Virus record (IMG/VR): IMGVR_UViG_3300048113_001094 | Coordinates: 1-35,591 of that record | Strand: one strand, 5' to 3' | Length of the DNA stretch: 35,591 nucleotides | From: a virus | In this document: in pieces, positions 1-35,591 of the stretch | How the letters are laid out: every line of letters begins with the position of its first letter | Position numbering within the stretch: the stretch's first letter is position 1 | Translations under genes and position numbers: made by a program | Notes under the pieces: generated by a model | The model's database searches: none | What the model saw: only the letters and a program-made list of their open reading frames with translations | What the model was told of the DNA's origin: nothing

Positions 1-1323
1 GTTGAGTACTTAAAAGAAAATTTACAGTCTGTATCAGAATACGCTGAATATATTGCATCATCTATTAATGAAAGCTTAGTTGACGAAACTACTGAAGAGG
101 TTGAAGAAACTGAAGAAGTTGAAGAAGCTGATGAAGCACATCATGCTGAAGAAGTTGAAGAAACTGAAGAAGTTGAAGAAACTGAAGAAGTTGAAGAAAC
201 TGAAGAGGTTGAAGAAACTGAAGAAGTTGAAGAAGGAAATGAATTTGGTGCTGCAAGAGCAGAAGCAATTGCAAAAGGCGAAAAGACATTTAAAGTAGGC
301 GATGAAGAATATCCAGTAGAAGATGTTTCTAAAGATGATAAAGAAAACGCTGAAGAATTTGTTGAAGAAGAAGTAGTTGAAGATGATGAGGCTGGTGAAG
401 GTGCAGAAGAAGTAGTTGAAGATGATGAGGCTGGTGAAGGTGCAGAAGAAGTAGTTGAAGATGATGAAGCTGGTGAAGGTGCAGAAGAAGTAGTTGAAGA
501 TGATGAGGCTGGTGAAGGTGCAGAAGAAGTAGTTGAAGATGATGAGGCTGGTGAAGGTGCAGAAGAAGTAGTTGAAGAAGAAGATCCTGCTGCTGAAAAA
601 GAAGAAGCTGATTTAGAAGAAGTTGGTGATAACTCTAAAGAAGGTGATGTAGATCCTAAAGGTGACATCGGTGAGCCTGCTGAAGAATTAGAAGATGAAA
701 CTAAAGATGTAACTGCAGATGAAGAATCTGAAGAAGCTGAACCTGGAGAATCTGATGAAGAAGCTGAAGGTGAAGACGGAGTACACGATCCATTAGAATC
801 TTACAAGAACGAAATCGCTTCTAAATTAGACGCATTAGTAGAAGCTGCACAAGTTAAAGAAAATGAAGCTCCTGCATTCTTAAATGTAGTATCTAATAGC
901 ATACAAGAATCTTACAACACTTTAAACGAAGATGCTAAATCTGAAGTTAGAGCTAAGGTTGCAAAAAGATCATTTATGAATGAAGCGCAAATTAGTGCAA
1001 TCATTGAAAACGCTGAAGCTGTTGTTGAAGCTAAGAGCGCTGAACCATTCTTTATGTCATCTGCACCTGCAGAATATAAAGAAAAATTTCAGTCTTTAAC
1101 TGAAGCAAAACAAACACAAATTAAAGCTCAAGCTAAATACCATACTCTAAATACTGAGTATCAAGTTAGAAACTTCTGGGAAACTAGAGATCTAAGAGAG
1201 GTAAAAGTTGACCTAGAAAAGTTAGCGGCAGTTAACGAATCAGCAGTTGCTGAGAAGAAGAACGAGCCACTTTACGATGTATCTGATATGGCTGCAGCTT
1301 TAAACAAAAGATTTAAAAAGTAA
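1..1323 (+). CDS. Acidic prohead scaffold/core-like protein (gp22-position), 5' partial
   Basis: The reading frame is open from base 1 to a TAA at 1321-1323, so 440 residues are visible and the N-terminus lies outside the window. The first half is extremely Glu-rich. It has EETEEV-type repeats (about residues 31-77) and then five perfect 13-residue repeats of the type EEVVEDDEAGEGA (bases 367-561). The C-terminal 170 residues are an ordinary alpha-helical sequence ending in a basic tail, NKRFKK. Immediately downstream is the gp23-like capsid gene, which is where T4 places its scaffold gene 22. Acidic, helical composition and position suggest a prohead core scaffold; this is inference, as no catalytic motif is visible. 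A different internal head protein cannot be excluded. Confidence 0.6.
   Translation, partial: VEYLKENLQSVSEYAEYIASSINESLVDETTEEVEETEEVEEADEAHHAEEVEETEEVEETEEVEETEEVEETEEVEEGNEFGAARAEAIAKGEKTFKVGDEEYPVEDVSKDDKENAEEFVEEEVVEDDEAGEGAEEVVEDDEAGEGAEEVVEDDEAGEGAEEVVEDDEAGEGAEEVVEDDEAGEGAEEVVEEEDPAAEKEEADLEEVGDNSKEGDVDPKGDIGEPAEELEDETKDVTADEESEEAEPGESDEEAEGEDGVHDPLESYKNEIASKLDALVEAAQVKENEAPAFLNVVSNSIQESYNTLNEDAKSEVRAKVAKRSFMNEAQISAIIENAEAVVEAKSAEPFFMSSAPAEYKEKFQSLTEAKQTQIKAQAKYHTLNTEYQVRNFWETRDLREVKVDLEKLAAVNESAVAEKKNEPLYDVSDMAAALNKRFKK
367..561 (+). repeat. Five tandem 39-bp coding repeats
   Basis: Five head-to-tail 39-bp units (367, 406, 445, 484, 523) encode EEVVEDDEAGEGA and differ by only a GAG/GAA codon change. 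A sixth, partial copy starts at 562. An upstream zone at about 91-233 repeats an 18-bp GAAGAAACTGAAGAAGTT-type unit. Near identity at the DNA level indicates recent expansion in frame. Confidence 0.9.
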
Positions 1324-1335
1324 TATATATAAAAT
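1321..1335 (+). promoter_or_regulatory. Possible late promoter for the capsid gene
   Basis: An AT-rich ATATATATAAAA stretch overlaps the stop of the scaffold gene. It resembles the GATATATAAT motif in front of other virion genes but lacks the leading G, and it lies about 110 bp from the capsid start, farther than elsewhere. The leader between it and the gene includes a possible hairpin (GAACACTC about 1367-1374 with GAGTTTC about 1384-1390, one bulged base). Confidence 0.35.
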
Positions 1336-1444
1336 AACAATATCGACGATAAAAGAGTGACAGAAGCAGAACACTCAAGCAAGTCGAGTTTCAAACGAAT
1401 AATCGCGAGAAACATAAAAACCATTAAAAATAATAAAAATCAAA

Positions 1445-2833
1445 ATGGCAAATTTAATTAACGAAGCTGAGATCAGAGGTACTTGGGCTCCTATTATTGA
1501 GGAAGCAACAGGAATCAATGAATCTAGCAAACTAGCTTGGATGTCAGAATACTGTCACAATCACAAGCTTTATGAAGACGCGAACATCATGTCTTTAAAT
1601 CCTGGTATGAACTTAGCAGGTATGGGAAACACAAGTTTTCCAACAGGTAATGCAAACGGATCTGGAGATAAAGCTCCAACTCTTTTACCTTTAGCTATGC
1701 AAGTAGCTGCACAAACTATCGGTTTAGACCTAGTACCTGTTGTACCTATGGCTGGACCAATGGGATTACTATCTTACCTTGACTTCGTATACGAAGGAGG
1801 AACTTTAGGTGCTGACGTTGCAAACGGAGGAGCTGATGGTACTGTACACCCAACTTACATTAGAACTGCATTAGCTGAATCAGCTGGTGATGTAAAAGTT
1901 GGAACTTCTAGAATTGATGGTTTAAACATCATCAAATTAGGAGCTGCTACTTTAGAAGCTGGTCTAGTAACAGTAACTTATGCTGATGCTGAATTAGTAC
2001 CTGCTTTAGAAGATCATATTCCTGAATTTTCTGGTGCTAAAGACGCAAATGGTCTAGGTGCTCCAATGTCAAGAGGTTTAGGTGAATCTACTCCAGACAA
2101 AGTAATGGGCTTAAGCTTATTCTCTAAAAGCGTTGCTGCTGAAACTTTCCAAGTTGCTGCTGCCGTAACAAGAGAGCAAGTTCAAGATCTTAAACAATTC
2201 GGTGTTGATGCTGTTGCTCAAGTAGAAGCAGTTTTAACTAACGAATTAACTCAGTCTATTAACAATCACATCTTATTAACGATGAGATCTATCGCTGGAA
2301 CTAACCTATTCGGTTTAGATGGTGGTGTTCCTAAAACTATGGACATTGCTATCACTGCTAACTCTGGTGAAACTAAAGGTGATTCACACAGAAGAATCTT
2401 AACTGCAATCTTAGCTGCTGGTAACTTAATCGCGCAAAGAGGTAGAAGAGGTGCTGGTAACTTCGCTGTAGTAGGTGGAAAAGTTGCATCTGCTTTACAA
2501 GGTGTTGCTGGTTTCGTAGCTTACCCAATGGCTCAAACAATAAACCAAGTTGCTGGTGCAATTTATCCTTTAGGATCAATCGCTGGTATCAACGTTTATA
2601 CTGACCCATCTGTAGCTTTCGACGATGTTGAGATCTTAATTGGTAGAAAAGGTGACGGTAACGGACCTGGATTAGTATTCATGCCTTACTTAATGGCTGA
2701 ATCAGTACAAACTATCGTTGAAGGAACTATGGCTCCGAAAGTAGCTGTAAAATCTAGATACGCATTAGTTAAAGCTGGATTCCACCCAGGAACTCAATAT
2801 GAGAAATTCTCATTAGCTAACTTTGAACTATAA
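1445..2833 (+). CDS. 23: Major capsid protein, T4 gp23-like
   Basis: This 462-residue protein forms the hexameric shell of the head. The N-terminus (NLINEAEIRGTWAPIIEEAT) follows the pattern of the gp23 delta-domain region (KxxxxxWxPLLE). It is followed by a Gly/Asn/Pro-rich stretch (residues about 50-75) and long beta-rich HK97-type sequence, including TSRIDGLNIIKLG and AVTREQVQDLKQFGVDAVAQ. A LYE at residues 42-44 is a possible cleavage site for a gp21-type prohead protease; T4 cleaves gp23 after an LxE/IxE-type motif. The length is slightly below T4 gp23 (521). The gene follows the scaffold-like gene and ends in a strong terminator. The start follows an A-rich leader without a Shine-Dalgarno sequence. 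Confidence 0.9.
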   Translation: MANLINEAEIRGTWAPIIEEATGINESSKLAWMSEYCHNHKLYEDANIMSLNPGMNLAGMGNTSFPTGNANGSGDKAPTLLPLAMQVAAQTIGLDLVPVVPMAGPMGLLSYLDFVYEGGTLGADVANGGADGTVHPTYIRTALAESAGDVKVGTSRIDGLNIIKLGAATLEAGLVTVTYADAELVPALEDHIPEFSGAKDANGLGAPMSRGLGESTPDKVMGLSLFSKSVAAETFQVAAAVTREQVQDLKQFGVDAVAQVEAVLTNELTQSINNHILLTMRSIAGTNLFGLDGGVPKTMDIAITANSGETKGDSHRRILTAILAAGNLIAQRGRRGAGNFAVVGGKVASALQGVAGFVAYPMAQTINQVAGAIYPLGSIAGINVYTDPSVAFDDVEILIGRKGDGNGPGLVFMPYLMAESVQTIVEGTMAPKVAVKSRYALVKAGFHPGTQYEKFSLANFEL

Positions 2834-2855
2834 TTTATAGTCTAAATTTTATATT

Positions 2856-2887
2856 AAAGACCCTCTTAATTGAGGGTCTTTTTTTTT
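2856..2887 (+). terminator. Intrinsic terminator after the capsid gene
   Basis: Inverted repeat AAAGACCCTC (2856-2865) / GAGGGTCTTT (2872-2881) with a 6-base loop, followed by an unbroken T run to 2887. Confidence 0.93.
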
Positions 2888-2912
2888 GTAGTTTTTTTAG
2901 TGAATAAAGGAA

Positions 2913-2922
2913 GATATATAAT
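2913..2922 (+). promoter_or_regulatory. Late-type promoter motif GATATATAAT
   Basis: The exact GATATATAAT lies 47 bp before the 712-residue gene and just after the capsid terminator. The same string precedes several other virion genes in this window. Confidence 0.65.
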
Positions 2923-2959
2923 CTAATTAGTAATTTAAAAGAAAATTAATAAACCTAAT

Positions 2960-5098
2960 ATGAAAAAATTAAACCTAAAGAAACCACTTGCATTATACGA
3001 AGACTTCGCAGCAAGTGATCTTTCTAAACCAAACCAAACAGTAGCGCCAGCCGGCAAGACTGAAACAGCATCTATTACAGTTGATAAAGTAGTTGCTAAA
3101 CCTACCGGAGCAGAAACCATTATTAGTTCTGGTGATAAAGTTAGAGCAGAAATTGTACAAGATGTTGATGCTATCTTAACTAACCTAGAAGCACTTTCTA
3201 AATCAATTACAGAATCTGTACTTTTAGAATTTAATGTATTTGCTGAAGAATTAACTGAGGCTGCTCTAAATGAAGCTGAAGAAGGTTTTATGGCTAAGAT
3301 TATGAAATCTATTGCATCAGCAAAATCATACTCTACAGTTATGGGTACTTACCCTACAATGAAAAAGAATTTGTTAAAAGCAGAGATTACTAAAACTCAA
3401 AAATTAAAAGAGCTAGCTGTAAAATCTGATGAGATGCAAGCGGACATGTATGATAAATTATCTGCAAAATCTAAGGCAGAAATCGATGCAGCAGAGAATC
3501 TTGCCGCTAAGCAAAAGCTAAGAGCTAAGAGAGATGCATTACAAGATAAGGCTAAAGCTCAAGCTGACGTGCAACTTAAAACAGCAACGGCCAAGTTAAC
3601 TGCAAAACTAGATAATACTATTAGAGATATAACTGCTAAAATTACAAAAGTAGAAAAAGACAATCCTATTGAATCTGAAGATTTAAAACTTAGATGGGCT
3701 GAACAGAAGTTATCAATTGATGACAAGATGGCCATGGAAAAAATTGAAAAGAATGGAGCAATAGAACTGGAATACGCTAAGGGCGGTGACAAGGAAGAAG
3801 AGATCCAGAAGAGAGTACAAGAAAGGATAGCTAAACAATCGAAAAAGCAAAAAGAATATCTTGCAGAAGAAAAGGCTAAAATTTCAGAAGATCTTAAATC
3901 TTATTCTGATAAAGAAGCAAAAGAAGGAGAAGGAGATAAAGAAGAAATGAAAGAAGCTAAGACAAAGGTTAGAGAATTTATTAAAGCTCACCAGGAATAT
4001 CTTGCTAAACTTGAAGGTACTGATTTTGAATTATTAAATAAGAAAAAACCAACTGACGAAGAAAAAGTTGCAATTAAAGCTGCAAAGAAAGACACTCTAG
4101 AAAGCCAAAAAAAATATAATGCATTAAAGGAAGGTCTTTCAGCAACAACATTTGCTGATGCAGAAGGTACAGATAAAGATAAGGGTGAAGAAACTCTTAA
4201 AGCAATTCTAGATTCAACAAAAGCACAGCTTAAAGATTTTGAATCTGATATGGATGCAATGAGCACGGATCAGGACTTAAATGATGATGATAAAAAATTC
4301 GATGAGAAAAAAGTAAAGGCGGCTATAGATGCTGCACAAGGAGAACTAGATGCTTTACCGGTAGAAACTTCCCCTAAAGATACGGCAGTAATTAGAGTTA
4401 AGTTGTTAACGGCTAAAATCGCAATGGCTGAAGGTAAGAAAGATCCTGCTGAAGACATCGACGCTTTGAAAAGAGATTTAGCCGCGGCTGTAGCATTAAG
4501 CAAATCAAAACCACAAACCAACTCCGTAGATTATGATTTAGATCCTAACCGTATTCTAGTTGAAGCTTCATTAAATGGTTTAATGTCTTATACAGAAGAT
4601 GATTACAAATACTTAAAAGCACAAGCTAAGAAATTAGGCGTGAAAATATCTATAGATAAAGATCCATTTGGAGATGGTTATGATGAATTAAATTACAGTG
4701 GCGATAAAGCAGCTGTTATGAAACTAGCAGGCATCTCAGGTCATGCTGATCAAGTTGGAGATGATAATGCTTATCAACTTGAAGAAGCTGAAGTAATTGA
4801 AGAAGGTTTACACCCTAAATTAAAGAAAGCTATGAAAGCTGTTGAGAAAGGTGAAACAGTTTACGGTGAGAATGTTAGATTCCCTGGAAGATTTAAAATC
4901 ATAAAAATGGGTGAACTGTTCGCAACCGTGGACTATGAAGATGGTACAGAGCCAATGGAAATGGCTGCAATGAATATCAGAATTGATTCTTTACAATTTG
5001 AAGCAGTTGAAATTGAAGAAGCAAAAGAAGAATTACCTAAGAAGATTAAACTTTATGAAGGTATGTCTGTTGCTGATAAATTTAAAGCGTTAATGTAA
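2960..5098 (+). CDS. Large coiled-coil protein, possible internal head/scaffold protein
   Basis: This 712-residue protein has no family I can name. It is Lys/Glu/Ala-rich with long heptad-like helices (about residues 130-530), no signal peptide and no membrane segment. A more globular part (about 530-680) contains KIIKMGELFATVDYEDGTEP, which looks like a small SH3-like beta barrel. LYE occurs at residues 12-14 (LYEDFA) and again at 698-700 (LYEGMS). The first matches the LYED of the capsid protein (residues 42-45) and could be a shared prohead-protease site, which would make this an internal or core head protein. It is flanked by the capsid terminator and two terminators of its own, so it is a single-gene late unit. 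Confidence 0.6.
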   Translation: MKKLNLKKPLALYEDFAASDLSKPNQTVAPAGKTETASITVDKVVAKPTGAETIISSGDKVRAEIVQDVDAILTNLEALSKSITESVLLEFNVFAEELTEAALNEAEEGFMAKIMKSIASAKSYSTVMGTYPTMKKNLLKAEITKTQKLKELAVKSDEMQADMYDKLSAKSKAEIDAAENLAAKQKLRAKRDALQDKAKAQADVQLKTATAKLTAKLDNTIRDITAKITKVEKDNPIESEDLKLRWAEQKLSIDDKMAMEKIEKNGAIELEYAKGGDKEEEIQKRVQERIAKQSKKQKEYLAEEKAKISEDLKSYSDKEAKEGEGDKEEMKEAKTKVREFIKAHQEYLAKLEGTDFELLNKKKPTDEEKVAIKAAKKDTLESQKKYNALKEGLSATTFADAEGTDKDKGEETLKAILDSTKAQLKDFESDMDAMSTDQDLNDDDKKFDEKKVKAAIDAAQGELDALPVETSPKDTAVIRVKLLTAKIAMAEGKKDPAEDIDALKRDLAAAVALSKSKPQTNSVDYDLDPNRILVEASLNGLMSYTEDDYKYLKAQAKKLGVKISIDKDPFGDGYDELNYSGDKAAVMKLAGISGHADQVGDDNAYQLEEAEVIEEGLHPKLKKAMKAVEKGETVYGENVRFPGRFKIIKMGELFATVDYEDGTEPMEMAAMNIRIDSLQFEAVEIEEAKEELPKKIKLYEGMSVADKFKALM

Positions 5099-5100
5099 TA

Positions 5101-5589
5101 TTAAAGAGAGCGCCTAGCGTTCTTTTTAGCAAGTTTAAGAAACTCCTCTCGTTCTGCGAGCAGGAGTTTTTTACATTTTTTACGAAAGTCAACTGATGAT
5201 TTAAGTATACGACTATCTACCATTGGAGCATCTAACACATCATAATATTCTGGATGGATAAAATTCTTAAGATCGAAGTTCATAAACTTAGACTTAATAG
5301 GTTTAAGTGAAATAGCACAATACCATTCGACTGTATTATATGAACGCTCTAATCCTTTTTCAGATAGGGCAGTATCAGTTCTCATATCCCAATAAATTTT
5401 ATTAGAAGTACTAGATCTAGGTCTTTGCATTCTTAAAACACACTCCATGAATTGGTCATCATCTGACCACTTTGCAAGATTTCTTTGAGTTATTAGAAAC
5501 TTTCTTAAGAATCGTGGTAAGTACTTTAAGATGATACCATATCTGTTTGCGGGCCAAGGACCACCAGTCTTTTCAATGCGTATACTCAT
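5101..5589 (-). CDS. Hypothetical protein on the opposite strand
   Basis: This 162-residue basic protein belongs to no family I recognise. It has no signal peptide or membrane segment. Notable stretches are TGGPWPANRYG near the N-terminus, MDMRTD-like sequence in the middle and a Lys/Arg-rich C-terminal helix (KKCKKLLLAEREEFLKLAKK). It is the only minus-strand gene before 33 kb. It converges on the 712-residue gene with 2 bp between stops, and diverges from the gp44-like gene with a 64-bp gap. Two terminators for the plus-strand transcript lie inside its 3' coding region. Isolated position and divergent orientation would suit an early or regulatory gene, but nothing in the sequence proves it. 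Confidence 0.7.
   Translation of the reverse strand: MSIRIEKTGGPWPANRYGIILKYLPRFLRKFLITQRNLAKWSDDDQFMECVLRMQRPRSSTSNKIYWDMRTDTALSEKGLERSYNTVEWYCAISLKPIKSKFMNFDLKNFIHPEYYDVLDAPMVDSRILKSSVDFRKKCKKLLLAEREEFLKLAKKNARRSL
5107..5127 (+). terminator. Intrinsic terminator, first of a tandem pair
   Basis: AGAGCGC (5107-5113) pairs with GCGTTCT (5117-5123), with one G-U pair, a CTA loop and a T run to 5127. It lies 9 bp after the stop of the 712-residue gene and inside the antisense gene. Confidence 0.7.
5140..5172 (+). terminator. Intrinsic terminator, second of a tandem pair
   Basis: AAACTCCT-CTCG (5140-5151) pairs with CGAG-C-AGGAGTTT (5157-5169), with a TTCTG loop, one bulged C and a T run to 5172. 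It is a strong hairpin that also encodes part of the minus-strand protein. Confidence 0.8.
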
Positions 5590-5653
5590 ATACTATATTT
5601 ATCTATGAAACATTTTAGCCACTTGGCACTATAACAATTAAACATAATATTGT

Positions 5654-6610
5654 ATGCAATCAATTAATCAATTATTTACAGAGAAGTACAGACCTTCTAC
5701 CCTAGAACAATTAATATTACCAGACGCGGTAATGAATAAGTTTAAAGATGGGCTAGTTCAGAATATGCTGTTAACGGGCTCACCAGGGACAGGTAAGACT
5801 TCTTGTGCAAAAGCCATAGTAAATCAGTTTAAACTTCCTTATTTGTACATCAACGCGTCCACAGACACATCTGTTGATGTGATTAGAACCAGAATTACTG
5901 ATTTTTGTTCAACTGTATCTATAATGGACGAACCAGGTATGTTTAAGGTAGTAATTCTAGATGAGATTGACGGTGTATCTGATCAATTCTTTAAAGCACT
6001 TCGTGCTACAATGGAGACCTTTGCATCTAATTCAAGATTTATTGCAACATGTAATTATATTAACAAATTACCAGATCCTATCCTATCTAGATTTGAAGTT
6101 ATTAATTTTGACTTTGATAAAGAAGAAGAGAATGAGTTAACAAAGAAGTATATTCGCAGAGTATATGATATTTGTAAACAAGAGGAGATGACAATTGAGA
6201 AAGAAGCTCTAGTAGAATTTGTTAGGCGTAACTTCCCAGATTTAAGATCTACGCTTAACAAACTACAAGGGTATAAAACACAAGGAACAAATAATATTAC
6301 AGTAGGTGATGTAAAACGATTCAACTCAGTCTATAAAGATGTATTTGAATTAGTATTTAATGAGACGGATCCTGCAAAGAATTACCAAATGTTAGTAAGT
6401 AATTACTCTAATAGAATAGATGATATATTACAAACATTAGGCGAAGAATTTATAGAATATATACAACAAGAACAATTGCAATCCGTTAAGCATATCCCAC
6501 AGATCATTATTTCTGTAGCTAAACACCAAGCGCAAAGAGTTCATGTAATAGATCCCGTAATTACAATGCTAAGTTGTATATACGAGATACAAGGAATAAT
6601 TAAAAGCTAA
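5654..6610 (+). CDS. 44: DNA polymerase clamp loader large subunit, T4 gp44-like AAA+ ATPase
   Basis: This 318-residue protein is almost the length of T4 gp44 (319). It would load the sliding clamp on primed DNA together with the gp62-like subunit. Visible motifs are Walker A GSPGTGKT (42-49), Walker B VVILDEID (99-106), sensor 1 ATCN (131-134) and SRF at 145-147, the arginine-finger position that reads SRC in most clamp loaders. The remainder is the helical sensor-2 and collar region. It opens the replication block, and the RNase H-like and gp62-like genes follow. It diverges from the minus-strand gene at 5589. No strong promoter motif is seen in the 64-bp gap, although GCCACTTGGC there is a short palindrome. 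Confidence 0.93.
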   Translation: MQSINQLFTEKYRPSTLEQLILPDAVMNKFKDGLVQNMLLTGSPGTGKTSCAKAIVNQFKLPYLYINASTDTSVDVIRTRITDFCSTVSIMDEPGMFKVVILDEIDGVSDQFFKALRATMETFASNSRFIATCNYINKLPDPILSRFEVINFDFDKEEENELTKKYIRRVYDICKQEEMTIEKEALVEFVRRNFPDLRSTLNKLQGYKTQGTNNITVGDVKRFNSVYKDVFELVFNETDPAKNYQMLVSNYSNRIDDILQTLGEEFIEYIQQEQLQSVKHIPQIIISVAKHQAQRVHVIDPVITMLSCIYEIQGIIKS

Positions 6611-6626
6611 AATAAGTGTTAAATAA

Positions 6627-6660
6627 TTTTTTTATGTCAATTATTTTTCGTATATTGTAC
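6627..6660 (+). promoter_or_regulatory. Early/middle-type promoter, copy 1
   Basis: A T-tract, then ATGTCAATTATTTTTCG, then TATATTGTAC. It shares this element nearly base for base with 28397-28431 and 28733-28766. TATATT(T)G fits the -7 box of Bacteroidetes promoters (TAnnTTTG). The start of the RNase H-like gene lies 25 bp downstream. Confidence 0.75.
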
Positions 6661-6684
6661 ATAGATATTTAAAGAAATAAAAGT

Positions 6685-7947
6685 ATGAAAGTGGGAAAAC
6701 ACACACTCTTAATCGACGGTAACTATTTTGTATTCAGTCGCCTTTTCGTTTTACCAAAGCCAAAGCAAGGTAAACTATTAGATGACGATAAACAAAAAGC
6801 GCAATTTATGCGTAAACTGTCTATTGACTTCGCATCAGAAATGCGTAAATTAAAAATGTTTGTAGATGATGTAGTTCTTGCGGTAGACTCTAAGTCATGG
6901 CGTAAAGATCTATTTCCTAGTGCACAATATAAAGGTACTCGTAAACAAAATAGTAATGTTGATTGGACCGCAGTATATGCAGTCTATGAAGAATTTCAGA
7001 AGATTGTAGCTAGTAAAGGTGTTACAGTACACCAGATACAAGGCGCAGAAGCAGATGATGTTATTTTTGGATGGTCAGCTGCTCTAAATGCTAGGGGTAA
7101 ATCATGTATTGTATGGTCAGGTGACCGAGATCTAATTCAATTAGTTAACTATTCACAAACTAACGATGCTCATACACTATGGTACTACAATACTAAAAAG
7201 ACTCTTTATGCTTATGAAGGCTTCAGTAAAGATATGGAAACTTCAGCATCTAAAGATATGACAGAAGATGATATGTTATTCAATATGGGTGGACAACACA
7301 TGTTGCGTGATGATTATCAAAGAGATATTCTTGACTGGGTCAACGCTAATAAAATCAGTATTGTAGAAGTTGACTGTGATGAATTCATATTCAAGAAAAT
7401 ACTAACAGGTGATAAATCAGATAATATCGCATCAGTTGTAACATGGCAAAAAGAAATGAAGAATGGCAAGTTACGTAATTACGCTATTACTGATAAGACT
7501 GCAGAAAGTATTTGGAATCAATACATTAAAGAATACAAAGGCTTTACAATTGACTTCTTATTCTCATCAGAGGCTAAAGACATCTTATCAGATATTATTT
7601 ACCGAGTAGTTGGACATAGTTCTTTAACTTTAATTAAGACTAATCTTACTCAAAACATTTCACTAATGTTATTGCATAATAAAACTATTCCAGATCCAAT
7701 TCAAAAAGCTATTTATGCTGCAATAGAAAAAGATTGGGAAGGTGCAATTGAGTCTAGAGAATCTATTATGGAAATGGATAAAATCCTAGAAGGAACTGAT
7801 TGGCTAGAAGGAGCTAAAAAGAATACGTTCGCACCAGATCCTTTTGCAGGCATGGATGTCCCGGAAGAGCCTAAAGGTTCTCCAATGAAACTAGTAGGTA
7901 AGAAAACAAAAAAGGTTAAGAAAGACCCAAGTAAAAAGTTATTCTAA
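6685..7947 (+). CDS. 5'-3' exonuclease/flap nuclease, T4 RNase H-like
   Basis: This 420-residue protein has the metal-binding pattern of the FEN/5'-exonuclease (PIN-like) family, which removes RNA primers during lagging-strand synthesis. D11 lies in LLIDGNYF and D68 in VLAVDS, followed by YKGTR (82-86). Next come GAEADDVI (120-127: E122, D124, D125) and SGDRD (145-149: D147, D149). TGDKSDNI (241-248) is the signature of the helix-hairpin-helix region. It is longer than T4 RNase H (305), with a Lys-rich tail (residues about 395-420) that could bind DNA or the single-strand-binding protein. It sits between the two clamp-loader genes and has its own promoter. Confidence 0.9.
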   Translation: MKVGKHTLLIDGNYFVFSRLFVLPKPKQGKLLDDDKQKAQFMRKLSIDFASEMRKLKMFVDDVVLAVDSKSWRKDLFPSAQYKGTRKQNSNVDWTAVYAVYEEFQKIVASKGVTVHQIQGAEADDVIFGWSAALNARGKSCIVWSGDRDLIQLVNYSQTNDAHTLWYYNTKKTLYAYEGFSKDMETSASKDMTEDDMLFNMGGQHMLRDDYQRDILDWVNANKISIVEVDCDEFIFKKILTGDKSDNIASVVTWQKEMKNGKLRNYAITDKTAESIWNQYIKEYKGFTIDFLFSSEAKDILSDIIYRVVGHSSLTLIKTNLTQNISLMLLHNKTIPDPIQKAIYAAIEKDWEGAIESRESIMEMDKILEGTDWLEGAKKNTFAPDPFAGMDVPEEPKGSPMKLVGKKTKKVKKDPSKKLF

Positions 7948-7948
7948 T

Positions 7949-8110
7949 ATGACATTAACGGATTATATTCAAATTGAAGAAATATTAGCAGAAGCAAACG
8001 CGCATGGTCTAAAACCAGAAGTTATAGAACTTGCTACTAAAATAGAGATGCTTCATAATCTTTCAAAAGTGGATGCACATCAACATGCATTTAACACACT
8101 AATAGGGTAA
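7949..8110 (+). CDS. Small hypothetical protein (53 aa)
   Basis: An ATG one base after the stop of the nuclease gene opens a 53-codon frame ending at TAA 8108-8110. The product begins MTLTDYIQIEEILAEANAHG and is a predicted two-helix acidic protein with no family I know. Tight coupling to the upstream gene and coding-like composition support it. Confidence 0.6.
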   Translation: MTLTDYIQIEEILAEANAHGLKPEVIELATKIEMLHNLSKVDAHQHAFNTLIG

Positions 8111-8139
8111 ACTTTACCCTTTAAGAACATATAACTAAC

Positions 8140-8574
8140 ATGCTAGACGATACTAAACTGTTTGACTTTGTAAAAATAATGTTTACAAAGCCACAACAAT
8201 ATAAGAAAATAAAACAACATACTAAAAGGCGACACCACTTTATGATAAATCGTTTTATGTCAATTAAATATCCTGCAAATGCACAGATGTTTAATGTTAA
8301 TGGCATAAATGGTGGTAATGTGGTAGAATGCTGGTCAGTAGTTGCCTCTAGATTTCAATCTGTTCCACGGTGGTTTTATACTAAGACTAAAAAAGCTAAG
8401 AAAAATACGCCAGATAAATATAATCCAAGCGAAAGAGCTGTAGAGATTTATATGAATAAAAATGAGATCGGCAATAGAGAGTTTAACGAATTAAAAGTAT
8501 TCGCTAAGGATTCTCTATACGCAGATTTAAAAAAAATTGAAGAACAGATAGAGGTATATGCAACAGGCAAATGA
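8140..8574 (+). CDS. 62: Probable clamp loader small subunit, T4 gp62-like
   Basis: This 144-residue protein resembles phage clamp-loader A subunits in layout. A conserved FMINRFMS (34-41) near the start corresponds to the (S)PFIVNRxLS motif I recall from cyanophage gp62. An aromatic PRWFYTK (76-82) follows, matching the R-K-RFSxWxK part, and then a helical tail. T4 gp62 is 187 residues, and the cyanophage proteins are about this short. Location two genes after gp44 supports the call, since gp44 and gp62 act as a 4:1 complex. The assignment is by remembered pattern, so moderate. Confidence 0.62.
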   Translation: MLDDTKLFDFVKIMFTKPQQYKKIKQHTKRRHHFMINRFMSIKYPANAQMFNVNGINGGNVVECWSVVASRFQSVPRWFYTKTKKAKKNTPDKYNPSERAVEIYMNKNEIGNREFNELKVFAKDSLYADLKKIEEQIEVYATGK

Positions 8575-9208
8575 TATTTTTACAGAGATTATAGATATTA
8601 CTTTATACAAGTATAATTCTATAGATTTAAAGTTATGGGGTATTATCAGTAGAGATACCAACTCCAGATCTATGACTTCTTTTAGTTTTTTAGTTAGCAA
8701 AGATCGTATGGAACAATATTTAAATAAAAAGTTTTCAAATGAGGTTAACAGATTTCGTACAGTAAGCGATATTAATATTCATAAAGAAGCTACTTCAATT
8801 TATTTTATATGGCAGATCTTTCAATCAATGCCAAACCTATCATTTATTAGAGTAAATCTTAATGCAAACTCTAGCTATAATAGAATTGTAAAAGTAGATC
8901 AGGTAAAAACTATTAAATACGATATTAAAACACTAAGAGGCTCTATGAGAATGTTCGATATGTTTAATGAACAACATGAACTTAAGTTGGCTAATTCTAT
9001 TTTAATAAAAGCAGGCCTCTTTAAAGAATATGAAAAGTTTAAAATATTTAAATTAAGAGATTTTTTAAGCTCTTTAGATCTATTCCAGGCTGAAAATAAT
9101 ACAGTCGAAGTATTGGCAGTAACTAATACATTTATACAAGCTTTAGAGCATCATGAAGGAGATAATCCTGAAATGCTTTTAATCACTGATTGGGAGTCAG
9201 ATATATAA
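8558..9208 (+). CDS. Hypothetical protein (216 aa)
   Basis: The start overlaps the end of the gp62-like gene by 17 bp, consistent with translational coupling. The 216-residue product begins MQQANDIFTEIIDITLYKYN and shows mixed alpha/beta sequence without signal peptide, membrane segment or a motif I recognise. It is the last gene of the replication block. The late motif GATATATAAT overlaps its stop codon and a terminator follows, so it ends the unit. T4 places regA and gene 43 downstream of gene 62, but I see neither signature here. Confidence 0.65.
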   Translation: MQQANDIFTEIIDITLYKYNSIDLKLWGIISRDTNSRSMTSFSFLVSKDRMEQYLNKKFSNEVNRFRTVSDINIHKEATSIYFIWQIFQSMPNLSFIRVNLNANSSYNRIVKVDQVKTIKYDIKTLRGSMRMFDMFNEQHELKLANSILIKAGLFKEYEKFKIFKLRDFLSSLDLFQAENNTVEVLAVTNTFIQALEHHEGDNPEMLLITDWESDI

Positions 9209-9209
9209 T
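9200..9209 (+). promoter_or_regulatory. Late-type promoter motif GATATATAAT
   Basis: Exact match overlapping the stop codon at 9206-9208, 39 bp before the neck-like gene at 9239. The hairpin at 9217 begins 8 bp later, about where a transcript would start. Confidence 0.6.
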
Positions 9210-9216
9210 AAAAAAT

Positions 9217-9233
9217 AGAAGCCTAGCTTCTTT
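9217..9233 (+). terminator. Short hairpin: terminator or 5' mRNA hairpin
   Basis: AGAAGC (9217-9222) / GCTTCT (9226-9231) with CTA loop and only three Ts. It ends the replication unit weakly, or forms the 5' end of the late mRNA that starts from the motif at 9200. Confidence 0.5.
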
Positions 9234-9238
9234 CATTA

Positions 9239-11185
9239 ATGGCAGTAACAAATTTTACAGCAAGCGCAATCGGAGACTATTTCTTCGCTAAATTACAAGA
9301 ACCTTACTTAGACGTAAAAAAGGTTCTGAATTGGTCTATTCTGTATGGTGTTAATTCACCAACCAGTATTGGAACAGTACAATTAACGGCAGGTTCTAAA
9401 ACTATTATTGGTACTGGCGTTGCATGGACTCTTACTCCTGGTGATCAGTTTATCGTAGGTTCTCAAACTTTTACAGTAGATACAATTATAGCAAATACTA
9501 TTACTACTGTAGAAGATGCTACATTTACTGCAGAAGCAGCAAAATGGTATGAATTCCCAGATACTGATAATAACTTTACATTTGAATATAGATGGTCACA
9601 AAATGCAGTAGGCAGTGATGGTGGTGAAATGTCTCCATTAAAACCTTTAGGTGTTGCTATTACTAATTTAGAATTTGATCCATTAAAACCATTGTGGATA
9701 GATGTTAAAGCTGAAGTAAATAGACTATCTTTATTACATACAGTTAGTCTTTTATCAGTTACATTTGAATTAGAAACAGAAGCAGGAACTATTCAATCAT
9801 GTCCTCAATTATGTACAGATTGTGACGATCCTTATGTTGCAGGATGTACTAATATTGTAATTGATTGCTCAGATCCAATATATGACCCATATAATTTAAG
9901 TAGACCAACTGCAATTTATTCTGAAATAAGTGAATTGGCTTCAGAAATGTGGGGACATAATACAAAGTATTTTAGAGTAGAACCTGATAAGAGATCTAAG
10001 GATGTTGTATTAATGGAGTATTCTTTATACAATGTAAAGGATATGTCAGATCTTAAAATTGTCGTTCCAGATAATGCAATGCCAACTAGAGAGTTTACAT
10101 ACGATATTTTTGGTATGGGCTTTGAAGATTTTGAAATTCATATTACAAAAGGTCAAATGGAAAAAGCATTCGGTACTAATATTGCTCCAAGACCAAGAGA
10201 TTATATGTACATTCCAATAATGAATAGAATGTACGAGGTAAGTTCAGTTAGTTTTGCTGATGAATTTAATCAGTCTATGACTTACTGGAGAGTAATGTTA
10301 AAGAAGTACGAAGAGAGAACTTCTACAATAGTAGGAGACGATGCAGCTGGAGTTGCAATAGATCAAACATTAGACGATCTTTATACTGGAGTTGAAGAAG
10401 TATTTGGAGAAGAAATTCAAGATGAGTACAGACAATCAACTAAACCAGAACAATATCAAACAATGTTCTCAGAAGTTGGTGATGGTATTAGAGAAAGAAT
10501 TCACAATGGATTAGTTATTAGTGATGGTGAGTTAAGAAATAAATGGACTATTATTAGTAAAAACAATTATGATCTAGAATCTGTAAAAGATTTAGGTATT
10601 GAGTGTTTAGTCTATAAGAAATTCTCACAACTATCTACAAAAGATAATCTTGCATTCTCTGCATGGTTTAAACCTAATTTTACATCTGATTCTGCAGAGC
10701 AAACTTTATTTGATGGAATGACTGGAACTAAAGGGCTTAAATTAACTGTAAATAAAACACACGTTAAGGCTTATATAAATGATCTTACATTAACATATCC
10801 ATTTGATACACAGCCAATAAATGGAGAATGGTATGGTGTTATCTATAACCTTAATAATACATATTTAAATACATCTGCTAATGTATATCAATTAAATCCT
10901 AAGAGTAATACATTAACTGCAATGTCAGTCTCAGATACGTTAATTAATGTAATGGACCAGAATTTTGAATTAAGTACTAGTCAAGGTTGGGTAACATCAC
11001 AGAAATGGGCTTTAATGCCAGGTAAATTAGCAATGACTAATATTAGATTGTACACTAAGATTATCGGTAAAGACCAACACACGAATATGTTACAGCAATA
11101 TATTGTTAGAGATAATAGACTAACACATATTATTGATAACGCAATTCCTTCGATACAATTAAGAAAGTATAACCAAAATAGGTAA
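9239..11185 (+). CDS. Neck/virion protein with a gp14-like region and extra domains
   Basis: This 648-residue virion protein is a mosaic. Residues about 40-105 look like a small beta-sandwich module common in tail proteins (VQLTAGSKTIIGTGVAW, then LTPGDQFIVG). A Cys-rich knot at about 187-210 holds six cysteines. Residues about 230-370, with RPRDYMYIPIMNRMYEV and a following YWRVMLKKYEE, match the pattern of T4-type gp14 neck proteins (RPRxGDxIYFP...F-V). Residues about 465-620 have the beta-rich look of a LamG/concanavalin-like domain (FSAWFKPNF, LKLTVNKTHVKAYIN, GEWYGVIYN). It lies just before the terminase genes, as gene 14 does in T4. The neck role is likely but unproven; T4 gp14 is far shorter (256). 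Confidence 0.55.
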   Translation: MAVTNFTASAIGDYFFAKLQEPYLDVKKVLNWSILYGVNSPTSIGTVQLTAGSKTIIGTGVAWTLTPGDQFIVGSQTFTVDTIIANTITTVEDATFTAEAAKWYEFPDTDNNFTFEYRWSQNAVGSDGGEMSPLKPLGVAITNLEFDPLKPLWIDVKAEVNRLSLLHTVSLLSVTFELETEAGTIQSCPQLCTDCDDPYVAGCTNIVIDCSDPIYDPYNLSRPTAIYSEISELASEMWGHNTKYFRVEPDKRSKDVVLMEYSLYNVKDMSDLKIVVPDNAMPTREFTYDIFGMGFEDFEIHITKGQMEKAFGTNIAPRPRDYMYIPIMNRMYEVSSVSFADEFNQSMTYWRVMLKKYEERTSTIVGDDAAGVAIDQTLDDLYTGVEEVFGEEIQDEYRQSTKPEQYQTMFSEVGDGIRERIHNGLVISDGELRNKWTIISKNNYDLESVKDLGIECLVYKKFSQLSTKDNLAFSAWFKPNFTSDSAEQTLFDGMTGTKGLKLTVNKTHVKAYINDLTLTYPFDTQPINGEWYGVIYNLNNTYLNTSANVYQLNPKSNTLTAMSVSDTLINVMDQNFELSTSQGWVTSQKWALMPGKLAMTNIRLYTKIIGKDQHTNMLQQYIVRDNRLTHIIDNAIPSIQLRKYNQNR

Positions 11186-11220
11186 TTTGTAACACAAATA
11201 GATTAAATTTGTTACACAAA
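11186..11220 (+). promoter_or_regulatory. Two tandem operator-like palindromes before the terminase genes
   Basis: TTTGTAACACAAA (11186-11198) and TTTGTTACACAAA (11208-11220) are each TTTGT-N3-ACAAA. They are spaced 22 bp start to start, two DNA turns, so a protein pair could bind the same face. They begin at the stop of the neck-like gene, just before the late motif at 11229. Confidence 0.5.
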
Positions 11221-11228
11221 CTAACATA

Positions 11229-11239
11229 GATATATATTA
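11229..11239 (+). promoter_or_regulatory. Late-type promoter motif variant GATATATATTA
   Basis: Lies 25 bp before the gp16-like gene and is the same variant as the minus-strand copy at 35261-35273. The distance to the start codon is short, so the leader would be very brief. Confidence 0.5.
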
Positions 11240-11253
11240 TATAATATAATATT

Positions 11254-11910
11254 ATGAGTGAAAAGAAAAAGACAATAGCTGAACAAGCAGATGATATTAG
11301 ATTAGAATTAGATGCATTGATTGGAGATAGTCCACTTGATGTTGAAAACGATCCTAAAGATTTGCCAATTCAAGCTAAACCTACTGCCCTAGCGCCACAG
11401 GTTAATTATACTGAATTAAAGTCTGGTGCAACTAAGAAGGCACAAAAGACTATAACCAGTCTTATGAAGTTTTATCTCGATGCAGATATTATTGAAAAAG
11501 ACGAATATATCGCTGCTAAAAAACAAATGGATGAAATGACAATGGCGTCATTAATATACCAGTTACAAGCAGGTGAAAAAGCACTAACTACTCTACTAGA
11601 AACAATTGACTCTGGTGAATTAGCACCTAGAATGTTTGAGGTGTTAGCAACTTTACAAAAGTCAATGTTAGATATTATTAAATCTCAGACCATGTATTTA
11701 ATGGCTGCAGAAGAGGGCACAAAAAGAATTGCTAGAGATATTGAGATATATCAACAACGAGCAAATCAATCTGAAATTGAAGGTGCTGGCGGAGATTCTA
11801 GTAATAAAAATATTCAAAGAGGTACAAAAGACTTAATGGCTGCAATACAAGCAGGTATTCACGGAGCGTCAGAAGATGATATTGAAGACGTAGAACCAAC
11901 AGAAGAATAA
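11254..11910 (+). CDS. 16: Probable small terminase subunit, T4 gp16-like
   Basis: This 218-residue protein has an acidic, disordered N-terminus with a Pro-rich linker (about 30-55). A helical core follows (about 60-165), including LLETIDSGELAPRMFEVLAT and SMLDIIKSQTMYLM. This matches the gp16 pattern of two long helices that form the coiled-coil ring for DNA recognition. The C-terminal 50 residues are acidic and low in complexity. It ends one base before the large terminase start, the universal order for this pair. T4 gp16 has 164 residues. The function rests mainly on position and helical pattern. Confidence 0.72.
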   Translation: MSEKKKTIAEQADDIRLELDALIGDSPLDVENDPKDLPIQAKPTALAPQVNYTELKSGATKKAQKTITSLMKFYLDADIIEKDEYIAAKKQMDEMTMASLIYQLQAGEKALTTLLETIDSGELAPRMFEVLATLQKSMLDIIKSQTMYLMAAEEGTKRIARDIEIYQQRANQSEIEGAGGDSSNKNIQRGTKDLMAAIQAGIHGASEDDIEDVEPTEE

Positions 11911-11911
11911 T

Positions 11912-13744
11912 ATGTCAGACGGAATAGGAGATAATAAATGGATCCCAAAAGAAGAAGGAGTTAATGCTTCTGCTGATAGGATTGTATGGTCTACCCGACA
12001 GATCGATGATCTGTTAGTGGCTATGGACCAGGGTTATCGTCCTAAGATTAAGTTACCATTCTACGAGGGTAGACAATTTCTAAAGAAGGGTAATATTGTA
12101 TTTGAATATACTGATGAGGAAATTACCGAGTTAGCTAGATGTGCCAAGGACATTGTCTATTTTGCAGAGAAGTATGCAGTAGTAATGACCGATGAGGGTA
12201 TTCAACAAGTAAAGTTGAGAGATTACCAGAAGGATATGTTGAGGAATTTCCAGAATGATAGATTTAATATTGTTCTTGCTGCTCGACAAATGGGTAAAAC
12301 AGTTACCGCATCTATTTTTAATGCATGGTATGTTACCTTTAATATGGATAAGAATACTTTGCTACTTGCGAATAAATCTGATTCAACAAAAGAAATTATT
12401 GATAAAGCCAAAACAGTAATCGAGAACCTACCGTTCTTTATGAAACCTGGTATTATTAAATATGATGTCATGAATGTGAGATGTGATAATGGTTGTCGAC
12501 TAATAGGACAATCAACCACAGCAAAATCTGGTATTGGTTTTACAATCCATAATCTATACCTAGATGAGTTTGCCCACGTCCATCCATCGATTGCTGATTC
12601 TTTCTACGAGAATGTATATCCTACATTATCCTCATCGAAAGTCTCAAGAATAACAATTACATCTACACCAAACGGATTTAATAAGTTCTATCAAATCTAT
12701 GCTGCGGCAGATCGTAATGATAATGAATACTTAGCAACGAGAATAGATTGGTGGCAACATCCAGATAGAGACGAGGCATGGTATGAAAGAGAGCTTGCTA
12801 ACCTAGGTTCGATTGAAGCCTTTAATAAACAATATGGGAATGAATTCGTTTCCTCATCCAACCTCTTATTAGACCCAGTCGATATGAAGAAGATGAGAAA
12901 GAGAATGAAGCCTTATGTCTATCATGACTTTAATGAATTCGACTATATTAGTATTGATACAAAGGGCTTCTTAGAATGGGATCCAAACTTTGATATTGAT
13001 ACTTGTAAAGATACTGAAAACTTTTGGTTGTTCTCAGTAGATATTGCAGAAGGTAATGGTGGTGATTCCTCCGTTATTAATATTTTTAAAGTCGCTCCGA
13101 TGAATTCAGAAGAAATTAAGAACGTTATTAATCCTGGTGCGATGTACGACTTTTTTAAATTTGAACAAGTTGCTAGGTTTAAATCTAATGAACATGTCAT
13201 CGAAGATTTTGCGAAAGTACTTTATACTTTAGCAGTAGACGTCTTTAACTCTGAAAACGTAAAAATGATTGTAGAGTATAATACTTATGGTACAGTTTTA
13301 TTCCAGTATCTAAGAAGTATATTTCCACAAAGAAATGATTTTGACGATGAGATGATAGTAAAATTCAGACATAGACACGACGCAAAGACAATAAAACCAG
13401 GAATAAAACTAAAATCTGACAATAAAGCTATCTTTTGTCAGAACTTTGCAAAATTGTATAAGATAAATAGAATAGATTTAACTGATGAAGTTACAGTGAC
13501 TGAGGCATCCTTATTTGGTACTTTACCAAACGGTAGTTATGGCGCTCAAATGGGGAACGATGATGTTATTATGACATGTATTACTGCGACTGAATTTTTT
13601 AATACAACGGATTATGCAGATTTCATTGAGGAGATCTTAGATTTCATAGATCCTGCGGTTCACGACGAGATGGAAAGCATCTTATTTAAAGACAGTGACC
13701 AGCAAGGAGATTTACAATATGATATTTATGACCTACTTAAATAA
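11912..13744 (+). CDS. 17: Large terminase subunit, T4 gp17-like
   Basis: This is a 610-residue DNA-packaging motor and headful nuclease, the same length as T4 gp17. The ATPase half contains Walker A AARQMGKT (about 123-130), Walker B LYLDEFAHV (about 215-223) and the coupling motif TITSTPNG (about 247-254). The RNase H-like nuclease half starts with FSVDIAEGNGGDSS (first catalytic Asp at about 377). Further acidic residues lie in MIVEYNTYG and, near the end, GNDDVIM. It docks on the portal during packaging and cuts the concatemer. It is co-transcribed with the gp16-like gene. Confidence 0.96.
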   Translation: MSDGIGDNKWIPKEEGVNASADRIVWSTRQIDDLLVAMDQGYRPKIKLPFYEGRQFLKKGNIVFEYTDEEITELARCAKDIVYFAEKYAVVMTDEGIQQVKLRDYQKDMLRNFQNDRFNIVLAARQMGKTVTASIFNAWYVTFNMDKNTLLLANKSDSTKEIIDKAKTVIENLPFFMKPGIIKYDVMNVRCDNGCRLIGQSTTAKSGIGFTIHNLYLDEFAHVHPSIADSFYENVYPTLSSSKVSRITITSTPNGFNKFYQIYAAADRNDNEYLATRIDWWQHPDRDEAWYERELANLGSIEAFNKQYGNEFVSSSNLLLDPVDMKKMRKRMKPYVYHDFNEFDYISIDTKGFLEWDPNFDIDTCKDTENFWLFSVDIAEGNGGDSSVINIFKVAPMNSEEIKNVINPGAMYDFFKFEQVARFKSNEHVIEDFAKVLYTLAVDVFNSENVKMIVEYNTYGTVLFQYLRSIFPQRNDFDDEMIVKFRHRHDAKTIKPGIKLKSDNKAIFCQNFAKLYKINRIDLTDEVTVTEASLFGTLPNGSYGAQMGNDDVIMTCITATEFFNTTDYADFIEEILDFIDPAVHDEMESILFKDSDQQGDLQYDIYDLLK

Positions 13745-13761
13745 ATTTGCAAAAAGACAAG

Positions 13762-13771
13762 GATATATAAT
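13762..13771 (+). promoter_or_regulatory. Late-type promoter motif GATATATAAT
   Basis: Exact copy 41 bp before the tail sheath start, in a 58-bp gap after the terminase gene. Confidence 0.65.
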
Positions 13772-13802
13772 AAAAGAATTAAAAAATAACAACTAAAAGA
13801 TT

Positions 13803-16643
13803 ATGGCATTAAGTCCTCAATTACTACAGTTCAAAAGCTCAGGCGTATATCGCTTAGAGTTTGACAAATCACAAACCGTGAACATCCCAGCTGAGACTAT
13901 TAGATTGGTTGTAGGTAGATCTAACAAAGGTCCTTACAATACTCCAGTATTAGTAGAAGATGTTGAACAATTTAAACAAGTTTTCGGTGGTATTGATAAG
14001 TCACTAGAAAAGAAAAACATGTTCTTCCACAGATCAGCTATTGAAGCTTTATCTAGAGGACCAATTTTAGCATTAAACTTAACTGCTGATGATGACGCTG
14101 ATAAAGTATCAGTATTCTCTCCAGCAACTAACTCTTCTGCGGAAGGTTTATCTGCTAACACTATTCAAGCATCTGATGTATTAGCTAAGAAATTTAGCGA
14201 TGTATTTGATATTGATAAGTTTTGGAATCCTTCTGATGAAAAGTTATTAACTGCTGTTTCAGAAGATACTAACCACGGAATCACTTTCGTAAACATTAAA
14301 CAAGATCCTATTACAATTATCGTCAGACAAGCTGCTGATACTAGAGGTTTTGAATTAACTGCAAGAGAGTGGTATGGTGAAACTAACATTCCAGAAGGAG
14401 TTGAAGCTGATGAATACGTATCAGACTACTTAGTAGATGTATTTGTATTTAAAGGTAAATTTGACGCTACTGAATTAAACAATGATCCTAACTACGGAGA
14501 CTATTTTGATCAAGATGGTTTATTAAAATCACAATTTGCTAAATTCGCTGGATTAAGAGAAGTAACTCTTTTAGCACAATATAATGGATTATCTTTAATC
14601 CCTGAATTTATTGATGCTGAAGGTAATCAAATGTACATCGAAACTCTAATTAATATGGAGGCTAGAAGAACAGGTTTATTCTGTGCTGTACAAGAAGATG
14701 CACTTCCACAAATCGATTTAATCGGTAATAACTTTGACATCTACCAAGATTATGAAGTATTATCACATAAAGTAAATCAAGAAAAAACTAGCAACAATAT
14801 AGATTTAACCCAATTCGGTGCTATAGTTTCTGTTGATGGTGCAGTATTAACTATTAAAGATGGAACAGCTACTGCAGCTGCACTTAGCCCAGAACTTACT
14901 GATGCTAAATATTTAAAAGCACTAGTTGATAAAGAATTTGTTAAAATCGATAAGATAGAAGATATAGGTGGTGATGTAGTTATTACTGCTTTAGGTAATA
15001 TCTCTAAATCTTATGAAAAATTCGAAACTGGAGTTTCTGCAACATGGCAAAACCCAGTATCTATCATAGTTGATGGTGATGGTAACTTAGTAATTTCAGC
15101 TGGACCATTTGATTATGGTGATTTACAAACAGGTGGAGACGCATTCTTACTATCTGAAAATGCAGGTGAATATGTAGCAATCAATAACATTGAAGTTGAT
15201 AACGTAACTGGTGTTGTAACTATATCTCCAGTTGGAAATATTGGATTTAGTACAGACTACGCAAATGCACAAGCAGTTGAATTAGGTGTCTACATAACTA
15301 AAATCAATACTAGTTTTGATGTTTGGACATTATCTCCAAACCATAGAGCAGAAATGTTCCCTACACTAAGTGCTGGTTGGAACTGGGATGACAATGGCGC
15401 AGGTAGCTTTACTTATTCTTACAATGGTGTTGGTGTATTAAACGCTGATATTAAAGTAGGAATGTATATACCAGGTGATGGTGGTAAACTATCTAGAGTT
15501 AAGAAAATCGTTAAAACATTTGTAGATGATGTAACTTATTATAGATTTGAAACTCACAGAGTAGTTTCTTTAAGACCAGCTTACGCACTTAAGAGATACG
15601 AAGACGCTTCTGGATTCTATAAGACATTCCCATTAGAAGGTGGAACACAAACTGCAAAAACAATTGCAGAATTACTAGCAGCAATTAAGCCAGGTACTGG
15701 TTTAGGTAACGCTTTAGTAGATAAAGACAACATTACATTTAGATATGTAGTTGATACATTTGGTTCTTTAGAGAACGGATCAATCTTAAATAAGGAAGAA
15801 TTATCATTCTTATGTAAAGAAAGACAAAATGCAGCAGCAATTCTTAACGCACCAATGGTGAAAGAACTTAAAGCAGCAACTAACCCAACGTTTAAAGACT
15901 CATTTGCTCCTTACGGATTTAATGTACGTCACGTTGCAACAGGAGGTAACTTAGATACTAATCCAACATCTCTTTACACATTACCATCGATCAACGAAGG
16001 TGCATCTTACGCATTCTACTACGGTCCTGGTCTTAATGTAATTGAGAATGGAAGAACTAAAGTAATTCCACCAGCAGCTTACGTATCAAACAACTATATT
16101 GACAAATATTTAGATGCATTACCATGGTCAATCATCGCAGGTCCAAGAAGAGGAGTTGTAGGTGGTACTGGAGTACAATCTTTAGAGTTCTCATTTGATA
16201 AGAATGATAGAGATATTCTTGAGCCATTTGGTTACAACCCAATCGTATTCGAAAGAGGCGTAGGTTTAACTATTAAAGGTAACAAGACTGCACAACAAGG
16301 AGTTCAATCAGCATTATCTTCAGCTCACGTAAGAGAAGTATTAATTTACATTGAAGACGGTCTTGCAGAAATCCTTAAGAACTACCTATTTGAATTCAAT
16401 AGCGCTCAAACTAGATTAGAGATCAAAACTCTAGCTGATAACTTTATGGAATCAGTGAAGAAAGATGGTGGTGTATACGACTATAAGAATATCATGGATG
16501 GCTCAAACAACACGTCTGAGGTTATCGATAACAACATGGGAATCTTAGATACGTTCGTAGAACCAGTTAAAGGTCTTGAAATCTTAGTATCGAGAGTAAC
16601 AGTATTAAATACAGGTGAAATCGCAACGGGTAACTTTGCATAA
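13803..16643 (+). CDS. 18: Contractile tail sheath protein, T4 gp18-like
   Basis: This 946-residue protein polymerises around the tail tube and contracts on infection. The N-terminus (SPQLLQFKSSGVYRLEFDKS, then VVGRSNKGPYNTPVLV) and the C-terminal 230 residues carry the conserved sheath core. The latter include FGYNPIVFERGVGLTIKGN, VREVLIYIEDGLAEILKNYL and a final LEILVSRVTVL strand. It is much longer than T4 gp18 (659). The excess falls in the central part (about 160-620), where beta-rich sequence with repeated Asp/Gly turns suggests added outward-facing domains. It is followed directly by the tube gene. Confidence 0.93.
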   Translation: MALSPQLLQFKSSGVYRLEFDKSQTVNIPAETIRLVVGRSNKGPYNTPVLVEDVEQFKQVFGGIDKSLEKKNMFFHRSAIEALSRGPILALNLTADDDADKVSVFSPATNSSAEGLSANTIQASDVLAKKFSDVFDIDKFWNPSDEKLLTAVSEDTNHGITFVNIKQDPITIIVRQAADTRGFELTAREWYGETNIPEGVEADEYVSDYLVDVFVFKGKFDATELNNDPNYGDYFDQDGLLKSQFAKFAGLREVTLLAQYNGLSLIPEFIDAEGNQMYIETLINMEARRTGLFCAVQEDALPQIDLIGNNFDIYQDYEVLSHKVNQEKTSNNIDLTQFGAIVSVDGAVLTIKDGTATAAALSPELTDAKYLKALVDKEFVKIDKIEDIGGDVVITALGNISKSYEKFETGVSATWQNPVSIIVDGDGNLVISAGPFDYGDLQTGGDAFLLSENAGEYVAINNIEVDNVTGVVTISPVGNIGFSTDYANAQAVELGVYITKINTSFDVWTLSPNHRAEMFPTLSAGWNWDDNGAGSFTYSYNGVGVLNADIKVGMYIPGDGGKLSRVKKIVKTFVDDVTYYRFETHRVVSLRPAYALKRYEDASGFYKTFPLEGGTQTAKTIAELLAAIKPGTGLGNALVDKDNITFRYVVDTFGSLENGSILNKEELSFLCKERQNAAAILNAPMVKELKAATNPTFKDSFAPYGFNVRHVATGGNLDTNPTSLYTLPSINEGASYAFYYGPGLNVIENGRTKVIPPAAYVSNNYIDKYLDALPWSIIAGPRRGVVGGTGVQSLEFSFDKNDRDILEPFGYNPIVFERGVGLTIKGNKTAQQGVQSALSSAHVREVLIYIEDGLAEILKNYLFEFNSAQTRLEIKTLADNFMESVKKDGGVYDYKNIMDGSNNTSEVIDNNMGILDTFVEPVKGLEILVSRVTVLNTGEIATGNFA

Positions 16644-16652
16644 GAAAACAAC

Positions 16653-16663
16653 GATATATAAAT
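16653..16663 (+). promoter_or_regulatory. Late-type promoter motif variant GATATATAAAT
   Basis: Lies 30 bp before the tail tube gene, in a 39-bp gap. It contains TATAAAT, close to the T4 late box TATAAATA. Confidence 0.55.
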
Positions 16664-16682
16664 AAAATAAGAAATTAAAGAT

Positions 16683-17240
16683 ATGGCTTTACCACATTAT
16701 TCAGAGGACCAAACTAGCAAGAAGGGAAGAAACTTCGAGCCCGTTCAAGCTAACCTATTCGAGGTAACAATTTTACCACCGGATGGAGTTGCTGGACAAG
16801 AGTTCCTTTTACAACACGTTAATTCAATCAGTGGATTAGATACTATGGCTCCTGCAGTAGATGCAATCGGACAAAAATATAAGTTTTCCGATAGATCTTA
16901 CGCTGGTATGCCTGGTGCAACTGCAATTGATATTACAGTTAGCTTCTCGCTTAACTTAAATGATTCTAACCAAGCTTACTTGTATAAAACATTAAGACAA
17001 TGGTATAGAGCTCAATATAATCCAGAAACTGGAGAAATGGGTCTTAAAAAGAATTATGTTGGTACAATAGTTGTTGTACAATTTAACAGAGAAGGTGATA
17101 TTTACAGAAAAATTACTTTAGATGATTGTTTCATCACTTCAGGTGTAAACCTTGTTGGTGAACTTAACTACGAGTCAGCTGACGCAGTAGCATTAGAAGT
17201 AGGTTGGAAGTGTGATACTTTTTCAGAAGAGTTGAACTAA
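16683..17240 (+). CDS. 19: Tail tube protein, T4 gp19-like
   Basis: This 185-residue protein (T4 gp19 is 163) stacks in rings to form the inner tube. Typical features are EVTILPPDGV near the N-terminus, the central FSDRSYAGMPGA segment, the LYKTLRQWYRAQYNPETGEMG region of T4-type tube proteins, and the C-terminal strands ending in ALEVGWKCDTFS. It follows the sheath gene as in T4 and is closed by a strong terminator. Confidence 0.93.
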   Translation: MALPHYSEDQTSKKGRNFEPVQANLFEVTILPPDGVAGQEFLLQHVNSISGLDTMAPAVDAIGQKYKFSDRSYAGMPGATAIDITVSFSLNLNDSNQAYLYKTLRQWYRAQYNPETGEMGLKKNYVGTIVVVQFNREGDIYRKITLDDCFITSGVNLVGELNYESADAVALEVGWKCDTFSEELN

Positions 17241-17257
17241 TTTAATAAATTAAGTAT

Positions 17258-17290
17258 AAAGAACGTGTCTAAACAACACGTTCTTTTTTT
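17258..17290 (+). terminator. Intrinsic terminator after the tail tube gene
   Basis: AAAGAACGTGT (17258-17268) / ACACGTTCTTT (17276-17286), 11 bp with a 7-base loop, followed by T to 17290. Confidence 0.93.
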
Positions 17291-17332
17291 AACTTTAAAA
17301 AACATAATATAATATTCAGTTAATAAGAGATT

Positions 17333-17551
17333 ATGAGCGATAAACTAACAAAAAAATTACAAGTACTGCTTACCGAAGAGGAAGTCAGGGAAGTAAACAG
17401 GATTATTCTGAACGACGCTTTGGATAATGAGACTCGTCCCATATCCGTTAGCGGGTTCATAAGAAATCTAATTAAATCAGAATTAAGTAACAGAAGCGTA
17501 GAGCAAAGATCCTACATTAAACAAAATCTTAAAAACCTAAAAAGTAAATAA
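17333..17551 (+). CDS. Ribbon-helix-helix-like DNA-binding protein
   Basis: This 72-residue basic protein fits the ribbon-helix-helix layout of small repressors. A beta strand (KKLQVLLT, residues about 7-14) is followed by a helix (EEEVREVNRIIL), a loop rich in Asn/Asp, and a second helix with the family-like SGFIRNLIKSEL (about 40-51). The tail is Lys-rich. It sits alone after the tail-tube terminator and one base ahead of the baseplate/chaperone gene, so it is probably expressed with that late unit. It could bind the palindromes at 11186 or 24029, but this is speculation. A structural role is less likely. Confidence 0.6.
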   Translation: MSDKLTKKLQVLLTEEEVREVNRIILNDALDNETRPISVSGFIRNLIKSELSNRSVEQRSYIKQNLKNLKSK

Positions 17552-17552
17552 A

Positions 17553-18560
17553 ATGAGCAAAGACAAAAACAAAATGAGCGCCGAAGAAGCTAAAATGGCA
17601 AGAGCTTTAGAAGCCAAAGACGGTATTAATAGACCAACTGCCGAGTCGAATACTCCTGCAGCAAACGACATGGAAGCAGCAGTAGATTCTGCAGGTTTAG
17701 GTAGAGTTAATATGGCAAATTTTACACCAGATAAAGCACAATCTTCTGATAGTGCATTAGGATGGCATGTATTAGATCAGATTACTTTACCATCAATGGG
17801 TAAATTTTATCCTGCTGATAGCGTAATTAAAATCAGATCTGCAAGAGCAGCTGAAATTAGACACTTTTCTACAATGGATGAGAACAACTACATTGATATG
17901 GAAGAGAAGTTAAATTCAATTGTTGAATCATGTGCACAGATGACTGCTGGTAATAAAAGACTATCTTACAAAGATATTTTAGAAGAGGATAGAATTGTTC
18001 TATTACTTTCCATTAGAGATCTTACTTTTCCGGAACCAGAAAATAAGTTAATGTTATCTGGTAAAACTGAAAAGACTAAAAAGCAACAAGAGGTTGAGTT
18101 ATCAGTTAAAAACTTAGTACCATCTATTATCGATGAGGAAATAGAAAGGTATTATGATGACAAACAGAGAACGTATGTTATTAAAACTCGTTCTGCTGGT
18201 GAAATCATCATGGCACCACCAACAATTGGTGTTATGCAAGAGGTTACTCAATACTTAAAAGATCGTAATGAAAAAGAACTAGAATTTGATAAAGCATTTA
18301 TTCAAGTATTGCCTTATATCCAGAGTGACTGGAGAGTTCTAAGCCTAACAAAGATATTTCAATTAGAAGTAGATTACAAGGCATGGGATCAAAAAAAGTT
18401 TATGATTGTATATAGACTTGCTGAAAGAATGAGAATTGGTGTTCAAGCAACATTAGAAACTACCGGAGACAATGGAGAATTGGTGAAAGCCCCTCTTGAG
18501 TTCCCAGGTGGCATCAAAAGTCTTTTCATTATTTCAGATCTCGCTGGAGAATTACTTTAA
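17553..18560 (+). CDS. Baseplate hub/tail-assembly chaperone protein, T4 gp26-like
   Basis: This 335-residue protein has a disordered N-terminal third rich in Ala/Asp. A conserved core follows, starting LDQITLPSMGKFYPADSVIKI, with EIRHFSTMDENN and SYKDILEEDRIVLLLSIRDLTF. This is the pattern of the T4_baseplate (gp26) family. Later, YVIKTRSAGEIIMAPPTIGV resembles the second beta domain of the same family. The gene lies before the tape-measure-like gene, where tail assembly chaperones are found. It ends CTT TAA, and a second reading frame overlaps the end, so a +1 frameshift product of 417 residues is plausible. Confidence 0.75.
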   Translation: MSKDKNKMSAEEAKMARALEAKDGINRPTAESNTPAANDMEAAVDSAGLGRVNMANFTPDKAQSSDSALGWHVLDQITLPSMGKFYPADSVIKIRSARAAEIRHFSTMDENNYIDMEEKLNSIVESCAQMTAGNKRLSYKDILEEDRIVLLLSIRDLTFPEPENKLMLSGKTEKTKKQQEVELSVKNLVPSIIDEEIERYYDDKQRTYVIKTRSAGEIIMAPPTIGVMQEVTQYLKDRNEKELEFDKAFIQVLPYIQSDWRVLSLTKIFQLEVDYKAWDQKKFMIVYRLAERMRIGVQATLETTGDNGELVKAPLEFPGGIKSLFIISDLAGELL

Positions 18561-18807
18561 GACAAAGTTCTACCTGGGTATACATCTTAGGATGCAGCCT
18601 TCAGAGATCGAAAACATGTATTACTACGAATATTGGTATTATGTCAAGAATCTGTCGGAGTACATCAAGAATAAGAATAAGCAACAATCGGATCAACAAG
18701 AACAGGCCAACGATCAACAGAGCGCAATGAGCTCTAAGTATAAAACGCCTTCGATGCCCAAGATCCCATCTATGAAGACGCCATCGTTTAAGATGCCGAA
18801 AATGTAG
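18496..18807 (+). CDS. Overlapping +1-frame tail chaperone extension, gp51-like position
   Basis: This frame is open from 18487 to TAG 18805-18807. There is no good start in the overlap, only TTG at 18496 and then ATG at 18591, after conserved-looking sequence has begun. The part after the overlap reads FKTKFYLGIHLRMQPSEIEN, then MYYYEYWYYVKNLSEYIK. The (L)SPxEIExMPYYEYEYYV pattern is typical of short proteins that follow gp26-type genes before tape-measure genes. The tail is Lys/Pro/Ser-rich (about 75-103). I think it is made as an extension of the preceding protein by a +1 shift at CTT TAA G (18555-18561), adding 82 residues. Separate initiation remains possible. Confidence 0.7.
   Translation: MSSQVASKVFSLFQISLENYFKTKFYLGIHLRMQPSEIENMYYYEYWYYVKNLSEYIKNKNKQQSDQQEQANDQQSAMSSKYKTPSMPKIPSMKTPSFKMPKM
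18555..18561 (+). promoter_or_regulatory. Candidate programmed +1 frameshift site CTT TAA G
   Basis: The zero frame ends GGA GAA TTA CTT TAA. Slipping one base forward on CTT/TTT reads AAG and enters the downstream frame. The arrangement copies the bacterial RF2 (prfB) site CTT TGA C. GGAG lies five bases upstream of CTT, like the SD-like stimulator of prfB, though flavobacterial hosts use SD sequences weakly. Confidence 0.6.
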
Positions 18808-18808
18808 A

Positions 18809-18818
18809 GATATATAAT
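18809..18818 (+). promoter_or_regulatory. Late-type promoter motif GATATATAAT
   Basis: Exact copy one base after the stop of the chaperone extension and 71 bp before the tape-measure-like gene. A strong hairpin starts 9 bp downstream. Confidence 0.6.
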
Positions 18819-18826
18819 AAGAGTGA

Positions 18827-18856
18827 GGGGTATGTTTTCCTAAGCATACCCCTTTT
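18827..18856 (+). terminator. Intrinsic terminator or 5' hairpin
   Basis: GGGGTATG (18827-18834) / CATACCCC (18845-18852) with a 10-base loop, then TTTT. It would end the baseplate unit. Because the late motif lies just upstream, it could instead form the 5' end of the tape-measure mRNA. Confidence 0.8.
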
Positions 18857-18879
18857 CTATAAAAATAATAAGCAGCTAC

Positions 18880-21800
18880 ATGCCTAAAAAGAATTTTTTA
18901 TCATCCGCGTTTGATAAGCTTAGTGATAAACAAGGAGGTATTCTAGAGGAAATTAGTGCAAATACACTTGTTGTCGCAGAAACCTTTGAAGAAGGTGGAG
19001 AGATATTTGATAGAATAGACAGAATGGTTGAGGCCATTGAAACTATTGTTGAAAGTACTAAAAGCGGTAGCGGTGGACTTCAAGAAGCTATTGTATTAAA
19101 TTTAGTAGCACCTACACTTAAACCTATTGGTTTAGGTATGGGCTTTATTATTGATGCGTTAAACCAGGCCGAGAGTGCTGAAGATTTAACGTCAAAATTC
19201 GGTGCACTTAATGCCGGATTAGTAGTATTAGGAGATATAGGTAAATCTATATTAATGTTTGCAGCAACGATGGTAATAGGAATACCAATCTTAATGATCG
19301 CTGCAGTTACCGCCCCAGTCTGGGTTGGTGGTATATTTGTTATTATACAGGGTATTAAAATGGCAACTCAAGGCCTAAAAGAAGGCGAGTTGGATAAATT
19401 AGTAATACTCCATGCCATTGGTATATCAATTATGAGATTTGGACTAATGATGGCAGCAATGGTATTGATAGCACCCGTTGCAATTATAGGTATGTTATTT
19501 ACAGTACCTCTGATTTTAGGTGTTGTTGCAATGGCTAAGTATATAGAAGAACATTTAGGTAAAGATGCTATAGAGAACTTTAGAAATTTTAATGAAGCGA
19601 TGGTGATGTTAGGCCTAGGTTTATTAGCTATAGGACTTTCTTTAGCATTTATGGGCGTTTTCTACACACAGGTCTTTACGGGACTTGCAGTTGCAGCAGG
19701 AATTATTTTAGGGCTAGGCTTTTTATTTATGATATGGGATAAAGGATTTGGAATATCTCAGAAAAAAGCAGAGGGTTATGCAAAGGCATTAGCATTCTTA
19801 GGTCTTGGTTTAATTGGTATTGCATTAGGCTTAATGTTAATGAACGCATTTGCTGTACCAATTATGAAAGGTTTAATGGTAGCAGCACTAGTATTAGTGG
19901 TAATAGGTGGTGTATTCTGGCTCTTCCAAAAAATGGGAATTAATAAAACCATTAAGAAAACATCAGCGGGCTTAATCTTAGCTGCAGGCGCAATCTTAGC
20001 TCTTTCTGTAGCATTAGCTATTGCTAATTTAATAATGCCTGGCTTTTTAGATACATTGGGTATATTAATGGTAATTGGAGCTGTAGGGTTAACTATGTAC
20101 ATTATAGGAAATCAAATAGCTCAAATCGTAAAAGGTGCGCTTGGATTAATTATTATGGGTCTAGGTCTATTTGCATTATCAGTTGGTATTGGATTTATGA
20201 GATTGGCACTTCCAGATCCTATAGAGGGCATGGGCATGTTATTATTCATAGGTGGTTTAGCCTTAGTATTTGGAATAGCAGGTATGGCCTTTGCTAATAT
20301 AGCTTTAGGTGGGCTTGCAATGATAATTGCAGGAGTTGCATTAATAGTCTTAGGAATTGGTGTAATAGCAATGATGTCGTCATTACCTACAGTTGAAGAG
20401 GGTATTGGTATGTTATTATTAATAGGTGGTTTAGGCCTAGTATTTGGAGTTGCTGGTGCAGCAGCTGCATTTATAGCATTAGGTGCAGCCTCTATGATGG
20501 TCGCAGGTGTGGCATTAATTATTATAGGAGCAGGTGTGGCTATATTGTCAGCGGCTACTAAAGATGTAACAATGGATCAGGTTCTTGTAATGGGAGCAAT
20601 TATAGCAGGTGTTGGAGTTGCTATGGCAGCAGCTGGTTTAGCATCACCTTTAATCTTATTAGGTTCTGTTGCAATGACAGCAGCTGGAGTTGCAGTATTA
20701 GCAATCTCTGCTGGAATCGGAGCTCTAGCATTACTTAACTTTGCTAAATTAGGTACTATTTCTGAAAAAGGTAATAAGGCATTTAACTGGTCTGGTGAAA
20801 AAGGATTCTTCGGTGGTAAGAAAACTAACTTTGAAACAGCAATGGATGCCATCGCAGATGGTATGTCATTAGGACCATTGGCAATTCTAGGTATTATGGC
20901 AGGTGCGCCAACCTTGATTTTAGCAGGAGCTGCATTAACAGGTATTGCATTAGGACTTAGAGTATTTACAGCAGTTATAGGAGATGTTGATTTACCTAAA
21001 CTAAGTGATAATGTAAAAATGATCGTGGCAGGTCTAGCAGATACATTTGCCGATGTTGGTAGAAAATACCCAGGAGGTGGCGGTGGAATTCTAGCTGCTT
21101 TAACTGGAAGTGGTGGTGATAAATCAGTCGTAGCACAAGGTATTTCTGCAGTTGGTGGAATGGGTAAAGCACTTACTGGTATTGCAAAGGGTGTTCAAGC
21201 CATGGCAATGCTTAAATTCCCAACAGGATTTGATAAAGACGGTAATCCAACAGGATTTGAAACTATAGATCTAACAAGCGCAGTACCAAACTTAATTGCC
21301 AATACTAAATTAATAGTAACAGGTTTAAGTTCTGCATTTGCAGAAGTTGGAGAATCTAGTGCTGCTCAAGGTAGTTCATGGTTTAGTTCTTCTGCTTATG
21401 AAAAAGGTATTGATGTTGTTAGACAGATGGGTACTCCGCTATTTAATTTAGCAAAAGGTGTACAGTCTATGGCAATGCTTAAATTCCCAACTGGATTTGA
21501 TAAGGACGGTAACGCAACAGGATATAAATCAATTGGAGACGTAGATACTTTAGTTGCTAAACTTGCTAAGAATACAAAAGCACTTATTATAGGTTTAGCT
21601 GGAGTATTTGAAGAAGTTGGAGCATCTGGTGTCGGCAGCGGAGGAGGATGGTTCTCTTCATCTAATTTTGAAAAGGGTGCTGAAATAGCATTACAACTAG
21701 CAGATCCTTATTCTTCATTAGCAGATGCAGTAGAATCTGTAGCTAAACTTACAGAAGGTATCACAGACCCTGTATTACTTAGAGAGAAAGTTACGTCTTT

Positions 21801-22947
21801 AGTAGAAACTATTACAGTAATAGGTGGTTTCTGGACAGAATCATTTTTTAATGGTGTTAATGCTGCACGTAATGTTAAAGAACCTTATAGTATTTTAGCA
21901 GCAACAACTACAGATGTTACTACAATTACAAGTGCAATTTCAGACGGAGCAGAAGTTAGAGAAAAGGTATCAGCTATGATAGAGTCTATTGTTGGAACTA
22001 ATGATGATGGCATAGATATGGGTGCTAAAACTAAATTAATCCATGCAATTGGATGGACTTATGGAAAATTAGGAGTTGCAATACCTTTAATAGTTACTGC
22101 AATTACTCAATTCACTGTTGAAAAAGGTAAAGCGTTTGCATCAATTTTTGGTGGTGAGACTCCAGCCGAAATGTATGAAGCAAAGAATAAAATGCTTAGA
22201 ACATTAGCAATGTCTTATATGAGAATGGCGGTTGCTATTCCAATGATTGTAGCATCAGTTAATACTGTATCTGCAGAACCAATGAATGAGTTTACTAAAC
22301 TCTATGGTGGTGTAACTAACGATGTTGAAATTTTAGCAGCTAAAAGTACTTTATTTGAAGCAGTCGGTACATCTTATCAGAAAATAGGTAGTGCAGCCCC
22401 TCAAATTGCTAGTGCTGTAAATGGTACTAGTCTAGAACAAATGCAAGGATGGACTGGCATGTTTATCGGTGATGTTGGATTCTTAAGACCTATTGCAGGT
22501 TACAACGCACAAACAGAACTTTGGAGTACAATCGGAAACTCTCTTACAATGGGAGCCACTGCATTCCCTCAGATCTCAGCCGGTATAAACGCAGTAGACT
22601 ATAATAAATTAGTAGAGTCTAGAAGAATGTTTGAAGCATTAGGAGTTCTTGCTGAAGGCGGCGAACCTGCAGATATACTTGCAGCGATGGGAGAGTCTTT
22701 AGAAATTGCAATGCAACGTTTAGCAGATATTCTAATGGAATTCCAGGACTCAGTCGGAGATGCTCAAGCAGGTCAAGAAGGTCTGTTAGAGAAAATGATG
22801 AGCATACCAGGTCAATTAGTTGGAGGTGTAGTTGATGGATTTACTGGCGGCGGTGGCAGCAACTCAGATGATATTAATAGATTAATTAGAGTTTTAACTT
22901 CGAAAGGTGTTAAAATTAATAACTTACCAGATGAATTCACACGCTAG
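18880..22947 (+). CDS. Tape-measure-like tail protein with many hydrophobic segments
   Basis: This is the longest gene in the window (1355 residues). After a polar helical N-terminus (1-70), residues about 95-690 contain a long series of Gly/Ala/Ile-rich hydrophobic segments of membrane-segment character. Tape measure proteins, which fill the tail tube and enter the host membrane, often look like this. Residues about 690-1000 contain an imperfect duplication with MAMLKFPTGFDKDGN at bases 21202 and 21469, 89 residues apart. The C-terminal quarter is soluble and helical, ending in a Gly-rich linker and DDINRLIRVLTSKGVKI. Its position after the gp26-like chaperone supports the role; T4 gp29 is much shorter (590). 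A membrane complex is an alternative. Confidence 0.8.
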   Translation: MPKKNFLSSAFDKLSDKQGGILEEISANTLVVAETFEEGGEIFDRIDRMVEAIETIVESTKSGSGGLQEAIVLNLVAPTLKPIGLGMGFIIDALNQAESAEDLTSKFGALNAGLVVLGDIGKSILMFAATMVIGIPILMIAAVTAPVWVGGIFVIIQGIKMATQGLKEGELDKLVILHAIGISIMRFGLMMAAMVLIAPVAIIGMLFTVPLILGVVAMAKYIEEHLGKDAIENFRNFNEAMVMLGLGLLAIGLSLAFMGVFYTQVFTGLAVAAGIILGLGFLFMIWDKGFGISQKKAEGYAKALAFLGLGLIGIALGLMLMNAFAVPIMKGLMVAALVLVVIGGVFWLFQKMGINKTIKKTSAGLILAAGAILALSVALAIANLIMPGFLDTLGILMVIGAVGLTMYIIGNQIAQIVKGALGLIIMGLGLFALSVGIGFMRLALPDPIEGMGMLLFIGGLALVFGIAGMAFANIALGGLAMIIAGVALIVLGIGVIAMMSSLPTVEEGIGMLLLIGGLGLVFGVAGAAAAFIALGAASMMVAGVALIIIGAGVAILSAATKDVTMDQVLVMGAIIAGVGVAMAAAGLASPLILLGSVAMTAAGVAVLAISAGIGALALLNFAKLGTISEKGNKAFNWSGEKGFFGGKKTNFETAMDAIADGMSLGPLAILGIMAGAPTLILAGAALTGIALGLRVFTAVIGDVDLPKLSDNVKMIVAGLADTFADVGRKYPGGGGGILAALTGSGGDKSVVAQGISAVGGMGKALTGIAKGVQAMAMLKFPTGFDKDGNPTGFETIDLTSAVPNLIANTKLIVTGLSSAFAEVGESSAAQGSSWFSSSAYEKGIDVVRQMGTPLFNLAKGVQSMAMLKFPTGFDKDGNATGYKSIGDVDTLVAKLAKNTKALIIGLAGVFEEVGASGVGSGGGWFSSSNFEKGAEIALQLADPYSSLADAVESVAKLTEGITDPVLLREKVTSLVETITVIGGFWTESFFNGVNAARNVKEPYSILAATTTDVTTITSAISDGAEVREKVSAMIESIVGTNDDGIDMGAKTKLIHAIGWTYGKLGVAIPLIVTAITQFTVEKGKAFASIFGGETPAEMYEAKNKMLRTLAMSYMRMAVAIPMIVASVNTVSAEPMNEFTKLYGGVTNDVEILAAKSTLFEAVGTSYQKIGSAAPQIASAVNGTSLEQMQGWTGMFIGDVGFLRPIAGYNAQTELWSTIGNSLTMGATAFPQISAGINAVDYNKLVESRRMFEALGVLAEGGEPADILAAMGESLEIAMQRLADILMEFQDSVGDAQAGQEGLLEKMMSIPGQLVGGVVDGFTGGGGSNSDDINRLIRVLTSKGVKINNLPDEFTR

Positions 22948-22997
22948 GTAATAAACTATTTGTAAAACTCACGTATAAGTACTAAACAGATTAATTT

Positions 22998-23318
22998 ATG
23001 ATAACCAGTACAACATCACATTACACGAGTTCAACTATTAATTCAGCAACTTACAATTTTACAGATAAGACATTGACTGTTGTTTTTAAATGGGCAACTT
23101 ATGTCTATGAAGCAGTAGATCTAGATACATGGAATAAATTTAACTCAGCAGATTCTCAAGGCAAAGCACTTAACGATTATATTAAGGGTGAATTTGAATA
23201 CGCTAAGTATGAAGAAAGGGTTATTAAAGCTGAACTTAGCGGGTTAGTTAAAAACATTACAGCTCCTGGTAGTCTATTAAATGAACTACCTCCCTCAGAC
23301 TATCAAATGGGCAATTAA
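22998..23318 (+). CDS. KTSC-domain protein
   Basis: This 106-residue protein has a KTSC-type domain at about residues 6-68: the opening SSTINSATYNFTDKTLTVVF, then YVYEAVDLDTWNKF and SQGKALNDYI. This matches the family pattern of S-S-x-I-x-x-x-x-Y, then L-x-V-x-F, Y-x-Y-x-x-V and an S-x-G-x-x-x-N-x-x-I end. Proteins of this family are small and often phage or plasmid encoded; I know of no firm function. It is co-directional with the tail genes, 50 bp after the tape-measure-like gene. Confidence 0.75.
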   Translation: MITSTTSHYTSSTINSATYNFTDKTLTVVFKWATYVYEAVDLDTWNKFNSADSQGKALNDYIKGEFEYAKYEERVIKAELSGLVKNITAPGSLLNELPPSDYQMGN

Positions 23319-23328
23319 TAATTTTATT

Positions 23329-23568
23329 ATGACAAAAGCAAGCATTGTACAAAGACTATTAGACGAAAAGCAAATTACTGCAGAAGAGGCAGTGGTTTTA
23401 TTACAGGGTGAAGTTGTAAATATTCCAATGTATACTCCTAACCCGTATTATGATGCTCCTAATACAACGCCCCCACCAGTATGGTGTTCTACAGATACTT
23501 TCAATACTCCAGCAACAGGAGATAGTTGGGAATACCGTGACACTAAGTTTACTCCACCTAAAGATTAA
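23329..23568 (+). CDS. Small hypothetical protein (79 aa)
   Basis: The frame can be extended to an ATG at 23281, but that would overlap the KTSC gene by 38 bp. The ATG at 23329, 10 bp after that stop, is the better start. The product has a helical N-terminus (ASIVQRLLDEKQITAEEAVV, resembling a short winged-helix-like or tail-lysozyme-linker helix pair). Its C-terminal part is rich in Pro/Thr/Tyr/Trp (YTPNPYYDAP, TPPPVWCS). I recognise no family. Confidence 0.65.
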   Translation: MTKASIVQRLLDEKQITAEEAVVLLQGEVVNIPMYTPNPYYDAPNTTPPPVWCSTDTFNTPATGDSWEYRDTKFTPPKD

Positions 23569-23586
23569 TTACTAATTAACATTCTA

Positions 23587-23754
23587 ATGAAAAAGTCTAA
23601 ACGCCCAGAGGCGGCTTATGACTCCGACGAAAGTCGTAAAAAAGCACTGCAGTTCAAGAAGCGTAAACAACGCAATAAGGAACCTAAACTTAATTTTAAG
23701 AATATTAAATCTATTAACGACTTAGAAGACTATGAAGATGAATATAATTTCTGA
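23587..23754 (+). CDS. Small basic hypothetical protein (55 aa)
   Basis: ATG 23587-23589 opens a 55-codon frame to TGA 23752-23754. The N-terminal half is strongly basic (KKSKRPEAAY, KKALQFKKRKQRNKEPK) and the C-terminal 15 residues are acidic, so it probably binds nucleic acid. It overlaps the next gene by 17-23 bp. Composition and packing support it; no family is known to me. Confidence 0.6.
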   Translation: MKKSKRPEAAYDSDESRKKALQFKKRKQRNKEPKLNFKNIKSINDLEDYEDEYNF

Positions 23755-23986
23755 TAAACCACTAATATTAGATTATTCACATTTAAGTGAAATAGGATTT
23801 TACCACATGCATGTCTCGGCCATTTTAAAGGACCGTAATGACATGTCAAAAGGAGTTAACGGATTATGCAGGGCTGGCGCGTTTGGCCGACTGGCACACA
23901 TCCTTCAGCTAGCTGGAGCTCCTGAACCTATTATTCTTAATGTTATTAATGATCCAGAAGCAGAATTGGCCTATGAGCTTGCATAA
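23732..23986 (+). CDS. Hypothetical protein (84 aa)
   Basis: The start at 23732 (or ATG 23738) overlaps the previous gene in another frame. The 84-residue product begins MKMNIISDKPLILDYSHLSE and contains GLCRAGAFGRLAHILQLAG, a Gly/Ala-rich helix. No signal peptide, membrane segment or recognised family. Tight overlaps on both sides argue that it is a translated gene. Confidence 0.6.
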   Translation: MKMNIISDKPLILDYSHLSEIGFYHMHVSAILKDRNDMSKGVNGLCRAGAFGRLAHILQLAGAPEPIILNVINDPEAELAYELA

Positions 23987-24089
23987 ACCACAATATCCTG
24001 TGTTAATATTCTGGGAAGAATCCTGGAATTATACCCGAGAAGGTATAAAAGATGACGATAGTGAAACAATTATACCCGAAAAGGTATAA
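23973..24089 (+). CDS. Very small hypothetical protein (38 aa)
   Basis: ATG 23973 lies inside the end of the preceding gene and the frame ends at TAA 24087-24089. The 38-residue product (start MSLHKPQYPVLIFWEESWNY) is Trp/Tyr-rich. The frame covers the whole gap, including both palindromes, and its stop is the last three bases of the second palindrome. It may be a leader peptide or an accidental frame. Confidence 0.4.
   Translation: MSLHKPQYPVLIFWEESWNYTREGIKDDDSETIIPEKV
24029..24089 (+). promoter_or_regulatory. Two 20-bp palindromes upstream of the Fpg-like gene
   Basis: TTATACC-CGAGAA-GGTATAA (24029-24048) and TTATACC-CGAAAA-GGTATAA (24070-24089) are spaced 41 bp start to start, about four DNA turns. 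They could be operators for a dimeric repressor, or matching RNA hairpins with 6-base loops in the leader of the glycosylase gene, whose start is 18 bp downstream. Confidence 0.6.
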
Positions 24090-24107
24090 CTATTAAATCA
24101 CACTATT

Positions 24108-24935
24108 ATGCCAGAGTTAGCAGAACTCAAGTTCACATCAGATTACGTCAATCAAGTATCAGAAGGAGCTACTTATGTTAGAGTAGAAAAGAATCCTGTA
24201 CATAAATGCGATGATTTAGATATTCCATTTGAATCATTTAAAATTAAGGCTAAATCAAAAGGTAAAGAAATGGTGCTTTACTTTTTAGATGAAAATTCAG
24301 ATAAATTTATTCCTGTTAGAATTACAATGGGAATGTCTGGTCACTTTAAGCTAACTAATACTGGAGATGAAGCAAAACATGCACACCTTAAATTTTATCG
24401 TAAAGACGGAACTACATTATCATTTGTAGATGTTAGGCGTTTTGGTAAATGGAAACAAGGTTTAGTATGGTCTGATAATAGAGGTCCAGACCCAACTACA
24501 GAATACAAAGCATTTTGGGATAATGTTATGACTAACTTGACTAAACTTAAGAAGCCACTTTATGAAATGTTAATGGATCAAAAATATTTCAATGGTATTG
24601 GCAATTACTTAAGAGCTGAAATTATTTTTAGAGCCGGAGATGTAGATCCATTCTTACCAGCTGGCATGCAATTCGCAAGATACCCTAAGCTCTTAGATCT
24701 ATGCCGTGATATTCCACTTCTAGCGTATGCTAAAGGCGGTGGAAGCATAAAGGATTGGGATAATCCATTTGGAGACGAGGCTATCCAAGAACGCTTTATG
24801 TTGTGTTATGGCAATGCTAAAATGTCAAAGAGAAAAGATAGAAATGGTAGAACATTTTGGTATGATAAGAAATGGGATGAGGTACCAACAAGTAGAGATG
24901 ATTTAAAAGATTTTTTATATGCCACTAGAAGCTAA
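24108..24935 (+). CDS. Fpg/Nei-family DNA glycosylase
   Basis: This 275-residue protein would excise oxidised bases from DNA and nick the abasic site. It begins MPELAE, keeping catalytic Pro2 and Glu3 after Met removal. Other matches are MGMSGHF (74-80, the L/MGMSG motif) and VDVRRFGKW (107-115). The helix-two-turn-helix spans about 156-182, with DQKYFNGIGNYLRAEIIF. At the C-terminus the usual four-Cys zinc finger is missing: only Cys233 remains, and GRTFWYDKKW (247-256) takes the place of the finger tip with its conserved Arg. This looks like a zincless-finger variant, as in some Nei-like proteins. Overlaps the next gene by 17 bp. Uncommon in T4-like phages as far as I know. Confidence 0.9.
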   Translation: MPELAELKFTSDYVNQVSEGATYVRVEKNPVHKCDDLDIPFESFKIKAKSKGKEMVLYFLDENSDKFIPVRITMGMSGHFKLTNTGDEAKHAHLKFYRKDGTTLSFVDVRRFGKWKQGLVWSDNRGPDPTTEYKAFWDNVMTNLTKLKKPLYEMLMDQKYFNGIGNYLRAEIIFRAGDVDPFLPAGMQFARYPKLLDLCRDIPLLAYAKGGGSIKDWDNPFGDEAIQERFMLCYGNAKMSKRKDRNGRTFWYDKKWDEVPTSRDDLKDFLYATRS

Positions 24936-25104
24936 AGGTTGGCTAGACGAAAACGAATGGCCGGATTTAGCGGTGGATAGCGATGCATTTTCACATTATA
25001 CTAAAATGAGCCAGATTATGGAACAATATGCAAGAGAATATCATGCAGATAAATTAGAACAAGCTCGAAAGAGAGAAGAAACACAATTTAAGAAATTTTT
25101 ATGA
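24919..25104 (+). CDS. Small hypothetical protein (61 aa)
   Basis: The start overlaps the glycosylase end by 17 bp and its stop overlaps the next ATG (ATGA). The 61-residue product begins with a Trp/Asp-rich stretch (GWLDENEWPDLAVDSDAF) and ends in a charged helix (YAREYHADKLEQARKREE). No recognised family. Overlaps on both sides suggest translational coupling. Confidence 0.6.
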   Translation: MPLEAKGWLDENEWPDLAVDSDAFSHYTKMSQIMEQYAREYHADKLEQARKREETQFKKFL

Positions 25105-25721
25105 GTAAGAAAGAAAGAATGCAAAACCTAATAGTTATTGGACATCCGGATGAGGGATCGTTTTGCTATAATGGTATTTATAGAACTCTTAAGAAAACTC
25201 TTTTAGATACGCCAGGGTATTTAAACGAAGTAGAATGTATTGAATTATACAGTGACAGTTTTGCTAGACCAAGAACAGATCTTATTAAAAAATACAAAGA
25301 GCTAGTTCAATGGGCAGATCGTATCTACTTTATCTCTCCAGTATGGTGGTTTAGATTAACGCCTAGAATGGAGATTTTCTTTGATGAAGTGTTAACTCCA
25401 GGGTATGCATATCAATTTGTACCAGTGGTAGGCCCGTATGCTTATCCTAAGCCATTCCTAAGCGACAAAAAGGTAAGAACATACATTACACACGGTGCTC
25501 CTGCACTACCTGTTAGAACTCTTTATTTAAACTCACCTAAATTAAGATTAGTGATGGGAGTATTTACATTTGTATTCGGATGGAGACTATCATTATGGAG
25601 AAAATGCAAACAATTCTGGTCTGTACCGTTTGTATCTAATAAAAAGAGAGAACAATATTTAGAAACAGTTCGAAAAGATATTGTAAAAGACTTAAAGCAA
25701 CATCAAATAAAACAAAAATGA
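25101..25721 (+). CDS. NAD(P)H-quinone oxidoreductase-like flavoprotein
   Basis: This 206-residue protein has the flavodoxin-like fold of the NQO1/MdaB/KefF family, which reduces quinones by two electrons using FMN or FAD. Visible are the first strand and phosphate loop (LIVIGHPDEGSFCYNGI, about 9-25), the strand-3 segment (ADRIYFISPVWWFRLTPRME), then FFDEVLTPGYAYQF and the strand-4 loop YITHGAP. A basic C-terminal extension follows (about 185-206). A redox enzyme is an unusual cargo for a lytic phage, and its role in infection is unknown. It could supply reducing power or blunt quinone/oxidative stress, which would fit the adjacent oxidised-base glycosylase; this link is inference. Confidence 0.82.
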   Translation: MSKKERMQNLIVIGHPDEGSFCYNGIYRTLKKTLLDTPGYLNEVECIELYSDSFARPRTDLIKKYKELVQWADRIYFISPVWWFRLTPRMEIFFDEVLTPGYAYQFVPVVGPYAYPKPFLSDKKVRTYITHGAPALPVRTLYLNSPKLRLVMGVFTFVFGWRLSLWRKCKQFWSVPFVSNKKREQYLETVRKDIVKDLKQHQIKQK

Positions 25722-25852
25722 CAGAATTTATTTACCACGCATTAGGATTTTGTGGAGAGCACTGGCATCCTAACGCAATTAACGTAACAGCTATATTAAT
25801 GACAGCTATATTAATTACTAAATCAATAAAAAACAAATATGAAAAGATTTAA
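25718..25852 (+). CDS. Small predicted membrane protein (44 aa)
   Basis: ATG 25718 overlaps the preceding stop (ATGA) and the frame closes at TAA 25850-25852, overlapping the next start. The product begins MTEFIYHALGFCGEHWHPNA, followed by one hydrophobic segment (INVTAILMTAILIT) and a basic end. Short proteins with an LGFCGEH-like start occur in T4-type phages, by memory. Confidence 0.6.
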   Translation: MTEFIYHALGFCGEHWHPNAINVTAILMTAILITKSIKNKYEKI

Positions 25853-26027
25853 CAAATTCAAGAAATTCTTCAATAACTGGTACCCAGTAATTTTAGCATT
25901 TGTATGCCTTCTATATTCCGTGACTTATGGAGTATTAGGTTACACAGAAGAAGCTCAGTATTCGGCACACTGGCCAGGAACTATCCTCCTCTTTGCGATA
26001 GCAATCAGACAAAGACGAAACACATGA
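25839..26027 (+). CDS. Small membrane protein (62 aa)
   Basis: This 62-residue protein has a basic N-terminus (MKRFNKFKKF), a hydrophobic segment (WYPVILAFVCLLYSVTYGVL) and a second, shorter one (TILLFAIAI), ending in RQRRNT. It probably sits in the inner membrane with both ends inside. It overlaps the genes before and after, in a run of three small membrane proteins. No family recognised. Confidence 0.6.
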   Translation: MKRFNKFKKFFNNWYPVILAFVCLLYSVTYGVLGYTEEAQYSAHWPGTILLFAIAIRQRRNT

Positions 26028-26287
26028 ACCTAGGATTCTTTATTATGGGTGGACTGATATTTGCAGTTTACATCTATTTTACAATTTGGAACATCTTCTA
26101 CGGTGCTAGAAAACAAAGAGAAGAAAACTATCCTAACTATTACGATAGGCACGGATCAATAAGTGATGCTATGGATATGGACGGTATGGGTAATTTTAGT
26201 AGATTTCCTGTTGATAAAGAACGCGAGGCATTAAAAAAGAAAAGAAACTCAAGAAAAACAAAAACAAAAACCAAAAAACCAGTATAA
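26024..26287 (+). CDS. Small membrane protein with charged tail (87 aa)
   Basis: The frame is open back to an ATG at 25904, but that part overlaps the previous gene completely. ATG 26024 overlaps that gene's TGA by 3 bp and is the better start. The product begins with one transmembrane segment (MNLGFFIMGGLIFAVYIYFT), then a hydrophilic region rich in Asp/Met, and ends in a Lys-rich tail (KKKRNSRKTKTKTKKPV). No family recognised. Confidence 0.6.
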   Translation: MNLGFFIMGGLIFAVYIYFTIWNIFYGARKQREENYPNYYDRHGSISDAMDMDGMGNFSRFPVDKEREALKKKRNSRKTKTKTKKPV

Positions 26288-26292
26288 TAACC

Positions 26293-26766
26293 ATGAAATT
26301 AATCCTAGTAGGAAAAGCAGCGGCAGGTAAAGATTTTTTAAAGACGAGATTATCCTCTAGGGGATTTAAAGCAGGCGTTAGCCACACAACTAGGCCACCA
26401 AGAGAAACTGAAGTAGATGGTAAAGATTATCATTTTGTAACAGAAAATCAGTTTAAAGAAATGATAGTTGGGGCTGAGTTTATAGAATACATGGAATTTA
26501 ATGGCTGGTATTACGGACAAACTGAAACAGATTTTAATAATGCAGATATAATGATTATGTCTAAAGATGGTTTAGATATGTTACCTAAGAAATACAGAAA
26601 TAGATGTATGGTAATTTATTTAGATCCTCCTAGAATTACTAGATTTGAAAGATTAGAACATAGAAATGACATTAATGATTCCATTATGAGAAGAATGGAC
26701 ACTGATGATGAACAGTTTGAAAATTTCAGAGATTATGACTTGAAAGTTAAAAACGATGACTTTTAA
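26293..26766 (+). CDS. Guanylate kinase-like nucleotide kinase
   Basis: This 157-residue protein is of the GMP kinase family (GMP/dGMP + ATP to the diphosphate). P-loop GKAAAGKD (7-14) starts the fold. VSHTTRPPRETEVDGKDYHFV (29-49) is the signature GMP-binding region, and FIEYMEFNGWYYG follows in the usual place. RFERLEHR supplies the lid-type arginines. It is shorter than bacterial enzymes (about 185-205) and ends soon after the lid, so it is a compact form. T4 makes a dNMP kinase (gene 1); this may play the same part in dNTP supply. Confidence 0.88.
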   Translation: MKLILVGKAAAGKDFLKTRLSSRGFKAGVSHTTRPPRETEVDGKDYHFVTENQFKEMIVGAEFIEYMEFNGWYYGQTETDFNNADIMIMSKDGLDMLPKKYRNRCMVIYLDPPRITRFERLEHRNDINDSIMRRMDTDDEQFENFRDYDLKVKNDDF

Positions 26767-26772
26767 AAACAC

Positions 26773-26782
26773 AATATATAAA
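26773..26782 (+). promoter_or_regulatory. Weak late-type promoter motif AATATATAAA
   Basis: An AATATATAAA string 31 bp before the 171-residue gene, similar to but not identical with GATATATAAT. Confidence 0.3.
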
Positions 26783-26803
26783 CTACACTAATTAATATTA
26801 AAT

Positions 26804-27319
26804 ATGAGCAAGACTCTAACAAAACAAAAACAGGAACTTACCGAAAAGGTAGATGCAGCACAAATTGAAGCAGCTGAAAAAACATTTGACATTCAATTTG
26901 ATGATAGAAAAATGGTTAAAACTCTAATGGACCATTTAAACAAAGGCTACGGTTGGAAAACATCCAATGCTGCAGTAATCGTAACATTATACGATCAGCT
27001 TAAAAAGCAAAACAAAGAATTAATATCTTCGGATAGCACTGATACAATTATTAGTCTTAGAGGTCATGAATTAAATGCATTATACCAAGCACTTTTAAAT
27101 GTAGAAGGCATTGGTATTGAATCTGCTAGAAAATTCATTACAATGTTAACTCATGTGGGTGAAACTGTATCGATTGCTATGTCTCAACTTGCTGAAATGA
27201 ATACAAATATTTCAGATATGCATAAACAACTTGCTGAAATAGAGACTCAAATTCAAACGGCAGAACCGGTTGAAGTAGAAGCAGAAGAAGAAACCGCAAC
27301 AAATGAAGCAAGCAAGTAA
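26804..27319 (+). CDS. Hypothetical helical protein (171 aa)
   Basis: This 171-residue protein is mostly helical. It has a coiled-coil-like N-terminus (KTLTKQKQELTEKVDAAQ), a central globular region with LRGHELNALYQALLNVEGIG, a second coiled coil (about 125-153, MNTNISDMHKQLAEIETQIQ) and a Glu-rich tail. No signal peptide, membrane segment or catalytic motif is seen and I recognise no family. The next gene starts inside its last codons in another frame, so the two are probably made together and may form a complex. Confidence 0.65.
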   Translation: MSKTLTKQKQELTEKVDAAQIEAAEKTFDIQFDDRKMVKTLMDHLNKGYGWKTSNAAVIVTLYDQLKKQNKELISSDSTDTIISLRGHELNALYQALLNVEGIGIESARKFITMLTHVGETVSIAMSQLAEMNTNISDMHKQLAEIETQIQTAEPVEVEAEEETATNEASK

Positions 27320-27839
27320 ATCTCAAAAGAGAATAGAATTTTTAGATTTAATTGCCGAGGCTATCACACATGAAGATATTTTCGGTACATTAAATTACAA
27401 GAAGAAATCTGAGGACCAGATTAAGCAATTCATTTATCCACACCTTGTGCGAGATCTTACAAACTATGTAATCGAACACGATGGTGAAGACAAAGAAAAG
27501 GCTAAAGAAATCGTCAAATCTTCAATTAACTGGGAAGGAGATGTGAACACTACGGTGTCACACATCCTCTTCATGGGAACTAGAAATAGACCAGACATGA
27601 CAGTTGATATGAATGGTATTAAAATAGCGATTGAGTTTAAAAAAGGTAAAAGAGGATCAGATCTTAGAGCAGGTATCGGTCAATCATTGATTTATGCTAC
27701 TCATTATGATTTTGTACTTTATCTTTTTGTGGATATATCGGATGACAAAAGAATACAAAACGCACAAGGAGGAGTTAACGAGTTATCATTAACTGGTGAA
27801 CTTTGGGATAATTACAATATAAAATTTATAGTAGCTTAA
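27303..27839 (+). CDS. PD-(D/E)XK superfamily nuclease-like protein
   Basis: This 178-residue protein has a readable PD-(D/E)XK core: RPDMTVDMNGIKIAIEFKKG with Asp98, Glu111 and Lys113, preceded by a helix with Glu (DQIKQFIYPHL) and followed by GQSLIYATHYDFVLYLF, which contains the Q-x(3)-Y motif found after the core in many of these enzymes. All catalytic positions are intact, so a DNA endonuclease is likely; the target is unknown. It overlaps the upstream gene by 17 bp and is followed after one base by the pseudo-phosphoesterase. Options are host DNA degradation, recombination, or counter-defence. Confidence 0.8.
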   Translation: MKQASKSQKRIEFLDLIAEAITHEDIFGTLNYKKKSEDQIKQFIYPHLVRDLTNYVIEHDGEDKEKAKEIVKSSINWEGDVNTTVSHILFMGTRNRPDMTVDMNGIKIAIEFKKGKRGSDLRAGIGQSLIYATHYDFVLYLFVDISDDKRIQNAQGGVNELSLTGELWDNYNIKFIVA

Positions 27840-27840
27840 T

Positions 27841-28359
27841 ATGGGTAAAGTTTACGTAACATCAAATCTACAACTAGGGAGACCTGGCGCAATTAAGAAA
27901 TACAATAGAGATTTTAAAGACGTTGATGCAATGACAGATGGTTTAATTGGAAACTGGAATGAAGTCGTTACTAAAGATGATACTGTATACCATTTAGGTA
28001 ACTTTGCTCACGATCCTAAAACTGCACAAGAAGCTTTACTAAGATTAAACGGTACTATCTGTTTATGCCTAGGCGAACACGATCAAGCAATAGAACAATT
28101 GTTTGAAAAAAATATGTTTAGACCTGGCGTTAGTATTATTAAATGTATTGAAACAGATACAGAAAATAAAGTATCTCTTTCATATTACCCGTTAGGAGCT
28201 TGGCCAGGTAAAAATAAAAAATGGTTCTCAATCATTGGTTACCCAGCTAAGTCTTTTAAATCAGATCCTAAAAAGAGGATTATTAATGCCTCGACTGATT
28301 TATGGGGACACAAGCCACAAGAACTACACAAAGTTGTAGATATTTTCAAAGATTTTTAA
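27841..28359 (+). CDS. Calcineurin-like metallophosphoesterase fold, predicted inactive
   Basis: This 172-residue protein aligns by eye with small phage/bacterial calcineurin-like phosphoesterases. VYVTSNLQLG stands for the usual TSDxHxGH, VYHLGNFA for GDF, LCLGEHD for LGNHD, LSYYPLG for the SHYPL metal ligand, and STDLWGHKP for the HGHxH motif. Nearly every metal-binding residue has changed: N9, Q11, N54, E79, Y in SYYP and W before GH. The fold and the hallmark VYHLG are otherwise kept over the full length. It is thus likely to bind a ligand or partner rather than catalyse. Co-transcribed with the nuclease-like gene. Confidence 0.8.
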   Translation: MGKVYVTSNLQLGRPGAIKKYNRDFKDVDAMTDGLIGNWNEVVTKDDTVYHLGNFAHDPKTAQEALLRLNGTICLCLGEHDQAIEQLFEKNMFRPGVSIIKCIETDTENKVSLSYYPLGAWPGKNKKWFSIIGYPAKSFKSDPKKRIINASTDLWGHKPQELHKVVDIFKDF

Positions 28360-28396
28360 AATTGTTAATAACTTTTACAAAATAACTGCCATAGAA

Positions 28397-28431
28397 TTTT
28401 TTTATGTCAGTTATTTTTCGTATATTTGTAC
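28397..28431 (+). promoter_or_regulatory. Early/middle-type promoter, copy 2
   Basis: T-tract, ATGTCAGTTATTTTTCG and TATATTTGTAC. It shares about 65 bp of sequence with copy 3, including flanks AAAATAAYTGCC upstream and GTAATTAAAAC downstream. It has the full TATATTTG box. Confidence 0.8.
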
Positions 28432-28451
28432 TGTAATTAAAACTATTAACT

Positions 28452-28673
28452 ATGTCAACAGAATTAAAATCACTTAAGGGCCAATTTCACAGTCAAAAGA
28501 CAAATGAAATGGAGAACACTGAAATGTCACTAACAAGATTCAGTGGCGGTAAAGAGGGTATGAAACTTCAATTAACGATGAGAACTCAAGGAGACTTCTT
28601 CACTCACATCACTCTTGATAAGAAACAAATGCAACTTCTTGTCAAAGAAATTCAAGAAAACTTTGAATTCTAA
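28452..28673 (+). CDS. Hypothetical protein (73 aa) with its own promoter
   Basis: This 73-residue protein contains SLTRFSGGKEGMKLQLTMRT and ends in a helix, LDKKQMQLLVKEIQENFEF. It looks like a small beta-beta-beta-alpha unit. Preceded by one of the three strong early-type promoters and followed by another, so it is a single-gene unit and probably highly expressed. No family recognised. Confidence 0.7.
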   Translation: MSTELKSLKGQFHSQKTNEMENTEMSLTRFSGGKEGMKLQLTMRTQGDFFTHITLDKKQMQLLVKEIQENFEF

Positions 28674-28732
28674 TGTAAATTTGTTAGAAAGTATGTAATA
28701 ATACTACTAACAGCAAAATAATTGCCAAAACA

Positions 28733-28766
28733 TTTTTTTATGTCAATTATTTTTCGTATATTAGTA
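28733..28766 (+). promoter_or_regulatory. Early/middle-type promoter, copy 3, before the sigma gene
   Basis: T-tract, ATGTCAATTATTTTTCG and TATATTAGTAC, nearly identical with copies 1 and 2. The sigma gene starts 35 bp downstream. Confidence 0.8.
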
Positions 28767-28800
28767 CAGTAATTAAAACAAACCTTAAAAATAGAACTAT

Positions 28801-29406
28801 ATGTCAAAAACAAAAAAAGTAACCTACAGAGAATTAGCAGAAAACTTCGTATCATCTAGATCAGAAAAAGACTATAAAGTACTTTATGATAAAATCAAAC
28901 CAGGACTAGAAAATTATGTCTTTAATATTGTAAAAGATAACGAAGCTAAAGATGACATTGTAACTAATACTCTAACTAAAATGTGGACTAAGATCGATCA
29001 ATACGATCCACAGTATCAAATCACTACTTGGCTATACAGAATTGCATTTAATGAATCTTTAGGTTGGATTCGTCAAAGAAACAAGAAAAGATCTATTGAT
29101 GCGTTAAAAGATTCAGGTATTGAAGTATCTAGATATTATGCTAGAACTTCTGCTAAAGATCTTCTTATTGAACAAGCATACAAATCAGAGCAAGAATGGC
29201 TTGATGAAGATGAAGATCTTATGAACAGATACGAAATGGCTCTTAAAGGTATTAATGATCTTAAGCCAATGTATCGAGGTATTCTAGAAGATAGACTACT
29301 TAATAATATGAAGTATGAAGATATTGCATCTAAATACGAATTACCATTACAGACTGTTAAAAACAGAATCCGTAGAGGTAAAGCAATCATTGCAGGATCT
29401 ATTTAA
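28801..29406 (+). CDS. ECF-like sigma-70 family factor
   Basis: This 201-residue protein has sigma region 2 at about 25-97 (ENYVFNIVKDNEAKDDIVTN, MWTKIDQYDPQYQITTWLYRI, then NESLGWIRQRNKKR). Region 4 lies at about 143-197, with the helix-turn-helix KYEDIASKYELPLQTVKNRI (171-190). Region 3 is absent, as in extracytoplasmic-function sigmas. It would redirect host RNA polymerase. T4 uses a short divergent sigma (gp55) for late genes, and this protein may do that job here, reading GATATATAAT. It is preceded by the early-type promoter copy 3 and is co-transcribed with the LOG gene (2-bp gap). Confidence 0.9.
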   Translation: MSKTKKVTYRELAENFVSSRSEKDYKVLYDKIKPGLENYVFNIVKDNEAKDDIVTNTLTKMWTKIDQYDPQYQITTWLYRIAFNESLGWIRQRNKKRSIDALKDSGIEVSRYYARTSAKDLLIEQAYKSEQEWLDEDEDLMNRYEMALKGINDLKPMYRGILEDRLLNNMKYEDIASKYELPLQTVKNRIRRGKAIIAGSI

Positions 29407-29408
29407 TA

Positions 29409-30074
29409 ATGAGTAAGATGAATAAGAAGTCGGAAGATGCTTGGCAGATACTAAGAATACAGGGAGAATTCACAAAAGGATTTGATACACTAAATGAATT
29501 ATATAAGTGTATCTCTGTATTCGGAAGTGCAAGAACACCTAAAAGTAACAAGTGGTATAAAGAGGCTAGGAAGTTTGGTGGATTAATTGCAAACGAAGGG
29601 TTTGGAGTTATCACTGGCGGAGGTCCTGGTATCATGGAGGCTGCTAATCAAGGTGCAAAAGAAGTAGGAGGTAAATCAATTGGAGTTGGTATTGAGTTGC
29701 CATTTGAGGCCGGTATGAATCCACATGTCGATCTAGGTATTGAGTGCCGATACTTCTTTACGCGAAAGGTATTGTTTGCAAAATATTCACAGGCCTTTGT
29801 AGTCTTTCCAGGAGGAATGGGAACTATGGATGAATTATTTGAAGTAATGACTTTAGCACAGACTGGACATGCTCCCGAGTTCCCGATACTTTTAGTCGGC
29901 AAAAAATACTGGAGCGGCTTAGTAGACTGGTTGCAAGAAACTGTAGCAGCTACTGGTAGAATGAGCCAGAAAGATTTTGATCTATTTAGGATTGTAGATA
30001 CGGCAGAAGAGGCTGTTGAAAAACTAGTAGAACATAATGCAAAATACCGAAAAGAAGATACTACAAACTTCTAA
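29409..30074 (+). CDS. LOG-family (Rossmann, TIGR00730-type) nucleotide hydrolase-like protein
   Basis: This 221-residue protein has the two signature motifs of the LOG family: GGGPGIMEA (70-78) and PGGMGTMDELFE (134-145). Between them, FFTRKVLFAKYSQAFVVFP is also typical. Members cleave nucleoside 5'-monophosphates, such as cytokinin ribotides or AMP, to base plus ribose 5-phosphate. The motif residues (Arg, Glu in PGGxGTxxE) are intact, so activity is expected. It shares a transcript with the sigma gene. The role in infection is unknown; nucleotide salvage or removal of a modified nucleotide signal are possibilities, both inference. Confidence 0.9.
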   Translation: MSKMNKKSEDAWQILRIQGEFTKGFDTLNELYKCISVFGSARTPKSNKWYKEARKFGGLIANEGFGVITGGGPGIMEAANQGAKEVGGKSIGVGIELPFEAGMNPHVDLGIECRYFFTRKVLFAKYSQAFVVFPGGMGTMDELFEVMTLAQTGHAPEFPILLVGKKYWSGLVDWLQETVAATGRMSQKDFDLFRIVDTAEEAVEKLVEHNAKYRKEDTTNF

Positions 30075-30121
30075 CTAAAAAGAAACAAATTAAAAACACA
30101 CCAGTATAACTATCCCAATAA

Positions 30122-30155
30122 GTTCTAAAGCTTAACGAAGCTAAACCTACAGAAC
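30122..30155 (+). ncRNA. Possible small structured RNA upstream of the tRNA cluster
   Basis: Nested pairing: GTTCT (30122-30126) / AGAAC (30151-30155) encloses AGCTT (30129-30133) / AAGCT (30138-30142) with an AACG loop. The rest of the 114-bp gap before tRNA-Leu holds TTGACA at about 30161 with TACTAT downstream, a weak promoter look. No gene is seen. Confidence 0.3.
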
Positions 30156-30188
30156 GTAATTTGACATCAAAGTTTTAGTACTATTAAT

Positions 30189-30274
30189 GCCCGAGTGGTG
30201 GAATTGGTAGACACGAGGGACTTAAAATCCCTTGGACAGTAATGTCCGTGACGGTTCGAGCCCGTCCTCGGGTA
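30189..30274 (+). tRNA. tRNA-Leu (anticodon TAA)
   Basis: Acceptor GCCCGAG (30189-30195) pairs with CTCGGGT (30267-30273; first pair G-U). The D-arm has the GGTAGACACG type loop. The anticodon stem GGGA/TCCC carries TAA, and there is a long variable arm (GGACAGTAATGTCC) as in leucine tRNAs. T-arm GACGG-TTCGAGC-CCGTC. CCA is not encoded. Reads UUA, the dominant Leu codon in this window. Confidence 0.95.
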
Positions 30275-30276
30275 CT

Positions 30277-30370
30277 AAAGAGAAGTAGTGAAGCTACAAT
30301 GATATAGAAAAAGGTAAGGGTTAACCTCTATATCGTAGTAACCCCGAAAGACCCGAAACTTCTCTTTTTT
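30277..30370 (+). ncRNA. Pseudoknotted structured RNA between two tRNAs
   Basis: Outer stem AAAGAGAAGT (30277-30286) / ACTTCTCTTT (30358-30367) ends in a T run, like a terminator. Inside, CTAC-AAT-GATATAGA (30294-30308) pairs with TCTATATC-GTAG (30327-30338). Its loop sequence GGGTTA (30318-30323) can pair with TAACCC (30339-30344) to form an H-type pseudoknot. A CCCGAAAGACCCGA tail closes it. GGTTAACC (30319-30326) is a competing palindrome. It fits no tRNA and no RNA class I can name. It may be a regulatory RNA, a structured terminator or a processing signal. Confidence 0.55.
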
Positions 30371-30372
30371 AT

Positions 30373-30446
30373 GGACCAGTAGCTCAGCTGGATAGAGCAT
30401 CTGCCTTCTAAGCAGACGGTCACAGGTTCGAATCCTGTCTGGTTCA
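30373..30446 (+). tRNA. tRNA-Arg (anticodon TCT)
   Basis: GGACCAG (30373-30379) pairs with CTGGTTC (30439-30445). D-arm GCTCAGCTGGATAGAGC, anticodon arm TCTGC-CTTCTAA-GCAGA giving TCT, T-arm ACAGG-TTCGAAT-CCTGT. Discriminator A, no encoded CCA. Reads AGA, the main Arg codon in this window. Confidence 0.95.
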
Positions 30447-30452
30447 CTATAT

Positions 30453-30529
30453 AGTCAAGTATCTCCTCAAGCTTATACCTTGTCGAAAGAGTAATTGGTT
30501 ACATGAGAGTTCAAGTCTCTCCTTGACTA
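30453..30529 (+). tRNA. tRNA-like element lacking a normal D-arm
   Basis: At 77 nt it has a perfect 7-bp acceptor AGTCAAG/CTTGACT (8 bp with the flanking T-A pair) and a perfect T-arm, GAGAG-TTCAAGT-CTCTC. The 43 bases between do not form the standard D and anticodon arms. CAAG-CTTATAC-CTTG would be an anticodon-like arm (TAT) only 8 bases after the acceptor. GTAA-TTGG-TTAC follows as a second hairpin. It may be a decayed or unusual tRNA, or a tRNA mimic. Confidence 0.45.
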
Positions 30530-30577
30530 CCCGCCCCAAATCCAATATTACTAATATAATAGCATAATATATAAAAT

Positions 30578-30739
30578 GTGAAAAAACTATGGAGGCTATG
30601 GGCCAAAGCTTTGGGAGAGAAGATTGGCGGAGACAAAGAAGCAGATGCAATTGCAAGATTTAGAACAATTATCATATTGCAGGCAATCATTACAAATATA
30701 TTGATTTCAGTTAATATACTATTAACGTGGTTAAAATAG
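30578..30739 (+). CDS. Small membrane protein (53 aa), GTG start
   Basis: The frame starts at GTG 30578; the overlapping ATG at 30576 reads directly into TGA. The product begins MKKLWRLWAKALGEKIGGDK, then EADAIARFRT and one transmembrane segment (IIILQAIITNILISVNILL). The KLWRLWAKALGEK...KEAD opening recalls a short conserved protein of T4-type cyanophages, by memory. An AATATATAAA-type stretch lies just upstream. Confidence 0.7.
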   Translation: MKKLWRLWAKALGEKIGGDKEADAIARFRTIIILQAIITNILISVNILLTWLK

Positions 30740-30782
30740 TAAACAAAAACTAATTTTAGTATATAATCATTAAACAAGTATT

Positions 30783-30959
30783 ATGAGTAAAACAAAACCA
30801 AACATATTTGAAGGAAGAACTAAAGAATGGGATTCTAATGAATGGCAGGGAAGGTCTAAAAGACAAGTAGAAAATAATGAAAAACTATCTGGTATTTCAT
30901 GGATTCTACTCGCTACATTCTTAATAGGTTATGGGATATATTCTTTAATTATAGGATAG
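30783..30959 (+). CDS. Small membrane protein (58 aa)
   Basis: A 58-codon frame from ATG 30783 to TAG 30957-30959. The first 38 residues are hydrophilic and charged (TKEWDSNEWQGRSKRQVENN). The last 20 form one membrane segment (SWILLATFLIGYGIYSLIIG). No family recognised. It lies 43 bp after the previous gene and 7 bp before the glycosyltransferase gene. Confidence 0.6.
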   Translation: MSKTKPNIFEGRTKEWDSNEWQGRSKRQVENNEKLSGISWILLATFLIGYGIYSLIIG

Positions 30960-30966
30960 TACGTTT

Positions 30967-31671
30967 ATGAAGATAGACAAGATTTATGTATTAGCAATTA
31001 ACCATACCCAAGAAAAAATAGATGATATAGTATCAAGGTTAGAATCAACAGGATTTGAGCCTAATACTCCATTTGTAATTTTAAAAGGACATAACGCATA
31101 TACTGATAAAACTCCAGAAGGTGTAGGGGTATATGAAAAATGGGGAATCGCAAATAGCTGGAATAAATTTTGGCAAATGCCAGTACAGACTGGAGAAGTC
31201 GGATGCGCTTTAAGCCATATTAATGCCTGGAAAACTATTACAAATGAAGGAGTAGAAAGAGCTCTTATTTTAGAAGAAGATTTTCAGCCAGTAAATGGTA
31301 TGCAATTCAAAGATATTCCAGAGCCAAATCCTAAATGGCCTTTTGTATGGGATTTCCTAACACTAGGTAGATGGTCTTTTAATTACCATGATGATATTAA
31401 ATTAAATGATACTTATTGTATTCCAGGTTTGCACTATAATATGCATGCTTATATACTAACTAATGTAGGAGCACAGAAATTAGTAGACTATCAATTAGAA
31501 AAGAATATCATACCTTCTGATGAATTTATTACAGCAACATATCTAAATCACAGAAGACAGGACATAGAAGAATTATTTCCAATTAAAACAATAAATGCAT
31601 TGGCTACATGTAAAGATCTATTTGAACAATTAGATCATAAATCAATGGTCTCCGGGCATACAAGAGATTAA
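30967..31671 (+). CDS. Glycosyltransferase family 25-like protein
   Basis: This 234-residue protein matches the GT25 (LPS-type galactosyltransferase) pattern. IDKIYVLAINHTQEKID is the first strand. TGEVGCALSHINAWKTI is the family signature, and ALILEEDFQP holds the acidic metal-site motif (EED). NMHAYILTNVGAQKLVDY and PSDEFI follow in order. It could modify host surface sugars or phage DNA or virion proteins; T4-type phages carry several such genes. The cytidylyltransferase gene downstream would make an activated donor for a surface polymer, so the two may act together (inference). Confidence 0.85.
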   Translation: MKIDKIYVLAINHTQEKIDDIVSRLESTGFEPNTPFVILKGHNAYTDKTPEGVGVYEKWGIANSWNKFWQMPVQTGEVGCALSHINAWKTITNEGVERALILEEDFQPVNGMQFKDIPEPNPKWPFVWDFLTLGRWSFNYHDDIKLNDTYCIPGLHYNMHAYILTNVGAQKLVDYQLEKNIIPSDEFITATYLNHRRQDIEELFPIKTINALATCKDLFEQLDHKSMVSGHTRD

Positions 31672-31675
31672 TATT

Positions 31676-31921
31676 ATGAAACTATTAAGAAAACTATTAA
31701 TAATGTTTGGTAACCTATTCGATATTGGTTGGTGGGCAGATAAAATCAATACTAAGTTAGGTCTATACAAGTTGGCTGAAAAGAGTAGATTTCGTAAATG
31801 GCAAGAAGGTCTAACAGGATGGAAATTCTGGGCATGGCAAATAGTAGGTGGAATTACATTCATAATCATCTTTGAATTTATATTTAATAAAATAGGCATA
31901 ACAATGTTACCGTGGAAATGA
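31676..31921 (+). CDS. Small membrane protein (81 aa)
   Basis: This 81-residue protein has an amphipathic, basic N-terminus (KLLRKLLIMFGNLFDIGWW), a polar middle and one transmembrane segment near the end (WQIVGGITFIIIFEFIF). The stop overlaps the start of the next gene (ATGA). No family recognised. Confidence 0.6.
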   Translation: MKLLRKLLIMFGNLFDIGWWADKINTKLGLYKLAEKSRFRKWQEGLTGWKFWAWQIVGGITFIIIFEFIFNKIGITMLPWK

Positions 31922-32157
31922 CAGAAGAGCAAATTGATAGAATTATAGAAATGGCTTGGGAGGATAGAACTCCATTTGAAGCGATAGAATTCCAATTTGG
32001 TCTTAAAGAGAATGATGTTAGGAAGCTAATGAGGAAACACATGAAAGAATCCTCGTTTAAAATGTGGAGAGAGCGAGTTAAAGGCAGAAAGACAAAACAC
32101 GCTAAGAATAGCGAAGGTACCAGATTTAAATCAAAAAACCAAAGAGCAAACCGATGA
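31918..32157 (+). CDS. DUF2805/TIGR03643-type protein
   Basis: With ATG 31918 as start (overlapping the previous TGA), the product has 79 residues; a GTG at 31912 would add two. It reads EEQIDRIIEMAWEDRTPFEA, IEFQFGLKENDV and SSFKMWRERVKGRKTKHAK, the conserved text of the DUF2805/TIGR03643 family of marine bacteria. The N-terminal half looks like a helix-turn-helix and the tail is basic, so it may bind nucleic acid. Function unknown. In bacteria the family often lies near photolyase or cryptochrome genes; none is seen here. Confidence 0.8.
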   Translation: MTEEQIDRIIEMAWEDRTPFEAIEFQFGLKENDVRKLMRKHMKESSFKMWRERVKGRKTKHAKNSEGTRFKSKNQRANR

Positions 32158-32483
32158 GACATTTCTTTTTAATAATTTTATTTATGCTAACAACGAATAT
32201 GGTTGGACAGAATTTTATTTTACAAGAGAAAGACAAACAGATACATTTTGCAGCAGGTATGGTGGCTAGCACCGTGGGCTATCATTGGTCATATAAAAAA
32301 CATAATAATAAATCAAGAGCTCAAATAACAGGAATGTTAACATCAATTTCAGTCGGTATATTAAAAGAATTATATGATAGTAAAACTGGTGGTACGGTAG
32401 AGAGTAGAGATGTTCTAGCCACTATGATGGGAGGAGCTGTAGTCACAGTTACAATACCATTATTTCAAAAGAAAAAGAAATGA
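32154..32483 (+). CDS. Exported YfiM/DUF2279-like small protein
   Basis: This 109-residue protein has a signal peptide-like or anchored start (MRHFFLIILFMLTTNMVGQN). A core DKQIHFAAGMVASTVGY follows, with GILKELYDSKTGG and ESRDVLATMMGG, the D-K-x-x-H-F...K-E-x-x-D...D-x-x-A pattern of YfiM-like periplasmic proteins. It is likely in the periplasm or inner membrane. The start overlaps the DUF2805 gene by 4 bp and the stop overlaps the next gene. Its function is not known; a role at the envelope is suggested by location only. Confidence 0.65.
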   Translation: MRHFFLIILFMLTTNMVGQNFILQEKDKQIHFAAGMVASTVGYHWSYKKHNNKSRAQITGMLTSISVGILKELYDSKTGGTVESRDVLATMMGGAVVTVTIPLFQKKKK

Positions 32484-32881
32484 GAATAGGAATTACATGT
32501 TCTTCATTTGACCTATTTCACGCAGGTCATGTTAAAATGTTAGAAGAGGCAAAACAACATTGTGACTATCTAATTGTTGCACTACAAACAGATCCTACAA
32601 TCGATCGACCAGAAAAGAATAAACCTATTCAATCTGTAGTAGAACGATGGGTTCAAGTTAATGCTTGTAAATGGGTAGATCAGATAGTACCTTATACAAC
32701 TGAAGAGGATTTAGAAGATATTTTTATGTCATTTAAACTAGATTGTAGAATCATTGGAGATGAATATGAGACTAAGTATTTTACAGCAAAAGACATCTGT
32801 CTAAAAAGAGGAATTAAAATAATATATAATAGTCGAGATCACAACTGGTCTTCGAGCGAACTAAGAAACAGAATTAAGTAA
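32480..32881 (+). CDS. Cytidylyltransferase-like nucleotidyltransferase (TagD-type)
   Basis: This 133-residue protein is of the glycerol-3-phosphate cytidylyltransferase-like family. SSFDLFHAGHVKML carries the HxGH motif (His14, His17). VERWVQVNACKWVDQIVPY matches the family middle, and WSSSELRNRI is the C-terminal (I/W)SSSxLRxRI motif. Members transfer CMP or AMP to a phosphorylated substrate. It probably activates a sugar or polyol phosphate, and the GT25-like gene may use the product, an inference from neighbourhood. Confidence 0.88.
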   Translation: MRIGITCSSFDLFHAGHVKMLEEAKQHCDYLIVALQTDPTIDRPEKNKPIQSVVERWVQVNACKWVDQIVPYTTEEDLEDIFMSFKLDCRIIGDEYETKYFTAKDICLKRGIKIIYNSRDHNWSSSELRNRIK

Positions 32882-33024
32882 TGAGTCACGAACAACAACA
32901 CAACGGCACACCTCAACTACAAGGAGAAAGAAACTCTTTTAATCAAAAAGTAGGTGCTTATAGCATGTTAGGTAGAACTAAGAAAGTTCAATGGTCTAAC
33001 AGACGTAGATGGAGAAACATCTAA
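32881..33024 (+). CDS. Small basic hypothetical protein (47 aa)
   Basis: The ATG overlaps the preceding stop by one base and the frame closes at TAA 33022-33024. The product starts MSHEQQHNGTPQLQGERNSF and ends in a basic stretch (KKVQWSNRRRWRNI). It is the last plus-strand gene before the convergent minus-strand operon. No family recognised. Confidence 0.6.
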   Translation: MSHEQQHNGTPQLQGERNSFNQKVGAYSMLGRTKKVQWSNRRRWRNI

Positions 33025-33098
33025 ATAACTGCTAAAGTAAATACAAGTACCATAATTACTACATAGAGTATTTTAGATACGTCAACTCGGTTTTCCAT
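33021..33098 (-). CDS. Possible 25-residue membrane peptide
   Basis: A short frame from ATG 33098 to TAG encodes a polar start (MENRVDVSK) and one hydrophobic segment (ILYVVIMVLVFTLAVI). It would be the last gene of the minus-strand operon, 73 bp beyond the 122-residue gene. Its 3' end overlaps the plus-strand 47-residue gene. TATAAATA lies just upstream of the start. Low confidence because of length. Confidence 0.3.
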   Translation of the reverse strand: MENRVDVSKILYVVIMVLVFTLAVI

Positions 33099-33171
33099 AT
33101 AATATTTATAGAGAAAATAACTTAAAACACATCCAATATACATTAATTAATCGTTAACAAATCGTTAAGCG

Positions 33172-33540
33172 TTAGTATAGTATTTGTTTAGGATATTTTT
33201 CAAATAAGATGTAACCAGATCTAATTCTAGCATCTATTTGTGGAGTTGCATAGTCGACAATTTCTACTATTTTAGCCAGTTCTAGATTATCTTCACCTTC
33301 CAGTTTTGGATTATCAAACCAAGCATATCTATTTTTATCAAATACTTTTTGCATAACAATCCATTTAGAGATAAAATAATCCATCTCATCTTTTACTCTT
33401 TCTAAGTGTAATAGATGTGGAGATACTTTCTTATCTAAATATGACTTATCTACTGCGGTGAGATATGCATATAATAAATATTGTTTATGTTCAAAATCAA
33501 TTGGAGCTTGAGAATACCAATCTAAGTCAAGTAGCTTCAT
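33172..33540 (-). CDS. Hypothetical protein (122 aa)
   Basis: This 122-residue soluble protein starts MKLLDLDWYSQAPIDFEHKQ and is largely helical with many aromatic residues. Its acidic middle contains KLEGEDNLELAK. No signal peptide, membrane segment or family I recognise. It follows the dockerin-like gene by 11 bp. The 3' flank to 33,150 contains CGTTAA repeats (ATCGTTAACAAATCGTTAAG) but no clear terminator. Confidence 0.65.
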   Translation of the reverse strand: MKLLDLDWYSQAPIDFEHKQYLLYAYLTAVDKSYLDKKVSPHLLHLERVKDEMDYFISKWIVMQKVFDKNRYAWFDNPKLEGEDNLELAKIVEIVDYATPQIDARIRSGYILFEKYPKQILY

Positions 33541-33551
33541 TAATTATATAT

Positions 33552-33917
33552 TCAGTCACACTCGCCATAATTAGATAAAAATATAAGAAGGTCTTCTGCT
33601 CCTACGATTCCATCCTCATCAAAATCACCTTCACATACTGAATCGGGCTGAATACAAGAAGCATAGTTAGGATGTTCTGTTAATAGGGGAAATACATATC
33701 CGTCTCCGTTTAAAACGAAAGCAGTACCTATATCTGCACAGAAGATTATAGTATATCCACCAGCTGGAAGACCAAAATAATGATTACCACCATCACAATC
33801 TTGATATTGAAAGTTAGTCCATTTTTCAGCACCAACAGAGGTAAAGACATGTTGATTACATTGTGCTACCGTCCAAAATGGTAGAAGAAATAGTAGGGAA
33901 ATAATTAAAGCTTTCAT
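33552..33917 (-). CDS. Secreted protein with a dockerin/EF-hand-like C-terminus
   Basis: This 121-residue protein has a signal peptide (MKALIISLLFLLPFWTVAQ, cleavage near residue 19). A Cys-containing beta-rich body follows (YQDCDGGNHYFGLPAGGYTI, then CADIGTAFVLNGDGYVFPL). The C-terminal motif DFDEDGIVGAEDLL (98-111) is a calcium-binding loop of dockerin or EF-hand type (D-x-D-x-D-G). Six cysteines suggest disulphides outside the cytoplasm. It begins one base after the T9SS-type gene ends, so the two are co-translated. Similar DFDxDGxVGxxDLL endings are common in secreted flavobacterial proteins. Confidence 0.75.
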   Translation of the reverse strand: MKALIISLLFLLPFWTVAQCNQHVFTSVGAEKWTNFQYQDCDGGNHYFGLPAGGYTIIFCADIGTAFVLNGDGYVFPLLTEHPNYASCIQPDSVCEGDFDEDGIVGAEDLLIFLSNYGECD

Positions 33918-33918
33918 G

Positions 33919-35196
33919 TTATCTAAATATTGTTATGTGTCCGTGTCTTTGGAATACTTCTGTAGATCCAAATTTCTTAGCGTAAAATGTATATGTGTAA
34001 ACACCATCAGATGCATAATGATCTCCTCCATTTACACTGCCATCCCAATAAGGATATGAATCAAAGTAATCACCCATACCAGAATAGATCATGTCTCCCC
34101 ATCTATTAAATATTTTAAATTCCACATCAACCCAGCAATCTAAATCATAAACCATTTTCCATGTATCATTTAAGCCATCTCCATTAGGCGTAAATGTATT
34201 AGGAAGATAAACTGAAGTCCAATCTGGGCAAACTAAACCAGGATCATCAATACATTCTAATCCAGTTTCACAGTCAATAGTAATATACTCATAAATAGTA
34301 TCTGTTAAGAATTCATATACGATCACTTCAACAGTATCGACAGTTGTGATAAAAAGAGTGTCAGTAACATATTCTGTAATGTACTCAATTTCAGTAACAG
34401 TATCAGTAATAAAGACTTCAACAAAAACCTCGACATCAACATATACAGTATCGATAGTTTCTACATAAAGAGTGTCAGTAATAAAGTTGTCTACATATTC
34501 AATAATAGTATCAGTTACATAAAGAGTATCAATAGTTTCTATGTAAATCGTATCAGTAATGTATTCGATTATAGTGTCAGGTACACAAGGATCATAGCAA
34601 ACAGCTATTCTATTATCATCTATATTAATATCAGGATATGTCTGTGTCTGATTAAAACTATTGCCAACAGTCCATCCATTATCTGGAAAATCATCATAAC
34701 CTGCAGTTTGAGAAAGATTAATCTGCCATATTACTACTTCCCAACAATATCCCTCAAGAGGCGTGGCTAAAATACACTCCCAGGCAAATGGTGGATTTAT
34801 ATTAATAGTAACGACATCTCCAGTTTCCCAACCACCCCAATTTGTAACATTAGTATATGACCAACCTGGATGAAATGTTGTAGAAGTACAATCTGTGTTT
34901 TCTCCTAAGTCTTCTCCAGTGATTTCATTTACATAATGAATACCAAAAACAAGATGAGATACATTTTCATTATTATTTACGGAACTAGACCCATTGCCAT
35001 CGCAAGTATTTCCATCGTATTGAGTAAATTCATTACATCCACAATTTTCTGCATTAACAAATTCAATTACAAAAGAATGGTCATCTTCTGTTGTGGCAGG
35101 TGGTGTTTGACTTATGAGTGTTAAATCACAGGTTTGCGCATAGGCGCTAGTAACTAGAAAAAGCCCCAGAAAGGCTATCATTGAGTATTTCAGCAT
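33919..35196 (-). CDS. Secreted protein with a T9SS/gliding-motility type C-terminal domain
   Basis: This 425-residue protein has a signal peptide (MLKYSMIAFLGLFLVTSAYA, 1-20). The Cys-rich N-terminal domain (about 21-200) has HPGWSYTNVTNWGGWETGDV-like beta sequence. A stalk of about 100 residues repeats (I/V)TDT(I/L)Y-x-ETIDT-type strands. The C-terminal 93 residues begin NTFTPNGDGLNDTWKM, then FKIFNRWGDMIY, YWDGSVNGG, ASDGVYTYTF and a final ITIFR. This is the CHU_C (type B) sorting-domain pattern, which directs type IX secretion to the surface of Bacteroidetes. Preceded by a late-type motif on the minus strand. It may decorate the infected cell or the virion; this is inference. Confidence 0.88.
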   Translation of the reverse strand: MLKYSMIAFLGLFLVTSAYAQTCDLTLISQTPPATTEDDHSFVIEFVNAENCGCNEFTQYDGNTCDGNGSSSVNNNENVSHLVFGIHYVNEITGEDLGENTDCTSTTFHPGWSYTNVTNWGGWETGDVVTININPPFAWECILATPLEGYCWEVVIWQINLSQTAGYDDFPDNGWTVGNSFNQTQTYPDINIDDNRIAVCYDPCVPDTIIEYITDTIYIETIDTLYVTDTIIEYVDNFITDTLYVETIDTVYVDVEVFVEVFITDTVTEIEYITEYVTDTLFITTVDTVEVIVYEFLTDTIYEYITIDCETGLECIDDPGLVCPDWTSVYLPNTFTPNGDGLNDTWKMVYDLDCWVDVEFKIFNRWGDMIYSGMGDYFDSYPYWDGSVNGGDHYASDGVYTYTFYAKKFGSTEVFQRHGHITIFR

Positions 35197-35222
35197 TTGT
35201 AAAAAAAAGTGTTTAAGAGTTC

Positions 35223-35261
35223 TAGACCGAGAAGTTAAGTGTCGCCGTTGCGACTGGTCTA
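35223..35261. promoter_or_regulatory. Hairpin in the divergent secreted-gene control region
   Basis: Outer arms TAGACC (35223-35228) / GGTCTA (35256-35261) enclose GTCGC (35241-35245) / GCGAC (35250-35254) with a CGTT loop. It lies in the leader of the minus-strand operon, between its promoter motif and start codon, so it may shape that mRNA's 5' end. Confidence 0.5.
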
Positions 35262-35273
35262 ATAATATATATC
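35261..35273 (-). promoter_or_regulatory. Late-type promoter motif for the minus-strand operon
   Basis: Read on the minus strand it is GATATATATTATT, the same variant as at 11229. The T9SS-type gene starts 65 bp downstream. Confidence 0.5.
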
Positions 35274-35285
35274 TTCGACATTATA

Positions 35286-35295
35286 GATATATAAT
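35286..35295 (+). promoter_or_regulatory. Late-type promoter motif GATATATAAT
   Basis: Exact copy, back to back with the minus-strand motif at 35261-35273. The exported-protein gene starts 80 bp downstream. Confidence 0.6.
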
Positions 35296-35365
35296 ATAAT
35301 AATAATAAAAATATGTTAGTCTAGCCCTAATCCCTAAATGTATTGTGCCTGACTTGATGTAGTAT

Positions 35366-35591
35366 ATGAGATACTTCAAATTATTCATCTTATGTTTTAT
35401 CCTGGCGATGCCTATCGTCCATGCACAAACTACTACAGTAAACTTAAAGTCTCTTAAGACTCATTATGGTGGGAATCAATCAGGTCAATATTATACAGGT
35501 AATGCTAACTCGCACTCAGAATTTGACGCTATGGTTAATCTTGCCGATGGCGGTACTACACTCTATACATCGGGACCTATAGATATAACAA
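35366..35591 (+). CDS. Predicted exported protein, 3' partial
   Basis: ATG 35366 opens a frame that runs off the window, with 75 codons visible. It starts with a signal peptide (MRYFKLFILCFILAMPIVHA, cleaved before QTTT). The visible mature part is polar and Asn/Gly/Ser-rich, with NANSHSEFDAMVNLADGGTT, resembling the beginning of a beta-helical or surface protein. It is divergent from the T9SS-type operon, each with a late-type promoter motif. The C-terminus, which could show another sorting domain, is not in the window. Confidence 0.75.
   Translation, partial: MRYFKLFILCFILAMPIVHAQTTTVNLKSLKTHYGGNQSGQYYTGNANSHSEFDAMVNLADGGTTLYTSGPIDIT

What the first reader, a model, noticed from the sequence alone, without database searches (positions are those of the whole stretch)
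18487..18807. RF2-like +1 programmed frameshift in the tail chaperone genes
The gp26-like gene ends CTT TAA G, and a +1 frame carrying a conserved-looking PSEIEN/YYYEYWYY domain is open through it without a good start. The site mimics prfB CTT TGA C, and GGAG lies upstream. Tail chaperone pairs made by frameshift are well known in other phages, mostly -1. A +1 stop-codon slip in a T4-like phage would be new to me.
Basis: partly seen in the sequence, partly recalled or inferred. Interest (0 to 1): 0.82.

Follow-up and report, generated by a model that had tools for sequence, protein, structure and literature searches.

The report
Frameshifted tail-chaperone gene in giant phages
In a large virus that probably infects Bacteroidota bacteria, two overlapping tail-assembly genes look as if the ribosome joins them by changing reading frame partway through, not at the stop codon as first thought, and comparison with relatives suggests that the famous phage T4 replaced the same trick with two separate genes.

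Summary
A gp26-like gene (17553-18560) ends CTT TAA, and the +1 frame stays open for 82 codons beyond it. All 78 IMG/VR relatives that reach the site keep CTT TAA, and the extension resembles T4-family gp51. The pair sits just before a tape-measure-like gene and looks like a tail-assembly-chaperone (G/GT) pair joined by frameshifting.

The proposed site at the stop codon is not supported. An HMM from cyanophage gp51 gives 33.3 bits with +1-frame residues upstream of TAA, 20.0 for a stop-codon slip and 18.5 without them. A predicted helix spans the TAA. The GGAG element is not conserved. Synonymous codons are frozen over exactly the last 23 codons (entropy 0.034 against 0.594 elsewhere), starting at GCC CCT CTT (18489-18497).

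That sequence is a perfect tandem -2 slip site (CCU to CCC, CUU to CUC), giving the same frame as +1, with a hairpin 5 nt downstream. It is my best candidate (about 0.45).

Comparison: 80 of 80 cyanophage-type loci carry T TTT TTC at the gp26/gp51 junction (-1 frame). A sister huge-phage clade has invariant UUU_CCC. T4 gp51 is a gp26 paralogue with the same extension fused in frame. New variant of a known kind; nothing is shown by experiment.

The parts
17553..18560 (+). gp26-like gene (short form, 335 aa, 37.9 kDa); the 'G' partner
   Evidence: ORF. phrog_36717 1e-26 and phrog_150 'baseplate hub' 0.0062. Relative PAU gp93 hits PF12322 T4_baseplate 3.4e-8. Fold matches T4-type gp26 / baseplate hub proteins in BFVD.
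18489..18497 (+). GCC CCT CTT: candidate tandem -2 slip site (CCU->CCC, CUU->CUC); first codons of the frozen block
   Evidence: 79/79 loci. Zero synonymous variation in 38 non-redundant genes. Tandem -2 sites occur at 0.2% of codon pairs in the window's genes. CCCCTCTT is unique in the window.
18489..18557 (+). overlap read in two frames: last 23 codons of gp26, also read in the +1 (=-2) frame
   Evidence: Normalised codon entropy 0.034 against 0.594 elsewhere. The +1 frame is stop-free over -57..0 in all 18 loci tested, against 4-88% expected per locus from synonymous randomisation.
18496..18807 (+). gp51-like T extension in the +1 (=-2) frame; core domain from about 18526; the predicted -2 product is gp26 residues 1-315 plus 103 aa (418 aa, 48.1 kDa)
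   Evidence: phrog_634 'baseplate hub assembly catalyst' 7.9e-8. HMM from cyanophage gp51 33.3 bits. A helix spans the TAA position. Product computed.
18503..18511 (+). 5' arm CCCAGGTGG of a predicted hairpin, 5 nt after the slip site
   Evidence: Pairs with 18570-18578. Synonymous-null P=0.09. No covariation because the arms hardly vary.
18570..18578 (+). 3' arm CTACCTGGG of the predicted hairpin
   Evidence: CTG is 43/43; TAC/TAT keeps G-C or G-U pairing.
18555..18560 (+).
   Evidence: Conserved, but homology of the extension starts upstream of it.
18880..22947 (+). tape-measure-like gene directly downstream (1355 aa, hydrophobic repeats)
   Evidence: ORF. Its only match in the phage records is LR756500. 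The role is inferred from position and size.
16683..17240 (+). tail tube gene upstream
   Evidence: phrog_45 'tail tube' 1.7e-7 and phrog_4542 9.2e-7.
13803..16643 (+). tail sheath gene upstream
   Evidence: phrog_34521 8e-118; PF17482 5e-7.

Best explanation
This is a tail-assembly-chaperone (G/GT-type) gene pair of a T4-related jumbo phage, probably of a Bacteroidota host. Most ribosomes end at TAA 18558 and make the 335-aa gp26-like protein (G). A fraction changes frame inside the gene and makes a longer protein carrying the gp51-like T domain (GT). By analogy with lambda, G coats the tape measure and T recruits tube subunits. The frame change happens upstream of the stop, in a ~60-nt stretch that is read in both frames. 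The best candidate (about 0.45) is a tandem -2 slip at GCC_CCU_CUU (18489-18497), the same frame as +1, helped by a hairpin starting 5 nt downstream. Shown by computation: homology, synteny, the frame relation, conservation and the frozen overlap. Inferred: that the fusion is made, its ratio, its role, the exact slip codon and the hairpin's function.
For: Synteny is sheath - tube - [ORF] - gp26-like - T domain - tape measure. The +1 ORF hits phrog_634, the gp51 family. Homologous arrangements: 80/80 cyanophage-type loci have T TTT TTC two codons before the gp26 stop, with gp51 in the -1 frame. T4 gp51 matches phrog_150 over its length and phrog_634 at its C-terminus. T4 gp26 and gp51 are both PF12322, with the gp51 C-terminus beyond the profile. 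Shift upstream of TAA: cyanophage-T HMM bits for full / stop-slip / post-TAA are window 33.3/20.0/18.5, L119 20.5/9.4/9.4, L205 19.4/9.7/9.6, L120 14.7/5.1/5.7. A synonymous-randomisation test of the +1 upstream peptide gives P=0.001 for the window, 0.014 L123, 0.02 L120, 0.01 L089. The AF2 helix of residues 16-30 (pLDDT about 84) spans the TAA. Site: the frozen block starts at GCC CCT CTT, present in 79/79 loci.
Against: No protein data were found for any of these phages. The exact slip site is uncertain. The -2 site is confined to the window clade. The hairpin has no covariation and only P=0.09. LR756500 has another tandem -2 site (TCT CTT TTC), and the L083 clade has UUU_CCC, a +1 type site. 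For the L083 clade the HMM does not favour upstream entry (L083 10.1 bits for stop-slip against 3.9; L219 9.1 against 8.4), and a conserved +1-frame ATG could start T there. Other candidates inside the window overlap are AAA_A (lost in one sequence) and CTT_T at 18522. Conserved TTG 18496 and GTG 18508 leave internal initiation possible. LR756500 alone gives P=0.08 in the randomisation test.
Confidence: 0.72

Rival explanations
1. RF2-like +1 slip at CTT TAA: peptidyl-tRNA-Leu re-pairs from CUU to UUU at the stop, and translation goes on with AAG ACA AAG.
For: CTT TAA is invariant in the window clade and in the LR756500/L120 relatives. CUU before a stop is the classic prfB shifty codon (PMC10885494). 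Bacteroidia use prfB frameshifting (PMC8710568).
Against: The T domain loses its first helix and 13 HMM bits. It does not explain the frozen codons from -69 to -4. GGAG is not conserved. The stop is UAA, read by both release factors. More distant relatives end in GAA TAA, TTA TAA, AAG TAA and so on, while keeping the +1 frame.
Confidence: 0.08
2. +1 slip inside the overlap at another codon: CTT_TTC (18522), AAA_AGT (18516), or a site homologous to the UUU_C of sister clades.
For: CTT_TTC is 43/43 and lies at the place homologous to the cyanophage SFF slip. The L083 clade has UUU_CCC 32/32, with 32 of the 35 CCC codons in those genes at this site.
Against: It does not explain why the frozen block starts at GCC CCT CTT. 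At the homologous Phe the window clade has TTC, not TTT. AAA_A is broken in L048. L120 has TTA TTC instead of CTT TTC.
Confidence: 0.27
3. The T domain is a separate protein started inside gp26 (TTG 18496 or GTG 18508) or restarted at ATG 18592 after the stop.
For: TTG and GTG are conserved in 43/43. Dual coding from 18496 would also explain the frozen block.
Against: LR756500 has no ATG/GTG/TTG in the +1 frame before the domain. GCCCCTC before TTG is neither SD nor A-rich. T4 carries the two parts fused in one protein. ATG 18592 cuts off KTKFYLGIHLR, which is conserved.
Confidence: 0.12

Closest known systems
Lambda-type G/GT tail-assembly-chaperone frameshift (Xu et al. 2004; Atkins et al. 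2016, PMC5009743)
   Same: Two overlapping ORFs between tube and tape measure; the second has no start of its own and would be made as a C-terminal extension of the first.
   Different: The frame is +1/-2, not the usual -1; the G partner is the T4 gp26 family; the overlap is frozen in both frames.
T4 gp26 and gp51 (hub assembly chaperones)
   Same: Same gp26 family and a gp51-like C-terminal domain.
   Different: In T4 they are two genes on opposite strands, and gp51 carries its own gp26-like part fused in frame; no frameshift is needed.
Cyanophage / pelagiphage gp26-gp51
   Same: Short gp51 directly after gp26 and before the next tail gene; T-domain homology without gaps over 15 residues (SLFQISLENYFKTKF / SMFYNNLENYYRTNF).
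   Different: They are in the -1 frame with an invariant T TTT TTC (80/80 loci); the records annotate separate genes.
Phage Mu tail chaperone, -2 frameshift (Xu et al. 2004, cited in PMC2628397)
   Same: A -2 shift in a tail chaperone gene.
   Different: Relation of proteins and slip sequence not compared here; the PMC text gives only the direction.
Archaeal myovirus HSTV-2 (very likely +1, PMC5009743)
   Same: Chaperone pair in the +1 frame.
   Different: No sequence relation was tested here.
prfB (RF2) +1 frameshift
   Same: CUU followed by a stop codon, GGAG upstream.
   Different: UAA not UGA, GGAG not conserved, and the downstream domain starts before the stop.

Membership tests
G/GT tail-assembly-chaperone pair | Located between tail tube and tape measure genes | tested here: met
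   Tube at 16683-17240; tape-measure-like ORF at 18880. The tape measure is assigned by position and size only.
G/GT tail-assembly-chaperone pair | Second ORF overlaps the first in another frame and lacks a conserved start codon | tested here: met
   TTG/GTG are conserved in the window clade but absent in LR756500.
G/GT tail-assembly-chaperone pair | Conserved slippery sequence in the overlap | tested here: inconclusive
   GCC CCT CTT 79/79 in the window clade and UUU_CCC 32/32 in the L083 clade, but no single site across clades.
G/GT tail-assembly-chaperone pair | Both products are made, the fusion in a minority | not testable with these tools
   Needs protein data.
T4 gp26 family (PF12322 / phrog_150) | Sequence or fold homology | tested here: met
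   phrog_150 E=0.0062. Its homologue in PAU hits PF12322 3.4e-8. BFVD hits to T4-type gp26 1.8e-4 and T4-like hub assembly protein 2.1e-7. The window protein itself has no Pfam hit.
gp51 T domain (phrog_634) | Profile match | tested here: met
   7.9e-8, starting 12 residues upstream of the TAA. HMM from cyanophages 33.3 bits.
RF2-type +1 stop-codon slip | CUU directly before a stop codon | tested here: met
   CTT TAA.
RF2-type +1 stop-codon slip | SD-like element a few nt upstream, conserved | tested here: not met
   GGA->GCA in 5 of 43 distinct sequences; GACGAA in LR756500.
RF2-type +1 stop-codon slip | Downstream domain begins at the stop codon | tested here: not met
   The domain begins about 30 nt upstream in the +1 frame.
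RNA-stimulated -2 frameshift | Tandem re-pairing site plus downstream structure at 5-9 nt | tested here: inconclusive
   Perfect tandem site and a 9-bp stem after 5 nt; stem P=0.09, no covariation.

The most novel reading that the evidence does not exclude
The whole T4 superfamily makes its tail chaperones as a G/GT pair, with the frame change re-invented per lineage: -1 at T TTT TTC in cyanophages, -2 at GCC_CCU_CUU in this marine Bacteroidota-phage clade, +1 at UUU_CCC in a huge-phage clade, and a gene duplication with in-frame fusion in T4. T4 gp51 would then be the GT analogue and gp26 the G analogue, and the statement that T4 is the exception would be explained.
Probability: 0.5. Interest if true: 0.78.

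Novelty: new variant of a known kind. Interest (0 to 1): 0.62.

Why it matters
[quoted passage not shown] The comparison made here turns both into one testable statement: gp26 and gp51 are G and GT. It also gives a natural series in which the same protein junction is reached by -1, -2 (or +1) and +1 recoding, or by gene duplication, with hundreds of sequences to read the signals from. Annotators of jumbo phages and cyanophages could mark the missing fusion product.

Tried and rejected
- Slip at CTT TAA: rejected as the main site (homology, frozen codons, split helix).
- SD-like GGAG as stimulator: not conserved.
- Independent start: no start codon in LR756500; not excluded for the L083 clade, which has a conserved ATG at -26.
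- RNA structure as the sole cause of the frozen block: the stem is modest (P=0.09) and does not vary, so covariation cannot be tested. My first structure string was off by one column; the slid version paired 98.6%.
- Searches that gave little or nothing: Pfam on the window protein; relatives of Chryseobacterium phage MA9V-2 and of PAU in IMG/VR; genome contigs; A1 as a query; the PDB fold search; a literature search for a known gp26/gp51 frameshift found none in the open-access set.
- Substitution-type test inside the window overlap: too few variable sites to decide.

Full report
Position convention: 0 is the T of TAA (18558) in the window, and the first base of the homologous gp26 stop codon elsewhere.

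Observation. The ORF 17553-18560 ends CTT TAA, and the +1 frame is open through it to 18807. The sequence is as described. Among 80 IMG/VR relatives, all 78 that reach past the stop keep CTT TAA GAC[A/T]AAG and an open +1 frame that begins KTKFYLG and, where the contig reaches far enough, goes on with [I/V]HLRMQPSE. After the stop, changes are mostly synonymous in the +1 frame (20 of 30, against 22% expected by chance), so that frame is translated.

What the genes are. The upstream genes are a sheath and a tube, and a long hydrophobic tape-measure-like ORF follows. The short-form protein belongs to the T4 gp26 family. It has a weak phrog_150 hit, its homologue in phage PAU hits PF12322 at 3.4e-8, and its predicted fold matches T4-type hub proteins. 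The +1 ORF hits phrog_634, the gp51 family, at 7.9e-8.

How relatives solve the same problem. In syn9, P-SSM2 and S-PM2 the short gp51 lies just after gp26 in the -1 frame. In 80 of 80 related IMG/VR loci a T TTT TTC heptamer sits in the right phase two codons before the gp26 stop. That motif occurs 112 times in 282 kb of these loci, 80 of them at this site. T4 gp51 matches phrog_150 over its length and phrog_634 at its end. T4 gp26 and gp51 are both PF12322, with about 48 extra residues on gp51. They lie on opposite strands. So T4 has the fused form as one gene and the short form as another. This reading is mine; I found no paper that states it.

Where the frame changes. The T domains align without gaps: window +1 SLFQISLENYFKTKF with cyanophage SMFYNNLENYYRTNF. 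In the window, SLFQISLENYF lies upstream of the TAA. An HMM made only from cyanophage -1-frame T domains scores the window +1 frame at 33.3 bits with the upstream residues, 20.0 for a stop-codon slip and 18.5 for the part after the stop. The LR756500/L120 relatives behave the same way. Randomising the 0-frame codons synonymously gives such a +1 peptide with P=0.001 for the window, 0.01 for L089, 0.014 for L123, 0.02 for L120 and 0.08 for LR756500. The +1 frame is stop-free over -57..0 in all 18 loci tested. The predicted helix LENYFKTKFYLGIHL crosses the TAA position. In 21 sequences of three clades the residues S, L, F and L upstream of the TAA are invariant. A slip at CTT TAA would therefore cut the domain.

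The frozen block. In 38 non-redundant genes of the window clade, conserved amino acids use mixed codons everywhere (normalised entropy 0.594; lowest other window 0.494), but hardly at all in the last 23 codons (0.034). The change is abrupt at GCC CCT CTT, -69 to -61, which is identical in 79 of 79 loci. CCU and CUU can both re-pair perfectly two bases back, on CCC and CUC. Such tandem -2 sites are found at 0.2% of codon pairs in the window's genes. The next codon is TTG 18496, giving gp26 1-315 plus 103 aa, 418 aa in all. Five bases further on starts CCCAGGUGG, which can pair with CUACCUGGG at +12..+20. The stem is only suggestive: P=0.09 and no covariation. In the sister clade of LR756502 (32 distinct genes) the frozen block starts instead at TTT CCC (entropy 0.069 against 0.658). 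There, 32 of 35 CCC codons of the gene set fall on this one site. UUU can slip +1 to UUC. I take the start of the frozen block as the best marker of the slip site in each clade, hence -2 in the window clade and +1 in the other. This is inference.

Rivals and doubts. A +1 slip at CTT_TTC or AAA_A inside the overlap, or internal initiation at TTG 18496, cannot be excluded. For the LR756502 clade the HMM does not favour upstream entry, and a conserved ATG at -26 could start a separate T protein there. No protein has been observed. The host is inferred from relatives infecting Flavobacteriia and Prevotella. The window is a fragment of a virus record.

Known versus new. Tail-chaperone frameshifting is a textbook theme: -1 in most phages, -2 in Mu (cited in PMC2628397), very likely +1 in HSTV-2, with T4 named as the exception (PMC5009743). 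What is new here is a +1/-2 case in the T4 gp26/gp51 family with a strongly frozen dual-frame overlap, and the comparison that explains the T4 exception. The RF2-like stop-codon mechanism itself is not supported.

Noticed in passing
18559-18807: The T extension has GC3 of 0.59 against 0.18-0.30 in neighbouring genes. The same holds across the clade (0.51 against 0.25 in gp26), but much less in sister clades (0.31-0.34). Unexplained; a further RNA constraint or an unusual origin is possible.
   Followed up: partly
L083 and L210-L273, -87 to -79 relative to the gp26 stop: GAG GAG GTC (AGGAGGT, a perfect SD-like sequence) is nearly invariant in the LR756502 clade, 17 nt upstream of UUU_CCC, although GAA is otherwise preferred at a nearby conserved Glu.
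   Followed up: no
L124-L203; NC_006820, NC_006883, NC_008296: Cyanophage gp51 is annotated as a separate short gene, but 80/80 loci carry T TTT TTC in -1 phase at the end of gp26. A gp26-gp51 fusion is probably missing from the annotations.
   Followed up: yes
L094, T4 genes 26 and 51: gp51 is a full-length paralogue of gp26 with a C-terminal T-like extension; the two genes lie on opposite strands.
   Followed up: partly
L085, L086 (Lak megaphages): gp26-like gene ends TTT TAA T. In L085 the +1 frame meets a TAG, which Lak phages are thought to read as Gln (from memory), so the frame may run on.
   Followed up: no
L084 (phage PAU) after the gp26 stop: TAA GGAGCGT ATG ATG in the +1 frame looks like an ordinary SD plus start, so PAU may have moved towards separate initiation.
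   Followed up: no
22998-23318: Small KTSC-domain protein (PF13619, 1.3e-12) just after the tape-measure-like gene.
   Followed up: no
13803-16643: Tail sheath of 946 aa, longer than the 496-position general sheath profile phrog_23.
   Followed up: no
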